This document shows, in pieces, positions 1 through 64,000 of a DNA stretch of 64,000 bases. The DNA is taken from NCBI RefSeq assembly GCF_007035645.1, contig NZ_AP019632.1, positions 1,860,001 to 1,924,000 of the forward strand. Direction: 5' to 3'. The notes under the pieces are model-generated. The model did no database searches. It was not told the DNA's origin and saw only the letters and a list, made by a program, of their open reading frames with translations. The stretch is from Enterobacter asburiae. GTDB taxonomy: Bacteria > Pseudomonadota > Gammaproteobacteria > Enterobacterales > Enterobacteriaceae. Both the position numbers and the translations under genes were made by a program. Positions within the stretch are counted from its first letter, which is position 1; each line of letters begins with the position of its first letter.

Positions 1-1
1 G

Positions 2-1345
2 GAAAATACCGTCACTTTCTCCAACGACACCTACCGCACCATTCAGAACCTGATCGCCGGTATCGACGAGCAGCTGTCGCAGCAGGTAAACCAGATCATT
101 CACCACGAAGAGTTTCAGAAGCTGGAGAGCGCCTGGCGCGGTCTGAGCTACCTGGTGAACAACACTGAAACTGACGAGATGCTGAAGATCCGCTTTATGA
201 GCATCTCCAAGCAGGAGCTGGGCCGCACCCTGAAGCGCTTCAAGGGCGTGGGCTGGGACCAGAGCCCGATCTTCAAGAAAATCTACGAGCAGGAGTACGG
301 TCAGTTCGGCGGCGAGCCGTTTGGCTGCATCGTGGGCGACTACTACTTCGACCATAGCCCGCAGGACGTTGAGCTGCTGGGCGAAATGGCGCGCATCGGC
401 TCTGCGGCGCACTGTCCGTTTATCACCGGTACCGCGCCGGGCGTGATGCAGATGGAGTCCTGGCAGGAGCTGGCTAATCCGCGCGACCTGACCAAGATCT
501 TCCAGAACACCGAATACGCGGCCTGGCGTTCGCTGCGTGAATCCGAAGATGCCCGCTATCTGGGCCTGGTGATGCCGCGCTTCCTGTCGCGCCTGCCGTA
601 CGGCATTCGCACCAACCCGGTCGACAGCTTTGACTTTGAAGAGCAGACCGACGGCGCGAACCACAACAGCTACTCCTGGGCGAACGCCGCGTATGCGATG
701 GCCGCCAACATCAACCGCTCCTTCAAAGAGTACGGCTGGTGCACCTCGATTCGCGGCGTGGAGTCCGGCGGGGCGGTGGAAAACCTGCCGTGCCACACCT
801 TCCCGAGCGATGACGGCGGCGTGGACATGAAGTGCCCGACCGAAATCGCCATCAGCGATCGTCGTGAAGCTGAGCTGGCGAAAAACGGCTTTATGCCGCT
901 GGTTCACCGCAAAAACTCCGACTTTGCCGCCTTCATCGGCGCGCAGTCGCTGCAGAAACCGGCCGAGTACCACGACCCGGATGCCACCGCCAACGCGCGT
1001 CTGGCCTCTCGTCTGCCGTACCTGTTCGCCTGCTGCCGCTTTGCACACTACCTGAAGTGCATCGTGCGCGACAAAATCGGCTCCTTCCGCGAGCGCGAAG
1101 AGATGGAGCGCTGGCTGAACGACTGGGTCATGAACTACGTCGACGGTGACCCGGCGAACTCCTCTCAGGAGACCAAGTCCCGTAAACCGCTGGCCGCAGC
1201 GGAAGTGCAGGTGCAGGAGATTGAAGACAACCCGGGCTACTACGCCGCGAAGTTCTTCCTGCGTCCACACTACCAGCTGGAAGGTCTGACCGTTTCCCTG
1301 CGTCTGGTATCCAAACTGCCGTCGCTGAAGACGAAAGACGCGTGA
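2..1345 (+). CDS. tssC: T6SS contractile sheath large subunit TssC (5' end outside window)
   Basis: TssC pairs with TssB to build the cytoplasmic contractile sheath that propels the Hcp tube. The reading frame is already open at base 2, so the gene begins upstream; about 447 C-terminal residues of a roughly 500-residue protein are present. Conserved TssC stretches are visible, including an FQKLESAWRGL segment near the left edge and the AWRSLRESEDARYLGL and CHTFPSDDGGVDMKCPTE regions. The frame ends just before a strong hairpin. TssB normally lies immediately upstream and is presumably off the edge. The family assignment is secure; only the start is missing. Confidence 0.96.
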   Translation, partial: ENTVTFSNDTYRTIQNLIAGIDEQLSQQVNQIIHHEEFQKLESAWRGLSYLVNNTETDEMLKIRFMSISKQELGRTLKRFKGVGWDQSPIFKKIYEQEYGQFGGEPFGCIVGDYYFDHSPQDVELLGEMARIGSAAHCPFITGTAPGVMQMESWQELANPRDLTKIFQNTEYAAWRSLRESEDARYLGLVMPRFLSRLPYGIRTNPVDSFDFEEQTDGANHNSYSWANAAYAMAANINRSFKEYGWCTSIRGVESGGAVENLPCHTFPSDDGGVDMKCPTEIAISDRREAELAKNGFMPLVHRKNSDFAAFIGAQSLQKPAEYHDPDATANARLASRLPYLFACCRFAHYLKCIVRDKIGSFREREEMERWLNDWVMNYVDGDPANSSQETKSRKPLAAAEVQVQEIEDNPGYYAAKFFLRPHYQLEGLTVSLRLVSKLPSLKTKDA

Positions 1346-1350
1346 TGAGT

Positions 1351-1379
1351 GTAGCCGGCCCATTGGGCCGGCTACTTTT
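1351..1379 (+). terminator. Hairpin terminator after tssC
   Basis: A perfect 10-bp inverted repeat (1351-1360 with 1366-1375, loop CATTG) is followed by a short T run. It begins 5 bases after the tssC stop and probably ends or attenuates the upstream T6SS transcript before the low-GC cargo genes. Confidence 0.75.
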
Positions 1380-1399
1380 CGATCAATACGAGATAGCTA

Positions 1400-1633
1400 A
1401 TGAATTTGACAGTGAAAGCGTTGATACGAAAATTCATCAGCTATTTAGCCATTTATACGTTGCTAATAATTTCATTCATGTTGTTTGTGACGGTATCCGG
1501 CTACTATCTGTTTATCTTTGACTGGCCGGCAGAAGTCCCGCGAATCGCAATGCATGGATTTTTATGCACTGGACTTAATGCATTAGCGATAGGGATATAC
1601 GTTGTCGCAGAAAAATGGAAAGAGGAAAGTTAG
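1400..1633 (+). CDS. Small two-helix inner-membrane protein, unknown function
   Basis: A 77-residue protein with two hydrophobic segments (about residues 12-38 and 52-69) and a charged C-terminal tail (EKWKEES). No family is recognised. It has lower GC than tssC and precedes the Tai4-like gene by about 50 bases. Its place inside a T6SS cargo island and its membrane topology would suit an immunity protein or its remnant, but that rests on position alone. No strong ribosome-binding site precedes the ATG. Confidence 0.55.
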   Translation: MNLTVKALIRKFISYLAIYTLLIISFMLFVTVSGYYLFIFDWPAEVPRIAMHGFLCTGLNALAIGIYVVAEKWKEES

Positions 1634-1682
1634 TATTTTACGCGGACTGATGCGCTGTGGGTCTTATGGCAAAGGATATAAG

Positions 1683-2102
1683 GTGAAACGTTTATGTTTT
1701 TTCCTCGTATTTATGACTTTTTATGTGTATTCCGGAAATAACTATCCTGATTTTTATCAGCAGCAAACATACCGGCAGGTTTTAAAAGATTTTGTTCTGG
1801 CGCGCTGCCTGGCGCAGGTAGCAGATAAAGGCAGCCAGTTTTCTGCTGATGCTGCCCGCAGTGCGAGTGCATTCATTGAGTGGATTCCTTTTGATGCTGA
1901 AAATGGCACTGAGAAAATGGATGCGCTCATTGGAAAATACAAAGATCACATTAACGGCTTTCATGCCGAACGAAAGCCCGATGTAAAAGGCGTTACGTTA
2001 AATTGCCTGCGTCTTTATCATAGTGACGAACTTAACAAGCTGGTACCTCAATTAATTATCGGAAATCCTGATCGCACCTGGATTCAGGATAATCCGCAGT
2101 AG
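1683..2102 (+). CDS. Tai4-like T6SS amidase immunity protein (orphan)
   Basis: Tai4 proteins sit in the periplasm and inhibit Tae4 peptidoglycan amidases injected by T6SS. This 139-residue protein has a hydrophobic N-terminal signal-like segment. The Tai4 pattern follows: VLARCLAQ, a paired-helix region, LNCLRLYHSDEL and a C-terminal QDNP. The chosen start is GTG at 1683, because AAAGGA lies 6 bases upstream and this puts the signal peptide at the N terminus; the frame is open further upstream to 1602. No tae4 amidase gene is adjacent, so it appears to be an orphan immunity gene. Family assignment is by motif recollection. Confidence 0.75.
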   Translation: MKRLCFFLVFMTFYVYSGNNYPDFYQQQTYRQVLKDFVLARCLAQVADKGSQFSADAARSASAFIEWIPFDAENGTEKMDALIGKYKDHINGFHAERKPDVKGVTLNCLRLYHSDELNKLVPQLIIGNPDRTWIQDNPQ

Positions 2103-2149
2103 TAAAGACTTCACATTCTTTCCGTTCATTCAGGGGGAATGTAAGACTG

Positions 2150-2171
2150 TCAAATGACACGGGTCATTTGA
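2150..2171. promoter_or_regulatory. Perfect palindrome upstream of hcp, candidate operator
   Basis: TCAAATGAC and GTCATTTGA form a perfect 9-bp inverted repeat around a 4-base spacer, about 110 bases before the hcp start. No T run follows, so it reads as a protein-binding palindrome rather than a terminator. The binding protein is unknown. Confidence 0.45.
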
Positions 2172-2190
2172 TATGAGGCAGAGGTAAAAT

Positions 2191-2235
2191 ATGGACGGTT
2201 TTATTCAGCCCCATGCTTTCCTGTTTGCCATATAA
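2191..2235 (+). other. Possible 14-codon leader ORF before hcp
   Basis: An ATG at 2191 follows AGAGG at a suitable distance and opens a 14-codon frame ending at TAA 2233-2235, about 46 bases before hcp. The only support is the good ribosome-binding site. The peptide (MDGFIQPHAFLFAI) resembles nothing recognised. Confidence 0.2.
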
Positions 2236-2281
2236 GTGCTTTTTCGAAAGCAATATTGTTCATCCACGAAGAGTAGATATT

Positions 2282-2764
2282 ATGGCTATTGATATGTTTC
2301 TGAAGGTCGAGGGTGTTACGGGCGAATCTAAAGATTCTAACCACACCGGCTGGACTGATATTACCTCCTTCTCCTGGGGCGCTTCCCAGCCAGGTAATAT
2401 GAGCGTTGGCGGTGGCGGCGGTGCCGGTAAAGTTAACTTCAACGACCTGCACGTTAACGCGCTGATCGACAAATCCACCACCGCTATCCTGAAACACTGC
2501 GCCAGCGGCAAACACCTGACCAAAGTTGAGCTGTCCGTCTGTAAAGCCGGCGGCCAGCAGGTGGAATACTCCCGCATCACGCTGGAAGATGTGCTGGTCA
2601 CCTCTGTTCAGTACACCGGTGCTGACAACGGCGATACCGTTGGTGTGACCTATGCATTCCAGGCTGCGAAAGTGAAACAGCAGTACTGGGAGCAGACCAC
2701 GTCTGGTGGTAAAGGTGCTGAAAGCAGCGCTGGCTGGAACATCAAAGAAAACAAAGAAGCGTAA
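2282..2764 (+). CDS. hcp: T6SS tube protein Hcp
   Basis: Hcp forms hexameric rings that stack into the inner tube and also carries small effectors in its lumen. This 160-residue protein has the family start MAIDMFLKVEGVTGESKDS, a Gly-rich loop (SVGGGGGAGK) and the HKVELSVCKAGG-type strand region. The start at 2282 matches the usual Hcp N terminus; the frame is open upstream but the extra residues are not Hcp-like. It stands alone between a palindrome-bearing intergenic region and a GC-rich hairpin, so it is probably transcribed on its own. Cargo-type genes lie on both sides. Confidence 0.96.
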   Translation: MAIDMFLKVEGVTGESKDSNHTGWTDITSFSWGASQPGNMSVGGGGGAGKVNFNDLHVNALIDKSTTAILKHCASGKHLTKVELSVCKAGGQQVEYSRITLEDVLVTSVQYTGADNGDTVGVTYAFQAAKVKQQYWEQTTSGGKGAESSAGWNIKENKEA

Positions 2765-2774
2765 TTGCGTATGT

Positions 2775-2796
2775 GGCCGGGGAGTTTTCCCCGGTC
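2775..2796 (+). terminator. GC-rich hairpin after hcp
   Basis: CCGGGGA pairs with TCCCCGG (2777-2783 with 2788-2794) around a GTTT loop, 12 bases after the hcp stop. There is no T run, so it may act as a weak terminator or a 3' stabiliser of the hcp transcript. Confidence 0.5.
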
Positions 2797-2831
2797 ATTA
2801 TGATTGCTTCACTATTCGGCGCGTATTTGCG

Positions 2832-3233
2832 ATGGAAAGAGCGTTAACGGTTATACCCATTGTATTATCATGTAGCGCCTGCATATCCCACCCTGCTCAG
2901 TTTCAGAGTTTAACTGTTAAGGTGGAAAAAAATGCACCCTGTTTTGGCGTTTCGAATGACACTGAACCAGGTGAGGTTGTGCTAGTTTATGAACCCTCTA
3001 TATCTCGACGTGCAGGTAACGAATGGGAAAGCATCTTCTCTCCAGGAGCATTTCCTTCCAGCCGCTTTTTGAAATCTGAAGAGTGCCTACGCTGGGATAA
3101 AGTAGACTGGCAGTCAGGGGAGTATGATGTGGTATTAGAATCGAGAAATCATAATACTATTGTTCGATATGCTACTCGCTTTATTCTCAGTATAAATTCC
3201 AGAGGCGAATTATCGCTGGTTAGAATAGAATAG
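2832..3233 (+). CDS. Putative T6SS-associated periplasmic lipoprotein
   Basis: A 133-residue protein with a short hydrophobic N terminus ending in a lipobox-like VLSCSAC, followed by a beta-rich sandwich-like region (VKVEKNAPCFGV, VVLVYEPS, YDVVLESR). The pattern resembles the small lipoproteins often found beside T6SS effectors and thought to act as immunity proteins. The chosen start (ATG 2832) puts the signal at the N terminus. The signal is weak in basic residues and which Cys is lipidated is uncertain. It lies between hcp and the probable pore-forming effector. Function is inferred from family resemblance and position. Confidence 0.6.
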   Translation: MERALTVIPIVLSCSACISHPAQFQSLTVKVEKNAPCFGVSNDTEPGEVVLVYEPSISRRAGNEWESIFSPGAFPSSRFLKSEECLRWDKVDWQSGEYDVVLESRNHNTIVRYATRFILSINSRGELSLVRIE

Positions 3234-3357
3234 GAGCGTTTTCAAATGTTGATGTTTTTAAGAAAGTGTCAACCTTTGGATATTAATTCAACTCCGTTTT
3301 TATTTGAATGGGTATGCTTATTTGTGAGCGTTTTTGTAAAAATCAAAGGGAATGAAT

Positions 3358-4347
3358 ATGGCTAGCCAATCATTAGTTAATCCGGGATATTGTATTGTTC
3401 AGGAACCCGGAACCCTGGATTTCCAGACAAGGCTTTTATTCAACGATCCAAATAGTGATGCTGCACGTTATTTCATGCAGGTTAATAGTGATGTGCAGTG
3501 GTCAAAACCTGGGCAGATGTTGATTCTTGGTGCACCGGGAAGTAATAATTCTGTGCAGCTTAAGCAATTACAGCTCGCTAAAAAGAAAGTCAACGGTGCT
3601 CTGGCCGATCTTAATTCTGGTGAAGCGAATTTCTTTAATCAACATTTTAGTACCATAGCTGCAGTTACTAATTTTATGGATAAGTCCCTTGGTGTCGTTG
3701 CTGATGCAGGTGAAAAATATTTTAGTGAAATAGAAAAAAAACTTAAATCCATTGAATTGGCTTACCAGAATCAGTACAGAGCACAAGGGACATTGATAAG
3801 CCAACAGTTTTTTGTTGAACGTCAGCGCCTCTTTTCTGAGTTGGATGGTTTATTAAACAAATTGTCCCGACTGACCTTAAAGATGAAGCCCTATAACGAA
3901 TTGAAGCATGCATTAGGCTTGTCAAGCAGATCCATTGTACATGAATGGAGTACAGCCGGGGTCGCCTCTATTCGTGGTTATTCAACTTATATCGATAATG
4001 CCTCTAAGGCCGCTCGTTTTCTTAAAGCGGGAGGGTGGCTTGCAATAGGTTTTGCAGGTGCAAATACCACTAATGAAGTTTACAATGCCTGCACCGTAGG
4101 ACGAGAGCAGAGTTGTTCTAAAGTCGCTGTGAAAAAATACAGCAGCTTTGGTGCAAGCCTGGCAGGGGGTATTTACGGTGGTAAATACGGAGCAATGGCA
4201 GGTGCTGGTGTATGCGTTGCGCTTGGTGTTGCGACGGGGGGCGTAGGACTGCTCGCCTGCTCTATTGTTGGGGCTGCTGCAGGTGGATACGTTGGTGGCG
4301 AGATAGCGGGCGGAGCGACTGAGTATATGATGGATAAAATATGGTGA
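3358..4347 (+). CDS. Probable pore-forming T6SS effector with glycine-zipper C terminus
   Basis: A 329-residue protein with no enzymatic motif. The N-terminal part has a LysM-like QWSKPGQMLILG segment (residues 47-58). A helical middle (about 65-190) follows, then a hydrophobic stretch at 221-235. The C-terminal region (264-320) is packed with Gly/Ala repeats such as GASLAGGIYGGKYGAMAGAG, a glycine zipper typical of membrane-inserting toxins. ATG 3358 is preferred over 3352 because AAAGGG at 3345-3350 is then 7 bases away. The downstream gene overlaps by 7 bases and encodes a two-helix membrane protein, the layout of an effector-immunity pair. Lower GC than flanking structural genes suggests transfer. 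Function is inferred. Confidence 0.6.
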   Translation: MASQSLVNPGYCIVQEPGTLDFQTRLLFNDPNSDAARYFMQVNSDVQWSKPGQMLILGAPGSNNSVQLKQLQLAKKKVNGALADLNSGEANFFNQHFSTIAAVTNFMDKSLGVVADAGEKYFSEIEKKLKSIELAYQNQYRAQGTLISQQFFVERQRLFSELDGLLNKLSRLTLKMKPYNELKHALGLSSRSIVHEWSTAGVASIRGYSTYIDNASKAARFLKAGGWLAIGFAGANTTNEVYNACTVGREQSCSKVAVKKYSSFGASLAGGIYGGKYGAMAGAGVCVALGVATGGVGLLACSIVGAAAGGYVGGEIAGGATEYMMDKIW

Positions 4348-4757
4348 ATATAGAGAATTTATCATTATTTCTTATCGTGGTTTTATTGCTGGTTGTTGTA
4401 ATTATGGATTTGTTCAGTTCTCGTTATTTCAAAAAACACGAGGCTGATTATAATCGGTTACTTTCAGACTATCGGCGCAAGGGATATGATCTGGATCTTG
4501 TAACCAACTATGCTTCTTTTTTTGGTTCGCTGGCCAATTATCAAAAAATAATCTGGTTTGTTCGCCTTTATAAAGGCGTTGAAATGAAATTCACGCGTGA
4601 AAGGCTTGTTCAGGAAGATGCTTATAAATATGTACAGTCGTTACCTGAAGAAAGAATTGGTTGGATGCTAAAATTACATCGCCGTTATAAGTTACAGGCG
4701 TTAATATTCACTCTATGGCTCATTGTTGGATTATATTTTATCACCTTCATTAAATAG
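4341..4757 (+). CDS. Two-helix membrane protein, probable immunity partner
   Basis: A 138-residue protein with transmembrane segments at about 8-25 (SLFLIVVLLLVVVIMDLF) and 118-136, separated by a basic, aromatic-rich loop of some 90 residues. It starts inside the preceding gene (ATGGTGA overlap), so the two are translationally coupled. Immunity proteins against pore-forming effectors are typically small inner-membrane proteins, which this fits. No named family is recognised. A longer hairpin follows the stop before tagH begins. Confidence 0.6.
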   Translation: MVNIENLSLFLIVVLLLVVVIMDLFSSRYFKKHEADYNRLLSDYRRKGYDLDLVTNYASFFGSLANYQKIIWFVRLYKGVEMKFTRERLVQEDAYKYVQSLPEERIGWMLKLHRRYKLQALIFTLWLIVGLYFITFIK

Positions 4758-4774
4758 TTTTGATATTCAATTTC

Positions 4775-4816
4775 TCAAACGCCGCCGTTCTCGCCCCGAG
4801 AGCGGCAGCGTTTGAG
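4775..4816. terminator. Long near-perfect hairpin between cargo island and tagH
   Basis: CTCAAACG...TCTCG pairs with CGAGA...CGTTTGAG over about 19 bp with one mismatch and one G-U pair around a tiny loop. No T run follows on the plus strand. It sits at the boundary between the low-GC cargo genes and the GC-rich structural operon and ends 27 bases before the tagH start. Confidence 0.5.
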
Positions 4817-4843
4817 CGCTAATCATACCAGCAGGAATACGCC

Positions 4844-6607
4844 ATGCGATTCACGATTATTTCTACGAAACCCGGTCATCAGCCGCCGCAAAGCAGCTGT
4901 GATTTTTACGCCCCGGGCGGCACCATTGGGCGCGGTACGGATAACAATCTGGTGTTGCCGGATAATGACCGCACCATCTCTCGGCTGCAGGCCATTGTTC
5001 ACGTTGACGCCCAGGGCGAATGCCGCGTGACCAACCGTGGCAGCGTCACCCGCGTGGTATTAAATGACATTCCGCTGGAGCGAGGGCGTCAGGTTGAGCT
5101 GCAGGATGGCGACATTCTCGGTATTGATGACTACCGTATCGAAGTGACCGAACTGATCCACGATACGCAACCCGTAAGCCGTATGGCGGCCAGTATGCAT
5201 CAGCAGGCGCGTCCGGCAGCCGCACCCGCGCCCGCTGCGCAACCGAAGCCGGCGAGTGCCGCACCGCGCGGGAAGGCCGAGCCAAGCGCCGTGCCAACGG
5301 AGATCTGGGATAGCCTGATGCAGGAGTTCTCCATCTCTGACAGCATCTCCAGCAATCGTACAAAACCGCAGCCTGCTCCATCGCACGATCCGTTCTCCCA
5401 GCCTGCGGCCCCGGAGCGTAACGCGGAAGATCCGCTGGCGCTGTTTAACGACAGCGATCCAAAGCTCGAGCGTAAGAATGTCGACCCGGACACGCTGTTC
5501 AGCGACGAAGCGTTGTTCAAAAAAGAGAGTATTTTTGACGACGTCACCCCGTCAACGCTGGTGCCGCCGGGCGAGAACAGCCCCGTGAAGCCAGAAGACG
5601 AGGCGACGGATGAGCTCGATCCGCTGGCCCTGTTTGGCGGTAAGGCCAGCGCGCCAGCCGCGCGTAATGACGACCCGCTCGGGCTGATGGGCGGCGCGCC
5701 ATTAACCCATCCGGATGACATTATTGCCGAAAAGCCTGCGCCAGTGCCGGAACCCGAGCAGGAAGAGGACGTGCTGGCCGATTCTCCGCTGTTCGCCCCT
5801 GAGCCGCAGGAAGAACCGCGTGCTGAAGAAGAGCCCGCGCGACCGGATTACGCAGGCTTCACCATGCCTACGCCACAGGCCGTGGCGCGCAGCAGCGCTC
5901 AGGCACCGAAGGGCCGTCTGCGCATTGACCCGGTCAATAACGCTGCCGCCCCAACCGCCACGGCAAACAGCGGTGAGAAGGGCGAAGTGCTGCAGGGCGA
6001 GCTGCTGGAGGCTCTGCTGGAGGGGATGGGGCTGAGCGAAATGCAGCCCGTCCCCCAGTTTGACCGGGAAAATATGCGTCAGCTCGGGCAGATCCTCGGC
6101 ATGTTTTCTCAGGGGACCGTGGCGCTGCTCTCCTCGCGCTCCATCCTCAAGCGGGGCGTGAAGGCCGATATGACCATGGTGCTGGACGATGCCAACAACC
6201 CGTTCAAGCTGCTGCCGACCGGCAAAACCGTGCTGATCCAGATGTTCGGCACTCCGATGCCGGGCTTTATGCCGCCGACCAAATCCGTGCGCGACGCGCT
6301 GATCGACCTGCAGGCGCACCAGCTGGGCATGATCTCCGGTATCCGCGCCATCATTGCCGCGATGCTGCAGTCCTTTAACCCGGAACAGCTGGAAGAGCAG
6401 GCGAAGCAGAACGGGATGACCTCTCGTCTGGCGCTGCCGGGCAGCCGCAAAGCCGCCCTGTGGGACTATTTTGTTCGCAGCTATGGCGAGACGGCTGGCG
6501 AGATTGAGGATGACTTCCACACCCTGTTCGGCGAGGCCTTCCTTCATGCGTACGACATGGAGGTGAATCAGTACAAAGACTCACAGAGCGGATCGGAAGA
6601 CAAATGA
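4844..6607 (+). CDS. tagH: T6SS-associated FHA-domain protein TagH
   Basis: TagH links T6SS assembly to the kinase/phosphatase switch by binding phosphothreonine through its forkhead-associated domain. The 587-residue product has an N-terminal FHA domain (GRGTDNNLVLPDND near residue 28, then TISRLQAIVH). A long low-complexity Pro/Ala/Asp/Glu linker runs to about 380, and the conserved TagH C-terminal domain covers about 385-580. Its stop overlaps the phosphatase start by 4 bases. The membrane kinase encoded at 15387 completes the same switch. Confidence 0.93.
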   Translation: MRFTIISTKPGHQPPQSSCDFYAPGGTIGRGTDNNLVLPDNDRTISRLQAIVHVDAQGECRVTNRGSVTRVVLNDIPLERGRQVELQDGDILGIDDYRIEVTELIHDTQPVSRMAASMHQQARPAAAPAPAAQPKPASAAPRGKAEPSAVPTEIWDSLMQEFSISDSISSNRTKPQPAPSHDPFSQPAAPERNAEDPLALFNDSDPKLERKNVDPDTLFSDEALFKKESIFDDVTPSTLVPPGENSPVKPEDEATDELDPLALFGGKASAPAARNDDPLGLMGGAPLTHPDDIIAEKPAPVPEPEQEEDVLADSPLFAPEPQEEPRAEEEPARPDYAGFTMPTPQAVARSSAQAPKGRLRIDPVNNAAAPTATANSGEKGEVLQGELLEALLEGMGLSEMQPVPQFDRENMRQLGQILGMFSQGTVALLSSRSILKRGVKADMTMVLDDANNPFKLLPTGKTVLIQMFGTPMPGFMPPTKSVRDALIDLQAHQLGMISGIRAIIAAMLQSFNPEQLEEQAKQNGMTSRLALPGSRKAALWDYFVRSYGETAGEIEDDFHTLFGEAFLHAYDMEVNQYKDSQSGSEDK

Positions 6608-7401
6608 ATATCGCAACGGCTTCTCTCTCCCGCCAGGGGACGCGCGCCAGCAACCAGGATCAGACGGGAGAAACCATAGGGGAACGTTCAGCCTGCTTTG
6701 TCGTCTGCGACGGCATCGCGGGCCTGCCGGGCGGTGAGGTGGCTGCAGAGCTGGCCCGCAACAGCATTATCTCCCGCTTCGATGGCGACAAACATCTTAA
6801 TGCGCAGCATATCCGCGACTACGTGCAGACGGCTAACCGCACCATCCTCAGCGAACAGCAGGCCGTTCAGGACTATCGCCGGATGGGCACGACGCTGGTC
6901 AGCCTGTTCATTGACCGTGATTACGGCCTGGCCTACTGGGCGCACGCCGGAGACAGCCGCCTGTACCTGTTTCGCCGGGGATGGCTGTGGCATGTGACCA
7001 CCGACCATAGCCTGGTGCAGCAGATGAAAGATGCCGGTCACCAGACCGACAACCTGAACAGCAATTTGCTCTATCTGGCGCTGGGAATTGAAAACGGCGG
7101 GCCGGAAGCGAGCTACAGCGACGTGGTGCAGGTTGAAGACGGCGATGCATTCTTACTCTGCACCGACGGGTTCTGGCACGGCGTTAGCGAAGAGCAAATG
7201 AAGCAGTCGCTGCATATGGTCAATACGCCGCAGGAGTGGCTGACCTTAATGAACCAAATCATTCAAAAGAATGGCGAACAGGAGGGAAATGCTCAGGATA
7301 ACTATACTGCCCTGGCGGTATGGATGGGCAACCCTCAGGACACCACTTTGCTGCACACCCTCTCTGACGCAGCGCAATTTCTTCCCTGCGGAACTGATTA
7401 G
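6604..7401 (+). CDS. PP2C-family Ser/Thr protein phosphatase of the T6SS switch
   Basis: A 265-residue PP2C-type metal-dependent phosphatase. Metal-binding Asp motifs are visible: RASNQDQTG at the N terminus, VVCDGIAGLPGG, YWAHAGDSRLYLFR, and LLCTDGFW later on. In characterised T6SS (P. aeruginosa PppA) it dephosphorylates the FHA protein and opposes the kinase PpkA. The gene is coupled to tagH by an ATGA overlap. Nothing is missing from the catalytic pattern. Confidence 0.92.
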   Translation: MNIATASLSRQGTRASNQDQTGETIGERSACFVVCDGIAGLPGGEVAAELARNSIISRFDGDKHLNAQHIRDYVQTANRTILSEQQAVQDYRRMGTTLVSLFIDRDYGLAYWAHAGDSRLYLFRRGWLWHVTTDHSLVQQMKDAGHQTDNLNSNLLYLALGIENGGPEASYSDVVQVEDGDAFLLCTDGFWHGVSEEQMKQSLHMVNTPQEWLTLMNQIIQKNGEQEGNAQDNYTALAVWMGNPQDTTLLHTLSDAAQFLPCGTD

Positions 7402-7417
7402 ACACACAAGGAACGAT

Positions 7418-8416
7418 ATGAAACTTTGGCTATCGGGTTTGGCACTTCTGGCGGTCACCTCCACCGCGCAGGCTGAGAATTTCCGCATCGTGCAGTCGCC
7501 TGCGCAGAAGCTGGATATCTGGATCGACAACATTAAAGACAACACGCCGCAGAGCTGGTGTAAGCCTGAGGTGGCGCTGCGCATTGTGGCGAACGGCAAG
7601 AAAGACGTCTCCGTGCTGGAGAACTTTGTGCCGCGTCTTGGCTCCCTGCTGGAACACCAGTGCAGCAAAGTGAATAAGCTTAGCTGGACGCTAAACGATC
7701 CGGCGGGTACCACGCTGGCGCAGGGTACGGCAGGCAAAGCGCAGGACTGGGCGCTGGTGGTGAAACAGGACCAGGCCGCGCCTGCTGCGACCGTGACCGC
7801 AACCCCAACCAGCGGCGCGCTGCTGCCGCCGGACCAGAACGTGGCTTCCCGCACCGTCGCGGCTGACCGTACGCCGTGGCAGGAATTCACCCTGCAGGAC
7901 GGCTGCCACCTGCGCACCTTCTGGGAAGGGGGCGCTTCCGCTCCGGCGCTCTTTATTCCGGATTCTGACACCACCCGCTGCGGTAACGGCAGCTGGCTGA
8001 GTGGACACACCGTGGTTTCACAGTCCCGCAACGGCGGACAGAAAGAGATGGCGGTGACGTATATCCACGGCTTCCCGGTGACGGGTCTGAATCAAAGCGC
8101 CGATCCTGAAAACGCGCTGATCACCTCCGTCAACAAAGAGCGCATGGTGTTCAGCACCCCAAACAGCGACCAGAGCTGGATGATCCTGCCTTACGATAGC
8201 GCCCTGAACAGCTGGAAAAGCAACGGCACCGTAGCGGTGGAGATTTCCCGTGAAATCGCCAGCGACGATGCAAAACTGCAGGCGCGTATTGCGGCGGTGA
8301 AAAAAACCTGGAGCGCCTGGGTCGCACCCGGCACTCCGCTCAATATCGTCCTGATTGACACCCTGCGTCCTCAGCTGCGCGACCCGGCCGTTGGCGCATG
8401 GCGCGCGGCGAATTAA
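7418..8416 (+). CDS. Exported T6SS-associated protein of unknown function
   Basis: A 332-residue protein with a classical signal peptide (MKLWLSGLALLAVTSTAQA, cleavage after AQA). The mature part has three Cys that could form disulfides (in SWCKPEV, EHQCSK and GCHLRTFW), a Thr/Pro/Ala-rich linker near residue 130, and no catalytic motif that I recognise. ATG 7418 is chosen for AAGGA upstream and the signal peptide. It lies inside the structural operon between the phosphatase and tagJ, so it probably acts in the periplasm on T6SS function. Confidence 0.7.
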   Translation: MKLWLSGLALLAVTSTAQAENFRIVQSPAQKLDIWIDNIKDNTPQSWCKPEVALRIVANGKKDVSVLENFVPRLGSLLEHQCSKVNKLSWTLNDPAGTTLAQGTAGKAQDWALVVKQDQAAPAATVTATPTSGALLPPDQNVASRTVAADRTPWQEFTLQDGCHLRTFWEGGASAPALFIPDSDTTRCGNGSWLSGHTVVSQSRNGGQKEMAVTYIHGFPVTGLNQSADPENALITSVNKERMVFSTPNSDQSWMILPYDSALNSWKSNGTVAVEISREIASDDAKLQARIAAVKKTWSAWVAPGTPLNIVLIDTLRPQLRDPAVGAWRAAN

Positions 8417-8425
8417 GGAATGGCT

Positions 8426-9238
8426 ATGAATACGCTCTATCAACACCTGGCGGGCGAGTCGCTCAGCGACGCGCTGGCGCGCCTTGAAGCTGAAATCAAA
8501 GCCCGTCCGGCGGATGCCGATCTCCGCGCCGCGTTCGTGCAGTTTTTAACCCTCAGCGGCAACTGGACGCGCGCGCTGACCCAGCTGAAAAGCTGGCTGG
8601 CGCTGAAGCCTCAGGCGAAACCCACCGTCACGCTGCTGGAGCAATCCATTCAGGGCGAGCTGCAGCGCGCGCAGGTGATGGCGGGACAGGCGCGTCCGGC
8701 TATGCCTGAAACCCAGTGGCCGTGGCTGACGACCCTGGCCGCGGCGCTGAGCGAGGAGGGCGAGCGCGCCCGGGCGCTGCGTCTTGACGGCCTCGATCGG
8801 GCTGAAGCCATCCCCGGCCAGATTATCCTCGAAAACGAGGAGACGCAGGCGTTTGACTGGCTGATGGACGGCGATGCCCGTCTCGGCCCGGTCTGCGAAA
8901 CCATCGTGAACGGCCGTTATTTCTGGCTGCCGTTCAGCGCCATCGCGGAGATCCGTTTCCAGGCGCCCGCCAGCGTGACCGATCTGGTCTGGCGTCACGC
9001 GCTGGTGCGCCTGACCGACGGTACGGAGCAGGTGTGTCAGATCCCGGCGCGTTACCCGTTTGCTGCCGATGCCACCGATGCGGTCAGGCTGGGCCGCACC
9101 ACCGAATGGCAGCCGCTCGACGAAGACGGCACTCTTTACGAAGGCAGGGGCCAGAAGGCCTGGCTGAGCGATCAAAGCGAATACCCGCTGCTCTCCTTAA
9201 GCCTCGTGACGTTTGCGACGGATGGAGCCGATGAGTAA
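8426..9238 (+). CDS. tagJ: T6SS accessory protein TagJ (ImpE/SciE family)
   Basis: A 270-residue ImpE-type protein. The N-terminal half is a TPR-like helical region (YQHLAGESLSDALARLEAEIKA, RPADADLRAAFVQFL) and the C-terminal half a beta-rich domain (RYFWLPFSAIAEIRF). In related systems TagJ binds the TssB sheath subunit and ClpV. The second ATG (8426) is chosen over 8420 because AAGGA then sits 6 bases away. The gene overlaps tssE by 8 bases. Confidence 0.9.
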   Translation: MNTLYQHLAGESLSDALARLEAEIKARPADADLRAAFVQFLTLSGNWTRALTQLKSWLALKPQAKPTVTLLEQSIQGELQRAQVMAGQARPAMPETQWPWLTTLAAALSEEGERARALRLDGLDRAEAIPGQIILENEETQAFDWLMDGDARLGPVCETIVNGRYFWLPFSAIAEIRFQAPASVTDLVWRHALVRLTDGTEQVCQIPARYPFAADATDAVRLGRTTEWQPLDEDGTLYEGRGQKAWLSDQSEYPLLSLSLVTFATDGADE

Positions 9239-9794
9239 TCCCGCTGGCGAAGGCGATCTGCTGCGCAGCGGCTGGCAAGCCCGCAGCAAGCAGGAGAAGG
9301 TGGGGGCGCGCGACAAAATGCAGCCCTCGCTGCTGGATCGTCTCACCGATAATGAGCCGGAAAAAAAACGCGAGTCGGCCAACAGCAATCTGATCACCCA
9401 CGCCGCCCTGCGCCGCAACGTCCTGCGCGATCTGCAGTGGCTGTTTAACACCATCAACCACGATGCCTCCGGCGATTTGAGCGCCTTGCCGCACGTGAAG
9501 CGATCGGTGGTCAATTTCGGCGTCGCGCCGCTGGCCGGGAAAAGAATGTCGGATATCGAATGGCACGACATTCAGCGCAAGCTCACCGAGGCCATCATCA
9601 ATTTTGAACCGCGCATTTTGCCGCAGGGGCTGCAGGTCCGCTGCGTGTCGGATACCTCCTCGCTGGATCTGCACAACGTGCTCTCCATCGAGATCAAAGG
9701 GCGTTTATGGTGTGTGCCGTACCCGCTGGAGTTTCTGTTTCGTACCGATGTCGATCTGGAAAACGGCCATTTTGAACTGAAAGATGCGGGGTAA
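9231..9794 (+). CDS. tssE: T6SS baseplate subunit TssE (gp25-like)
   Basis: TssE is the gp25-like wedge protein that connects the baseplate to the sheath. The 187-residue product carries the family core: PSLLDRLTDNEP, an LRRNVLRDLQWLFNT segment, SVVNFGVAPLAGK and a C-terminal PLEFLFRTDVDLENG. ATG 9231 is chosen because GGAG lies 4-5 bases upstream and it overlaps the tagJ stop. The order tagJ-tssE-tssF-tssG-clpV is a common T6SS operon arrangement. Confidence 0.95.
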   Translation: MSNPAGEGDLLRSGWQARSKQEKVGARDKMQPSLLDRLTDNEPEKKRESANSNLITHAALRRNVLRDLQWLFNTINHDASGDLSALPHVKRSVVNFGVAPLAGKRMSDIEWHDIQRKLTEAIINFEPRILPQGLQVRCVSDTSSLDLHNVLSIEIKGRLWCVPYPLEFLFRTDVDLENGHFELKDAG

Positions 9795-9796
9795 TC

Positions 9797-11668
9797 ATGG
9801 AAAGTAAACTGCTCGAATATTACAACCGCGAGCTGGCCTACCTGCGCGAAATGGGGGCCGAGTTTGCCGAACGCTATCCTAAGGTCGCCGGACGGCTGGG
9901 CATGCGCGGCATCGAAGTGGCGGACCCGTATACCGAACGTCTGATGGAGGGCTTCGCCTTCCTGACCTCCCGCGTGCAGATGAAAATGGACGCGGAGTTT
10001 CCGCGCTTCTCCCAGCGTCTGCTGGAGATGATTGCGCCTAACTATCTCGCGCCCACGCCGTCGATGGCGATTGCGGAGATTGAGCCCGACAGCAGCCGGG
10101 GCGACCTGAGCAAGGGCTTTATCGTGCCGCGCGGTACCATGATGGACAGCCTGGCGCTAAAAAAAACCGGCGTGACCTGCAGCTATACCACGGCGCACGA
10201 GGTCAACCTGCTGCCGCTGAAAATCGACAAGGTCGAGCTGGGCGGCGTGCCCGCCGATCTGCCGCTCGCGCAGCTGGGGCTGAGCCAGCGGGGGATCGGC
10301 AGCGCCTTGCGGATCCGCATCGCCTGCGACGGCCCGCAAAACCTCGGGCACCTGGATTTCGACCGTCTGGAATTTTTCCTCGGCGGTCCGGACATTGAAG
10401 CGCTGAAGCTGCTGGAGCTGGTGATGGAGCATCACGCCGGGATCGTCTGTCAGACGGTCAGCCCGCAGCCGCAGCGGCAGCTGCTGGCGTCTGACGCGCT
10501 GCGCCAGGAAGGCTTTGAGCCTGACCAGGCCCTGCTTCCGGACGATCTGCGCAACTTTGACGGCTATCGCCTGCTGCAGGAGTATTTCGCGTTTCCGGCC
10601 CGTTTCCGCTTCATTAGCCTGAGCGGTCTGGGCAAGCTTATCGAGCGCTGTGAAGGCGAAAAAGCCTTCGACATCTTCATTCTGCTGGATAAATCGGATG
10701 AACAGCTGGAGCGCGTGGTTGATGCCAGCCATCTGGCGCTGCACTGTACCCCGGTCATCAACCTTTTCCCAAAGGTCGCGGCGCGTCAGAAGCTGAATGA
10801 AGGCCAGCATGAATACCATCTGGTGGTGGATAACATTCGTCCGCTGGATTATGAAATTTACGCGGTCAAAAAAATCTATGGCAGCGCGGACGGCCAGCGC
10901 GATGACCAGACGTTTCGTCCATTCTGGAGCACCTGGAGCGGCGATGCGGGCAACTACGGGGCCTATTTTTCCCTGCGCCGCGAACAGCGCGTGCTGTCCG
11001 AGCACGCCCTGCGCTACGGCACGCGCACCGGCTATATCGGCTCGGAGGTGTTTGTTTCGCTGGTGGATGAACAGCACGCGCCGTGGCAGGAAAACCTGCG
11101 CTATATCTCTGCCGAGGTGCTCTGCACCAGCCGCGATCTGCCGCTGATGCTGCAGCAGGAGCTCGGGCAGTTCATTATGGCCGACTCCATGCCGGTGAAA
11201 TCCCTGACCCTGCGCAAAGGCCCAACGCCGCCGCGTCCGGCGCTGGCGGAAGGGTTCAGCACCTGGCGGCTCATCAGCCAGCTGCAGATGAACTACCTCA
11301 GCCTGATGGACAGCGAAAACGAAGACGGCGCGGCCGCGCTGCGCCAGCTGTTAGGGCTGTACGCCAACCTGGCAGAAACGCCCGTTGCGCGTCAGGTGGA
11401 GGGGGTACGCCACTGCGTGCTGGAGCCGGTTCACCGCCGCGTGCCTGAACCCGGCCCGGTCGTTTTCGCCCGCGGGATCGGCATTACCCTGACGGTCGAT
11501 GAGCGTGCCTTTTCCGGCGCCAGCCCGTGGCTCTTTGGCAGCGTTATGGAACGTCTCTTTGCCCGCCTGGTGTCCATCAACAGCTTTACGGAGTTCACCC
11601 TGAAAAGTCAGCAGCGCGGCGAGATTGGCTACTGGGCGCCGCGCATGGGTAAAAGGGCGCTGATATGA
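9797..11668 (+). CDS. tssF: T6SS baseplate subunit TssF
   Basis: A 623-residue TssF (VasA/ImpG) protein, which forms the baseplate wedge with TssG and TssK. The hallmark N terminus YYNRELAYLREMGAEFAE is present, along with MEGFAFLTSRVQMKMDAEFP and the C-terminal INSFTEFTLKS segment. Length is normal for the family. The stop overlaps tssG by 4 bases, indicating coupled translation of the two wedge subunits. Confidence 0.97.
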   Translation: MESKLLEYYNRELAYLREMGAEFAERYPKVAGRLGMRGIEVADPYTERLMEGFAFLTSRVQMKMDAEFPRFSQRLLEMIAPNYLAPTPSMAIAEIEPDSSRGDLSKGFIVPRGTMMDSLALKKTGVTCSYTTAHEVNLLPLKIDKVELGGVPADLPLAQLGLSQRGIGSALRIRIACDGPQNLGHLDFDRLEFFLGGPDIEALKLLELVMEHHAGIVCQTVSPQPQRQLLASDALRQEGFEPDQALLPDDLRNFDGYRLLQEYFAFPARFRFISLSGLGKLIERCEGEKAFDIFILLDKSDEQLERVVDASHLALHCTPVINLFPKVAARQKLNEGQHEYHLVVDNIRPLDYEIYAVKKIYGSADGQRDDQTFRPFWSTWSGDAGNYGAYFSLRREQRVLSEHALRYGTRTGYIGSEVFVSLVDEQHAPWQENLRYISAEVLCTSRDLPLMLQQELGQFIMADSMPVKSLTLRKGPTPPRPALAEGFSTWRLISQLQMNYLSLMDSENEDGAAALRQLLGLYANLAETPVARQVEGVRHCVLEPVHRRVPEPGPVVFARGIGITLTVDERAFSGASPWLFGSVMERLFARLVSINSFTEFTLKSQQRGEIGYWAPRMGKRALI

Positions 11669-12708
11669 GTGACGCTGCCACTGCACCGCTGCGCGTGCAT
11701 CGCCTGACCCGGCTGCCGGACGCGTTCTGGCAAGGGGTTCGCGAGACGCCCTGGCGCTACGACCTGTTTCAGCTGTTAAGGCGCATTGATGCCCAGGGCG
11801 GCGAGCGCTACCCGCTGGGACGCGCGCCGCTGCCGAAGTTTGAGCCGCTGCGCATCGGCCAGCAGCCGTCGATGAGTTTTGCGCCGTCGACGCTGGCTCA
11901 GGTCCGCCAGCGGGAGGAAAGCGGGCTGCACGAGGTGTCTATCCTCAGTTTCGGCCTGTTTGGCCCGAACGGCCCGCTGCCGGTCCATATGACCGAATAC
12001 GCCCGCGAGCGAATTTATCATCATCAGGACACCAGCCTCAGCGCGTTTGCCGACCTGTTCCATCATCGCCTGGCGCTGCTGTTTTACCGCGCCTGGGCGG
12101 ATGCGCAACCCACCGTCTCCCTCGATCGCGCTGATAACAGGCGCTTTGAGGGCTACCTGGCGTCGCTGATTGGCATGGGCCAGCCGGGACAGATGAACAA
12201 AGGCAGCCTGAGCTCGCATGCTCGCTTTACCCACGCCGGGCACCTGACCCGTCACGGGCGGGATCCGGAGGGGCTGGAGAAGATCCTGCGCAACTATTTT
12301 AACGCGCCGGTTAAGCTGGTCAGCAACGTGCCGCAGTGGATGCCGCTTTCCACGCGCGAGCAGGCGCAGCTTGGCGCAGGGCGCCGCATGCCGCGCATGG
12401 GGGAATCCGCCTTTCTCGGCGTTGCCGTCCGCGACGTGCAGCACAAGTTTCGCATCGAAATTGGCCCGCTGAGCGCGGAGGAGTACAACCGTTTTCTGCC
12501 GGGTGAAGCTTGGGTCACCGAGCTGCGCGACTGGGTGCGTCAGTACGCCGGGGTGGAGTTTGAATGGGAAACGCGGGTGATCCTGCGTGAAGACGCGGTG
12601 CAGGGCACCACGCTCGGCAGCAATGGGCGATTAGGCTATAACACCTGGCTGGGCCTTCAGCCGCAGCCTGTCCCGCGTGGCGATCTGCTGTATCGCGCAG
12701 AGCGGTAA
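11665..12708 (+). CDS. tssG: T6SS baseplate subunit TssG
   Basis: A 347-residue TssG (VasB/ImpH) protein. Conserved segments include WRYDLFQLLRRIDA near residue 31, SFGLFGPNGPLPVHMTEYAR near 95, and the C-terminal RLGYNTWLG. It begins in the ATGA overlap with tssF. Together TssE, TssF and TssG form the wedge around the VgrG hub. Confidence 0.96.
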   Translation: MSDAATAPLRVHRLTRLPDAFWQGVRETPWRYDLFQLLRRIDAQGGERYPLGRAPLPKFEPLRIGQQPSMSFAPSTLAQVRQREESGLHEVSILSFGLFGPNGPLPVHMTEYARERIYHHQDTSLSAFADLFHHRLALLFYRAWADAQPTVSLDRADNRRFEGYLASLIGMGQPGQMNKGSLSSHARFTHAGHLTRHGRDPEGLEKILRNYFNAPVKLVSNVPQWMPLSTREQAQLGAGRRMPRMGESAFLGVAVRDVQHKFRIEIGPLSAEEYNRFLPGEAWVTELRDWVRQYAGVEFEWETRVILREDAVQGTTLGSNGRLGYNTWLGLQPQPVPRGDLLYRAER

Positions 12709-12746
12709 TCCTTCCGTATACCGAATCATTGTTAATGGAAACTAAC

Positions 12747-15362
12747 ATGTCAGAAATTAGCCGTGCCGTGCTTTTCGGCAAACTGGATACGCTGTTATTT
12801 ACCTCTCTGGAAAGCGCCACTGCGTTCTGCAAGCTGCGCGGCAACCCGTACGTTGAGCTGGTGCACTGGCTGCATCAGCTGATGCAGCAGCAGGATGGCG
12901 ATCTGCAGCAGGTCATCCGCCACTTTGCCCTCGATGAACAGCAGCTGACGCGCGATATCGTGGCCGCGCTGGATGTCCTTCCGCGTGGCGCCAGTTCCGT
13001 TACCGATCTCTCCGAACACATTGACAGCGCCGTGGAGCGCGCCTGGGTCTTCGGCTCGCTGAAGTTTGGCGTCAGCCGTATTCGCGGCGGCCATTTGCTG
13101 ATCGGCATGCTTAAAACCTGGAACCTGGCTAACGTGCTGAAAAGCATTTCGTCGCAGTTCACCCGCCTTAACGTCGAGGTGCTGATTGAGCAGTTCGACG
13201 CGATTTGCGCAAACAGCAAAGAGACGCAGCAGGCCGCTGCCGCCGCAGACGCACCGGCGGGTACGGTACCGGCGGCGCAGGGGACGCTGGCCCAGTACGG
13301 CCAGGATCTGACCGCCCGCGCCCGCGAAGGGAAGATTGACCCGGTTGTCGGGCGCGACGAGGAGATCCGCCAGATGGTGGATATCCTGATGCGTCGCCGC
13401 CAGAACAACCCGCTGCTGACCGGGGAAGCCGGGGTCGGGAAAACGGCGGTAGTGGAAGGGCTGGCGCTGCGTATCGCCGACGGCGACGTCCCGGAGCCGC
13501 TGCAAAATATTCAGCTGTGGCTGCTGGATATCGGCATGCTGCAGGCTGGCGCAGGCATGAAAGGCGAGTTTGAAGCTCGTCTGCAGGCGCTCATTAACGA
13601 AGTCCAGTCCAGCGCCACGCCAATCATTCTGTTTATCGATGAGATCCACACCCTGATTGGCGCTGGCGGCCAGCAGGGGACCGGCGATGCGGCGAACCTG
13701 CTGAAGCCTGCCCTGGCGCGCGGTCAGCTGCGCACCATCGGCGCCACCACCTGGGCGGAATACAAAAAATACATCGAGAAAGACCCGGCGCTGACCCGCC
13801 GTTTCCAGACGGTGCAGGTCCACGAGCCGGACGAAGCGAAAGCCATTCTGATGCTGCGCAGCACCGTGTCGCCGCTGGAGACGCACCACCAGGTGCTGCT
13901 GCTCGACGAAGCGGTCAGCGCGGCGGTGAAGCTGTCGCATCGTTACATCCCGGCGCGTCAGCTGCCGGATAAAGCCGTTGCGCTGCTCGACACCGCCTGC
14001 GCCCGCGTTGCGGTCAGCCAGAGCGCGCCGCCCGCGCAGCTGGAAGACTGCCTGCGCCACCTTGCCGCGCTGGACGTGGAGATTGAGATTGCTGAGCGCG
14101 AAGCGCGCGTGGGAGCCGGCGACGCCGATCGCGTGACCGCTTTACTCGCCGAACGCGACGCGTATGAAACAAAACGCGAAGCCCTGGCCCGGCGCTGGGA
14201 AGAAGAACGCGGCCTGGTGCAGGAGATTATCCGCCTGCGCGCGGCGCTGTTCGCGGCGGGCGATGACGATAGCGCCGAGCTGCGCGGCCAGCTGGCGGAA
14301 CAGCAGCAGGCGCTGAACGCCCTACAGGGTGATGAACCGCTGCTGTTTGCGGCGGTGGATGAAAACGTGGTTGCCGCGGTGGTCTCTGACTGGACCGGGA
14401 TCCCGCTGGGCCGGATGGTGAAAAACGAGATCGACGCGGTGCTCAACCTCGCCGACACGCTGAACCAGCGCGTTATCGGCCAGCGTCACGGCCTTGATCT
14501 CATTGCCCGCCGCGTGAAAACCTCGCGGGCGAAGCTGGACGATCCCAACAAACCGGTGGGCGTCTTTATGCTGTGCGGTCCGTCCGGGGTCGGTAAAACC
14601 GAAACCGCGCTGGCGCTCGCGGAATCCCTGTACGGCGGCGAGCAGAACGTTATCACCATCAACATGAGTGAGTTCCAGGAAGCGCATACCGTTTCCACCT
14701 TAAAAGGTGCGCCTCCGGGGTACGTAGGGTATGGTGAAGGCGGCGTGTTGACCGAGGCCGTGCGCCGCCGCCCGTACAGCGTGGTGCTGCTGGACGAAAT
14801 TGAAAAAGCGCACCCGGACGTCCACGAGATCTTCTTCCAGGTCTTTGATAAAGGCTGGATGGAAGACGGCGAGGGGCGCCACATCGATTTCCGTAACACC
14901 ATCATTATTCTGACCTCCAACGTCGGCACCGATCTGATTAGCGCCATGTGCGCCGATCCGGAGCTGATGCCGGAGCCTGACGCGTTAAGCGGCGCCCTGC
15001 GCCAGCCGCTGCTGGAGGTCTTCCCACCGGCGCTGCTGGGCCGCCTGCTGGTGGTGCCGTACTACCCGCTCAGCGACGAGATGCTGGGGCAGATTGTTCG
15101 CCTGCAGCTCAAGCGCATTGAGCGTCGTCTGGAAGAGAATCACAGCATTATTTCTGAGTTTGACGACAGCGTGGTGGAACAGATTGTTCAGCGCTGTACC
15201 GAGGTGGAGTCCGGTGGCCGCATGGTGGATGCTATTCTGACCAACACCTTGCTGCCTCAGATGAGCCAGATCTTACTTACCGCCAGCCGCAGCGACGAGC
15301 AGTACCGACGTCTGCACGTCACCTGCGAGCAGGGCGAGTTTCACTGTCAGTTTGCCGCGTAA
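12747..15362 (+). CDS. clpV: T6SS sheath-disassembly ATPase ClpV (TssH)
   Basis: ClpV is the AAA+ unfoldase that disassembles contracted TssBC sheaths for reuse. The 871-residue protein has an N-terminal Clp repeat domain, an AAA1 module with Walker A GEAGVGKT (about residue 226), a coiled-coil middle domain (roughly 420-510) and an AAA2 module with GPSGVGKT (about 611). ATG 12747 ([13 protein letters not shown]) is preferred because GGAA lies 6 bases upstream; a TTG-initiated extension from 12729 is possible but unlikely. Confidence 0.97.
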
Positions 15363-15386
15363 TAATCATCAAGAGAACTGTAAAAG

Positions 15387-16805
15387 ATGACGGATAATGA
15401 TAACAATCGGACTGTCCCAAACGCGCTCCCGGTCGGGTACCGCTTCAACGAGTTTGAAATCAAAGAGGTGATCGGCGGCGGCGGTTTTGGCATCGTCTAT
15501 CGCGCGTGGGATCACCAGCTCGAACGCACTATCGCTATCAAAGAATTTATGCCTTCCTCGCTCGCCGTGCGCGGCGACGACATGACCCTGGTGCTGCGCA
15601 GCGAGCGCTTTGGCAAAGCGTTTTCCGCAGGCCTGAACAGCTTTATTCAGGAGGCGCGTCTGCTGGCGCGCTTTAACCACCCGAACCTGCTGCACGTCCT
15701 GCGTTTCTGGGTGCAAAACGACACGGCCTACATGGGGACGCTGTTTTACAGCGGCACCACGCTTTCGCGCCTGCGCGAAGAAAAGCCGGAGCTAATCAAC
15801 GAGGCCTGGATCCGCCGCACGCTGCCGATGCTGTTCGGTGCGATCAAGACCATCCACAACGAAGGCTATCTGCACCGCGACATCTCGCTGGATAACATTC
15901 AGATCCAGGATAACGGCCTGCCGGTGCTGCTTGATTTCGGCTCCGCGCGCCGCACCATCGGTAACCTTTCCGATGAAACGGAAACCATGCTGCGCCCGGG
16001 CTTTGCGCCGATCGAGCAGTACACCGACGATAACGAAAGCGAGCAGGGTCCGTGGACGGATATTTACGCCCTCGGTGCGGTGCTGCGTACCCTGATTGTG
16101 GGTTCTCCGCCGCCGGTCAGCGTGGTGCGCTCGATTCAGGATACCTGCAAACCGCTGGTGGAAATTATGCCGCAGGGCTATTCCATTCCGCTGCTGCAGG
16201 CCATCGACCGTGCGCTGGCGCTGCACATGGAGGACCGTCCGCAGTCAATCGACGAGTTCGCCGCGCTGATTGAGATGCCGGTCGCCGGTATCAACGACGT
16301 GCTGACGGCGAAAAAGCCCGGCACGATGCTGGTTCCGGTCGAGGACGAAAAACCGGCTTCGCTGCTCGACTGGCGCCGCTACAAGATCCCGGGCATGGTT
16401 GCCGCAGGCGTGCTGGTGGGTATTGTCGCCGGGGCGATGCTGTTCAGCGGCGGTAACGATGCTCCCGAGCAGGCTGCACAGGCACCGGCAGAGACGCGTC
16501 CGACTGAAACCGCCGCAAACGCGCCGGACGTGAAGCCGAAAACGGCGAAGGTTAACGAGCAGGCGACGGCCCAGCAGACTCCGCCGCCTGTGGAGAGCCC
16601 GGTTGCGCTGGTCTATATCCGCATCCTCGACGGCGAAACGCTGAAAGTGAACGGCGAGCCAAAAGCGCTGCGTCCGGCGACCAACGGCTATGCCTCGCTC
16701 AAGCTGCCGGCCGGTGAGGTGAAGATTGAACTCCAGGGCAACGGAAGAACGCGTGGCCAGACGCTGGATATCACCAAGCCGGGCACCTGGCTGGTGAACC
16801 CTTAG
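15387..16805 (+). CDS. Membrane Ser/Thr protein kinase of the T6SS switch (PpkA-like)
   Basis: A 472-residue Hanks-type kinase. The Gly-rich loop IGGGGFGIVYRA, catalytic K52, H163-R164-D165 loop and D183-F184-G185 are intact. The kinase domain (about 20-300) is followed by a transmembrane segment near 332-352, a Pro/Ala/Thr linker, and a small C-terminal extracytoplasmic domain. In characterised T6SS such kinases phosphorylate the FHA protein to trigger assembly. The tagH product and the PP2C phosphatase gene lie in the same locus. Confidence 0.93.
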   Translation: MTDNDNNRTVPNALPVGYRFNEFEIKEVIGGGGFGIVYRAWDHQLERTIAIKEFMPSSLAVRGDDMTLVLRSERFGKAFSAGLNSFIQEARLLARFNHPNLLHVLRFWVQNDTAYMGTLFYSGTTLSRLREEKPELINEAWIRRTLPMLFGAIKTIHNEGYLHRDISLDNIQIQDNGLPVLLDFGSARRTIGNLSDETETMLRPGFAPIEQYTDDNESEQGPWTDIYALGAVLRTLIVGSPPPVSVVRSIQDTCKPLVEIMPQGYSIPLLQAIDRALALHMEDRPQSIDEFAALIEMPVAGINDVLTAKKPGTMLVPVEDEKPASLLDWRRYKIPGMVAAGVLVGIVAGAMLFSGGNDAPEQAAQAPAETRPTETAANAPDVKPKTAKVNEQATAQQTPPPVESPVALVYIRILDGETLKVNGEPKALRPATNGYASLKLPAGEVKIELQGNGRTRGQTLDITKPGTWLVNP

Positions 16806-16870
16806 AATTACGCTCAGTCACAGATGCGAACCTCTTTTCTGAATCGCATAAGCTAGATGGAATAAAGATT

Positions 16871-19411
16871 ATGCTCAACCGAATTACCGTTCAGCTCCCG
16901 GTGGAGGGGCTTCTGTTCTGGAAACTGACGGGCCGCGAGGCGATGTCCGAGTCGTTCGCGCTGACGCTGACCGTGCTCGGCACGGACGCGCGCATCGATC
17001 GCAGCAAGCTGCTGGGCCAGCCGGTCACGGTGACCATCCCGACGCAGAACCTGCTGACGTCCCGCTATGTTAACGGCAAGATTACCCGCGTGGCGGTCAG
17101 CGCCGTCGAGCTGACGGGCACCCGCTATGCGGTGTACCAGCTGACGGTTGAGCCGGACCTGTGGCCGATGAAGCGCGACCGTAACCTGCGTATCTTCCAG
17201 GGGCAGACGGTGCCGCAGATTGTGAAAACCCTGCTGGGCGAGCATCAGGTTAACGTTGAGGATAAGCTCACCGGCAGCTACCGGGTGTGGGATTACTGCG
17301 TGCAGTATCAGGAGTCGAGCCTGGACTTCATCAGCCGCCTGATGGAGCTGGAGGGGATTGCCTATCACTTCAGCCACGAGGCGGACAAACACACCCTGGT
17401 GCTCACCGACGCCGCCACGCAGCATCAGCCGTTCAGCGGCTATGAGGTCATTCCTTACCACCAGACGCCGTCCGGCGGCAGTACGGACGAAGAGGGCATC
17501 AGCCAGTGGGCGCTGGAGGACAGCGTGACGCCGGGGATTTACAGCCTCGACGACTATGACTTCCGCAAGCCGAACGCGTGGCTGTTCCAGGCCCAGCAGA
17601 ACCCGGCGTCGCCGAAGCCGGGCAGCATCGACGTGTACGACTGGCCGGGTCGCTTTGTGGACAAAGGCCACGGAGAGTTCTATGCCCGCATCCGTCAGGA
17701 ACGCTGGCAGGTGGAGCATCAGCAGATTCAGGCCACCGCCACGGCGGCGGGGATTGCGCCCGGGCACACCTTCACCTTAACCAACGCGCCGTTCTTCAGC
17801 GACAACGGCGAGTATCTGGTGACGGCGGCGGGTTACCACTTCGAAGAGAACCGCTACGCCAGCGGCGAGGGTGAAACCATTCACCGCACCGATTTCACGG
17901 TGATTCCGTCGACGGTGGTGTACCGTCCGGCGCAGACCACGGCGTGGCCGCGCACCTACGGACCGCAGACCGCGAAAGTGGTGGGGCCGAAGGGCGAGAG
18001 TATCTGGACGGACAAATACGGTCGCGTGAAGGTGAAGTTTCACTGGGACCGCCTGGCGAAAGGCGATGACACCAGCTCCTGCTGGGTGCGCGTGTCGAGC
18101 GCGTGGGCGGGCCAGGGCTACGGCGGGGTGCAGATCCCGCGCGTCGGCGACGAGGTGGTGGTGGACTTTATCAACGGCGATCCGGATCGTCCGATTATTA
18201 CCGGGCGCGTGTACAACGACGCGAGCATGCCGCCGTGGGCGCTGCCTGCCGCGGCGACGCAGATGGGCTTTATGAGCCGCACGAAAGACGGTTCAGTCGA
18301 CAATGCCAACGCCCTGCGGTTTGAGGATAAAGCGGGCGCAGAGCAGGTGTGGATCCAGGCCGAGCGCAACATGGACACCAGCGTTAAAAACGATGAAACG
18401 CACAGCGTCGGCGGGGAGCGCAGCCATTACGTGAAGAAAAATGAACTACATCGCGTGGAAGCGAACCAAACCCAGGCCGTGAAGGGCGGAACCGAGATCC
18501 TGACGGGGAAAGGCAAGCTGGATGCTGCGGTGGAAGAGTACGTTATTGCTTCCGGGACGAAGCTGCGGCTGGTCTCCGGTGAGAGCGCCATTGAGCTGAA
18601 CGCTAACGGCAAGATTAACCTGATCGGCAAAGAGTTTAACTTCTTCGTGGAAGGGGATGGGTATATCACCACGGGCGGTAAGCTGCATCTGAATACCTCT
18701 GGCACCAAGCCGGGCACAACGGCACCGGGATCGGGGCATAAAGGGGATATTGATGCGGCGGTGCAGGCGAAATTTACGCCGGGAAAGGAGAATAAGGCAG
18801 GTGCGGCTGCAAGCGCGCCTGCCGAAACCTCTAAAACTGCAACACCCCCATCATCAGGTGTGCCTTCAAGCGGATATGGCAAGGATGTAGATAGTCTTGT
18901 CGATAAATCACCGACCATGAAAAATGACATAGCTACGTTAAAGAAACGAGGCTGGACATTTGAAGAAGGTGAGGCAGGTAAGGGGACGTTTGCCAATCGT
19001 CAAAAGCGAGTTATTACCGTTGATAAAAACGAGCTCGGTAATCCGAATGCGGTTGTTCAGTCTTTGTCACATGAAAGTGGCCACGCTTTATATGAACCCA
19101 ACATTGATTTTTCTTCGCGCGACGCCTATCTCAACAGCACACTCAGTGATGAAGGCGCTGCAACGTTGAACAATATCCGGGTCCAGCGCGAAATCATAGC
19201 CAACAAGGGTGGGGATATCGGTATTGCGGGCAATCCGGCAAATCAGACACAATATAATCGTATTTATGATTCCCTCGAACGGGGGGCTATAAAGGAAAGT
19301 GAAGCGCGTACGCAGATAGGCCGTATCTTTGGCAAAGGCGAACAAACGTCTACCACAGGGCAATATTACGAAGATTATTATGGCGGTTGGTATGATAAAA
19401 ATTATCCATAG
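16871..19411 (+). CDS. vgrG: Evolved VgrG spike with C-terminal metallopeptidase domain
   Basis: VgrG trimers cap the Hcp tube and pierce the target. The 846-residue product has the VgrG core (gp27/gp5-like, about 1-640), including the gp5 needle region RVKVKFHWDRLAKGDDTS and the DUF2345-like part. An Ala/Pro linker near 640-670 follows, then an extra domain (about 680-846). The extension has H734-E-S-G-H738, an HExxH zinc site, and E761 in a DEGAATLNN context as the likely third ligand, so it resembles a gluzincin-type peptidase. GC content falls at about 18800, marking a foreign tip on a conserved core. Its substrate is unknown. The next gene overlaps its end. Confidence 0.92.
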   Translation: MLNRITVQLPVEGLLFWKLTGREAMSESFALTLTVLGTDARIDRSKLLGQPVTVTIPTQNLLTSRYVNGKITRVAVSAVELTGTRYAVYQLTVEPDLWPMKRDRNLRIFQGQTVPQIVKTLLGEHQVNVEDKLTGSYRVWDYCVQYQESSLDFISRLMELEGIAYHFSHEADKHTLVLTDAATQHQPFSGYEVIPYHQTPSGGSTDEEGISQWALEDSVTPGIYSLDDYDFRKPNAWLFQAQQNPASPKPGSIDVYDWPGRFVDKGHGEFYARIRQERWQVEHQQIQATATAAGIAPGHTFTLTNAPFFSDNGEYLVTAAGYHFEENRYASGEGETIHRTDFTVIPSTVVYRPAQTTAWPRTYGPQTAKVVGPKGESIWTDKYGRVKVKFHWDRLAKGDDTSSCWVRVSSAWAGQGYGGVQIPRVGDEVVVDFINGDPDRPIITGRVYNDASMPPWALPAAATQMGFMSRTKDGSVDNANALRFEDKAGAEQVWIQAERNMDTSVKNDETHSVGGERSHYVKKNELHRVEANQTQAVKGGTEILTGKGKLDAAVEEYVIASGTKLRLVSGESAIELNANGKINLIGKEFNFFVEGDGYITTGGKLHLNTSGTKPGTTAPGSGHKGDIDAAVQAKFTPGKENKAGAAASAPAETSKTATPPSSGVPSSGYGKDVDSLVDKSPTMKNDIATLKKRGWTFEEGEAGKGTFANRQKRVITVDKNELGNPNAVVQSLSHESGHALYEPNIDFSSRDAYLNSTLSDEGAATLNNIRVQREIIANKGGDIGIAGNPANQTQYNRIYDSLERGAIKESEARTQIGRIFGKGEQTSTTGQYYEDYYGGWYDKNYP

Positions 19412-19904
19412 TCTAAAAACGGGTGCGGTGCTTGCGGCTTTATTAACGACGGGAATGGCAGGAGGTAACATGCAGAAACAGGATCTTTGGCAGTTCATTG
19501 CACAAATGAGCGCATCACTCAAAACGTTGTCCGTTAACAGTCTGGATAACGCTCCGTTGTCATTCAGGCTGACAAAACAGAATGAATATATCAATTTCTA
19601 CAATGCCGACGATATCAAACTGGCGGATGGAACGAACATTACTGCAATTGATTTACGTTTAAGTAAAGAAAGTGACGGTATGGCACCGTTACTGAATTTT
19701 TCACCGTCAGGCCAGTGCATCACTCTCGATACCGTTAAAAAGCATTATCCGCAACTGACGTTAACTGATTATCCACGAGGCCGCTCTGAGAACGAAGTGA
19801 CCAGCTATACAGCGCCAAAAGATATGAATGGACAAAAGGTGAGCTTCAGTTTCACCGTGAAAAATCCTGACTGTCTGGGTTCAGTCGTCATAAGCGCCGA
19901 ATAA
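19392..19904 (+). CDS. Exported protein, probable immunity to the VgrG metallopeptidase tip
   Basis: A 170-residue protein starting inside vgrG (20-base overlap). From ATG 19392 it has a signal peptide (basic MIKIIHSLK, hydrophobic AVLAALLTTGMAGG), so the mature protein is probably periplasmic. An alternative ATG at 19470 has AGGAGG 4 bases upstream but would remove the signal; the export start is preferred because the effector is expected to act outside the cytoplasm. No family is recognised. The overlap with an effector-bearing vgrG is the main reason for the immunity call. Confidence 0.6.
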   Translation: MIKIIHSLKTGAVLAALLTTGMAGGNMQKQDLWQFIAQMSASLKTLSVNSLDNAPLSFRLTKQNEYINFYNADDIKLADGTNITAIDLRLSKESDGMAPLLNFSPSGQCITLDTVKKHYPQLTLTDYPRGRSENEVTSYTAPKDMNGQKVSFSFTVKNPDCLGSVVISAE

Positions 19905-19968
19905 GAAACGCTGCTTCCATGTCCTGGCGATGTTTCCAGTGGTGAGAAGCGCAATCAATATTCATTGA

Positions 19969-20535
19969 ATGACAACTAATGTGAAAAAACATACTCCGAC
20001 ATTTCTTTGTTGTGCCCTGATGTTTACCTGTCTGAGCAGCAATGCGGTTTTGGCAGAAGCTATGCCGCCCGTTCTGACAAAACAGGATTTTTCCGTCAAG
20101 GTCAAAGGCCAGCCTGTCGCATTAGGCGACAGATGGACTCCTGATATTGCCCGTAAAATTGACGTGCCGCTTGAAGGCCATTTTGTCGGTGAGGTTCCTT
20201 TTGACGGAACGAACTATAAATTCTACCAGCATCAAAAGGATGGTTTAGCAATATTCACTTCCAATCTCTGTTGGGATAAAGCTGAACGAAGCGTTGATGA
20301 TTATATCGTCTCCCAGATTACTCTGACTGCCTCAGATATTTTAACGCCGCGTGGAGTTCATGTGGGTTCAACAATCAGAGCACTGAACAATGCATACGGC
20401 GATGGCCAGGTTGAAAATGATTCCGGGGAGCAGTGGATTTCCTATGAATTGGGTAAGAAATTGCTCTCTTTTGAGGTTAAAGACAGTAAGGTTGTGAAAA
20501 TAACCATGAATTACGAAAATGGTTCTTCAGAGTGA
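19969..20535 (+). CDS. Exported protein of unknown function in the VgrG cargo cluster
   Basis: A 188-residue protein with an N-terminal signal peptide ending near SNAVLAEA. The mature part is about 155 residues and has a single internal Cys. A GTG at 19981 is an alternative start. It lies 64 bases after the probable immunity gene and 3 bases before another exported protein. It may be a second or former immunity gene, but nothing in the protein proves that. Confidence 0.55.
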   Translation: MTTNVKKHTPTFLCCALMFTCLSSNAVLAEAMPPVLTKQDFSVKVKGQPVALGDRWTPDIARKIDVPLEGHFVGEVPFDGTNYKFYQHQKDGLAIFTSNLCWDKAERSVDDYIVSQITLTASDILTPRGVHVGSTIRALNNAYGDGQVENDSGEQWISYELGKKLLSFEVKDSKVVKITMNYENGSSE

Positions 20536-20538
20536 TTT

Positions 20539-20979
20539 ATGACCAAAAAATATCTGGCAGCCGTATTGTGCACGGCTTTATTGGCTGGCGTCGTTGAAGC
20601 GTCATCGGCGCTTGAATTATCGCAATACAATAAGCTCGAAACGGTTAGCCGCATCGTTAACGACAGCGAAGTAACAGACAGTCTCAGGACGTTGCTGGGA
20701 AATCATTACCAGATCTTTATTGATAACTTTGATGTCTTCGGTGAACCGCATACCACCGCAGGTGGCGGATTGTTTGTTGAAGGCTGGCTAAAAGATCTCT
20801 ATCTGGAGAACGCGTCAGCGCTGGTTATCGATCCTGACGGCAAAATCTTTGCGGCCTGGGTGGTTCCGGAGTCGGACGTTATTCATTACCAGTTTTCAGA
20901 TAATAGCCCGGTTATTAATGCCGATATTCAGCAGTGGGCTGCCAGATTTGATGCGATGCATTTTGCAACGAACAACTAA
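20539..20979 (+). CDS. Exported protein of unknown function, C terminus possibly frameshifted
   Basis: A 146-residue protein with a signal peptide (MTKKYLAAVLCTALLAGVVEASSA) and a mature domain containing GGGLFVEGWLKDLY and ALVIDPDGKIFAAWVV. It starts 3 bases after the previous gene. Just past its stop, a different frame encodes 26 further plausible residues ending QSGQWRK before two stop codons; dropping one base near 20975 would join them. A recent frameshift is therefore possible. No named family is recognised. Confidence 0.55.
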   Translation: MTKKYLAAVLCTALLAGVVEASSALELSQYNKLETVSRIVNDSEVTDSLRTLLGNHYQIFIDNFDVFGEPHTTAGGGLFVEGWLKDLYLENASALVIDPDGKIFAAWVVPESDVIHYQFSDNSPVINADIQQWAARFDAMHFATNN

Positions 20980-21061
20980 TCAAGATTATGCACCTGCGAA
21001 ATTGGTTGTCAGCAAAGGCGGCCATGTTTTAGTCGAACAGTCAGGTCAATGGCGTAAATAA
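20978..21061 (+). pseudogene. Short open tail in another frame, possible lost C terminus
   Basis: Twenty-seven codons (NQDYAPAKLVVSKGGHVLVEQ...) run to tandem TAA stops with coding-like composition. There is no start codon or ribosome-binding site of its own. It is read either as the frameshifted end of the preceding exported protein or as a fragment of a lost gene. Confidence 0.35.
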
Positions 21062-21079
21062 TAAAACAGCCAGCCAGAG

Positions 21080-21106
21080 GGCCAGCATGGATTGGCCTTT
21101 TTGTTT
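21080..21106 (+). terminator. Terminator before the Rhs operon
   Basis: GGCCA pairs with TGGCC (21080-21084 with 21093-21097), followed by TTTTT. It separates the vgrG cargo genes from the EagR/Rhs operon. Confidence 0.65.
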
Positions 21107-21136
21107 TTCACAATATTAATCATCCCGAGTTCACTT

Positions 21137-21577
21137 ATGAAATACACCCTCCAGGAAGGTTCGTTTTCCCTTTTTCCTGCTGCCTGGCAGGATAACAGCA
21201 TGAACATTATTCGCGATGACGAAAGCGGGCTGTCCGTGGTGGTCAGCCGCGGCGTTATCCCCGATGGCAGCGACTATGAACACGAGTTCCATCGCCAGTG
21301 GGATGTGCTGCGTCCGCAGATGGGCGAAATTGCCCAGAGCGAATTCCGGAACGTAAAAGCCGGGCCTGACGGAAAAATTAACGGGCTGGAAGTTGAGACC
21401 ACCTTTGACCGTAACGGGCAGCGCCTGTGGCAAAAACAGCTGGCCGTGCAGACGCCGGGCAAACCGGTATTGATGATTTTTACCCTCTCGGCACTCAGGG
21501 CATTCACCGAAGAGGACGAGGTGCGCTGGAGCGCGCTTAAGCAGAGTCTGACGCTAAACGACAACCGGAATGTGTAA
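21137..21577 (+). CDS. EagR-type DcrB/DUF1795 chaperone for Rhs
   Basis: A 146-residue DcrB-like (DUF1795) protein. Such EagR proteins bind the N-terminal transmembrane region of PAAR/Rhs effectors, keep it soluble and guide loading onto VgrG. The family pattern is visible from the start (MKYTLQEGSFSLFPAAWQDNSMNI) and in the QKQLAVQTPGKPVLMIFTLSA segment. ATG 21137 matches the usual N terminus. The rhs gene begins 3 bases after its stop and encodes the expected hydrophobic N terminus, which supports the pairing. Confidence 0.88.
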   Translation: MKYTLQEGSFSLFPAAWQDNSMNIIRDDESGLSVVVSRGVIPDGSDYEHEFHRQWDVLRPQMGEIAQSEFRNVKAGPDGKINGLEVETTFDRNGQRLWQKQLAVQTPGKPVLMIFTLSALRAFTEEDEVRWSALKQSLTLNDNRNV

Positions 21578-21580
21578 GGC

Positions 21581-24500
21581 ATGAGCGATAACAAGGCGGC
21601 CCGTAAGGGCGACGAGATTATTCACTCCAGCATTTTTGCTGACATCACCAGCATTGTGGCGGAGGGTGCCGCCTATGCGGTGATCGGCGCGGCGGTAGGC
21701 GCAGCTGCAACCGTAGCGGCGCCATTGCTGGGCGCAGGGGCGGCCGCAGCGGGCGTGGCGGCAATTGGATCCAGCTGTCTGTTAAGCGGAATTATCGGTG
21801 GCGTGCTGGCGAACGTCGCGGGGATCACCGACGATATCAGCAACGCCGCTGAGGGGTTAGGTAATGCGCTTTTCCCGCCGTCGCCTGCGGGTAAAATCAC
21901 TACCGGTTCCAGTAACGTTCTCACCAACGCAATCCCCGCCGCGCGCGCGGCAGGCACGCTGACGCCCGCCGATACACCGTCCCCCGAGCCGCAGTCGCCG
22001 GGCAGCTTTGCCGATTACGCGGGCATGCTGCTATCCGCCGCCGGTCAGTTTGGCAGCGAAATGTGGCAGCCGAGCGTGGCCTCTGCCGCCGCGGGAACCT
22101 CGCCGCTGGAAGAGGACAAGGTGGCGTGCGAAAAGCACTCCGGGCCGCAGTATCTGGCGGAAGGCTCTAAAAGCGTCTTCATCAACGGGCAGCCCGCGGT
22201 GCGTGCCAAAGATCGCACCACCTGCGAAGGCACCGTTTCCGACGACGTCTCCCCGAACGTGATCATCGGCGGGGACACGCTCACGGTTCGCGATATCAAA
22301 AGCGGTAAAACGCCGGGTCTGGCGCTGGGGATGATTGCACTCTCCCTGCTGCGCGGGCGTCCGGGTAAGATCCTGAAAAACATGCCCTGCGCGCTGGCGG
22401 CGGCCGGCGGCGGGATGCTGGCCGATATGGCGGTGAATGCCGTGTTTGGCTCCTCGCACCCGGTTCACGCCGCCACCGGCGTGAAGGTGCTGAATGACGA
22501 CGACGAGCTCGATTTCTCGCTGCCGGGGCGCTTTCCGCTTCGCTGGCAGCGCAGCTATAACAGCCTGACCACCCGGGAAGGGCTGTTCGGTCTGGGCTGG
22601 GCAACCACCTTTGACAGCTATCTGGCGCTGGAAGACAACAACGCCACCTGGTTCGACGAAACCGGGCGCGAGCTGAGCTTCGAGCTGCCGCCTGTCGACC
22701 GCGCGTTTTACAGCATCAGCGAAGGCATCATTATCCGCCGCAATGAGAGCGGCGACGTGGCGATTGCCGACGATGACGGCGCGGTGTGGCGTCTGTATAA
22801 ACCGACCCGGGCGAATCCATCTATCCTGCGTCTGGCCTCCCTCAGCGACGAATACGGCAACGCGCTGCTGACGGAGTGGGACGAGCACGGCAGGCTGGTC
22901 GGCCTTCACGACGAGCCGCGGGCGATAGACGTCACCCTGCGCTATGACGATGAACGTTTCCCGCAGCGTGTTACCGCTGCCAGCCATTTTGACGGCAGCC
23001 AGACATGGCCGCTGATGCAGTGGGGCTACGACGCGCGCGGCCAGCTGGCGAGCGCGACGGATGCCTCCGGCGTGGTGACGCGTGAGTACCGCTATAACGA
23101 GCACGGGCTGATGGTCTGGCACCGGATGCCGGGCGGTCTGGAGAGCGAATACCGCTGGAAAAAATTCGATCACTGGCGCGTGGTGGAAAACCGCACCAGC
23201 ACCGGCGACGGCTGCCGCTTTAGCTACGATTTAGCCGTCGGGCTGACGACCGTCGAGCACTACGACGGCCAGACGCGCCGCCACTACTGGAACGCGCAGA
23301 ATCTGATTGTCCGCTACGTTGACGAGCGCGGTGAAAACTGGCGCTACGAGTGGAACGAGAACGAGCTTCTGACGCGACGCATCGATCCGCTCGGCAATGC
23401 CGTTACCTTCGTCTACGACGAAATGGGCAACCGGGTTCAGGAGATCGACGCCGACGGCAATACCCGCACCACCGCCTGGCTGGAACACCGCGCGCTTCCT
23501 GCGGCCATTATTGAAGCCGACGGCAGCGCCACCCGGTTCTGGTACGACGAACATCACGGGCTTAAGCGCGTGGTGGACCCGATGGGGCAGACCACGCAGC
23601 TACGCCGGGACGAGTTCGGCCAGGTCGTTGAAGAGGTCGATGCCGCCGGAAACAGCCGCTACCAGGAGTACAACGAGGCCGGGCAGATTGTTCGTTCGAC
23701 GGACTGTTCCGGGCGTATTACCCTCTACCGCTACCATCCGCTGGGCTGGCTGCTGGCCGAGACTGGCGCCGACGGGGAAGAGACGCGATATCGCTACGAC
23801 GCCGCAGGGCGTCCGGTGCAGCTCGATCGCCCGGAAGGCTGGACGGAATCGCTCAAATGGAACGAACGCGGCCTGCCGGTGAAGCATGCGGGCGCCGACG
23901 GTAAAGAGAGTGAGTTCAGATATGATGCGGCAGGGCGATTAACCGCGACGCGTAATACCCAGGGTGAAGAGGTCCGTCGCCGCTGGGACAGCCGCGGGCG
24001 TCTGATTGCCCTGGAAAATGAAAACGGCGAAGCGTATCAGTTCCGCTGGGGCGCGGACTCGCTGCTGCTGGAAGAGGTGGGGCTCGATGGCGTAGCCTCG
24101 CAGTATCGCTATGACGCCTGCGGACGCACGATAGCACGCACGTTTGCCGCCGGTCATCCTGAGGCCATCACCCATGCCTTCGCCTGGAGCGCGAGCGGCC
24201 AGCTGGTCGCCCGCACCACGCCGGAGGGGCAGACACGCTATCACTACACGCCGTCCGGGCTGTTAAGCCGGATTGGGCTGCATCCTGCGCTTGCAGCCGA
24301 CGCGTGGACCACCGCGGCAGAGCAGGAGCTGGCCTTTGAGTATGACGCGCTTGGTCGCGTGACGCGCGAGGCGGGCGAGCACGGCGAGCTGGCGTGGGAG
24401 TATGACGCGCTGGGCAACCGCACCTCTATCACGCTTCCCGACGGCCGCGAGCTCAAGCAGTTTTACTACGGCAGCGGGCATCTGCTCAGCATTGCTCTCG

Positions 24501-25954
24501 ATAAGCTGTCGGTCTCCGACTTTACCCGCGACGAACTCCACCGGGAGACCAGCCGCACTCAGGGGCTGCTGACCACCCGCAGCGAATACGATCGTCTTGG
24601 CCGACTGCATCGCCGGGACGTCTTTACCGGCAATGCGCAGCGCCCGTCGCCGCGCCGCTGGTCCCGCCGCTGGGATTACGACTACCGAAATAACCTGGTG
24701 CGGGAAGAGCGGGACGATAACCCGTTCAGCTGGTACCGCTGGCAGTACGACAGCGCCGGGCGCCTGCTCGTTCAGGACGGCACGCTGCCCGGACAGGAGC
24801 AGTGGCGCTGGGACGCTGCCGGTAACCCGCTCGAAGGATCCGCTGAGAAGGTCACGCACAACCGCCTGACGCAGCTGAACGGCATTCGCTGGCGCTATGA
24901 CATCCACGGCCGCACCGTGGAAAAAGAGAACGGCCAGACCCGCTGGCACTACCGCTACGACGGTGAGCATCGCCTGACGGAGGTCATCAGCCAGCCGCGG
25001 GACCGCAACAAACCGCAGACGCAGGTCAGCTTCCGCTACGATCCGCTCGGGCGACGCATCAGCAAAACGCGACGCCAGATGCTGGGCGGACAGCCAACCG
25101 GCAAGCCGGTCACAACCCGGTTTGTCTGGGAAGGGTTCCGCCTGCTGCAGGAGGTACACGGGGATGTGCCGCTCACCTACGTTTACAGCGATCAGGACAG
25201 CTACGACCCGCTGGCGCGTATTGACGGCGTGGATGCTCCGGAGATCTTCTGGTTCCACTGCCAGCCCAACGGCACGCCGGAGCGGATGACGGATATCGAA
25301 GGGCAGGTGCGCTGGGAAGGGGTGAACAGCGCCTGGGGCAAGCTGCTGCGGGAAAGCGAGACGCAGGTATCAGGATATTCTCAGAACCTGCGCATGCAGG
25401 GGCAATACCTGGACCGTGAGACAGGGCTGCACTACAATCTGTTCCGGTATTATGACCCGGACTGCGGAAGGTTTACGCAGCAGGACCCGATAGGGCTGGC
25501 GGGAGGGATAAACCTTTACCAGTATGCGCCGAATGCGCTGGGGTGGGGGGATCCTATAGGTTTAACCGCTTGCAAAAATGGGAGTCCTAAACGGTCAGTG
25601 AGAAACATGTCTTTTGCTGACTGGATTAAAAGAAAGGCAAAAGGTGGGAATAACACCCATGTTTATTTAGGATATAGAGACGGTAAACCTGTCTATGTAG
25701 GTATCAGTAAGGATGTTGATATCCGTGCTGTGCAGCATGGTGAAAGGTTCGACAAATTAGTTAGAATTACTGAAGAACCGTTAAATCGTGGTCATGCGCG
25801 GAGCATAGAACAAGCAGTTATTCACAACAACCCTCATTTTGAGAACTCTATAAATAGCATAAGTCCGACAAGGAAGTTATACTCAGATGCTGTTTCGTGG
25901 GGCGAAAATTGGCTTAAAAATAATGGGATTAATGTAAAATGGCCGACAGATTAA
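21581..25954 (+). CDS. rhs: PAAR/Rhs polymorphic toxin with GIY-YIG-like nuclease tip
   Basis: A 1457-residue Rhs effector. In order: transmembrane helices at about 25-85 (EagR-binding region), a PAAR spike domain near 170-240, and the Rhs/YD-repeat cage from about 295. The cage ends with the self-cleavage-type motif DPIGL at 1324-1328. The variable tip (about 1330-1457, markedly lower GC) shows GIY-YIG-like features: VYLGY at 1361-1365, VYVGI at 1371-1375, R1382 and E1410 in SIEQAV, followed by an Asn-rich stretch. The predicted activity is DNA cleavage in a target cell. The adjacent gene overlaps its end and is the likely immunity gene. Confidence 0.93.
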   Translation: MSDNKAARKGDEIIHSSIFADITSIVAEGAAYAVIGAAVGAAATVAAPLLGAGAAAAGVAAIGSSCLLSGIIGGVLANVAGITDDISNAAEGLGNALFPPSPAGKITTGSSNVLTNAIPAARAAGTLTPADTPSPEPQSPGSFADYAGMLLSAAGQFGSEMWQPSVASAAAGTSPLEEDKVACEKHSGPQYLAEGSKSVFINGQPAVRAKDRTTCEGTVSDDVSPNVIIGGDTLTVRDIKSGKTPGLALGMIALSLLRGRPGKILKNMPCALAAAGGGMLADMAVNAVFGSSHPVHAATGVKVLNDDDELDFSLPGRFPLRWQRSYNSLTTREGLFGLGWATTFDSYLALEDNNATWFDETGRELSFELPPVDRAFYSISEGIIIRRNESGDVAIADDDGAVWRLYKPTRANPSILRLASLSDEYGNALLTEWDEHGRLVGLHDEPRAIDVTLRYDDERFPQRVTAASHFDGSQTWPLMQWGYDARGQLASATDASGVVTREYRYNEHGLMVWHRMPGGLESEYRWKKFDHWRVVENRTSTGDGCRFSYDLAVGLTTVEHYDGQTRRHYWNAQNLIVRYVDERGENWRYEWNENELLTRRIDPLGNAVTFVYDEMGNRVQEIDADGNTRTTAWLEHRALPAAIIEADGSATRFWYDEHHGLKRVVDPMGQTTQLRRDEFGQVVEEVDAAGNSRYQEYNEAGQIVRSTDCSGRITLYRYHPLGWLLAETGADGEETRYRYDAAGRPVQLDRPEGWTESLKWNERGLPVKHAGADGKESEFRYDAAGRLTATRNTQGEEVRRRWDSRGRLIALENENGEAYQFRWGADSLLLEEVGLDGVASQYRYDACGRTIARTFAAGHPEAITHAFAWSASGQLVARTTPEGQTRYHYTPSGLLSRIGLHPALAADAWTTAAEQELAFEYDALGRVTREAGEHGELAWEYDALGNRTSITLPDGRELKQFYYGSGHLLSIALDKLSVSDFTRDELHRETSRTQGLLTTRSEYDRLGRLHRRDVFTGNAQRPSPRRWSRRWDYDYRNNLVREERDDNPFSWYRWQYDSAGRLLVQDGTLPGQEQWRWDAAGNPLEGSAEKVTHNRLTQLNGIRWRYDIHGRTVEKENGQTRWHYRYDGEHRLTEVISQPRDRNKPQTQVSFRYDPLGRRISKTRRQMLGGQPTGKPVTTRFVWEGFRLLQEVHGDVPLTYVYSDQDSYDPLARIDGVDAPEIFWFHCQPNGTPERMTDIEGQVRWEGVNSAWGKLLRESETQVSGYSQNLRMQGQYLDRETGLHYNLFRYYDPDCGRFTQQDPIGLAGGINLYQYAPNALGWGDPIGLTACKNGSPKRSVRNMSFADWIKRKAKGGNNTHVYLGYRDGKPVYVGISKDVDIRAVQHGERFDKLVRITEEPLNRGHARSIEQAVIHNNPHFENSINSISPTRKLYSDAVSWGENWLKNNGINVKWPTD

Positions 25955-26409
25955 CAGTAGTGTCAGGAAATGAAAGGCAAAAAAAATGGCCTAAACAAGG
26001 TGATTTTTTTTACTTTCAGTTAAATGATGGTCGATTAGGCTATGGTATGGTCTCCTTGGGTAAAATAGATGTCGGTCCATTCAAAAATGCTATAGTTATA
26101 TATATATATGACTATTTTACATCTTCGCTTCAAGAAGATGCTGTATTGGCAAAAGATAATTTGCTATTGCCGCCAATCATTACTGATAATTCATGCTGGA
26201 AAAACGGTTACTTCGTAACATTTAAAACTATCGAAACGAGCGAAGTGGATATCTTACCACAACATTATTTTAAAAACCCTGTCAGAAATAAAATATATGA
26301 TGAGCATGGCGTAACAATTGACTCACCAACTGAGAATATACCAATCGGTGAAGAGTCGATTCAATTCTATAAAAGCGTTATAAAATCTATAGAAAGCTTT
26401 GTTAACTAA
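25939..26409 (+). CDS. Imm26-like immunity protein for the Rhs tip
   Basis: A 156-residue cytoplasmic protein with the Imm26-type opening KWPKQGDFFYFQLNDGRLGYGMV (KxGDxFxxxLxDGRxGYG pattern). No signal peptide, as expected for protection against a nuclease. It overlaps the rhs stop by 16 bases, so toxin and antidote are coupled. It shares the low GC of the rhs tip. Family assignment is from pattern recollection. Confidence 0.75.
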   Translation: MADRLTVVSGNERQKKWPKQGDFFYFQLNDGRLGYGMVSLGKIDVGPFKNAIVIYIYDYFTSSLQEDAVLAKDNLLLPPIITDNSCWKNGYFVTFKTIETSEVDILPQHYFKNPVRNKIYDEHGVTIDSPTENIPIGEESIQFYKSVIKSIESFVN

Positions 26410-26416
26410 TAGACTA

Positions 26417-26445
26417 GGCCGGGGAGATATTTCCGGCCTTTTACT
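26417..26445 (+). terminator. Terminator after the Rhs immunity gene
   Basis: GGCCGG and CCGGCC pair (26417-26422 with 26433-26438), followed by TTTTACTT. The CCGGGGA...CCGG core resembles the sequence just before the ychF-facing terminator at 28572, consistent with duplicated module ends. Confidence 0.7.
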
Positions 26446-26451
26446 TACGGC

Positions 26452-26895
26452 ATGAGAAAAATCATAAGCATACAAACAGATACTGCCACATTAGTTATTT
26501 ATGATTTGATGTCATTAAAGCATAGAATTAATGATGATGCAGATTGGTGGAGTCTTCCAGAAGATGAAGTTGAAGAAATAAATAAAGGGAATCTATTATT
26601 TCTCAATCTTGGAGATGATGGTGCCTATAAAGTTCATATTAAAAATGATGTTGATGAATATACCGGGTCACTATTTTTAAGCGTACCTTCTGGAAAGGTT
26701 TTCATTGGGGCGGGAGAAGATGTCACAGGCGGAGATCTTGAGCCTGATGACTCAGATGCTATTTCAGGTGAGTTCATTTATTTAGACCCTGGTAGTTACG
26801 AAGTTAAATATAAAAAGCAAGGTTCAGATGTTCTGGTTTCCTTTACAAAAGCAACGATTACTGGAAACTCATTAGAAGAGGGAGTTTATCTCTGA
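26452..26895 (+). CDS. Orphan immunity-like protein (DUF6386-like)
   Basis: A 147-residue acidic, signal-less protein (MRKIISIQTDTATLVIYDLMSLKHR, then WWSLPEDEVEEINKGNLLFLNLG). It resembles the DUF6386 group often found near polymorphic toxins, though I hold that loosely. No toxin tip precedes it and it has its own terminator, so it appears to be an orphan left by an earlier Rhs module. The low GC matches the other tip and immunity genes. Confidence 0.6.
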   Translation: MRKIISIQTDTATLVIYDLMSLKHRINDDADWWSLPEDEVEEINKGNLLFLNLGDDGAYKVHIKNDVDEYTGSLFLSVPSGKVFIGAGEDVTGGDLEPDDSDAISGEFIYLDPGSYEVKYKKQGSDVLVSFTKATITGNSLEEGVYL

Positions 26896-26898
26896 ATG

Positions 26899-26927
26899 CA
26901 AATCCACGCCCTGGCGTGGATTTTTTC
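26899..26927. terminator. Terminator copy 1 (duplicate of the ychF-facing terminator)
   Basis: AAATCCACGCC pairs with GGCGTGGATTT, followed by TTTTC. It is nearly the same as the hairpin at 28595-28618 beside ychF, and the sequence after it resembles the 3' end of ychF. Confidence 0.8.
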
Positions 26928-26936
26928 ATCCAAAAA

Positions 26937-27040
26937 AATGTTAAACAATTAATTCAGCACGTAGCCATTTATAACAATAGTCTTTTTTCCTTTTGCAGGT
27001 GTCTTGCTTATTTTTTTTTCGCGCCTTGCTTACCGTTACC
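26937..27040 (-). pseudogene. Decayed copy of the 3' end of ychF
   Basis: Over about 100 bases this matches the end of the intact ychF (28640-28740) with scattered substitutions and small indels. Shared anchors include GTTAAACAA, GCCAT, TAGTCTTT and TTTCGCGCCTTGCT, in the same order and orientation and with the same terminator alongside. It encodes nothing now. It marks an old ychF boundary left behind when Rhs modules were inserted. Confidence 0.75.
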
Positions 27041-27110
27041 CTTAATAAGCGGTCGTTATACTCGCAACGAACAACTCCACCCTGAGAATAGTCCCCCGTA
27101 GCTGCTTACC

Positions 27111-27316
27111 ACCCGCCGCGAGTACTACCACCTTGGTCGACTGCATCGTCGGGACTTCTTTACCGGCAATGCCCGTCGTCGCCGCGCCGCTGGGATTACG
27201 ACTACCGCAACCTGGTAAGGGAAGAGCGGGACGGTTGCCTGCGCGAAGGATCTGCAGAGAAGGTCACGTACAACCGCCTGACGGAAGTCATCAGACAGCC
27301 GCGGGTTCGCAACAAT
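27111..27316 (+). pseudogene. Decayed rhs core fragment
   Basis: Matches the intact rhs core at about 24570-24995 (TTGGTCGACTGCATCG, TTTACCGGCAATGC, GGGATTACGACTACCG, GAGAAGGTCACG), but is shortened by internal deletions and broken by stops. One deletion lies exactly between two CGCCTGACG repeats that are 108 bases apart in the intact gene (24863 and 24971). It has no start, cage or PAAR part, so it is a displaced core end like those that precede orphan toxin tips. Confidence 0.8.
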
Positions 27317-27422
27317 CAAGTTACTTAAATCCGCATCAGGCAGTCTATATGCTAATATAGGTTCTACTCAACGAACCCGTAGAGCTTAGCCTGGAGATTA
27401 GTATGCAACGTTGAAACAATAG

Positions 27423-27518
27423 TTTCATATCAGTTACAAAGAAATGATTGATGCATGTGTTCTAAAACAGCAGGGAAGAAAATCGCTTAGGGATTCGTAT
27501 AAATATTTTGACCAATAG
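27423..27518 (+). pseudogene. Possible C-terminal tail of a lost Rhs toxin
   Basis: Thirty-one open codons (FHISYKEMIDACVLKQQGRK...) end at TAG 27516-27518, 63 bases before a SUKH immunity gene. The position between an rhs core remnant and an immunity gene is where a toxin tip should be. There is a stop immediately upstream and no family match, so the call is by context. The remaining bases between 27317 and 27581 hold nothing else I can support. Confidence 0.35.
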
Positions 27519-27581
27519 AAATAGTTTAATAGTAATAATGTTTATTTTATATATGACTTATTAGCTTAAAGGCAAGTTGGT

Positions 27582-27938
27582 ATGGAAAAACAAAATTTAA
27601 TTGATCAGCTAAATGAAATTGAAAAGCTTATGCACATTTCTTTACCATCTGAATATAAATGCTTTATAATTGAGAACGTCAAGTACGCTGACTTTTATGA
27701 AATTCAACGAGCAAATGGTGACCAGCTTTATGTTTTCAATTGTTTTGATTTGCTTGAAAGAAATAATGCATATGCAATCCAAGAGGTTGAGCCTGACCTT
27801 TTGTTGATTGGTCAAGATGGTGATCTTGGGTATTTTTTGAATCTGTGCAAGGGTACTGATGATATTTATTCTTTAGATCTTGGAGCATTAGGAAGCCTGG
27901 AAATTGATAAAGAAAGTAATAGTATATTTATGTTATAG
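27582..27938 (+). CDS. SMI1/KNR4 (SUKH) family immunity protein
   Basis: A 118-residue SUKH-fold protein. The family pattern is visible: an N-terminal helix (LIDQLNEIEKLMHISLPSEYKCFII), a strand-turn segment, then LLIGQDGDLGYFLNLCKG. SUKH proteins are common cytoplasmic antidotes to nuclease-type polymorphic toxins. It follows the remnants of an rhs core and a possible toxin tail, so it probably protected against that lost toxin. Low GC. Confidence 0.8.
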   Translation: MEKQNLIDQLNEIEKLMHISLPSEYKCFIIENVKYADFYEIQRANGDQLYVFNCFDLLERNNAYAIQEVEPDLLLIGQDGDLGYFLNLCKGTDDIYSLDLGALGSLEIDKESNSIFML

Positions 27939-27976
27939 TTTTGCTTTTATTAAACGCCTAGTTCAGTATTTTGGAA

Positions 27977-28003
27977 AACCCACGCCAAATCGTGCATTTT
28001 TTT
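27977..28003 (+). terminator. Degenerate terminator copy 2
   Basis: CCCACGCCAAATCGTGCA followed by seven T resembles the ychF-facing terminator (CCACGCCAAAGCGTGGA) with a weakened stem. It lies 39 bases after the SUKH stop and is probably the decayed terminator of that module. Confidence 0.5.
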
Positions 28004-28076
28004 AAAAAATAGTTCAAATATAGATTATTTTTTCAGAACTGCCAGATACAACAAAAATAAAATACGATGTAATATT

Positions 28077-28559
28077 ATGAGTGATAAGAGCATGCAAAAA
28101 GTAGATCTACTAATTTCACATAGTCAAATAGTGTTACGATCCCGAGACTATGACGAAAAGCTGAGTCAGTGGGGAAAAGGCAATGTTTCTCAAGGTGCTG
28201 TTCTACACAAGGATTATGTTATATTCGATCCATTACCAGAGGACGCGTTTGGAGCAAACGTCAATATCAAAATAGAGAATAGTTTTAAAATGGATGAAAA
28301 TGCTCAGCGCTGTATTGTTGTGCCATTTTTCATTACGGATAAAGATAAGCTTCAAATCGCTTCTGCAACTGAGAAATTCGATTTAAATATAGATGTGAAC
28401 GATGAAGTTTATTCACTCTTTTATGAGATTTGTGAAGGAGATGAAATTTATTATAATTTCACTCTTGTGCCGGCAAAAGAAGCTATTGCTGCTAAGTTTT
28501 TGCTAGATGACCCTTGGGGAGGAATAAAAGATTATCCTCTCAAAGAAGGGATTTTTTAA
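28077..28559 (+). CDS. ComJ-like protein, probable orphan nuclease immunity
   Basis: A 160-residue signal-less protein resembling the ComJ family, whose Bacillus founder inhibits the competence nuclease NucA. Visible features are DLLISHSQIVLRSRDYD at the N terminus, a GAVLHKDYVIFDPL strand region and CIVVPFFI. ATG 28092 is an in-frame alternative. Similar genes occur as immunity genes beside polymorphic nucleases, but no nuclease precedes it here. It is the last gene before ychF and shares that gene's terminator. Confidence 0.6.
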   Translation: MSDKSMQKVDLLISHSQIVLRSRDYDEKLSQWGKGNVSQGAVLHKDYVIFDPLPEDAFGANVNIKIENSFKMDENAQRCIVVPFFITDKDKLQIASATEKFDLNIDVNDEVYSLFYEICEGDEIYYNFTLVPAKEAIAAKFLLDDPWGGIKDYPLKEGIF

Positions 28560-28592
28560 ATTTAGTATTAACCGGGGAATTTATCTCGGAAT

Positions 28593-28622
28593 AAAAATCC
28601 ACGCCAAAGCGTGGATTTTTTT
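28593..28622. terminator. Bidirectional terminator between the ComJ-like gene and ychF
   Basis: AAATCCACGC pairs with GCGTGGATTT (28595-28604 with 28609-28618) around CAAA. A T run follows on the plus strand and an A run precedes it, so it can serve both converging genes. Related copies are at 26899 and 27977. Confidence 0.85.
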
Positions 28623-28635
28623 CATTCAAAACAAC

Positions 28636-29730
28636 TCAAACGTTAAACAAGAAGTTCATCACATCGCCATCTTTAACGATGTAGTCTTTCCCTTCCGCAC
28701 GCATCTTGCCTGCTTCTTTCGCGCCTTGCTCACCCTTGTAGGTGATGAAGTCTTCAAACGCGATAGTCTGCGCACGAATAAAGCCTTTCTCGAAGTCGGT
28801 GTGGATCTTACCGGCCGCCTGAGGAGCTGTCGCACCCACAGGGATCGTCCACGCACGCACTTCTTTCACGCCAGCGGTGAAGTAGGTCTGAAGGTTCAGC
28901 AGCTCATAGCCCGCGCGGATCACGCGGTTCAGGCCCGGCTCTTCCAGACCCAGCTCGGCCATGAACTCTTCACGGTCGGCGTCGTCCAGCTCAGCGATGT
29001 CGGATTCAACTGCAGCGCAAACCGCCACAACCACAGAACCTTCAGCCGCCGCGATTTCACGCACTTTGTCGAGGTACGGGTTGTTCTCAAAACCGTCTTC
29101 GTTAACGTTGGCGATGTACATGGTTGGCTTCAGGGTCAGGAAGCTCAGGTATTTGATCGCCGCCTTGTCTTCTTCAGTCAGGTTTTTCAGCGCGCGCAGC
29201 ATGCCCGCGTTTTCAAGCTGTGGCAGACATTTTTCCAGCGCAGCCAGTTCCGCTTTCGCGTCCTTGTCGCCGCCTTTGGCTTTCTTCTGCACGCGGTGAA
29301 TAGCGCGTTCGCAGGTGTCGAGGTCAGAGAGCGCCAGCTCGGTGTTGATGACGTCGATGTCGTCAGCCGGATCCACTTTGTTGTTAACGTGGATGATGTT
29401 GTCGTTCTCGAAGCAGCGCACAACGTGGCCGATCGCTTCGGTTTCACGAATGTTGGTCAGGAACTGGTTACCCAGGCCTTCACCTTTGGACGCGCCTTTT
29501 ACCAGGCCCGCGATGTCCACGAATTCCATGGTGGTTGGCAGAATGCGCTGCGGCTTAACGATTTCCGCGAGCTGGTCCAGACGCGGGTCCGGCATTGGCA
29601 CAACGCCGGTGTTAGGTTCGATGGTACAGAACGGGAAGTTCGCCGCTTCGATACCCGCTTTGGTAAGCGCGTTAAACAGGGTGGATTTGCCCACGTTTGG
29701 CAGACCGACGATACCGCATTTGAATCCCAT
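28636..29730 (-). CDS. ychF: Redox-regulated ATPase YchF (Obg-like, OLA1 family)
   Basis: A 364-residue ribosome-binding P-loop ATPase of the Obg family that prefers ATP. G1 motif GLPNVGKST lies near the N terminus, [14 protein letters not shown] provides the G3 region, and the C-terminal TGS domain ends FLFNV. Sequence and length match the E. coli protein. Its 3' end faces the Rhs graveyard, where a decayed copy of that end lies about 1.7 kb away. pth follows on the same strand upstream. Confidence 0.97.
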
Positions 29731-29856
29731 TTCTAAATCACCTTAATATCTTGATAATCAATCCGTTAACGATAACCGATTGATGAAAAGTAAATAACTA
29801 CGCCTATTATACACGTAACCCGCATGACGCGCGGTAAAAAAGCCGAATCGGGCGGA

Positions 29857-30441
29857 TTATTGCGCTTTGAAAGCGTGTAAGCGGTTTGTCGCTTTGGTTA
29901 ACCCATCTTTCAGCCAGATTTCAGTGCAGCGCGCCGCTTCGTCTACCGCCTCGTCAATCAGTTTCTGCTCAGAAACCGGGGGCTTACCGAGTACGAAACC
30001 GACAACTTTGTTTTTATCGCCCGGATGGCCGATTCCAACGCGCAAACGGTGGAAATTCGGGTTATTGCCCAGCTTGCTGATGATGTCTTTGAGGCCGTTG
30101 TGGCCGCCGTGCCCGCCGCCCAGCTTGAATTTTGCCACGCCGGGCGGGAGATCCAGCTCATCGTGTGCGACCAGGATTTCATCCGGATTGATGCGATAAA
30201 ACGTTGCCATTGCCGCCACCGCTTTACCACTCAGGTTCATAAAGGTGGTGGGCACCAGTAAACGAACATCCTCGCCAGCAAGGTTGATACGTGAGGTATA
30301 CCCGAAGAATTTAGGTTCTTCACGCAGGGGAGCACGTAACCGCTCGGCCAGCAGATCGACGTACCATGCCCCGGCGTTGTGGCGGGTGGCCGCATACTCT
30401 GCGCCGGGGTTGGCGAGGCCGACAATCAGTTTAATCGTCAC
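29857..30441 (-). CDS. pth: Peptidyl-tRNA hydrolase
   Basis: Pth releases tRNA from peptidyl-tRNAs that drop off ribosomes. The 194-residue product has the family start [22 protein letters not shown] with the catalytic His, the [10 protein letters not shown] segment and the [13 protein letters not shown] loop. A GTG start is used, as in E. coli. It lies upstream of ychF on the same strand with a 126-base gap. Confidence 0.98.
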
Positions 30442-30615
30442 GATTCAATTCCTAATGGGTTCCAGATCTGGCGCGTAGTTTACTGTCTGGCGCGCCGCTT
30501 GACAAAATTCTGCGATCTTCCCAGCGAAATACGAATAATTTCTGATTTGAACCATTAGAATTTCAAGCTGTTCAAAGCCTTATTTGTAAACTTTTGTTTG
30601 GGACTTATCTGTAAT

Positions 30616-30658
30616 TGTGATCATTCACGCAACTCATAAAAGGGGCGTTGTCTATACT
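30616..30658 (+). promoter_or_regulatory. Probable ychH promoter with a CRP-like half-site
   Basis: TATACT at 30653-30658 is a good -10 element, 58 bases before the start codon. A TGTGA half-site at 30616-30620 has a weak partner and centres about 41-42 bases before the expected transcription start, where a class II CRP site would lie. CRP control of ychH is known in E. coli; the site here is only partly convincing. Confidence 0.4.
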
Positions 30659-30715
30659 TTACACACAAGGATTAGGGGCTTTTCCCCTGACAACCCAAAG
30701 TTCCGGAGGTGACAC

Positions 30716-30991
30716 ATGAAACGCAAAAACGCTTCGTTACTCGGTAACGTACTGATGGGATTGGGGCTGTTCGTGATGGTAGCCGGCGTGGGTTATTCCA
30801 TTTTAAACCAGTTACCTCAGATTGACCTCCCGCAATACTTCGCGCACGGCGCGATATTGAGCATCTTCGTTGGTGCGGTATTGTGGCTGGCCGGGGCGCG
30901 CGTGAGCGGGCATGAGGAAGTCTGCGATAAATACTGGTGGGTGCGCCACTACGACAAACGCTGTCGTCGCGATCAGCATAAGCACAGCTAG
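30716..30991 (+). CDS. ychH: Stress-induced small membrane protein YchH
   Basis: A 91-residue inner-membrane protein with two transmembrane helices (about 10-30 and 43-60) and a basic His-rich tail. It matches E. coli YchH, a stress-induced protein. The ribosome-binding site CGGAGG lies 7 bases before the ATG. It is monocistronic, divergent from pth and ended by a clear terminator. Confidence 0.93.
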   Translation: MKRKNASLLGNVLMGLGLFVMVAGVGYSILNQLPQIDLPQYFAHGAILSIFVGAVLWLAGARVSGHEEVCDKYWWVRHYDKRCRRDQHKHS

Positions 30992-31013
30992 TGCTACGAT
31001 AAAGAACGCCGAA

Positions 31014-31041
31014 ACGGCTCCCGAGGGAGTCGTTTTTTTTT
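31014..31041 (+). terminator. Terminator of ychH
   Basis: CGGCTCCC pairs with GGGAGTCG (one G-U pair), followed by nine T. Confidence 0.85.
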
Positions 31042-31051
31042 GCATCAAGGG

Positions 31052-31082
31052 TTGACCCTCACGTAACGTAAGGCTCCAGAGT
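31052..31082 (+). promoter_or_regulatory. MerR-type promoter and operator
   Basis: TTGACC (31052-31057) is separated by about 19 bases from a weak -10 (CAGAGT, 31077-31082). The long spacer holds the near-perfect palindrome CCTCACGTAACGTAAGG (31057-31073), the usual geometry for activation by a MerR-family regulator. It lies 31 bases before the merR-like gene, suggesting autoregulation. Confidence 0.7.
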
Positions 31083-31112
31083 GGCGTCACTTGCAAAGAA
31101 AAAGGAGCAGTT

Positions 31113-32153
31113 ATGTTGATTCAGGTGGGTGAGCTGGCGAAACGCGCCGGGATCACCGTGCGGACATTGCACCACTATGAGCAAACAGGATTGTTGCTGC
31201 CTTCTGCCAGAAGCGCGGCAGGTTACCGGCTTTACAACCTGGCGGATGTCCAGCGTCTGCATATGATCCAGGCGCTGGCAAAAGCGGGGCTGGAACTTGC
31301 TGAAATCAGGGATTTCCTGGAACAGGAGTCGCTGTCGTTAACCGAGTTACTCGATGCGCAAATCACGCTGCTGGATAAACAGCTGCGCAGCATACATACG
31401 CTGCGCGATCGGCTGGTGGAGCTGCGAACCGGGCTTCTCGACGATGCGACGCCGGATCTGGAATCCTGGCTACAGACTCTGGAGTTAATGAATATGTACG
31501 ATCGCTGGTTTAGCAAAGAAGAGTTACAGCAGCTGCCGTTTGCGGTGCAGAAGGATGCGCTGACGGCTATCTGGTCAGGGCTGGTTGCAGAGGCCAACAC
31601 GCTGCTGGAGCACCATATACCCGCTACTGACGCCCGGGCGATGGATCTGGCGACGCGCTGGATGGAGCGCCTTGAGCAGGACACGGCGGGCAAGCCGGAG
31701 TTTCTCACCCGGCTGAACGAGATGCACAGCGTTGAACCGCAGATGCAGGCGCAGACCGGCATCACGCCGGAGATGACGGATTACATCACGCGCGCGTTTG
31801 CTGAGTCTAAGCTCTGCATATGGGAGAAGTATCTCACTGCCGAAGAGATGGCCTTTACCCGGGCACACTACTTTGACCGCATGATGGAGTGGCCGCCGCT
31901 GGTGGCAAAACTGCATCAGGCGCAGCGGGAAAATATCGATCCTGCCTGTGAGGAGGCGCAAAAGCTGGCTGAAAACTGGCTGGCATTGTTCCAGTCTTAC
32001 GCGGGCAAGAACCCGGAAACTCAGCAAAAGTTTCGTACTGCCATGCAGCAGGAGCCGCACCTGATGAAAGGAACCTGGATGACGCCTGCCGTGCTTGCAT
32101 GGCTCCAGCAGGCGATCGGGGTGATGATGCAGAGACGTTTCTCTGCATCATGA
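31113..32153 (+). CDS. MerR-family regulator with TipAS-type C-terminal domain
   Basis: A 346-residue regulator. The N-terminal MerR DNA-binding domain (about 1-70) reads [26 protein letters not shown] with GYRLYN following; a dimerisation helix leads to a C-terminal all-helical region (about 120-340) like TipAS antibiotic-recognition domains. It probably senses a small molecule and controls its own promoter. E. coli has no gene at this position between ychH and dauA. It converges on dauA with only 3 bases between stops. Confidence 0.85.
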
Positions 32154-32156
32154 GAC

Positions 32157-33836
32157 TCACAGATCCGCTAACGCGGCTTCACGGTTAGGGTAGAAGGAGA
32201 GTCGGCCAGGGATCGGCTGTACGCCCGCGCGCGCCATGGTGCGCAGCGGCTGAAACTCCAGGTTACTCACCCGCAGCTCGCAGCCTTCCGGCAGACGTTT
32301 CACAAAGCGCTGGAAGGCATCCAGGCCGCCTGCATCCAGCACCGGTACGGCATCCCATTTCAGCACCACAACCCGTTTGCCCGCGATGCGGGACTCCAGA
32401 TCGCTGAACAGACCTTCCGCCGCGGCGAAGAACAGCGGACCAATCACGCGCAGCACCAGCACATCGTCAGGCACCTCGACGTTAACCGGGGAAAGGCGCG
32501 TCATCTGCGCGATACGGCGCATAAACAGCAGGGAAGCCAGCACGATCCCGACGCTGATGGCGATAACCATATCGAACAGCACGGTCAGCGACATGCAGAT
32601 CAGCATCACGATGATGTCGTCTTTCGGCGCGCGACGAAGCAGGTTCACCACCTTGTGCGCCTCGCTCATGTTCCAGGCCACCATCAGCAGCAGGGCGGCC
32701 ATGGCGGAAAGCGGTAGCCAGGAGAGCAGCGGGGCGAGGATCAGCAGGGCGAGGATCACCAGCACGGAGTGGATAACCGCCGAAACCGGTGAGGTTGCAC
32801 CCGCGCGCACGTTGGCCGCAGAACGGGCGATGGCTGCCGTTGCGGTAATACCGCCGAAGAACGGCGCGACGAGGTTGCCTAATCCCTGACCGACCAGTTC
32901 GCTGTTGGCTTTGTGCTTGGTGCCGGTCATCCCGTCCAGAACGACGGCGCAGAGCAGGGATTCAATCGCCCCCAGCATTGCCATAGAGAACGCGGCGGGA
33001 AGCAGGGCTCGCAGGGAATCCCAGCTTAGGGTGAAGCTGGAGCCGGGCATGTCCCACGGCAGCACCAGCTGCGGTAGCAGTTGCGGAATGCCGCTACCCT
33101 GTGAACCGTCCGCCAGAACATAGTGGAACTGCGAGCCGATAGTCGCGACGTGACCACCGAACATATTGACGATCGCCATCACCGCGCAGCCCAGCAGCAG
33201 CGCGGGCAGATGGCCCGGCAGACGAATACCGAGGCGAGGCCAGACGATCAGCGTGCCCAGCGTCACAATCCCGATGGCGGCGTCGCCCAGGTTGGCCGTC
33301 GGCAGCGCCATAAACAGCGCCCCCACTTTTTGCAGGTAGTGCTCCGGTACGTGGGGCATCTGCAGGCCGAGGAAATCCTTGATCTGCATGGTTCCGATGG
33401 TGATACCAATCCCCGATGTGAATCCCAGCGTTACGGAAAGGGGAATATATTCAATCAGGCGACCAAAGCGGGCCAGACCAAACAGAATCAAAAAGACGCC
33501 GGACATCAGAGTGGCGACCAGTAGGCCTGCCAGACCAAACTGCTGTGAAACCGGGTAGAGGATCACCACGAAGGCGGCGGTCGGGCCGGAGACGCTGAAG
33601 CGCGAGCCGCCCGTCAGGGCAATGACTATCCCGGCAACGGCCGAGGTGTACAGACCGTACTGCGGCGCAACGCCGCTGCCAATCGCCAGCGCCATCGCCA
33701 GCGGGATGGCGATAATGCCGACGGTGATCCCGGCAATCAGGTCACGGACAAAGCGTGACGAGGTGTACTTCTCTTTCCAGCAGGCGTCGATGAGGGCGCG
33801 AAAGGGCAGAACATGTGAGGAGGTTACGTTTTTCAC
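32157..33836 (-). CDS. dauA: SulP-family C4-dicarboxylate transporter DauA
   Basis: DauA takes up succinate, aspartate and fumarate under aerobic acidic conditions. The 559-residue protein has the SulP membrane domain (about 1-420, with [18 protein letters not shown] and [13 protein letters not shown]) and a cytoplasmic STAS domain at about 440-545. It matches E. coli DauA (formerly YchM). It is transcribed in the same direction as prs but separated from it by a terminator. Confidence 0.95.
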
Positions 33837-33920
33837 AATTATCTATCATCCGTATGCGCATCATCTGTCATGTGAATGGCAGGTGAAGGAGGCATTAATC
33901 ATACAAATAAAACCCGGAGA

Positions 33921-33947
33921 CAAAAAAACCCGCCGCAGCGGGTTTTT
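33921..33947 (-). terminator. Terminator of prs
   Basis: AAACCCGC pairs with GCGGGTTT around CGCA; read on the minus strand it ends with a T run. It starts 13 bases beyond the prs stop. Confidence 0.85.
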
Positions 33948-33960
33948 CGGCCGTGTTCGA

Positions 33961-34977
<1,017 letters not shown>

Positions 34978-35033
34978 CTATCCAGGCGGTGTATTAAAGA
35001 GCGCGATGCAACGTCTGGAACAGGGTGACGTTG

Positions 35034-35903
35034 TCACCGAAACTCAGTCTGCGCCAGAATGGTCTGCTGTAGGGGGGAGGTGTTCATCCCGCGAGCTACA
35101 AAACCATGCAGCCAAACCGGCGCTTGCTCAAGCACCTGACGAGCGGCGGATTCGGTGTCAAATTCAGCAAAGACACAGGCTCCTGTACCAGTCAGGCGCG
35201 ACGGCGCGTATTCTAACAGCCAGGAAAGCACCGCATCAACCTCGCGAAAACGTTTTCTTGCGATATCCTCGCAATCGTTGCTGAATTCACAATTTAATAA
35301 CGTTTCTATTGACCGAACCGGGGTATTCCTTTTCAGGTCAGGATCTTTAAAGATGACCGGCGTCGGAATGCTCACGCCAGGATGGGCAACCAGATACCAC
35401 TTCTCCGGCGGTTCAGCCGGGGAGAGGATCTCACCCACGCCTTCAGCAAAGGCCGCATGACCGCGCACAAACACCGGGACATCCGCCCCCAGCGTCAGGC
35501 CCAGGGCTGCCAGTTCGTCCTTCGACAGCCCGCAGCCCCAGAGGTGGTTCAGCGCAACCAGCACGGTGGCGGCGTTGGATGAGCCGCCGCCCAGACCGCC
35601 GCCCATCGGCAGGCGTTTCTCGATACGGATATCCGCACCGCTTCCCGCGGGCAGACGGCCCGATTCCGCCGCGGCTTTCATCAGCAGACGCGCGGCGCGC
35701 ACGATCAGGTTGTCCTCATGCGCCACGCCTTCGACAGGCGTTAGCAGGCAAATCTGCCCGTCCTGGCGCAGTTCAATGGAGATCGTGTCGCCATAGTCAA
35801 TAAACTGAAACAGCGTCTGCAGGGTGTGATAACCGTCAGCACGCTGGCCGGTGATGTATAAAAACAGGTTCAGCTTTGCCGGAGAGGGCCAGTGGGTCAT
35901 CAT
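35034..35903 (-). CDS. ispE: 4-diphosphocytidyl-2-C-methyl-D-erythritol kinase
   Basis: IspE phosphorylates CDP-methylerythritol in the MEP isoprenoid pathway. The 289-residue protein has the GHMP-kinase ATP loop [14 protein letters not shown] and the N-terminal [14 protein letters not shown]. It overlaps lolB by 4 bases, an arrangement shared with E. coli. The C-terminal end (after GFVARG) differs from E. coli, as is usual between genera. Confidence 0.97.
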
Positions 35904-36511
35904 TTAACGATCCAGTTGTCCATTTTCAGCTTGATACGCTGGCTGCCCTGGGTCAGCTCCATGTTTGATGGCAGCGACGGTTTACTCTTGCTGTCATAGG
36001 CGCTGTACACCACTTTCCAGGTTTTGCCGTTCTGGGTGTAGTTCACCTGGCTCAGACGGTACTGATCGTCAAGGGTGTAGTCAGTTGCCTCGCCCGGTAG
36101 GCCAAGGATCCACTGGCGCAGGCTGTTGAGCGGGATAGGCATCCCGGTCAGCTTGCCAATCATCTCTTCGGCATCGGTCGCGGTATAGTGCTGGCCTTTG
36201 TTATCGGTGATCTGCGCTTCGCCCGGTTTGGCGATAAGCTCCAGCTCGGTGCTGCCCAGCGGGTTCAGCAGCAGCAGGCGGTAGTTGTCCTGCCCCGTCT
36301 GCTGCCAGAAGAAGCGGGCATAAACCTTTTGCTCGTCAGAGAGATAAGCGAAAGCGCCGCGGGTCTGGTACTGGTTCAAATTACGGACGTCCTGCTGATG
36401 CTGACGCCACTGCGGTGAATCAGGGCTTTTGCCCGGGCCTTTTGGTTGGGTGACGGTACAGGCGGTCAGAACCAGTGCTGCCAGCGGCAGCAGGCGAATC
36501 AGTCGGGTCAT
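35900..36511 (-). CDS. lolB: Outer-membrane lipoprotein insertion factor LolB
   Basis: LolB receives lipoproteins from LolA and inserts them in the outer membrane. The 203-residue precursor has a signal peptide with lipobox LTAC (Cys18), then the LolB fold with YQTRGAFAY and [10 protein letters not shown]. Its stop overlaps the ispE start. It diverges from hemA across a 201-base intergenic region, which must hold both promoters; I could not place them with confidence. Confidence 0.96.
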
Positions 36512-36712
36512 AATGAGGACAAATCCTTGAGATACGTTGCAGTTATAACTGTTAATGCTAGCGTCGAAGGGGGCTACCGTCTACGTTCAAATTATCTCAA
36601 AGGGTTGTGTAACCTATTACTCCGAAAGGGGGCAGTCCCTTTTATTGATCTCGCGCATCCTGTATGATGCGTTCTGCTAACCTTATTAACGCTGGTACTA
36701 CTCCCGCTCAAC

Positions 36713-37969
36713 ATGACCCTATTAGCACTCGGCATCAACCACAAAACGGCTCCGGTTTCGCTGCGAGAACGCGTGACGTTTTCGCCGGATACGCTTGACC
36801 TGGCGCTGGACAGCCTGCTTGCACAGCCTATGGTGCAGGGTGGCGTGGTGCTCTCGACGTGCAACCGTACCGAGCTGTATTTAAGCGTGGAAGAGCAGGA
36901 CAACCTGCACGAAGCGCTGATCCGCTGGCTATGTGACTACCACAACCTCAATGAAGACGAGCTGCGCAACAGCCTGTACTGGCATCAGGACAACGATGCC
37001 GTCAGCCATCTGATGCGCGTCGCCAGCGGGCTGGATTCGCTGGTGCTGGGCGAGCCGCAAATTCTGGGTCAGGTGAAAAAAGCCTTTGCGGATTCGCAAA
37101 AAGGGCATCTGAAGGCCAGCGAGCTGGAGCGCATGTTCCAGAAGTCGTTCTCCGTGGCGAAGCGTGTGCGAACCGAAACCGACATTGGTGCCAGTGCGGT
37201 TTCTGTTGCTTTCGCGGCCTGCACCCTTGCACGCCAAATCTTTGAATCCCTTTCTACCGTCACCGTGATGCTGGTGGGGGCGGGCGAAACCATCGAACTT
37301 GTGGCGCGCCATCTGCGCGAGCATAAAGTGAAAAAGATGATTATCGCTAACCGCACCCGCGAACGCGCGCAGGTGCTGGCGGATGAAGTGGGGGCAGAGG
37401 TGGTTGCCCTGAGCGACATCGATGAACGCCTGAAAGAGGCGGACATTATTATCAGTTCTACCGCCAGCCCGCTGCCGATTATCGGAAAAGGGATGGTGGA
37501 GCGTGCCCTGAAGTCCCGCCGTAATCAGCCGATGCTGCTGGTGGATATCGCCGTCCCGCGCGATGTTGAGCCGGAAGTGGGAAAGCTGCCTAATGCCTAT
37601 CTCTACAGCGTGGATGACCTGCAAAGCATCATTTCGCACAACCTTGCCCAGCGTAAAGCGGCGGCGGTTCAGGCGGAAACCATCGTTGAGCAGGAAACCA
37701 GTGAGTTTATGGCCTGGCTGCGCGCGCAAAGCGTCAGCGAGACCATCCGCGAGTACCGCGGGCAGGCGGAGCAGGTGCGTGATGACCTGACTGCCAAAGC
37801 GTTAGCAGCCCTTGAACAGGGCGGCGACGCCAATGCGATTATGCAGGATCTGGCGTGGAAACTGACCAACCGCCTGATCCATGCACCAACCAAATCTCTT
37901 CAGCAGGCTGCCCGTGACGGGGATGATGAACGCCTGACTATTCTGCGCAACAGCCTCGGGCTGGAATAG
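36713..37969 (+). CDS. hemA: Glutamyl-tRNA reductase
   Basis: HemA reduces glutamyl-tRNA to glutamate-1-semialdehyde, the first step of C5 haem synthesis. The 418-residue product has STCNRTELY with the catalytic Cys50, the NADPH-binding [14 protein letters not shown], and the N-terminal [11 protein letters not shown] associated with haem-regulated proteolysis. Length equals that of E. coli. prfA follows after 41 bases. Confidence 0.98.
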
Positions 37970-38010
37970 CGCCCTATACCCATTTTCTAAGACAAGGTGC
38001 ACTTACGCCT

Positions 38011-39093
38011 ATGAAGCCTTCTATCGTCGCTAAACTGGAAGCTCTGCACGAGCGCCATGAAGAAGTACAGGCGCTGCTCGGGGATGCCGGGACCATTGCG
38101 GACCAGGAACGTTTTCGCGCGCTCTCGCGTGAATACGCGCAGTTAAGTGATGTTTCTAAATGCTTTACCGACTGGCGACAGGTTCAGGAAGATATCGAAA
38201 CCGCGCAGATGATGCTCGACGATCCTGAAATGCGCGAGATGGCGCAGGAAGAGTTGCAGGATGCGAAAGCGCGTTCTGAAGAGATGGAGCAGCAGCTTCA
38301 GGTGCTTCTGCTGCCGAAAGATCCGGACGACGAGCGTAACGCGTTTGTGGAAGTGCGTGCCGGTACCGGCGGTGACGAAGCGGCGCTGTTTGCCGGGGAT
38401 CTGTTCCGCATGTACAGCCGCTACGCCGAATCGCGTCGCTGGCGCGTGGAGATCATGAGCGCCAACGAAGGCGAACATGGTGGCTACAAAGAGGTTATCG
38501 CCAAGATCAGCGGCGACGGCGTGTACGGTCGTCTCAAGTTTGAATCCGGCGGTCACCGCGTGCAGCGCGTGCCGGCCACCGAATCTCAGGGCCGCATTCA
38601 CACCTCCGCCTGTACGGTTGCGGTGATGCCGGAGCTGCCGGAAGCTGAACTGCCCGACATCAATCCGGCGGACCTGCGTATTGATACGTTCCGCTCCTCT
38701 GGCGCGGGCGGTCAGCACGTTAACACCACCGACTCCGCCATCCGTATTACCCACCTGCCGACCGGCATCGTCGTCGAATGTCAGGACGAGCGTTCGCAGC
38801 ACAAAAACAAAGCCAAGGCGTTGTCCGTGCTGGGCGCGCGTATCCACGCAGCCGAAATGGCGAAGCGCCAGCAGGCGGAAGCGTCTACGCGGCGTAACCT
38901 GCTGGGCAGCGGCGATCGCAGCGACCGTAACCGCACCTACAATTTCCCGCAGGGGCGCGTAACCGATCACCGCATCAACCTGACGCTGTACCGTCTGGAC
39001 GAGGTGATGGAAGGGAAGCTGGATATGCTGATCGAGCCTATCGTGCAGGAATACCAGGCCGACCAGCTGGCGGCGCTGTCCGAGCAGGAATAA
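38011..39093 (+). CDS. prfA: Peptide chain release factor 1
   Basis: RF1 ends translation at UAG and UAA. The 360-residue protein has the catalytic GGQ loop ([10 protein letters not shown]), which PrmC methylates on Gln, and the PAT codon-recognition motif within [10 protein letters not shown]. The stop overlaps the prmC start by one base (TAATG), coupling the substrate to its modifying enzyme. Confidence 0.98.
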
Positions 39094-39923
39094 TGGATTT
39101 TCAGCGCTGGTTACGTGAGGCGGCCGGTGAGCTTTCAGAAAGCGAAAGCCCGAAACGCGACGCCGAGATTTTGCTTGAGCACGTGACGGGTAAAGCCCGC
39201 ACGTATCTGCTGGCTTTTGGCGAAACCGAACTGACCGCGGAACAGGAAGCGCAGCTCGCCGCGCTGCTTGCTCGCCGTAAAACCGGCGAGCCGGTGGCGC
39301 ATCTGGTCGGTGAGCGTGAGTTCTGGTCGTTACCGCTGTACGTCTCGGCGGCGACGCTGATCCCGCGTCCGGACACCGAGTGCCTGGTGGAGCAGGCGCT
39401 GGCGCGTTTACCTGCGGCGGCCTGCAGCATTCTCGATCTCGGTACCGGCACCGGTGCTATCGCGCTGGCGCTGGCCACCGAGCGGCCCGACTGCGCGGTA
39501 ACGGCGGTGGATGTGATGTCCGATGCGGTGGCGCTGGCGCAGCGTAACGTGGAACGTCTCGGGCTTCGCAACGTGACGGTGCTGCAAAGCAGCTGGTTTG
39601 CCGCGCTGGAGAATCGCTCATTTGCGATGATTGTCAGCAATCCTCCCTATATCGACGAACATGACCCGCACCTTGCGCAGGGAGACGTGCGCTTCGAACC
39701 GCTGACGGCGCTCGTGGCCGCCAACGCGGGATTAGCCGATCTCGAACACATTGTGACAACGTCACGGGAACATTTACTTCCCGGCGGCTGGCTGCTCGTG
39801 GAGCATGGCTGGACGCAGGGAGAGGGCGTTCGGGCACTGTTTACGCAAGCTGGCTACGCCGCTGTCGAAACCTGCCGCGACTACGGCGGCAACGAACGCC
39901 TGACGCTGGGGCAGTGGCTATGA
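39093..39923 (+). CDS. prmC: Release factor glutamine methyltransferase
   Basis: PrmC methylates the GGQ glutamine of RF1 and RF2 with S-adenosylmethionine. The 276-residue enzyme has the SAM loop DLGTGTGAIALALA and the catalytic NPPY motif (IVSNPPYIDEHD). It follows prfA with a one-base overlap and overlaps sirB2 by ATGA. Confidence 0.98.
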   Translation: MDFQRWLREAAGELSESESPKRDAEILLEHVTGKARTYLLAFGETELTAEQEAQLAALLARRKTGEPVAHLVGEREFWSLPLYVSAATLIPRPDTECLVEQALARLPAAACSILDLGTGTGAIALALATERPDCAVTAVDVMSDAVALAQRNVERLGLRNVTVLQSSWFAALENRSFAMIVSNPPYIDEHDPHLAQGDVRFEPLTALVAANAGLADLEHIVTTSREHLLPGGWLLVEHGWTQGEGVRALFTQAGYAAVETCRDYGGNERLTLGQWL

Positions 39924-40312
39924 GCCTGTTTACCGTGCTCATTACCGTCCACCTCATTTCCGTTGCGCTGACCGTCAGCTTTTTCATCGTCCGTTACTGG
40001 TGGCGCTACAGCAACAATCCGCTGATGGATGCCCGCTGGGTGCGTATCGCGCCGCACTGCATCGACACGCTATTGCTCCTTTCCGGCGCCGGACTCATGT
40101 TGAAGACCGGCTATCTGCCATTTACTGATAAAGGTGCATGGCTGACTGAAAAGCTGTTTGGCGTTATCATCTACATCGTTTTGGGTTTTATCGCGCTTGG
40201 GCGTCGTCGTCCGCGCAGCCAGCAGGTCGGGTTTATCGCCTTTCTGCTGGGTCTGGTGGTGCTGTACATCATCATTAAACTCGCCACCACAAGAATACCG
40301 TTACTGGGGTAA
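39920..40312 (+). CDS. sirB2: SirB2-family inner-membrane protein
   Basis: A 130-residue protein with four predicted membrane helices and conserved His/Trp residues (VHLISVALTV, RYWWRYS). The function is not established. ATG 39920 overlaps the prmC stop and is preferred to GTG 39914. It keeps the E. coli position (ychQ) between prmC and sirB1. Confidence 0.9.
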   Translation: MSLFTVLITVHLISVALTVSFFIVRYWWRYSNNPLMDARWVRIAPHCIDTLLLLSGAGLMLKTGYLPFTDKGAWLTEKLFGVIIYIVLGFIALGRRRPRSQQVGFIAFLLGLVVLYIIIKLATTRIPLLG

Positions 40313-40315
40313 GTC

Positions 40316-41125
40316 ATGAGGTCCTTAGCCGATTTCGAATTTAATAAAGTGCCGCTTTGCGATGGCATGATCCTGATTTCTGAGATGATTCGCGACGATT
40401 TTACGTCGCAGTTTGTCTACGATGAGCTGGAGAATCTGGTCAGCCTGGCGCGTGAAGAGATTAATCAGGCTCGCCCGCAAGACTGGCAATTAGAGAAGCT
40501 GCTGGAGCTTTTCTACGGCGAATGGGGTTTCTGCGACACGCGGGGCGTGTATCGCCTGTCTGACGCGTTATGGCTGGACCAGGTCTTAAAAAATCGTCAG
40601 GGCAGCGCCGTGGCGCTGGGCTCTATTTTGCTGTGGGTCGCGCACCGTCTGGATATTCCGCTGGTCCCGGTCATTTTCCCGACGCAGATGATCCTGCGCG
40701 CTGAGTGGCTGGACGGTGAAATGTGGCTCATTAATCCCTTCAACGGCGACACGCTGGATGAACATACGCTGGACGTGTGGCTGAAAGGCAATATCAGCCC
40801 GGTGGCTGAACTGTTCAACGAAGATCTCGACGAGGCGGATAACGCGGAAGTGATTCGCAAGCTGCTGGATACGCTGAAGTCTGCGTTAATGGAAGAGCGT
40901 CAGATGGAGCTGGCGTTGCGCGCCAGCGAAGTGCTGCTGCAGTTCAACCCGGAAGACCCGTACGAAATTCGCGATCGTGGGCTGATCTACGCGCAGCTCG
41001 ACTGTGAACACGTGGCGCTGAATGATTTGAATTATTTCGTTGAGCAGTGTCCGGAAGATCCCATTAGCGAAATGATTCGTGCGCAGATCAACGCGATCTC
41101 GCACAAACAAATTACACTGCATTAA
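40316..41125 (+). CDS. sirB1: SirB1-family transglutaminase-like/TPR protein
   Basis: A 269-residue protein with an N-terminal transglutaminase-like region (about 30-180) and a TPR-like C-terminal part (ALRASEVLLQFNPEDPYEIRDRG, LNYFVEQCPEDP). It matches E. coli YchA/SirB1. The biochemical role is unknown. It lies 3 bases after sirB2 and 36 bases before kdsA, probably one operon from hemA onward. Confidence 0.93.
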   Translation: MRSLADFEFNKVPLCDGMILISEMIRDDFTSQFVYDELENLVSLAREEINQARPQDWQLEKLLELFYGEWGFCDTRGVYRLSDALWLDQVLKNRQGSAVALGSILLWVAHRLDIPLVPVIFPTQMILRAEWLDGEMWLINPFNGDTLDEHTLDVWLKGNISPVAELFNEDLDEADNAEVIRKLLDTLKSALMEERQMELALRASEVLLQFNPEDPYEIRDRGLIYAQLDCEHVALNDLNYFVEQCPEDPISEMIRAQINAISHKQITLH

Positions 41126-41152
41126 TCTTAATTCCGATTCACACCTGAATAA

Positions 41153-42016
<864 letters not shown>

Positions 42017-42017
42017 T

Positions 42018-42045
42018 AAAAAAACCCGCTTCGGCGGGTTTTTTA
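42018..42045 (+). terminator. Terminator of kdsA
   Basis: ACCCGC and GCGGGT pair around TTCG, flanked by A and T runs. It can also serve chaA from the other side. Confidence 0.9.
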
Positions 42046-42056
42046 TGGGGCATATT

Positions 42057-42100
42057 GCCGGGTGGCGCTGCGCTTACCCGGCCTACAAAACCCGTAGGCC
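42057..42100. repeat. REP-like palindromic element
   Basis: GCCGGGTGGCGCTGCGC followed by TTACCCGGCCTAC has the layout of an enterobacterial REP unit. GTAGGCC follows at 42094-42100 as the inverse of GGCCTAC. It lies between the convergent kdsA and chaA genes; the ldr/rdl toxin repeats found in this gap in E. coli are absent. Confidence 0.75.
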
Positions 42101-42130
42101 CTGCAAGCGAAGCGTCGCTGGGCAAAAAGG

Positions 42131-43231
42131 CTACGCAAAAATTGTCATTAAATACGCAATAAACAAGGCCATATGCGCCGCGCCGTTCAGCACGTTGGTG
42201 CGCCCGGTTGAGAACGAAATCTGGCACAGCAGCAACGAGGCGACCATCACAATCATCTCCGGCGCGCCCAGCGCAAACTGCAGCTCGTTGCCCGTCATAA
42301 AGGCAATCAGCGTCACCACCGGTACGGTAAGTGAAATCGTCGCCAGTACGGAGCCGAAGAACAGGTTCATTGCGCGCTGCACCTGATTATTCAACACCGC
42401 TTTCAGCGCGCCCAGCCCTTCAGGGGACAGGATCAGCAGCGCCACCAGGAAGCCGGTAAACGCCACCGGCGCGTTCAGCTCGGTTAACAGCGTCTCCAGC
42501 GGGTTAGCGTTCATCTTGGTGACGGCAATCACCGCAATCAGATGCACGATCAGCCAAACCGTATGCCACGCGCTGCTGTGGGCCGATGGCTTGCCGTGGT
42601 GCGGGTCATCATCGTCACCGTCGTCTTCATGCTCGTACACAAACAGACTCTGGTGCGTTTTGGTCTGAATCAACAGGAACACACCGTACATGGCGGCGGA
42701 AATCAGTGCGACCAGCAGCGCCTGCCCGGTGGAAAAGTTTGCACCCGGCAGCGCCATCGGGAAGACCAGCACGATAACCGCCAGCGGGAAGAGGGCGATA
42801 AGATACTGTTTAATGCCGAACAGGTTCATATACTGGGTCGCAAATTTGCGCCCGCCCAGCAGCAGAGAGAAGCCCACCAGGCCGCCCGTTACAATCATGA
42901 TGATCGAATAGAGCGTATCGCGCATCAGCGTTGGCGCAGCATCGCCGGTCGCCATAAGGGCGGAAATCAGGCTGACTTCGAGAATAACAACGGAAAGGCT
43001 GAGAATTAACGATCCGTACGGCTCGCCCAGACGGTGGGCCAGGACGTCCGCATGGCGAACAACGCTAAATGCGCTGGTTAAGATGCCGACCAGGGCAAGA
43101 ATATTGATACCAACCACCACTGGCAGTGACTGACTGCTTCCCCAGAAGAGCAGCACAGCCAGTGCCAGAACCGGGAAAATGAGTGACGTCTCCTTGTGGC
43201 GGGTCTTTACCGCCTCGTGTGTTGCTGTCAT
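42131..43231 (-). CDS. chaA: Sodium-potassium/calcium proton antiporter ChaA
   Basis: ChaA exchanges protons for sodium, calcium and potassium at the inner membrane. The 366-residue product has two repeated five-to-six-helix halves, each with an acidic motif (SLSVVILEVSLI and LLILSPEGLGALK), joined by an acidic His-rich loop (HEDDGDDDDPHHG). The start at 43231 follows GGAG and gives exactly the E. coli length. A 270-base AT-rich gap separates it from the divergent chaB; I see no clear regulatory site there beyond a truncated REP-like GCCGGGTGGC at 43438. Confidence 0.96.
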   Translation of the reverse strand: MTATHEAVKTRHKETSLIFPVLALAVLLFWGSSQSLPVVVGINILALVGILTSAFSVVRHADVLAHRLGEPYGSLILSLSVVILEVSLISALMATGDAAPTLMRDTLYSIIMIVTGGLVGFSLLLGGRKFATQYMNLFGIKQYLIALFPLAVIVLVFPMALPGANFSTGQALLVALISAAMYGVFLLIQTKTHQSLFVYEHEDDGDDDDPHHGKPSAHSSAWHTVWLIVHLIAVIAVTKMNANPLETLLTELNAPVAFTGFLVALLILSPEGLGALKAVLNNQVQRAMNLFFGSVLATISLTVPVVTLIAFMTGNELQFALGAPEMIVMVASLLLCQISFSTGRTNVLNGAAHMALFIAYLMTIFA

Positions 43232-43501
43232 GTGCTTCTCCATCAATGCAGGTGCTTGTAATTATAGATAGATTTTTGAGGTCATTAAATTAACAGATCT
43301 CTGTTAAATACCCTTTATTTTTTACTTAATTTTACCCTTTTCCATTATTTTTAATCCTGATGCCTGTAATGAATAGTTTTTGTTTAATACTCATTAAATA
43401 ACAGCGAATTAAAAATATAATGTACTCATAAATTATTGCCGGGTGGCACCATGGCGTATCGTCGTCCACACTTATCTCTTTAACCAAAAGAGAGGTTAGT
43501 G

Positions 43502-43732
43502 ATGCCCTATAAAGCGAAATGCGAATTACCGGATAACGTGCAAAACGTTCTGCCCGCTCACGCGCAGGATATCTACAAAGAGGCGTTTAACAGCGCCTGG
43601 GATCAGTACAAAGACAAGGACGATCGCCGGGATGATGCCAGCCGTGAAGAGACGGCCCACAAAGTCGCCTGGGCCGCAGTAAAACATGAATATGAGAAAG
43701 GAGACGACGATAAATGGCATAAAAAGAAATAG
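43502..43732 (+). CDS. chaB: Cation transport regulator ChaB
   Basis: A 76-residue ChaB protein, nearly identical to that of E. coli through the core (VLPAHAQDIYKEAFNSAWDQ and KVAWAAVKHEY). It is thought to modulate ChaA. AGAGAGG upstream of ATG 43502 supports the start; a GTG codon immediately before it is unlikely to be used. Confidence 0.96.
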   Translation: MPYKAKCELPDNVQNVLPAHAQDIYKEAFNSAWDQYKDKDDRRDDASREETAHKVAWAAVKHEYEKGDDDKWHKKK

Positions 43733-43909
43733 CCATGAAATGATTCGCTGCCTTCATTTTGACTTTTCAGGCGGTTGAACTTCCGTTGTATTGCAACTGG
43801 TCCGCTAATTGCTTATCGTTATTCGACTGCTGGCAAAATGACCAGCATAAAATGCCGGGAAGGCGAATTACAGATGTCGCAAGGAAGCATGCAGTGGCGG
43901 AGGTGGAAA

Positions 43910-44605
43910 GTGTTAACGCGTGATTTCTTAATGAAGGCAGATTGTAAGACGGCATTTGGTGCTATTGAGGAATCGCTTCTCTGGTCAGCTGAACAACGTG
44001 CGGCGTCACTCGCTGCCACGCTTGCCTGCCGCCCGGATGATGGCCCGGTATGGATTTTTGGCTACGGCTCCCTGATGTGGAACCCGGCTCTGGAATTTGT
44101 CGAATCGGCAACGGGAACGCTGCCTGGCTGGCATCGCGCATTTTGCCTGCGCCTGACGGCCGGACGCGGCAGCGCGTGCCAGCCTGGCCGTATGCTTGCA
44201 CTGAAAGAGGGCGGGCGCACCACGGGCGTGGCGTATCGCCTGCCGGATGCCACGCTGGAAGAGGAGCTCACGCTGCTCTGGAAGCGCGAGATGATCACCG
44301 GCTGCTATATGCCGAGCTGGTGCAAGCTGGAACTGGACGACGGACGCACCGTCAACGCGCTGGTGTTTATTATGGACCCGCGTCATCCGCTGTATGAAGC
44401 GGATACCCGCACGCAGGTGATTGCCCCGTTGATTGCCGCCGCGAGCGGGCCTCTGGGCACCAACGCGCAGTATCTGTTCTCCCTCGATCAGGAGCTGACG
44501 CGCCTCGGCATGAAGGACGATTGTCTAAATGAGCTGGTGGTGAAGGTGAAGGCGCTGCTGGAAGGGAACCCGCTCAACAGCGCGCTGCGACCGGGTTTTG
44601 CCTGA
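43910..44605 (+). CDS. chaC: Glutathione-specific gamma-glutamylcyclotransferase ChaC
   Basis: ChaC cleaves glutathione to 5-oxoproline and Cys-Gly. The 231-residue product has the nucleotide-binding-like loop VWIFGYGSLMWNP and catalytic Glu region LTLLWKREMITGCY. The start is GTG 43910, since GGAGG lies 6 bases upstream and the length then equals E. coli ChaC; the frame is open upstream but those residues are not conserved. A terminator follows. Confidence 0.95.
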   Translation: MLTRDFLMKADCKTAFGAIEESLLWSAEQRAASLAATLACRPDDGPVWIFGYGSLMWNPALEFVESATGTLPGWHRAFCLRLTAGRGSACQPGRMLALKEGGRTTGVAYRLPDATLEEELTLLWKREMITGCYMPSWCKLELDDGRTVNALVFIMDPRHPLYEADTRTQVIAPLIAAASGPLGTNAQYLFSLDQELTRLGMKDDCLNELVVKVKALLEGNPLNSALRPGFA

Positions 44606-44610
44606 CAATA

Positions 44611-44633
44611 CGCCCGGCTTGCCGGGCGTTTAA
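44611..44633. terminator. Terminator between chaC and the DUF1883-like gene
   Basis: CGCCCGGC pairs with GCCGGGCG around a TT loop, followed by TTTAAA. It can serve both convergent genes. Confidence 0.75.
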
Positions 44634-44635
44634 AC

Positions 44636-44875
44636 TTATGCTGCCACGTAGCTGACGGAATGCTCCAGCGACTGGCTGTGGCTATCAATCAGCACATCCC
44701 ACGTGCCGGTATACGGCACGGTAAGCCAGGCCTTATCGTCCTGTACGGTGAGAATATCCGCCTGGGACTGTTTTTGTGCTTTCGAACTCATCAGATGAAT
44801 ACGACAGCGTTCTGAGCAACGCACCACTACCGTATCCCCACCAAACAGTTTCAAACTTGTTTTTACCAGTGCCAT
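44636..44875 (-). CDS. Small DUF1883-like protein
   Basis: A 79-residue beta-rich protein with the DUF1883-type pattern: LKLFGGDTVVVRCSERCRIHLM at the N terminus, then LTVPYTGTWDVLIDS. No signal peptide or membrane helix. Function unknown. It is absent from this place in E. coli and, together with the chemoreceptor, forms a small insertion between chaC and ychN. The 211 bases between the two hold the hairpin at 45049 and nothing else I can assign. Confidence 0.65.
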   Translation of the reverse strand: MALVKTSLKLFGGDTVVVRCSERCRIHLMSSKAQKQSQADILTVQDDKAWLTVPYTGTWDVLIDSHSQSLEHSVSYVAA

Positions 44876-45048
44876 TTTTTACCCCGTAGTCTTAAACAAC
44901 GCTCTCCCTGCTGCCATATCCGAGCGTGATGTTGTTCACAATTCACTCATGGCATAACACCAAAGGGGAGGGGGCGGGATGCTGATTTTGATCAAAAAAT
45001 GGCATAACGATTAAACAAAAATGACAAAATTCCTCAAAATTTAGGCTA

Positions 45049-45076
45049 GCGCGCGTTTTACCCGCTAAACGCGCGC
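45049..45076 (-). terminator. Hairpin after the chemoreceptor gene
   Basis: GCGCGCGTTT pairs perfectly with AAACGCGCGC around an 8-base loop, 11 bases beyond the receptor stop. Only a weak T-rich stretch follows on the minus strand. Confidence 0.55.
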
Positions 45077-45086
45077 CGGAAGAAGA

Positions 45087-46871
45087 TTAAATGCGGAAAT
45101 GCCCGGCTGTTTCAGCAAGGTCGCCCGCCTGGCTCTGCAGGGCTCCCGCGGCGGCGGCGGATTCCACCACCAGCTCGGCGTTCTGCTGAACCATTCTGTC
45201 GAGATGGGTCACCGCGTGGTTGATCTCATGAATCCCTTTCATCTGCTCGCTGGTGGCGATGGAGATTTCACGCATGATGCCAGAGACGCTGCCGATGCTG
45301 GAGCGGATCTCATCCATGCTTTCCCCCGCCAGATGCACGTAGCGGGAGCCGGTTGCCACGCTGTCGGTGGTGGAGTCAATCAGAGATTTGATCTCTTTCG
45401 CCGCCTGAGCGCTACGACTTGCCAGGTTACGCACTTCACCTGCTACGACGGCAAACCCGCGCCCCTGCTCACCCGCACGCGCCGCCTCGACGGAGGCGTT
45501 CAGCGCCAGAATGTTAGTCTGGAAAGCAATCCCGTCAATCACGCTGGTGATATCGCCAATTTTTGCCGACGCGACTTCAATGGACTGCATGGTGCTGATC
45601 GCCTGCGATACCACCTCGCCGCCGCGCGCCGCGGCCGCTGAGGCCTTGCTCGCCTGGTCGTTCGCTTCTGCCGCCGATTCATTCGACTGCGTCACGGAGG
45701 CGGTGATCTGCTCCACGGCGCTGGCCGTCTCGCGCAGGCTGGATGCCGCCTGCTCGGTACGTCCGGAAAGATCCTGGTTACCTGCGGCAATCTCCTGCGC
45801 GGCGTTTTTCACCGATTCGCTGGCGTCACGGAGCTGCACCATCACCACCGACAGCTTATCGCTGAAGGCGTTAAAGGCCTGGGCAATCTGCGCGACCTCG
45901 TCTTCGCCGTTATCCGGCAGGCGCTGGGACAGATCGTTAGTGCCGTTAGCAATGTTGTGCATCGCGTCGCGAATGTCGGACAAACGCTTGAGCAGGCGGG
46001 CAATCAGGAAATGCACAATCGCCGCGCTCAGGAGTGCGAGGATCACCAGCGAAATCCCCGAGGCTTTAAGCAGGGAACGCATGCCGGAGGTGGCGTCACC
46101 GCTGTCGAGCGCGATGACTAACAGCCAGTTTGTGCCCGGCACGGCTGTCGCCACGAAGGTTTTTTCCGCGTCGTTCAGCGTTCCGTCGACGGGGTTACCG
46201 CTTTTCAGCGCAGCAAAATCAATGCCCTTGATCGTCTCACCAAACGGTTTCAGCGTCAGAGCCGGATCGTTAGCGGCAATCACGCTGCCGTCGCTGTTCA
46301 GAAGCAACCCGCTGCTGGCCGGGGTGGGATGGATCCCGCGCACGTTAGCCACCACGCTGTCCATCGCCACATCGCCCGCCACGACCGCTTTGAGCGTGCC
46401 ATTTTCTTTCACCGGCACCGCAAAGGTTACCACCAGTTTACCGGTTCCCGCGTCAACATAGGGCGCGGTGACAACCGGACCGTCCGTGCTGACCACCTGC
46501 TGATACCACGGGCGAATAGTCGGGTCATAGTCCGCCGGAACGCCCGCCGGTTCAGAGAATTTCGCCGTTTTGCTGGCGTAGCCAACATAGACGTTGGTGA
46601 ATCCACCCGCCTGCGCAAGCTGTTTAAACACCGGAACCGGGTCGTCATTCAGCGCAACGGTCTGCGCGGAGGCGATCACCGTCATCTTGCTTTTTACCCA
46701 GTCGGCAATCGCCATGTTATGGCTGGCGCTGGTGCTGGTCAGGATATCGCGCTGGGACTGCTGGTTATCCTGGCGCGTGACCTGGAAGTTAATGACGGTA
46801 TTAAGGAGAAGGGCGACGACCAGACAGCCTGCCGTCGCCGCGATGATGCGTGCACGAATCGATCTGAACAT
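45087..46871 (-). CDS. Methyl-accepting chemotaxis protein with a double-Cache sensor
   Basis: A 594-residue transmembrane chemoreceptor. TM1 is at about 8-30. A large periplasmic domain of dCache type (DYDPTIRPWYQQV, the usual Cache motif, plus APYVDAGTGKLVVTFAVPV) runs to about 275. TM2, HAMP and a cytoplasmic signalling domain follow, with the conserved hairpin tip IAFQTNILALNASVEAARAG. The C terminus (AETAGHFRI) lacks the pentapeptide that tethers CheR/CheB. The ligand is unknown; such sensors often bind amino acids or organic acids. Confidence 0.93.
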   Translation of the reverse strand: MFRSIRARIIAATAGCLVVALLLNTVINFQVTRQDNQQSQRDILTSTSASHNMAIADWVKSKMTVIASAQTVALNDDPVPVFKQLAQAGGFTNVYVGYASKTAKFSEPAGVPADYDPTIRPWYQQVVSTDGPVVTAPYVDAGTGKLVVTFAVPVKENGTLKAVVAGDVAMDSVVANVRGIHPTPASSGLLLNSDGSVIAANDPALTLKPFGETIKGIDFAALKSGNPVDGTLNDAEKTFVATAVPGTNWLLVIALDSGDATSGMRSLLKASGISLVILALLSAAIVHFLIARLLKRLSDIRDAMHNIANGTNDLSQRLPDNGEDEVAQIAQAFNAFSDKLSVVMVQLRDASESVKNAAQEIAAGNQDLSGRTEQAASSLRETASAVEQITASVTQSNESAAEANDQASKASAAAARGGEVVSQAISTMQSIEVASAKIGDITSVIDGIAFQTNILALNASVEAARAGEQGRGFAVVAGEVRNLASRSAQAAKEIKSLIDSTTDSVATGSRYVHLAGESMDEIRSSIGSVSGIMREISIATSEQMKGIHEINHAVTHLDRMVQQNAELVVESAAAAGALQSQAGDLAETAGHFRI

Positions 46872-46977
46872 AAGTGAAATACCTGCTGTGTTGTTTCCAT
46901 GCCTATCGGCAACCCCGCAGGTAAACTTGATGCTGAAACCGCGTCCATAAGAAAATAATATTTTTACGAGTTTATTA

Positions 46978-47331
46978 TTAAAAAGTTAATACTTTATCGG
47001 CGGACAGCGTCCACTCGGCCAGCTCAACCAGCGTACCAATCTCTACGCCATCAATCAGCGGCAGACCGGTAATGCCGCGGCCGTCGGTGCAGGTCTTGCA
47101 CAGCTTCACCGGCACGTTTTGCGCGGTGAGGATCTCCAGCATCTGCTGAATGTTATAGCCTTCTGCCGGTTTTTGACCCTTCAGCCCCGCGGTGACCGCG
47201 TCCGACATTAAAAAGAGTCGTAACGCCAGGTCGCTCTCTTTTTCACGCAGCGCAATCGCCAGGCGCAGGCTGTTAAAAAGGGATTCGCTGCCGTAAGCCG
47301 CACCGTTGGCGACGATCACAATCTTTTGCAT
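46978..47331 (-). CDS. ychN: DsrE/DsrF-like sulfur-relay family protein YchN
   Basis: A 117-residue DsrE-fold protein almost identical to E. coli YchN, including CKTCTDGRG with the conserved Cys residues and QKIVIVANGAAYGSES at the N terminus. It forms hexamers in E. coli; the role is unproven. In E. coli it adjoins ychP; here the nas operon separates them. Confidence 0.95.
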   Translation of the reverse strand: MQKIVIVANGAAYGSESLFNSLRLAIALREKESDLALRLFLMSDAVTAGLKGQKPAEGYNIQQMLEILTAQNVPVKLCKTCTDGRGITGLPLIDGVEIGTLVELAEWTLSADKVLTF

Positions 47332-47403
47332 GTTGACTCCTGTTCTTATAAAGGCACGAATATTGCTTAGCTTTCCCGAGTTTCGCTGTTCTGGAGAGTA
47401 AGC

Positions 47404-48588
47404 ATGACATTAATGGCTGGCATTTCGCCAGGCGCTGCTGAATGGCTCGAGCGCGCAAGAATGATGCGCCGGGAGCAGCTCAGCAAGCTGGCACAGCTTG
47501 GCGTGCTTGTGCACGGCATTAGCCAACTGGTGCATATGTTACAGTGCGAGCGTGGGGCGTCCAACGTCTGGCTCTGCTCACAGGGTAAGCTCTACGCCCC
47601 TGAATGCAAAGCCAGCCGGGCGCTGGTGGATGAAAACCTTGCTGCACTTTATGACATTCTTGAAAAACAGTCGCCGATCCCGGGAAGTACCGTCTGTGAA
47701 CGTATCGGCGGCGCGCTTCAGTGCCTTGACATGCTTCCCGCGCTGCGCGACGGTGTTATTCAGCAAACGGTAACGGCGCCGCAGGCGATGGAACACTACT
47801 CCCGCATGCTTCGCCATCTGCTCAGTATCGTGCCGCAGCTCAATGACAGCATTGACGATCCGCAAATCGCCGGGCGTTTTGTTGCCCTTTATAGCCTGAT
47901 GCAGGGGAAAGAGCTGGCGGGACAGGAACGGGCCCTGGGGGCGATTGGCTTCACGCAGGGCTTTTTCGATGATGTGACTCGCCAGAGGCTGGTTGACCGC
48001 ATCGACGGGCAGCAGGCCTGCTTTGAAATTTTTCTCTCACACAGCTCCGCTGACGTCCAGACCACCTTTTCTCTGCACTGCCAGCCCGATCGTGAAACGG
48101 AGCAACTCCGGCGCGTAGCCTGTACCCGCCAGCCTGCCGCGGATGATGGCCTTACCGCTCTGGCCTGGTTTGCTCTGCAAACCGCGCGCCTTGAGCATCT
48201 GCGCACGCTGGAGGAGACGCTCATCGCCGATCTGATGACGGCGGTGGACGAGCGTATTTACCGTAACGATGAGTACGTGCCTCCCGCCGATGAGCAGGAC
48301 GACCCGCTGATACAGTATCCGGAAAAACCGTTGCTCACCCTGGTGCGCCAGCAGGCACGCGAGATAGAACAGCTCTCGCGCCAGCTTGCATCGCTGCGCG
48401 ATACGCTTGAAGAGCGCAAAGTCATTGATAAAGCGAAAAGCGTGCTGATGACCCACCAGAATATGAGTGAGGAACAGGCCTGGACGGCGCTGCGCAAAAT
48501 GGCGATGGACAAGAACCAAAGGATGGTGGATATCGCCCGCGCGCTGCTGATGGTGAAGAATTTATGGCAGGTAACACCAAAGGAGTAG
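47404..48588 (+). CDS. nasR: Nitrate/nitrite-responsive antiterminator NasR
   Basis: NasR binds the nas leader RNA when nitrate or nitrite is present and blocks termination. The 394-residue protein has an N-terminal NIT sensing domain (about 30-300), with Arg50 in QCERGAS as a likely ligand contact. The C-terminal ANTAR RNA-binding domain is at about 330-385 (RDTLEERKVIDKAKSVLM, SEEQAWTALRKMAM). It diverges from ychN and lies directly upstream of the leader it is expected to control. Confidence 0.95.
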   Translation: MTLMAGISPGAAEWLERARMMRREQLSKLAQLGVLVHGISQLVHMLQCERGASNVWLCSQGKLYAPECKASRALVDENLAALYDILEKQSPIPGSTVCERIGGALQCLDMLPALRDGVIQQTVTAPQAMEHYSRMLRHLLSIVPQLNDSIDDPQIAGRFVALYSLMQGKELAGQERALGAIGFTQGFFDDVTRQRLVDRIDGQQACFEIFLSHSSADVQTTFSLHCQPDRETEQLRRVACTRQPAADDGLTALAWFALQTARLEHLRTLEETLIADLMTAVDERIYRNDEYVPPADEQDDPLIQYPEKPLLTLVRQQAREIEQLSRQLASLRDTLEERKVIDKAKSVLMTHQNMSEEQAWTALRKMAMDKNQRMVDIARALLMVKNLWQVTPKE

Positions 48589-48678
48589 CTGCACGGTCAG
48601 CGGGCATTTTGTGCCTGATTAAGGTGCGTGCAGGCGAGGGGAGTTCGGTTAGCGCCCCGGAAATTGCGGGTTAAAACC

Positions 48679-48694
48679 TGGCATTCACTTTGCA
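48679..48694 (+). promoter_or_regulatory. Sigma-54 promoter of the nas operon
   Basis: TGGCATTCACTTTGCA has the -24 GG and -12 GC dinucleotides exactly 10 bases apart, matching the sigma-54 consensus. Transcription would start near 48705, just before the leader hairpins. Nitrogen control by NtrC is established for the Klebsiella nas operon; a possible but weak NtrC site lies at 48612-48628 (TGCCTGATTAAGGTGCG). Confidence 0.85.
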
Positions 48695-48718
48695 TTATCG
48701 GATTAACCATTTTTGACG

Positions 48719-48794
48719 ATGCGCCAACGGCGGCGCATGCGTCTTCGGGATAAAGGCGTCCACTGGTGCTTCGGCATCGTGGGCGCTTTTTTTT
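48719..48794 (+). promoter_or_regulatory. NasR-responsive leader RNA: two hexaloop hairpins overlapping a terminator
   Basis: Hairpin P1 is ATGCGCC-AACGGC-GGCGCAT (48719-48738). P2 is GGAT-AAAGGC-GTCC (48748-48761). Both hexaloops have A at position 1 and G at position 4, the feature recognised by ANTAR proteins. The P2 loop and 3' arm are also the 5' arm of a strong terminator (48752-48769 with 48774-48789, TTCG loop, one bulged C), followed by a long T run. Holding P1-P2 with NasR therefore excludes the terminator. Confidence 0.88.
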
Positions 48795-48816
48795 GGTTTT
48801 TTTTTCAGGAGTGGTC

Positions 48817-50064
48817 ATGGCGGATTTGTCGAGACGGCGTTTTTTGCAGGCCAGCGTGCTGGCGAGTGGCGCAATGCTGTTACCGGGTATCATGCAGGCC
48901 GCATGGGCGGCAGGCTCGGATAAACCGGAGCAGGAAACGGTGCGCATCGGGTTTATCCCGCTGACCGACTGCGCCCCGGTGGTTATCGCGGCGCTGAAAG
49001 GCTTTGATAAAAAATACGGTATTACCATCGTGCCCACCAAAGAGGCGAGCTGGGCGGCGGTGCGCGACAAGCTGGTGGCGGGCGAACTCGATGCCGCGCA
49101 CATTCTCTACGGCCTGCTGTACGGCCTGGAGCTGGGCATCGCCGGCAAGCCGCAGCAGATGGCGAACCTGATGACGCTCAATCAGAACGGCCAGGCAATT
49201 ACGCTTTCCAGCGATCTGGGGGAGAAGGGCGTACGAGACCTTGACGGGCTGAAAAAGCTCATTGGGCAGCAGGCGCCCGGCACCTACACCTTCGCGCACA
49301 CCTTCCCGACCGGGACGCACGCCATGTGGCTCTACTACTGGCTGGCCAGCGCGGGCATTAACCCCTTTGACGACGTGCGCACGGTGGTGGTGCCGCCGCC
49401 GCAGATGGTGATGAACATGCGCATTGGCAACATGGTCGGCTTTTGCGTCGGCGAGCCGTGGAACGCCCGGGCCATCAACGACCGCATCGGTTTTACCGCC
49501 GCCACGTCGCAGTCTATCTGGGCCGATCATCCGGAAAAAATCCTCGGTACGCGCCGCGACTGGGTGGAGAAAAACCCGCACACCGCGCGGGCGCTGGTGA
49601 GCGCGGTACTGGAGGCGGCGCGCTGGATCGAAGCCTCCCCGGAAAACAAACGCGAGACCGCGCAGATCCTCTCCCGCCGGGCGTGGCTCAACTGCAAAGA
49701 ACAGTATCTCACCGGACGCATGCTCGGCGAGTACGACAACGGCCTGGGCCAGCGCTGGCAGGACGCGCACCCGATCCGCTTCTTCAACGAGGGGGCCGTC
49801 AGCTACCCGTATCTCTCCGACGGCATGTGGTTCTTAACCCAGTTCCGCCGCTGGGGCTTGCTCAAATCCGCGCCGGACTACGCGGGCATCGCGCAGCGCA
49901 TTAACCAGACCGCGGTCTGGCAGGATGCCGCCACGGCGGTGGGGGGCATCAGCACACCGACTTCACCATTACGCAGCAGCACATTGATGGACGGCACCGT
50001 CTGGAACGGTACCGACCCGGAAGGATACGCCAGCCGTTTCGCCATTCACCGTAAAGGGGCCTGA
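48817..50064 (+). CDS. nasF: Nitrate ABC transporter substrate-binding protein NasF
   Basis: A 415-residue periplasmic nitrate-binding protein of the NrtA family. The N terminus has a twin-arginine-type signal (SRRRFLQASVLASGAMLLPG), then IGFIPLTDCAPVVIAALKG and a TFPTGTHAMWLYYWLASAG segment. CAGGAG lies 5 bases before ATG 48817. It is the first gene after the leader, and nasE follows 2 bases later. Confidence 0.95.
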   Translation: MADLSRRRFLQASVLASGAMLLPGIMQAAWAAGSDKPEQETVRIGFIPLTDCAPVVIAALKGFDKKYGITIVPTKEASWAAVRDKLVAGELDAAHILYGLLYGLELGIAGKPQQMANLMTLNQNGQAITLSSDLGEKGVRDLDGLKKLIGQQAPGTYTFAHTFPTGTHAMWLYYWLASAGINPFDDVRTVVVPPPQMVMNMRIGNMVGFCVGEPWNARAINDRIGFTAATSQSIWADHPEKILGTRRDWVEKNPHTARALVSAVLEAARWIEASPENKRETAQILSRRAWLNCKEQYLTGRMLGEYDNGLGQRWQDAHPIRFFNEGAVSYPYLSDGMWFLTQFRRWGLLKSAPDYAGIAQRINQTAVWQDAATAVGGISTPTSPLRSSTLMDGTVWNGTDPEGYASRFAIHRKGA

Positions 50065-50066
50065 TT

Positions 50067-50945
50067 ATGCAGCATCTGCAAAAGACGAATTCACACGAGA
50101 CGCCGGAGAGTGGGGAGGTGATTGTCCTGCCTCCGGTGCAGGTTCGCCGCCGTACGCCGACGTTTGCGCGTCGGATTAATGCGATCCTCCAGCGCATCAT
50201 CCCGGCGTTTCTCGGTCTGGGACTGCTGGTGGTGCTCTGGCAGCTGGCGGCGATTAACAGCAAAGGTTTCCCGACGCCGCTCAGCACGCTCGATTCCGCC
50301 ATCACCCTGTTTGCCGATCCGTTTTATCGCGACGGGCCTAACGATATGGGCATCGGCTGGAACGTGCTCGCCTCATTACAGCGCGTGGCGGTGGGCTTTG
50401 GCCTGGCCGCGCTCACCGGGATCCCGCTCGGCTTCCTGATTGGTCGCTTCACCTTTTTCTCTCGCATGTTCGGCCCGCTGATCGCGCTGTTACGCCCGGT
50501 TAGCCCGCTGGCCTGGCTGCCCATCGGCCTGCTGCTGTTCCAGAAAGCGGAGCCCGCGTCGAGCTGGACCATTTTCATCTGCTCCATCTGGCCGATGGTG
50601 ATCAACACCGCCGAAGGCGTACGCCGCATTCCGCAGGACTACCTCAACGTGGCCCGGGTGCTGCAGCTTTCCGAGTGGACCATCATGCGCCGCATTCTCT
50701 TCCCGGCGGTGCTGCCCGCGGTGCTGACCGGGGTGCGTCTCTCCATCGGCATCGCCTGGCTGGTGATCGTCGCCGCCGAGATGCTCACCGGAGGTTTAGG
50801 GATCGGCTTCTGGATCTGGAACGAGTGGAACAACCTCAACGTCGAAAACATTCTCATCGCCATCGTCATCATTGGCGTGGTCGGGCTGCTGCTGGAGCAG
50901 GGGCTGATGCTGATCGCCCGTCGCTTTAGCTGGCAGGAAAAATAA
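50067..50945 (+). CDS. nasE: Nitrate ABC transporter permease NasE
   Basis: A 292-residue NrtB-type permease with about six membrane helices. The cytoplasmic EAA-type coupling loop is at PQDYLNVARVLQLSEWTIMRRI. It would form a homodimeric channel with two NasD ATPases. Spacing to nasD is 9 bases, with AAGGAGC before the next start. Confidence 0.95.
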   Translation: MQHLQKTNSHETPESGEVIVLPPVQVRRRTPTFARRINAILQRIIPAFLGLGLLVVLWQLAAINSKGFPTPLSTLDSAITLFADPFYRDGPNDMGIGWNVLASLQRVAVGFGLAALTGIPLGFLIGRFTFFSRMFGPLIALLRPVSPLAWLPIGLLLFQKAEPASSWTIFICSIWPMVINTAEGVRRIPQDYLNVARVLQLSEWTIMRRILFPAVLPAVLTGVRLSIGIAWLVIVAAEMLTGGLGIGFWIWNEWNNLNVENILIAIVIIGVVGLLLEQGLMLIARRFSWQEK

Positions 50946-50954
50946 GGAGCGAAC

Positions 50955-51743
50955 ATGAAACCATTAATTCAGGTCCAGGCCGTGAGCCAGCGTTTTTCCA
51001 CAGCCAGCGGCGAGTTTCTGGCGCTGCAAAACGTCTCTTTTGATATCCACGAGGGCGAAACCGTCAGCCTGATCGGGCACTCCGGCTGCGGCAAATCGAC
51101 GCTGCTGAACCTCATCGCCGGTATTACCCTGCCGACGGAAGGCGGGCTGATCTGCGACAACCGTGAAATCGCCGGGCCGGGTCCGGAACGTGCGGTGGTC
51201 TTCCAGAACCATTCGCTGCTGCCGTGGCTCACCTGCTTCGACAACGTGGCCCTGGCGGTCGATCACGTGTTTCGCCACAGCATGAGCAAGGCGGAGCGCA
51301 GGGAGTGGATTGAGCATAACCTCGACCGCGTGCAGATGGGGCACGCCCTGCACAAGCGCCCGGGGGAGATCTCCGGCGGCATGAAGCAGCGCGTCGGTAT
51401 TGCCCGCGCGCTAGCGATGAAGCCGAAAGTCCTTCTGATGGATGAACCCTTTGGCGCGCTCGACGCCCTGACGCGCGCGCATCTGCAGGACTCGGTGATG
51501 CAGATCCAGCAGGCGCTGAACACCACCATCGTGCTCATTACCCACGACGTGGACGAGGCGGTGCTGCTCTCCGATCGCGTGCTGATGATGACCAACGGCC
51601 CGGCGGCCACCGTCGGGGAGATCCTGCGCGTTGACCTGCCGTGCCCGCGCAACCGGGTGCAGCTGGCCGACGACAGCCGCTATCACCACATGCGCCAGCA
51701 GATCCTCCATTTCCTCTATGAAAAGCAGCCGAAAGCGGCGTAA
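50955..51743 (+). CDS. nasD: Nitrate ABC transporter ATPase NasD
   Basis: A 262-residue ABC ATPase of the NrtD group. Walker A GHSGCGKST, signature ISGGMKQR, Walker B VLLMDEPFGALDA and the switch His in LITHDVDEA are all present. It powers uptake through NasE and NasF. nasC-nasB starts 13 bases later. Confidence 0.96.
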   Translation: MKPLIQVQAVSQRFSTASGEFLALQNVSFDIHEGETVSLIGHSGCGKSTLLNLIAGITLPTEGGLICDNREIAGPGPERAVVFQNHSLLPWLTCFDNVALAVDHVFRHSMSKAERREWIEHNLDRVQMGHALHKRPGEISGGMKQRVGIARALAMKPKVLLMDEPFGALDALTRAHLQDSVMQIQQALNTTIVLITHDVDEAVLLSDRVLMMTNGPAATVGEILRVDLPCPRNRVQLADDSRYHHMRQQILHFLYEKQPKAA

Positions 51744-51756
51744 CGAGGGGGCTTTG

Positions 51757-54700
51757 ATGCGACTGGTCATTATCGGAAATGGCATGGCGGCCACGCGGCT
51801 GATTGCCGCGCTCACCGGGCGTGCTGCCGGTCGTTTCGCTATCACCGTAATCGGTGACGAGCCGGAGCATGCCTATAACCGCATCCAGCTTTCGCCGGTG
51901 CTGGGCGGTGAAAAGCAGGCTGCAGACATCTGTTTGCAGGATGACGACTGGTACCAGTCGCGTGGCGTGACGGTGCTGCGGGGTGAAAAGGCGATCGCCG
52001 TGAGCGTGGACGCGCGGGAAGTGCAAACCACCGCCCGCACGCTGGGCTGGGATGCGCTGGTGTTTGCCACCGGATCAACACCCTTTATTCCGCCAATCCC
52101 CGGCTGCGATGCGCCGCATGTGTTCACGTTCCGCACCCTGGAGGATACCCGGGCCATTCAGGCGATCGCCGGTCCGGCGGTGGTGCTGGGCGGCGGCGTG
52201 CTCGGGGTTGAGACGGCGGCGGCGCTGGCGCGATCAGGTGACAACGTCACGCTGGTTCATCGCGGTCCGTGGCTGATGGAGCAGCAGCTGGATCGGCAGG
52301 CGGGAATGCTGCTGGAAGAGGCGCTGGCGGCGCGGGGCGTGCGATGTGAGCTAGCCTCGGGCATCGCAGCGGTGAGCGGAAATAGCGTGGCGCTGCTCAA
52401 CGGACGCCGCGTCGTCGCCGCGCGAGTGGTGCTGGCGACCGGCGTGCAGCCCAGCGTCGCGCTGGCGCAGGCCAGCGGCATTCGCTGCGCGCGCGGCATC
52501 GTGGTGGATCACCAGATGCAAACCTCCGAACCGAACGTCTACGCCATCGGCGAGTGCTGCGAAATTGACGGGCAGACGTTTGGCCTGATCGCCCCCTGCC
52601 TGGCGCAGGCGGAGATCCTCGCTGCGCGGCTGGCCGGGGACGCCACCGCGCCGTTTACCCTGACCGACAGCGGGATGCGTCTCAAGGTCACCGGCGTGGA
52701 GCTGTTCAGCCTCGGCCGTGCGGCGGAGCAGGAGGGCGACGTGGTCTGGAACGCATGGGATCCGCTGACCCGTCACTATCGTCGTTTATTGATCCATCAG
52801 GGGGCGCTGGCTGGCGCGCTGCTGATGGGCGACTGCCGCAGCGCGGCAACGTTTACCGATTTACTGGCAACGGCTGCGCCCGCCCACGCGGACTGGCTGT
52901 TCGATCGTTTCACTACGCAACCGCAGGTTGCAGGACAGAATGCTATGACAAAACCTACTCTGGTGGTGGTTGGGCACGGTATGGTCGGCCATCATTTCCT
53001 CGAAGACTGCGTTAAGCGCAATCTGCATCAGCAGTATCAGATCGTTGTCTTTGGCGAGGAGCGCTATGCCGCCTACGACCGCGTGCATTTGTCGGAATAT
53101 TTTGGCGGCCGCAGCGCGGCGTCGCTCTCTCTGGTGGAAGGGGATTTCTTTGCCGACAGCGGCATTGAGCTGCGCCTGTCGCAGCAGATCGTCGCTATCG
53201 ATCGCGACGCGCGCGTGGTACGCACCGCCAGCGGGCATGAGACCCACTGGGACAAGCTGGTGCTGGCGACCGGCTCATACCCGTTCGTTCCGCCCGTGCC
53301 GGGCAACGATTTGCCGGGCTGTTTTGTCTACCGCACCCTTGACGACCTGGACAACATTGCTGCACATGCGGCGGGCTCGCGCCGCGGCGTGGTGATTGGC
53401 GGCGGCCTGCTCGGACTGGAGGCGGCGAATGCCCTGAAGCAGCTCGGGCTGGAAACCCACGTGGTGGAGTTTGCGCCCAACCTGATGGCGGTCCAGCTCG
53501 ACAGCGACGGCGCGGCGATGCTGCGCAAAAAAATTGAGGCGCTGGGCGTCGGCGTTCACACCAGTAAAGCCACGACGGAGATCGCCAACGCGGACGGCGG
53601 GCTGGTGCTGCGCTTTGCCAATGGCGAACAGCTTGAAACGGACATGGTGGTCTTTTCGGCGGGCATTCGTCCCCAGGACGCGCTGGCGCGCAGCAGCGGG
53701 CTGGCTATCGGCGAACGCGGCGGGATCTGCATTGACGACGGGTGCCAGACCTCCGATCCGGACGTGCTGGCCATCGGCGAATGCGCCTTGTGGGAGGGGA
53801 AAGTCTTTGGTCTGGTCGCGCCCGGCTATCAGATGGCGCGGGTGGCCGCCGCCGCGCTGGCGGGTGAGGATAAAACCTTCACCGGCGCGGATATGAGCAC
53901 TAAGCTCAAGCTGCTCGGCGTGGACGTGGCCTCGTTCGGCGACGCCCACGGGCGCACCCCGGGGGCACTGAGCTACCAGTGGACGCACGGTCCGCAGCAA
54001 ATTTACAAGAAAATCGTGGTCAGCCATGACGGCAAAACGCTGCTCGGCGGCGTGCTGGTGGGCGATGCCAGCGAGTACGCCACGCTGGTGCAGATGATGC
54101 TTAACGGCATCAGCCTGCCGAAAGAGCCGGAAACGCTGATATTACCCGCGTCGTCAGGCAGCGCGCCAAAAGCGCTGGGCGTGGCGGCGCTGCCGGAAAG
54201 CGCGCAGATCTGTTCGTGTCATAACGTCAGCAAGGGCGACATCTGTCAGGCGGTGAGCGCGGGCGCGGCGGATATCGGCGCCGTTAAGCAGTGCACCAAA
54301 GCGGCGACCGGCTGCGGGGGATGTAGCGCGCTGGTGAAGCAGGTGATGGAGTTCCAGCTGGCGGAGCAGGGCGTGGAGGTGAAAAAGGACATCTGCGAGC
54401 ACTTCCCGTACTCGCGCCAGGAGATTTACCACCTCGTGCGCGTCAACCATATCCGCACCTTTGACCAGCTTATCAGCCGCTACGGACAGGGGCACGGATG
54501 CGAGATCTGCAAGCCGCTGGTGGGGTCGGTGCTCGCCTCCTGCTGGAACGAGTATCTGCTGAAACCGGCGCACCTGCCGCTGCAGGATACCAACGACCGC
54601 TATTTTGCCAACATCCAGAAGGACGGCACATACTCCATCGTGCCGCGCATGCCCGCAGGGGAAGTGACCGCCGACGGGCTGATCGCCATCGGCCAGATTG

Positions 54701-55743
54701 CGAAGCGCTACAGCCTGTACAGCAAAATCACCGGCGGGCAGCGCATCGATCTTTTCGGCGCCACCCTCGAACAGCTGCCGGAGATCTGGCAGGCGCTGGT
54801 GGAGGCTGGTTTTGAAACCGGACACGCCTACGGGAAATCCCTGCGCACGGTGAAATCCTGCGTCGGCTCGACCTGGTGTCGCTACGGCGTGCAGGACTCC
54901 ACCAGTCTCGCGGTCCGGTTGGAGCACCGGTACAAGGGCCTGCGCGCGCCGCACAAAATCAAAATGGCGGTCTCCGGCTGCACCCGCGAGTGCGCGGAGG
55001 CGCAGAGCAAAGACGTGGGGGTGATTGCCACCGATAAGGGCTGGAACCTCTATCTGTGCGGCAACGGCGGGATGAAGCCGCGCCACGCGGATCTCTTCGC
55101 CAGCGATCTGGACGACGAAACGTTAATCCGCACCGTCGACCGTTTCCTGATGTTTTACATCCGCACGGCGGATCGCCTGCAGCGCACCAGCACCTGGATG
55201 GACAACCTGAAAGGCGGCCTCGACTATCTGCGCGAGGTGATCCTCAACGACAGCCTCGGCATCGCCCACGAGCTGGAGCAGGAGATGGCCCGGGTGGTGG
55301 AAGCCTACCAGTGCGAATGGCAAACCACGCTTAACGATCCCAACCGCCTGGCGCTGTTCCGCACCGCGGTGAACGACACCGCGGCGGATGGAAGCAAGCG
55401 CTGGCAGGAAATATGCGGCATCGACGATATCCCCGAGCAGGCGGGCATCGGCGCGCGGCTTGGACGTAAGCCGATTGCGCTGTTCCGCTTTGGCAAAACC
55501 GTTTACGCCCTCGACGATAGGGAGCCGGGCGGTGAGGCGAACGTGCTTTCCCGCGGCATTCTTGGCGATGCGGCGGGTGAGCCGGTGGTAATTTCCCCGC
55601 TCTACAAGCAGCGCATTCGCCTGCGCGACGGCTGTCAGGTTGAGAACGGCGAACCCGCGGTGCGCGCCTGGCCGGTGAAGATTGAAAACGGCAAGGTGTG
55701 GGTTGGCAGCGACGCTCTGGTAATGCGTGCGGAGGCCTCATGA
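51757..55743 (+). CDS. nasB: Fused NasC-NirB-NirD-like assimilatory reductase (nasC and nasB in one frame)
   Basis: One uninterrupted 1328-residue frame joins two proteins that are separate in the classic Klebsiella oxytoca nas description. Residues 1-390 are a NasC-like FAD/NAD(P)H oxidoreductase (nitrate reductase electron transfer). From Met397 follows NirB-like nitrite reductase: a second FAD/NAD module (KPTLVVVGHGMVGHHFLED), a BFD-like [2Fe-2S] region from about 818 (CSCHNVSKGD), and the sirohaem/[4Fe-4S] site C1035-x5-C1041 and C1075-x3-C1079. A NirD-like domain ends the protein. An internal AGGA precedes ATG 52945, so separate NirB could also be made. The start at 51757 has GAGGGG upstream. 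Confidence 0.93.
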   Translation: MRLVIIGNGMAATRLIAALTGRAAGRFAITVIGDEPEHAYNRIQLSPVLGGEKQAADICLQDDDWYQSRGVTVLRGEKAIAVSVDAREVQTTARTLGWDALVFATGSTPFIPPIPGCDAPHVFTFRTLEDTRAIQAIAGPAVVLGGGVLGVETAAALARSGDNVTLVHRGPWLMEQQLDRQAGMLLEEALAARGVRCELASGIAAVSGNSVALLNGRRVVAARVVLATGVQPSVALAQASGIRCARGIVVDHQMQTSEPNVYAIGECCEIDGQTFGLIAPCLAQAEILAARLAGDATAPFTLTDSGMRLKVTGVELFSLGRAAEQEGDVVWNAWDPLTRHYRRLLIHQGALAGALLMGDCRSAATFTDLLATAAPAHADWLFDRFTTQPQVAGQNAMTKPTLVVVGHGMVGHHFLEDCVKRNLHQQYQIVVFGEERYAAYDRVHLSEYFGGRSAASLSLVEGDFFADSGIELRLSQQIVAIDRDARVVRTASGHETHWDKLVLATGSYPFVPPVPGNDLPGCFVYRTLDDLDNIAAHAAGSRRGVVIGGGLLGLEAANALKQLGLETHVVEFAPNLMAVQLDSDGAAMLRKKIEALGVGVHTSKATTEIANADGGLVLRFANGEQLETDMVVFSAGIRPQDALARSSGLAIGERGGICIDDGCQTSDPDVLAIGECALWEGKVFGLVAPGYQMARVAAAALAGEDKTFTGADMSTKLKLLGVDVASFGDAHGRTPGALSYQWTHGPQQIYKKIVVSHDGKTLLGGVLVGDASEYATLVQMMLNGISLPKEPETLILPASSGSAPKALGVAALPESAQICSCHNVSKGDICQAVSAGAADIGAVKQCTKAATGCGGCSALVKQVMEFQLAEQGVEVKKDICEHFPYSRQEIYHLVRVNHIRTFDQLISRYGQGHGCEICKPLVGSVLASCWNEYLLKPAHLPLQDTNDRYFANIQKDGTYSIVPRMPAGEVTADGLIAIGQIAKRYSLYSKITGGQRIDLFGATLEQLPEIWQALVEAGFETGHAYGKSLRTVKSCVGSTWCRYGVQDSTSLAVRLEHRYKGLRAPHKIKMAVSGCTRECAEAQSKDVGVIATDKGWNLYLCGNGGMKPRHADLFASDLDDETLIRTVDRFLMFYIRTADRLQRTSTWMDNLKGGLDYLREVILNDSLGIAHELEQEMARVVEAYQCEWQTTLNDPNRLALFRTAVNDTAADGSKRWQEICGIDDIPEQAGIGARLGRKPIALFRFGKTVYALDDREPGGEANVLSRGILGDAAGEPVVISPLYKQRIRLRDGCQVENGEPAVRAWPVKIENGKVWVGSDALVMRAEAS

Positions 55744-58265
55744 CGGAAACCCGGACAACGTGCCCCTACTGCGGGGTGGGCTGCGGCGTGGTCGCCCGCG
55801 TGGAAGGTGAAGCGGTCAGCGTTCGGGGAGATGAAACCCATCCTGCGAACCTGGGCCGCCTGTGCGTGAAAGGATCGGCCCTGGGAGAAACGACGGGCTT
55901 ACAGGGGCGGCTTTTGCGCCCGGTCGTTGACGGTGTTGAGGTGGACTGGGCGCAGGCGCTGAACGCGGCAGGGGATCGTCTGCGGGAGATTATCGATAAA
56001 TGGGGGCCGCAGGCGGTGGCGTTTTACGCCTCCGGCCAGCTGTTGACCGAGGATTACTATGCCGCCAACAAGCTGATGAAAGGGTTTATCGGCGCGGCAA
56101 ACATCGATACCAACTCCCGCCTTTGCATGTCCTCGGCGGTGGTAGGCTACAAGCGCGCCTTCGGCGAAGACGTGGTGCCGTGCAGCTATGAGGATGTGGA
56201 AAACAGCGATCTGGTGGTGCTGGCTGGCTCGAACGCGGCCTGGACGCATCCGGTGCTCTATCAGCGGCTGGTGCAGGCGAAGCACGACAACCCGCAGATG
56301 AAGGTGGTGGTAATCGATCCCCGCAGAACCGCCACCTGTGATATCGCCGATCTGCATCTGGCGCTCGCCCCCGGAAGCGACGCCGGGCTGTTTGTCGGGT
56401 TACTCAATCTGATTCAGGGAACCGAGGCGTGGCCGATATCCCGCGTGGCGGCGTTTTGCGGCCTCTCGCCGCAGGATATTGGCACCTTTTACGACTGGTT
56501 TGTCACCGCGCCTCGCGCGATTACGCTCTACACCATGGGGATCAACCAGTCCGCCAGCGGCAGCGACAAGTGTAACGCCATCATTAACGTTCATCTTGCC
56601 AGCGGGAAGTTCAACCGTCCGGGCTGCGGCCCGTTTTCGCTGACCGGACAGCCAAACGCGATGGGCGGACGGGAAGTGGGCGGGCTGGCTAACCAGCTGG
56701 CGGCGCACATGAGCTTCGAGCCGGACGATCTCTCGCGGGTGGCGCGTTTCTGGGGAACGGAACGGCTGGCGCAGACGCCGGGCCTGATGGCGGTGGACCT
56801 GTTTGACGCCATTGCCTGCGGCGAGGTGAAGGCGGTGTGGATCATGGGCACCAACCCCGCCGTGTCGCTGCCGGACAGCCACGCGGTGTGTCAGGCGCTG
56901 GCGAGCTGCCCGCTGGTGATGGTTTCTGAGGTGATGAAGGATACCGACACCAGCCGGTTCGCCCATATCCGTTTTCCGGCGCTGGGCTGGGGGGAGAAGG
57001 ACGGGACGGTGACAAACTCGGAACGCCGCATTTCGCGCCAGCGCGCGTTTCTGCCCGCGCCGGGCGAAGCGAAGCCGGACTGGTGGATCGTCGCGCAGAT
57101 GGCGAAACGGCTGGGCTACGGCGAGGCCTTTGCGTGGCAACATCCGCACGAGATTTTTTGCGAACATGCGGCGCTGACGGCCTTTGAAAATGACGGCGCG
57201 CGGGCATTGAGTCTTCATCAACTGGCTGCGCTAACCCGCGAGGAGTGGGATCAGCTTGAGCCTTATCAGTGGCCGACGGGGAATTTTCCGCGCCGAAACA
57301 TCGTTCCCGTTAACCCTCTGCCGCACGGCGCGACGGTCAGCGCCTTATACCCTCTGATTCTCAACTCGGGGCGCATCCGCGATCAGTGGCATACCATGAC
57401 CCGAACGGGATACGTGGCGAGGCTGATGCAGCATATCGCCGAACCGTTTGTTGAGGTTGGCCCGGCAGACGCCGTTCGTTTTTCCCTGTGCGACGACCAG
57501 CTGGCGCGCATCAGCTCGCCGCGCGGCGTGATGGTGGCAAGAGTGCGAATCAGCGACGGGATACGGGAAGGCGAGGCGTTTGCCCCGATGCACTGGAACG
57601 CCGGGTTTGCCCGCCAGGGAAAGGTGAATGCGCTGGTGGAAGGGCGCTGCGATCCGGTTTCGGGCCAGCCGGAGAGTAAACAAACCGCCGTCAGGATCCT
57701 GCCCTGGCAGCCCGCCTGGCAGGGGGAACTCTATGCCCGGGAATGGCCGGAAATGCCCTCTTCGGCTTACTGGTGGCGTAAAGCCTCACGCCTGACGGTG
57801 GCGGGCGATCAACCGCTGCTGCCGTGGGTAATGGAATACGCCAGCGCTCGTGGCTGGCAGCTGCAGGTTGCGCAAACCGGTGAACGCAGCAGCGTGCTGG
57901 CCTGGCATGAAGGCCAGCTGATGCTGGGCTTCTGGGAGGGCACCGCGTTACCGGCGCTGGCGCATGCGGTGATTGAAGCCGCTTTTCAATCCCCACCCGT
58001 GCTTCTCGCAGAACGCCACGCCTTGTTGAACGGACAGAGCGTCGGGAAGGCGGCGGATCCGGGACGCATCATCTGCAGCTGTTTCAGCGTCGGGGAGAAT
58101 GCGATACGGGAGGCGATCGTCGGCGGGTGTGATTCCGTCACCGCGCTGGGGGCGACGCTGCGCTGCGGTACGAACTGTGGCTCCTGCGTGCCGGAGCTGA
58201 AAGGGCTGTTTCAGGATAATCCTGAAATGTCCGCCAGAACTGCATTTCAAGGCTTATCGCGTTAA
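55740..58265 (+). CDS. nasA: Assimilatory nitrate reductase catalytic subunit NasA
   Basis: NasA reduces nitrate to nitrite in the cytoplasm with a molybdenum bis-MGD cofactor. The 841-residue enzyme has an N-terminal [4Fe-4S] site (CPYCGVGCGV, C8, C11 and C15), the MopB core with SRLCMSSAVVGYK, and a C-terminal BFD-like [2Fe-2S] domain at about 777-835 (CSCFSVGENAI, CGTNCGSC). It overlaps nasB by ATGA. NasC would supply electrons and the product nitrite goes to the NirB part. Confidence 0.96.
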   Translation: MTETRTTCPYCGVGCGVVARVEGEAVSVRGDETHPANLGRLCVKGSALGETTGLQGRLLRPVVDGVEVDWAQALNAAGDRLREIIDKWGPQAVAFYASGQLLTEDYYAANKLMKGFIGAANIDTNSRLCMSSAVVGYKRAFGEDVVPCSYEDVENSDLVVLAGSNAAWTHPVLYQRLVQAKHDNPQMKVVVIDPRRTATCDIADLHLALAPGSDAGLFVGLLNLIQGTEAWPISRVAAFCGLSPQDIGTFYDWFVTAPRAITLYTMGINQSASGSDKCNAIINVHLASGKFNRPGCGPFSLTGQPNAMGGREVGGLANQLAAHMSFEPDDLSRVARFWGTERLAQTPGLMAVDLFDAIACGEVKAVWIMGTNPAVSLPDSHAVCQALASCPLVMVSEVMKDTDTSRFAHIRFPALGWGEKDGTVTNSERRISRQRAFLPAPGEAKPDWWIVAQMAKRLGYGEAFAWQHPHEIFCEHAALTAFENDGARALSLHQLAALTREEWDQLEPYQWPTGNFPRRNIVPVNPLPHGATVSALYPLILNSGRIRDQWHTMTRTGYVARLMQHIAEPFVEVGPADAVRFSLCDDQLARISSPRGVMVARVRISDGIREGEAFAPMHWNAGFARQGKVNALVEGRCDPVSGQPESKQTAVRILPWQPAWQGELYAREWPEMPSSAYWWRKASRLTVAGDQPLLPWVMEYASARGWQLQVAQTGERSSVLAWHEGQLMLGFWEGTALPALAHAVIEAAFQSPPVLLAERHALLNGQSVGKAADPGRIICSCFSVGENAIREAIVGGCDSVTALGATLRCGTNCGSCVPELKGLFQDNPEMSARTAFQGLSR

Positions 58266-58312
58266 CATAATAGGAGTTTATTCAGAAACACAGGTTCTTA
58301 TTTACGACGTTG

Positions 58313-59725
58313 ATGGCTGTATCGTCCCGCATTCGTTTGCTGTTATTACTCTCCCTTGTTACGGTCGGAGCCGTTCACGGTGCGCCGAATTCCTTTATCC
58401 AGCAGGCGCAAAATCCCTTTGATAATAACGGGGATAGTTTGCCCGACCTCGGCATGGCGGCGCCAACGGGCGAGGGGGAAAAACACCTGGCCGAAATGGC
58501 GAAAGCCTTCGGTGAAGCCAGCATGACCGACAACGGCCTGACAACGGGCGAGCAGGCGCGTCAGTTTGCGTTTGGCCAGGTGCGCGACGCGGTGAGCGGC
58601 GAAGTGAACCAGCAGATTGAGTCCTGGCTTTCGCCCTGGGGGAACGCCAGCGTGAACCTACTGGTGGATAACGATGGCAAATTTAACGGCAGCAGCGGGA
58701 GCTGGTTTATCCCCTGGAACGATAACAACCGTTACCTGAGCTGGAGCCAGCTTGGCCTGACCCAGCAGGCGGATGGCCTGGTCAGTAACGCCGGAATAGG
58801 CCAGCGCTGGGTCGCCGGGAAATGGCTGCTGGGTTACAACACCTTTTACGATAACCTCCTGGATGAAAACCTGCAGCGTGCCGGGCTGGGCGCGGAAGCG
58901 TGGGGGGAAAATCTGCGCCTGTCAGCCAACTATTATCAGCCCTTTGCCGGCTGGCGCGAGCGCTCCGACGTCCAGGAGCAGCGCATGGCGCGCGGCTATG
59001 ACGTCACCGCTAAAGCCTGGCTGCCGTGGTTCCATCATCTCAATACCAGCGTGAGCTTCGAGCAATACTTCGGCGATAACGTCGATCTCTTCAACAGCGG
59101 AACGGGCTATCACAATCCGGTGGCGGTGAATCTGGGGCTTAACTATACCCCCGTGCCGCTGGTCACCCTGACCGCCGCGCACAAGCAGGGCGAAAGTGGC
59201 GCGAGCCAGAATAACCTCGGGCTGAAGCTCAACTATCGCTTTGGCGTGCCGCTGGTGAAGCAGCTTTCCGCCGGTGAAGTCGCCGCCACGCGCTCCCTGC
59301 GCGGAAGCCGCTACGACTCGCCGGAGCGCAATAGCCTGCCGGTGATGGAGTTCCGCCAGCGTAAAACGCTGTCCGTCTGGCTGGCGACGCCGCCGTGGGA
59401 TCTGAAAGGGGGCGAGACCGTTATGCTGAAGCTTCAGGTTCGCAGCGCGCACGGCATTCGTGAGATCCACTGGCAGGGGGATACGCAGGCGCTGAGCCTG
59501 ACGTCGCCGGCCAAAAGCAAAAGCAACAGCAGCGACGGCTGGAGTGTGATTATGCCTGCCTGGGATGACAGTGAAGGGGCGACAAACCGCTGGCACCTGT
59601 CGGCAGTGGTGGAAGATGAGAAAGGCCAGCGCGTCTCGTCCAATGAGATCGTGCTGACCGTCGTGCAGCCGCTGGTCGCATTACCGGACAACGACCCGCG
59701 CTGGAAGCTTCTGCCGGAGGAGTAA
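58313..59725 (+). CDS. ychP: Inverse-autotransporter-like outer-membrane protein YchP
   Basis: A 470-residue protein like E. coli YchP/YchO. A signal peptide (ending near VHGAPN) precedes an intimin/invasin-type beta-barrel (about 90-320, with WFIPWNDNNRYLSWSQLG and GLGAEAWGENLRLSANYY), followed by one Ig-like C-terminal domain (about 345-460). It may aid adhesion. ATG 58313 is chosen although no strong ribosome-binding site is seen; a preceding TTG is possible. Its stop converges on narL. Confidence 0.9.
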   Translation: MAVSSRIRLLLLLSLVTVGAVHGAPNSFIQQAQNPFDNNGDSLPDLGMAAPTGEGEKHLAEMAKAFGEASMTDNGLTTGEQARQFAFGQVRDAVSGEVNQQIESWLSPWGNASVNLLVDNDGKFNGSSGSWFIPWNDNNRYLSWSQLGLTQQADGLVSNAGIGQRWVAGKWLLGYNTFYDNLLDENLQRAGLGAEAWGENLRLSANYYQPFAGWRERSDVQEQRMARGYDVTAKAWLPWFHHLNTSVSFEQYFGDNVDLFNSGTGYHNPVAVNLGLNYTPVPLVTLTAAHKQGESGASQNNLGLKLNYRFGVPLVKQLSAGEVAATRSLRGSRYDSPERNSLPVMEFRQRKTLSVWLATPPWDLKGGETVMLKLQVRSAHGIREIHWQGDTQALSLTSPAKSKSNSSDGWSVIMPAWDDSEGATNRWHLSAVVEDEKGQRVSSNEIVLTVVQPLVALPDNDPRWKLLPEE

Positions 59726-59728
59726 TCC

Positions 59729-60379
59729 TTAAAAAATGCGTTCCTGATGCACCCACACCGCGGCTTCAACGCGGGATTTGAGCTTCATTTTCTTCAGCAT
59801 ATGCTTCACGTGCACTTTGACCGTGCTTTCGGTGATGTCCAGGCGGCGGGCGATCATTTTGTTCGGCAGCCCCTGGGCAATGAGTTTGAGAATATCGCGC
59901 TCGCGCGGGGTTAACTGGCTGACGTCGCGGTCAGAGGTGGCGCGATTGGCGCGCAGGCTGGCGGCCAGCACCGGCGTTAAGGCTTCGCTGAGAACCATCT
60001 CGCCCGCCGCGGCCTGCTGCAGCGCCTTAAGCAAGTCTTCCGGCTCCATATCCTTGAGCAGATAACCATCCGCCCCGCGCTTCAGCGCCGTGACCACATC
60101 CTCTTCATGGTTCGACACGCTAAAGACGACGATGCGTCCGGAAAGCGATTTTTCCCGCAGCTTGTCGAGGGTTTCCAGACCGTTCATGCCGGGCATATTC
60201 AGATCGAGCAGGATCAGATCGGGATCGAGGGATTCGGCAAGCTCAATGCCCTGTTCACCGTTGCTGGCTTCGCCAACCACGGTGATATCGGGCGCCATGC
60301 TGACCAGCTGTTTCACGCCAGTACGCAGCATCGGATGGTCGTCGATCAGCAGGATGGATGCCGGTTCCTGATTAGTCAT
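59729..60379 (-). CDS. narL: Nitrate/nitrite response regulator NarL
   Basis: NarL is the DNA-binding partner of NarX. The 216-residue protein has a receiver domain with acidic pocket residues (LIDDH) and phospho-acceptor Asp59 in [10 protein letters not shown], and a C-terminal LuxR-type helix-turn-helix ([19 protein letters not shown]). The start at 60379 gives exactly the E. coli length; the frame is open further upstream inside narX. It overlaps narX by 8 bases. Confidence 0.97.
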
Positions 60380-62168
60380 GGGTTTCTCCTTGAGCAGTTG
60401 TAAGCGGTTTCTCGGGAATAAAGGTGACGACAACTTCCGTGCCACCCGTCTCTCTCCGGCGAACCTGGCAATCACCGCGCAGGCTTTGGGCGCGGTCTCG
60501 CATAATAATTAAACCATAGTGGTTAGTGCGTTCGGCATTTTCCGGCACGCCGCGGCCGTTGTCGTGAACCGTGAGCTTCACCTGATTGCTGTGCTGGCTG
60601 ACGGTGACCGTTACCGCCGTCGCGCCGGAATGCTTGAGCACGTTGCTCAGCGCTTCACGGGCGATCTGCAGTACATGTATGGCCTGGTGGGAGGGGACAA
60701 ACCGCGGCGGCAGCTGGTAGTCCAGCTTCACCGGGAACCCCAGTCGGGCGCTAAATTCGTGACAGCTGGACTCCAGCGCCGGACGCAGGCCCGGCTCGGT
60801 CAGCTGCAGACGGAAGGTGGTCAGCAGCTCGCGAAGCTGTATCCAGGAGGTGTTCAGCTCGTTGCGGATCTGGCTGAGCAGCTGCTTGTTGCTTTCGGGC
60901 ATCTCCGCATCCTGCATCTGCAGGCAGCTCACCTGCATTTTCATACAGGAGAGCGACTGGGCGATCGAGTCGTGAAGCTCGCGGGCGATGGTCGCGCGCT
61001 CTTCCATGACGATCAGCTGCTGCTGCTTTTCCTGATGTCTGTCGAGCGCCAGCGTGGCCGTTAGCTGTTCGACCAGCGTATCGACCAGCTGCTGCTGGTC
61101 GTGGCTCAGGTGACGCCCGGCTGGCAGCGTTGCCAGCAGAATACCGTACTGGGTGTGGCTGTCGGTCAGGCGCCACTTCAGGGTGGTGCCGCCGGACGTC
61201 AGCGGCGGCAGGCCGCGAGGGCAAAGATGGCAGCCTTTGTCATCGCAGGACATATCCGACTGACAGGTAAATTCCTGATGGTTATCTTCGTCTTCCACGT
61301 CGTAGACGCGCAGCTCAAGGTCGTGAAGGAGGGTTAGATTTTGCAGGCCGTTCAGCACCGGAGAGAGGCGTTCGCATAGCGGCACCTGCATGTGCAGACG
61401 ACGGTTGGCCTGCCACAGGAAGGAGAGGATCTCGTTTTTCTGCTCCAGTCCGGCCGTTTTTTCCTGAACGCGCTGTTCCAGCACCGCGTAGCTCTCGGAG
61501 AGCTCTGCAGACATGGTGTTGAGCGCCTGACCGAGCATGGCCATCTCGTTGCGCCCGCTGATGTGCGTGCGCTGGGTAAAATCGCGTGCGGTGACCGCGC
61601 GGGCCATTGCCAGCAGCTGTTTCCACGGGTTTAGCAGCCGCGCACGGAGCCAGACGATAGTGAAGATCAGCAGCAGCCCCATAAACAGCGCCATGGCGCG
61701 GTGCACCATCACCACCCGGTCGATGCGTAATTCGGTGGTTTGGTCGAAAGAGGAGACCAGCGCATCAATGCGTGAGACGAACCCCGCCACGTCCTGCGCA
61801 ACGGTTTCCGTGCTGCGCGCCTGTTTCAGCCCGGGCTCCAGCTGGGTGTGCCAGTAGCCCTGAAGGGCTTTAAGCTGATATTGCTGACCGGCGCGGATGG
61901 CGGCGTTTTCCAGTTCGGGGCTGAAGACCGTGCGCTCCATTTCATCAATCAGAGGCCGATCGTCCTGCGTCAGGGGAACCGACGCCAGCAGGCGATAACT
62001 CTGCATGCGTAGCGAGCCTGCCTCGTTGATGGCATGCGCATTACCCTGTACGCCCTGTACCAGCCAGCCGGAGATCGCCATGCCGGTCACGCCGATGGCG
62101 GTGGACAGCAAAACAATCAGAGCGAGCTGATTCACGAGCGTCAGCGGAGATAAACATCTTTTTAACAT
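60372..62168 (-). CDS. narX: Nitrate/nitrite sensor histidine kinase NarX
   Basis: A 598-residue membrane sensor kinase matching E. coli NarX in length. Two TM helices (about 15-37 and 152-174) frame the periplasmic nitrate-binding region with its P-box ([15 protein letters not shown]). A HAMP linker and a Cys cluster (CDDKGCHLC) follow, then the HPK7-type H-box [13 protein letters not shown] and a C-terminal ATPase domain. It diverges from narK. Confidence 0.97.
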
Positions 62169-62236
62169 AGAGGTGGCGTGCTCCTGACGTGGCCTGCTTG
62201 CAGGAATGGCGCTATTCTGGTGCATACCCTGGAGTA

Positions 62237-62263
62237 TACCCATACCAATAAAGGATTACCCCT
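62237..62263. promoter_or_regulatory. Cluster of NarL heptamers upstream of narK
   Basis: Three matches to the TACYNMT heptamer lie on the plus strand: TACCCAT (62237), TACCAAT (62243) and TACCCCT (62257), with a near match just upstream (TACCCTG). They lie about 190-215 bases before the predicted narK start point. NarL activation of narK from distant sites is known in E. coli. Confidence 0.6.
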
Positions 62264-62405
62264 AAATTGCCAACGGAGTAGGGGGAAGGAGGTGGGGGTA
62301 GTCTGGAACCGTCAGTGCCGTGAAAAACCACGTCTTTTTTACCGAATTAGCCTACTCACTAAGGGTGAGGCCTTATTTTACGCCGCAAATTCTCCCACTT
62401 TTCCT

Positions 62406-62446
62406 TTGATTTATATCAACTTACCGCCGCCCTAAAGCCCTAATGT
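62406..62446 (+). promoter_or_regulatory. FNR-dependent narK promoter
   Basis: TTGATTTATATCAA (62406-62419) is a perfect FNR box. Its centre is about 41 bases before the start point predicted from the TAATGT -10 element at 62441-62446, the standard class II geometry. Anaerobic induction of narK is therefore expected. Confidence 0.85.
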
Positions 62447-62477
62447 TTGCAGCATCATTCGAGAATCAGAGGTGTCT

Positions 62478-63875
62478 ATGAGTCACTCATCCGCTCCCGA
62501 AAGGGAAAATGGTGCCGTTATTACAGACTGGCGTCCAGAGGATCCGGCGTTCTGGCAACAGCGCGGCCATCGTGTAGCCAGCCGGAATCTGTGGATTTCC
62601 GTGCCGTGTTTGTTATTAGCGTTTTGCGTATGGATGTTGTTTAGCGCGGTGGCGGTAAATCTGCCGAAAGTGGGTTTTACGTTTACGACCGATCAGCTGT
62701 TCATGCTGACCGCGCTGCCGTCGCTGTCAGGCGCGCTGCTGCGTGTGCCTTACGCGTTTATGGTGCCGGTGTTTGGCGGTCGTCGCTGGACGGCGTTCAG
62801 TACGGGCATCATGATCGTCCCCTGCGTCTGGCTCGGCTTCGCGGTGCAGGATACCTCTACGCCGTTCAGCGTGTTCGTGATTATTTCCCTGCTGTGCGGT
62901 TTTGCGGGTGCGAACTTCGCCTCCAGCATGGCGAACATCAGCTTCTTCTTCCCGAAAGCGAAGCAGGGCGGTGCGCTGGGCATTAACGGCGGCCTGGGGA
63001 ATATGGGCGTCAGCGTGATGCAGCTGATTGCCCCGCTGGCGATCTCTGTTTCTATTTTCGCGGCCTTTGGCGGCGGTGGCGTTGAGCAGGCGGATGGTTC
63101 TTCCCTCTATCTGCAGAACGCCGCCTGGATCTGGGTACCTTTCCTGGTGGTCTTCACCCTCGCAGCCTGGTTCTTTATGAATGACCTGTCCGCGTCGAAG
63201 GCGTCGCTGAGCGAACAGCTGCCGGTGCTGAAGCGTGGACACCTCTGGGTGATGGCGCTGCTGTATCTGGCCACCTTCGGTTCGTTTATCGGCTTCTCTG
63301 CGGGCTTCGCGATGCTGTCGAAAACGCAGTTCCCGGAGATTCAGATCCTGCACTTTGCCTTCTTCGGGCCGTTTATCGGTGCCCTGGCGCGTTCGCTGGG
63401 CGGCATGGTCTCTGACCGTCTCGGCGGTACCCGCGTGACGCTGGTGAACTTCGTCGTGATGGCGGTCTTCTGCGCGCTGCTGTTCCTGACGCTGCCCGTC
63501 GACGGGCAGGGCGGTAACTTCATCGCCTTCTTCGGCGTGTTTATGGTGCTGTTCCTGACGGCCGGGCTGGGGAGCGCGTCTACCTTCCAGATGATCTCCG
63601 TGATCTTCCGTAAGCTGACGATGGATCGGGTGAAGGCGCAGGGCGGTAGCGAAGAGCAGGCCATGCGCGAAGCGGCGACGGATACGGCCGCGGCGCTGGG
63701 CTTTATCTCTGCCATCGGCGCGATTGGCGGCTTCTTTATCCCGAAAGCGTTCGGTATCTCTCTGGACCTGACCGGCTCACCGGCCGGCGCCATGAAAGTC
63801 TTCCTCGTCTTCTATATCGCCTGCGTTGTGATTACGTGGCTGGTATATGGCCGAAATACCAAGAAAAATAAGTAA
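62478..63875 (+). CDS. narK: Nitrate/nitrite antiporter NarK
   Basis: NarK exchanges nitrite for nitrate at the inner membrane during nitrate respiration. The 465-residue major-facilitator protein has 12 predicted helices and both nitrate signatures (GFAGANFASSMANISFFFP and GLGSASTFQMISVIF). The start at 62478 (MSHSSAPE) follows AGAGG and matches E. coli; two extra residues would come from 62472. A strong terminator follows, and narGHJI probably lies off the right edge. Confidence 0.97.
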   Translation: MSHSSAPERENGAVITDWRPEDPAFWQQRGHRVASRNLWISVPCLLLAFCVWMLFSAVAVNLPKVGFTFTTDQLFMLTALPSLSGALLRVPYAFMVPVFGGRRWTAFSTGIMIVPCVWLGFAVQDTSTPFSVFVIISLLCGFAGANFASSMANISFFFPKAKQGGALGINGGLGNMGVSVMQLIAPLAISVSIFAAFGGGGVEQADGSSLYLQNAAWIWVPFLVVFTLAAWFFMNDLSASKASLSEQLPVLKRGHLWVMALLYLATFGSFIGFSAGFAMLSKTQFPEIQILHFAFFGPFIGALARSLGGMVSDRLGGTRVTLVNFVVMAVFCALLFLTLPVDGQGGNFIAFFGVFMVLFLTAGLGSASTFQMISVIFRKLTMDRVKAQGGSEEQAMREAATDTAAALGFISAIGAIGGFFIPKAFGISLDLTGSPAGAMKVFLVFYIACVVITWLVYGRNTKKNK

Positions 63876-63891
63876 GTGTGATTATCCGTTT

Positions 63892-63918
63892 ACGCGGCCT
63901 TCGGGCCGCGTTTTTTTT
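63892..63918 (+). terminator. Terminator of narK
   Basis: ACGCGGCC pairs with GGCCGCGT around TTCG-like bases, followed by eight T. The last 82 bases of the window after it contain no gene I can support and are probably the upstream region of the next operon. Confidence 0.9.
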
Positions 63919-64000
63919 AGCCTGAATAATAGTTACAACATACTTACGGCTTTTACGGCAGACGCCTGCGGTGACACTGCGATCGCCATCGCTTTGCAGG

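Follow-up and report, generated by a model that had tools for sequence, protein, structure and literature searches.

Displaced Rhs modules behind a T6SS effector gene of Enterobacter asburiae: a probable microhomology founding join, probable homologous spread and retained immunity genes

In a 64,000-nt stretch of Enterobacter asburiae DNA (the window; contig NZ_AP019632.1, positions 1,860,001 to 1,924,000), the region between a T6SS Rhs effector gene and ychF can be read as a stack of displaced Rhs modules behind the working effector (Table 1). Comparison across the genus leads us to favor a history in which these modules were founded by a join at microhomology and spread by homologous recombination, with their immunity genes kept under purifying selection. 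Displacement arrays at Rhs/T6SS loci are known, and in the excerpts of two earlier studies the making of the insertion's non-homologous side has so far been a matter of hypothesis (PMC5361080, PMC2935791). The joints described here are readable, few in origin and common across species; the gain of modules can therefore be ordered and its founding and spreading steps separated.

Organization of the array

The front effector begins with a PAAR_motif match within its first 330 aa, continues through the Rhs core and ends in a variable tip for which Pfam and PDB sequence searches returned no match. This tip is present in G019 together with part of Imm26, of which G019 holds an archived copy. The only ORFs longer than 75 aa between 25939 and 28636 are the four immunity genes, and a promoter scan gave a chance-level result (11 found, 9.9 expected). 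An earlier note, made from the sequence alone, had described three tandem immunity-type genes beyond the Rhs module and read them as an archive of orphan immunity; the three ORFs are open and fall into the DUF6386, SUKH-1 and ComJ families, and the archive reading is supported. DUF6386 is a family of unknown function. NCBIfam assigned no name to any of the four immunity proteins, a PDB sequence search found nothing for ComJ and only matches of E=0.056 or worse for DUF6386, and a homologue search placed ComJ relatives in many genera (best 120 of 152 listed). In other Enterobacter species, homologues of the orphan genes occupy the cognate position directly 3' of full-length rhs (DUF6386 in G037, SUKH in G013, ComJ in G018 and G034), an arrangement that the earlier note overlooked.

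Table 1. Features of the Rhs–ychF region (positions in the window)
Feature	Position	Strand	Evidence
Full-length Rhs effector gene of T6SS block	21581..25954	+	1457-aa ORF; Pfam PAAR_motif 2e-14
Variable C-terminal tip of the effector, presumed toxin domain	25559..25954	+	Common to G019
Imm26-family gene adjoining the tip, presumed cognate immunity	25939..26409	+	Pfam Imm26 4e-10
Terminator-like hairpin 3' of Imm26, not ychF-derived	26416..26439	+	Hairpin analysis
Orphan immunity gene 1, DUF6386	26452..26895	+	Pfam DUF6386 5e-60
psi-ychF scar 1: ychF terminator plus a decayed 3' end of ychF, ~100 nt	26896..27037	+	Alignment, genome search, hairpin
Decayed rhs core joined to scar 1; carries internal deletions as well as the shared 8-nt deletion	27059..27315	+	74-90% to 24523-25011
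Decayed 3' part of SUKH-linked toxin tip	27320..27562	+	88.5% identical to the end of the tip in G013; stop codons in each of the three frames
Orphan immunity gene 2, SUKH-1 (SMI1_KNR4)	27582..27938	+	Pfam 5e-6, just above Pfam's cut-off
psi-ychF scar 2: short ychF terminator and 3' end remnant, hairpin broken	27946..28022	+	Alignment
Last 64-66 nt of ComJ-linked toxin tip	28012..28075	+	80% to G018; its alignment overlaps scar 2 at the end of the latter
Orphan immunity gene 3, ComJ	28077..28559	+	Pfam ComJ 7e-19
Intact ychF terminator hairpin	28593..28620	.	Hairpin analysis
Intact ychF, source of the duplicated 3' end	28636..29730	-	364-aa ORF; matched in genus

Between the first and second immunity genes lies the decayed copy of about 100 bases of the ychF 3' end with its terminator that the earlier note had reported, in the same order and orientation as the intact copy 1695-1700 nt away, close to the 1.7 kb it gave. 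Aligned with the intact terminator and 3' end (about 28595-28737), scar 1 (26899-27037) scores 97, whereas 1000 dinucleotide shuffles average 18 and never exceed 29; with the terminator left out it still scores 65, which 0 of 1000 shuffles reach (maximum 29). A search of the window's own genome recovers the same pair at E=8e-21, and the scar retains a hairpin of -14.2 kcal/mol (z -4.1). Chance alignment is thus ruled out, as is derivation from another gene: the corresponding pieces in relatives are ychF as well, and extend up to about 430 bp. The shorter scar 2, which the earlier note overlooked, scores 44 in its terminator part against a shuffle maximum of 30 and is 84% identical to the scar behind SUKH in G013.

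Full-length rhs followed by decayed core and tip ends is the pattern of Rhs C-terminal displacement, which the window array fits and of which relatives offer many cases. The core fragments match the full-length gene in rhs type, with pieces 70-99% identical to the core of their own locus. Toxins have been lost and immunity kept: 243 nt of toxin end precede SUKH and 64 nt precede ComJ, both immunity ORFs being intact, and the DUF6386 module has no tip remnant in 26300-26451. The decayed core and the SUKH-linked toxin remnant, directly 3' of scar 1, had also gone unnoticed in the earlier note.

Scars across the genus and their founding

The genus comparison covers 24 loci with full-length rhs, one genome per species; G046, G047, G054, G056 and G058 were left out of it, and G020 and G040 were excluded from ORF clustering. 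ychF scars occur at thirteen of these loci, where recurring breakpoints join most of them to rhs core, and decayed rhs (psi-rhs) begins within 130 nt after the decayed ychF (psi-ychF) in 28 of the 32 rows that list a ychF piece (26 places, 12 genomes). The breakpoints recur with 4-6 nt of microhomology, the shared motifs being CCGC(T), TGCTCA and CCGCAC; among 200,000 random breakpoint pairs, at least 5 nt are shared in 0.65% and at least 6 nt in 0.19%. Strains with a single module before ychF, which the earlier note proposed to look for, do exist: in G009, G018 and G032 less than 1 kb separates the rhs core from ychF. An unswapped founding duplication, in which one module would flank a scar on either side, is absent from the junction table, which speaks against the favored history.

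These joints suggest that the founding event fused the ychF 3' end, across 4-6 nt of microhomology, to a mid-core position in rhs. The simplest routes would be (i) an in-place tandem duplication spanning the DNA between rhs core and ychF or (ii) a one-sided illegitimate insertion of donor DNA; the microhomology fits tandem duplication and homology-facilitated illegitimate recombination equally. Either event would place a psi-ychF|psi-rhs scar between the full-length rhs, which stays in front, and an older toxin-immunity module. The first join has the look of an old, microhomology-mediated event. The earlier note held that module insertion at the Rhs/ychF boundary had duplicated the chromosomal flank and that homologous flanks rather than a transposase had carried the modules in. 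The ychF 3' flank is indeed duplicated; the inner end of the scar, however, continues at short microhomology into mid rhs core, which makes the founding join non-homologous, and homologous flanks would best explain the later spread.

Spread of the modules

Scars of one class adjoin different immunity clusters and modules. We infer from this sharing that a front toxin-immunity pair, flanked by rhs core on the left and psi-ychF/psi-rhs on the right, could be swapped through ordinary RecA recombination against DNA of other Enterobacter, so that one scar would come to adjoin many modules. The later spread and reshuffling would be best accounted for by homologous recombination. A bolder version, which we regard as possible but hold only tentatively, makes the ychF|rhs scars integrase-free cassette joints, a few single-origin scars propagating genus-wide with changing modules as a RecA-driven analogue of the integron: once formed, a scar would give the front pair its right-hand homology arm, and the ychF 3' end would thereby become a genus-wide attachment sequence.

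The scars could instead be passive heirlooms, if whole arrays were exchanged by homologous recombination in vgrG/rhs and ychF and modules came to differ mainly through deletion inside long arrays. Long arrays with many scars do exist (G027, G029); these two share near-identical blocks (psi-ychF 99.7% over 392 columns), and the window shares a DUF6386-scar-SUKH block with G024 (83% over 709 nt). One-class scars nevertheless have different immediate neighbors on both sides, which calls for exchange or deletion at the scars themselves, both being possible, and we think such block transfer unlikely as the main route. G016 departs from the archive order, with ComJ before DUF6386, which speaks against the favored history.

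Microhomology at each main breakpoint would also suit hot spots in ychF and rhs that are reused, each scar being local to its own lineage; of the rivals, this lies closest to the flank duplication by insertion of the earlier note. The class-1 psi-ychF sequences argue otherwise: six copies from four species form one clade (support 100/97), from which the window's own psi-ychF, too short for the tree, is absent, and a tree uniting the G034 copy and the ychF of its own genome is rejected (AU p=0.015). So does an 8-nt deletion in psi-rhs, found by script in 7 of 10 class-2 scars and in 0 of 24 full-length rhs genes; these scars were counted by breakpoint because several automatic class labels are coarse, the class-2 bin also holding internal-deletion pieces of class-1 copies and other joints. 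The class-2 scar in G013 has no such deletion, which leaves room for a second origin. That each scar formed anew and independently is disfavored, and we give it a small chance. The window's scar is not confined to this lineage: its psi-rhs carries the deletion found in other species, and an 889-base query covering DUF6386, scar and rhs gives continuous matches in five other species, spanning 664 to 884-889 bases in three and 724-761 in two. Across 392 family genomes (387 of other genera), a chimeric class-1 query gave no match spanning both halves among the matches listed, with at most 2 candidates scored per genome, and the class-2 deletion pattern matched one, G024, itself of the genus.

Mobile elements offer little. 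The window array has no transposase or integrase gene by its ORF list and by Pfam on the four immunity genes, in agreement with the earlier note as to transposases; a single IS transposase (G016) turned up among the 24 of 46 non-rhs ORF clusters of relatives scanned with Pfam. On this gene content, a transposase or integrase was rejected as the main cause. Direct repeats of a gene's 3' end around inserted DNA resemble attL/attR, but site-specific integration into the ychF 3' end by an integrase-bearing element, with displaced ychF ends as its att-like traces, is very improbable and close to refuted, given that no integrase family occurs in the four window genes or scanned clusters, that the ychF coding sequence in the repeats ranges from about 65 to 400 nt and that rhs core forms their inner side in 28 of 32 rows.

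Upkeep of the immunity genes

Under the favored history of microhomology founding and homologous spread, toxin ends and ychF/rhs remnants would decay while immunity genes stay open. Differences in the toxin and ychF remnants are spread evenly over codon positions, whereas those in the immunity genes lie mostly at third positions (62/105 versus 15/49; Fisher p=0.0017), with dN/dS of 0.11-0.31. The bias is weaker among changes private to the window's immunity copies (17/6/22 at codon positions 1/2/3), and ComJ alone shows no third-position bias (private changes 3/0/2). The pattern points to decay of the old toxin ends and scars and to purifying selection on the immunity genes, presumably for resistance to relatives still firing those toxins. 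Within a single locus, evenly decaying toxin and flank remnants thus lie beside constrained immunity genes, a contrast that provides sequence evidence for the retention of retired immunity genes because of their usefulness.

Comparison with known systems

ComJ and NucA are a nuclease inhibitor pair of Bacillus. In G018, likewise, a ComJ-family gene is paired with a NucA/NucB-type tip; unlike the Bacillus pair, it belongs to a T6SS Rhs tip and presumed immunity gene rather than to competence.

A survey of the open-licence literature, mostly at the level of listings, found no report of ychF remnants at rhs loci. As excerpted, Koskiniemi et al. 2014 describe in Salmonella Typhimurium an orphan tip that carries part of the core and lies downstream of the main rhs, and propose locus duplication followed by recombination, with the old immunity gene kept (PMC3967940); that case, unlike the present one, concerns one orphan in laboratory evolution, and the excerpts mention no flank scar. 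The orphan immunity arrays of Vibrio cholerae T6SS are similar in that old effectors are lost and immunity genes are kept and pushed back, for which Kirchberger et al. 2017 propose sequential displacement by homology-facilitated illegitimate recombination (PMC5361080, in excerpt); the present array differs in genus and effector type, and its illegitimate joints are placed to the base, classed and traced across species. Closest is Rhs C-terminal displacement, for which Jackson et al. 2009 describe core fragments of the same rhs type, bearing displaced tips, that come after a full-length rhs; exchange proceeds through homologous recombination within the core, no integrase is known, and circles are proposed whose first making the excerpted text leaves open (PMC2935791). 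The Enterobacter locus shares the full-length rhs, the core fragments and the displaced tips, but differs from that account, as excerpted, in its joint, a piece of housekeeping ychF fused to rhs core at microhomology and common to several species. Judged from its sequence, the locus is a sharply documented variant of this displacement, a known kind of process with unusually clear scars.

Layered organization of the rhs-ychF interval

The terminator and 3' end of ychF are copied between the DUF6386 and SUKH-1 genes: the alignment scores 97, against a mean of 18 and a maximum of 29 for shuffles (0/1000 as high), and without the terminator the ychF remnant still scores 65 against a maximum of 29. 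The flank duplication claimed here by the earlier note thus stands. Judged from its sequence, the interval is a stack of layers, each composed of a toxin end, an immunity gene and a ychF end, the lowest being closed by intact ychF. The rhs core remnant is followed by 243 nt that match, at 88.5% identity, the end of the toxin tip linked to SUKH in G013, another Enterobacter genome, and the second ychF remnant is followed by the last ~64 nt of the ComJ-linked toxin tip, matched in G018. The toxin end of the DUF6386 layer was looked for in 26300-26451 and not found, and Imm26 has its own hairpin in place of a ychF end. The DUF6386 gene is also present in Enterobacter hormaechei subsp. hoffmannii DSM 14563 (NZ_CP017186.1) and E. 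cloacae DSM 26481 (NZ_CP056117.1).

Features of the T6SS block and the rhs-ychF interval in the window (psi-ychF, decayed copy of the ychF terminator and 3' end)
Feature	Position	Remark
VgrG	18431-19411 (stretch with C-terminal extension)	
Full-length Rhs effector	21581-25954	last gene of T6SS block
Active Rhs tip	25559-25954	
Imm26	25939-26409	between rhs and ychF, first behind rhs
DUF6386	26452-26895	between rhs and ychF
First psi-ychF	26899-27037	
rhs core remnant	27059-27315	three pieces, deletions between pieces
SUKH-1	27582-27938	between rhs and ychF
Second psi-ychF	27946-28022	between SUKH and ComJ, shorter than first
ComJ	28077-28559	between rhs and ychF

The T6SS block includes VgrG and a DcrB-domain gene and, presumably, ClpV and kinase genes. 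VgrG is extended at its C terminus, and an HExxH-like motif can be read there by eye; Pfam returns Peptidase_M32 alone, below cut-off (E=0.019). The active Rhs tip has no match in Pfam or PDB sequence searches; by eye, a resemblance to GIY-YIG nucleases is seen in its motif.

Cognate modules in other Enterobacter

The ychF-proximal region was compared in 56 of 61 genus genomes, our own included, and contains full-length rhs in 24 of the 56 (on the other strand in G020). Every layer stands in front in one living species or another, since full-length rhs leads directly to ComJ and then ychF in G018, to SUKH and then ComJ in G013, to DUF6386 with SUKH further on in G037, to Imm26, DUF6386, SUKH and ComJ in the window, and to a cluster c19 gene, Imm26 and a broken DUF6386 in G019. 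The order is concordant in 6/7 genomes with at least two of these five genes; in the discordant one, G016, ComJ lies ahead of DUF6386. G016 also carries the only transposase (DDE domain; L062:12874-13839) among the array ORF clusters scanned.

In Pfam, the tip beside the SUKH relative in G013 matches Tox-SHH (E=4e-39), and that beside the ComJ relative in G018 matches NucA/NucB DNase (E=4e-8). This T6SS Rhs tip is followed by the ComJ gene (L038:17913-18760), and ComJ, of the competence nuclease-inhibitor family, presumably serves the G018 Rhs as its immunity gene. DUF6386, a Pfam family of unknown function, adjoins full-length rhs in G037 (L076:5498-5941), where the tip matches Ntox15 below the Pfam cut-off (E=0.0046); this suggests that DUF6386 is an Rhs immunity family.

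Scars and their probable re-use

At the threshold used, psi-ychF pieces occur in 13/24 loci with full-length rhs, and G040 has a further 57-nt piece beyond these. An rhs piece lies within 130 nt of the inner side in 28/32 psi-ychF rows; these 28 represent 26 places in 12 genomes because two internally deleted copies are listed twice. The ychF|rhs breakpoints recur among genomes, and the three main ones coincide with microhomologies, CCGC(T), TGCTCA and CCGCAC (4 or 5 nt in class 1, by ychF allele); among 200,000 random breakpoint pairs, at least 5 nt are common in 0.65% and at least 6 in 0.19%.

Scar types by ychF|rhs breakpoint
Type	ychF part	rhs core part	Found in
Class 1	~400 nt coding	~nt 3247	G026, G027, G029, G034
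Class 2	~90-100 nt	rows from nt 2903-2984	window, G008, G013, G016, G019, G024 (twice), G029, G034, G037
Class 3	~65 nt	~2973 or 3073	G013, G016, G024, G034
Fourth type			G029, G039

G026 has the same DUF6386-scar stretch as class 2, below the threshold of the piece table. In G037 (L076, L054) ~40 kb of DNA that includes fimbrial genes separates the array from ychF; the array still contains ychF scars, as if it had once abutted ychF. In G008 (L048:1638-5519) a large ORF with a Peptidase_S6 domain (IgA1 protease type) lies between scar and ychF.

We read the joints as old ones used again with changing modules because class 1 is a single clade, class 2 has a common deletion, and the neighbours vary on both sides. 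In the tree, the six class-1 psi-ychF copies, drawn from four species, fall into a single clade (100/97), and this clade groups with the intact ychF of G021, G026, G027 and G029 (95/82). A placement of the G034 copy beside the ychF of G034 itself is rejected (AU p=0.015). The rhs part of class 2 has an 8-nt deletion found in 0/24 full-length rhs genes, detected by script in 7/10 class-2 scars and by eye in two more (G024 first copy, script 4 nt; G034, script none); the G013 scar is without it. The deletion allele pattern matches in 6/61 genus genomes (control pattern, 0), the more decayed window copy and the G034 copy falling outside these six. Class-1 scars are preceded 5' by at least three gene clusters (c1, c2, c4) and class-2 scars by DUF6386, clusters c13, c8 and c2 or, in G013, ComJ; the modules behind also vary. 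Among the matches listed for a chimeric class-1 query, with at most two candidates scored per genome, none spanned the two halves of the query in 387 genomes of other genera, and the class-2 pattern has one match in 392 family genomes, G024, itself Enterobacter, and none in other genera.

Selection and terminators

Differences over codon positions 1/2/3 are 9/11/7 in the toxin remnant and 9/5/8 in psi-ychF, versus 4/4/12 in ComJ, 13/4/26 in SUKH and 10/8/24 in DUF6386 relative to their relatives; third positions account for 62/105 differences in immunity genes versus 15/49 in remnants (Fisher p=0.0017). dN/dS is 0.11-0.31 for the three orphan genes of the window against other copies, in pairs that include branches along which these genes may have had a cognate role. 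The window copies have private changes that sum to 17/6/22, a weaker bias of like direction; ComJ by itself (3/0/2) has no third-position bias. The terminator of the first scar still folds (-14.2 kcal/mol, z -4.1) and its ychF coding part is decayed; the hairpin of the second is broken. Between rhs core and array end, 23 loci hold 30 exact ychF-type terminator motifs, most of them the intact ychF terminator, and none occurs 5' of this interval in the same stretches.

Mechanism and relation to known systems

The comparisons document flank duplication, rhs core fusion at microhomology, cross-species sharing, toxin loss and immunity gene retention. We posit an illegitimate event for the founding join, in the simplest case (i) a tandem duplication extending from rhs core to ychF, or (ii) a homology-facilitated illegitimate insertion. 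The front pair of toxin tip and adjoining immunity gene would afterwards have been exchanged by homologous recombination, in rhs core on one side and in psi-ychF/psi-rhs (decayed rhs core) on the other. A locus duplication is what Koskiniemi et al. 2014 (PMC3967940) propose in Salmonella; illegitimate insertion helped by homology is the proposal of Kirchberger et al. 2017 (PMC5361080). The data fit a tandem duplication, a linear insertion or a circle as proposed by Jackson et al. 2009 (PMC2935791) equally well; the junction table contains no unswapped duplication. The fossil recognized in the earlier note is real and informative, and its conclusion that homologous flanks carried the modules in would hold for the later exchange of front pairs but not for the founding join, which points to an illegitimate event at microhomology in the rhs core. 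In the open-licence literature searched, no account came up of a ychF|rhs joint that can be read, is common to several species and is used again; Kirchberger et al. 2017 also mention one flank-like remnant. What is seen at this locus is of a kind already known, that of Rhs C-terminal displacement and orphan immunity arrays.
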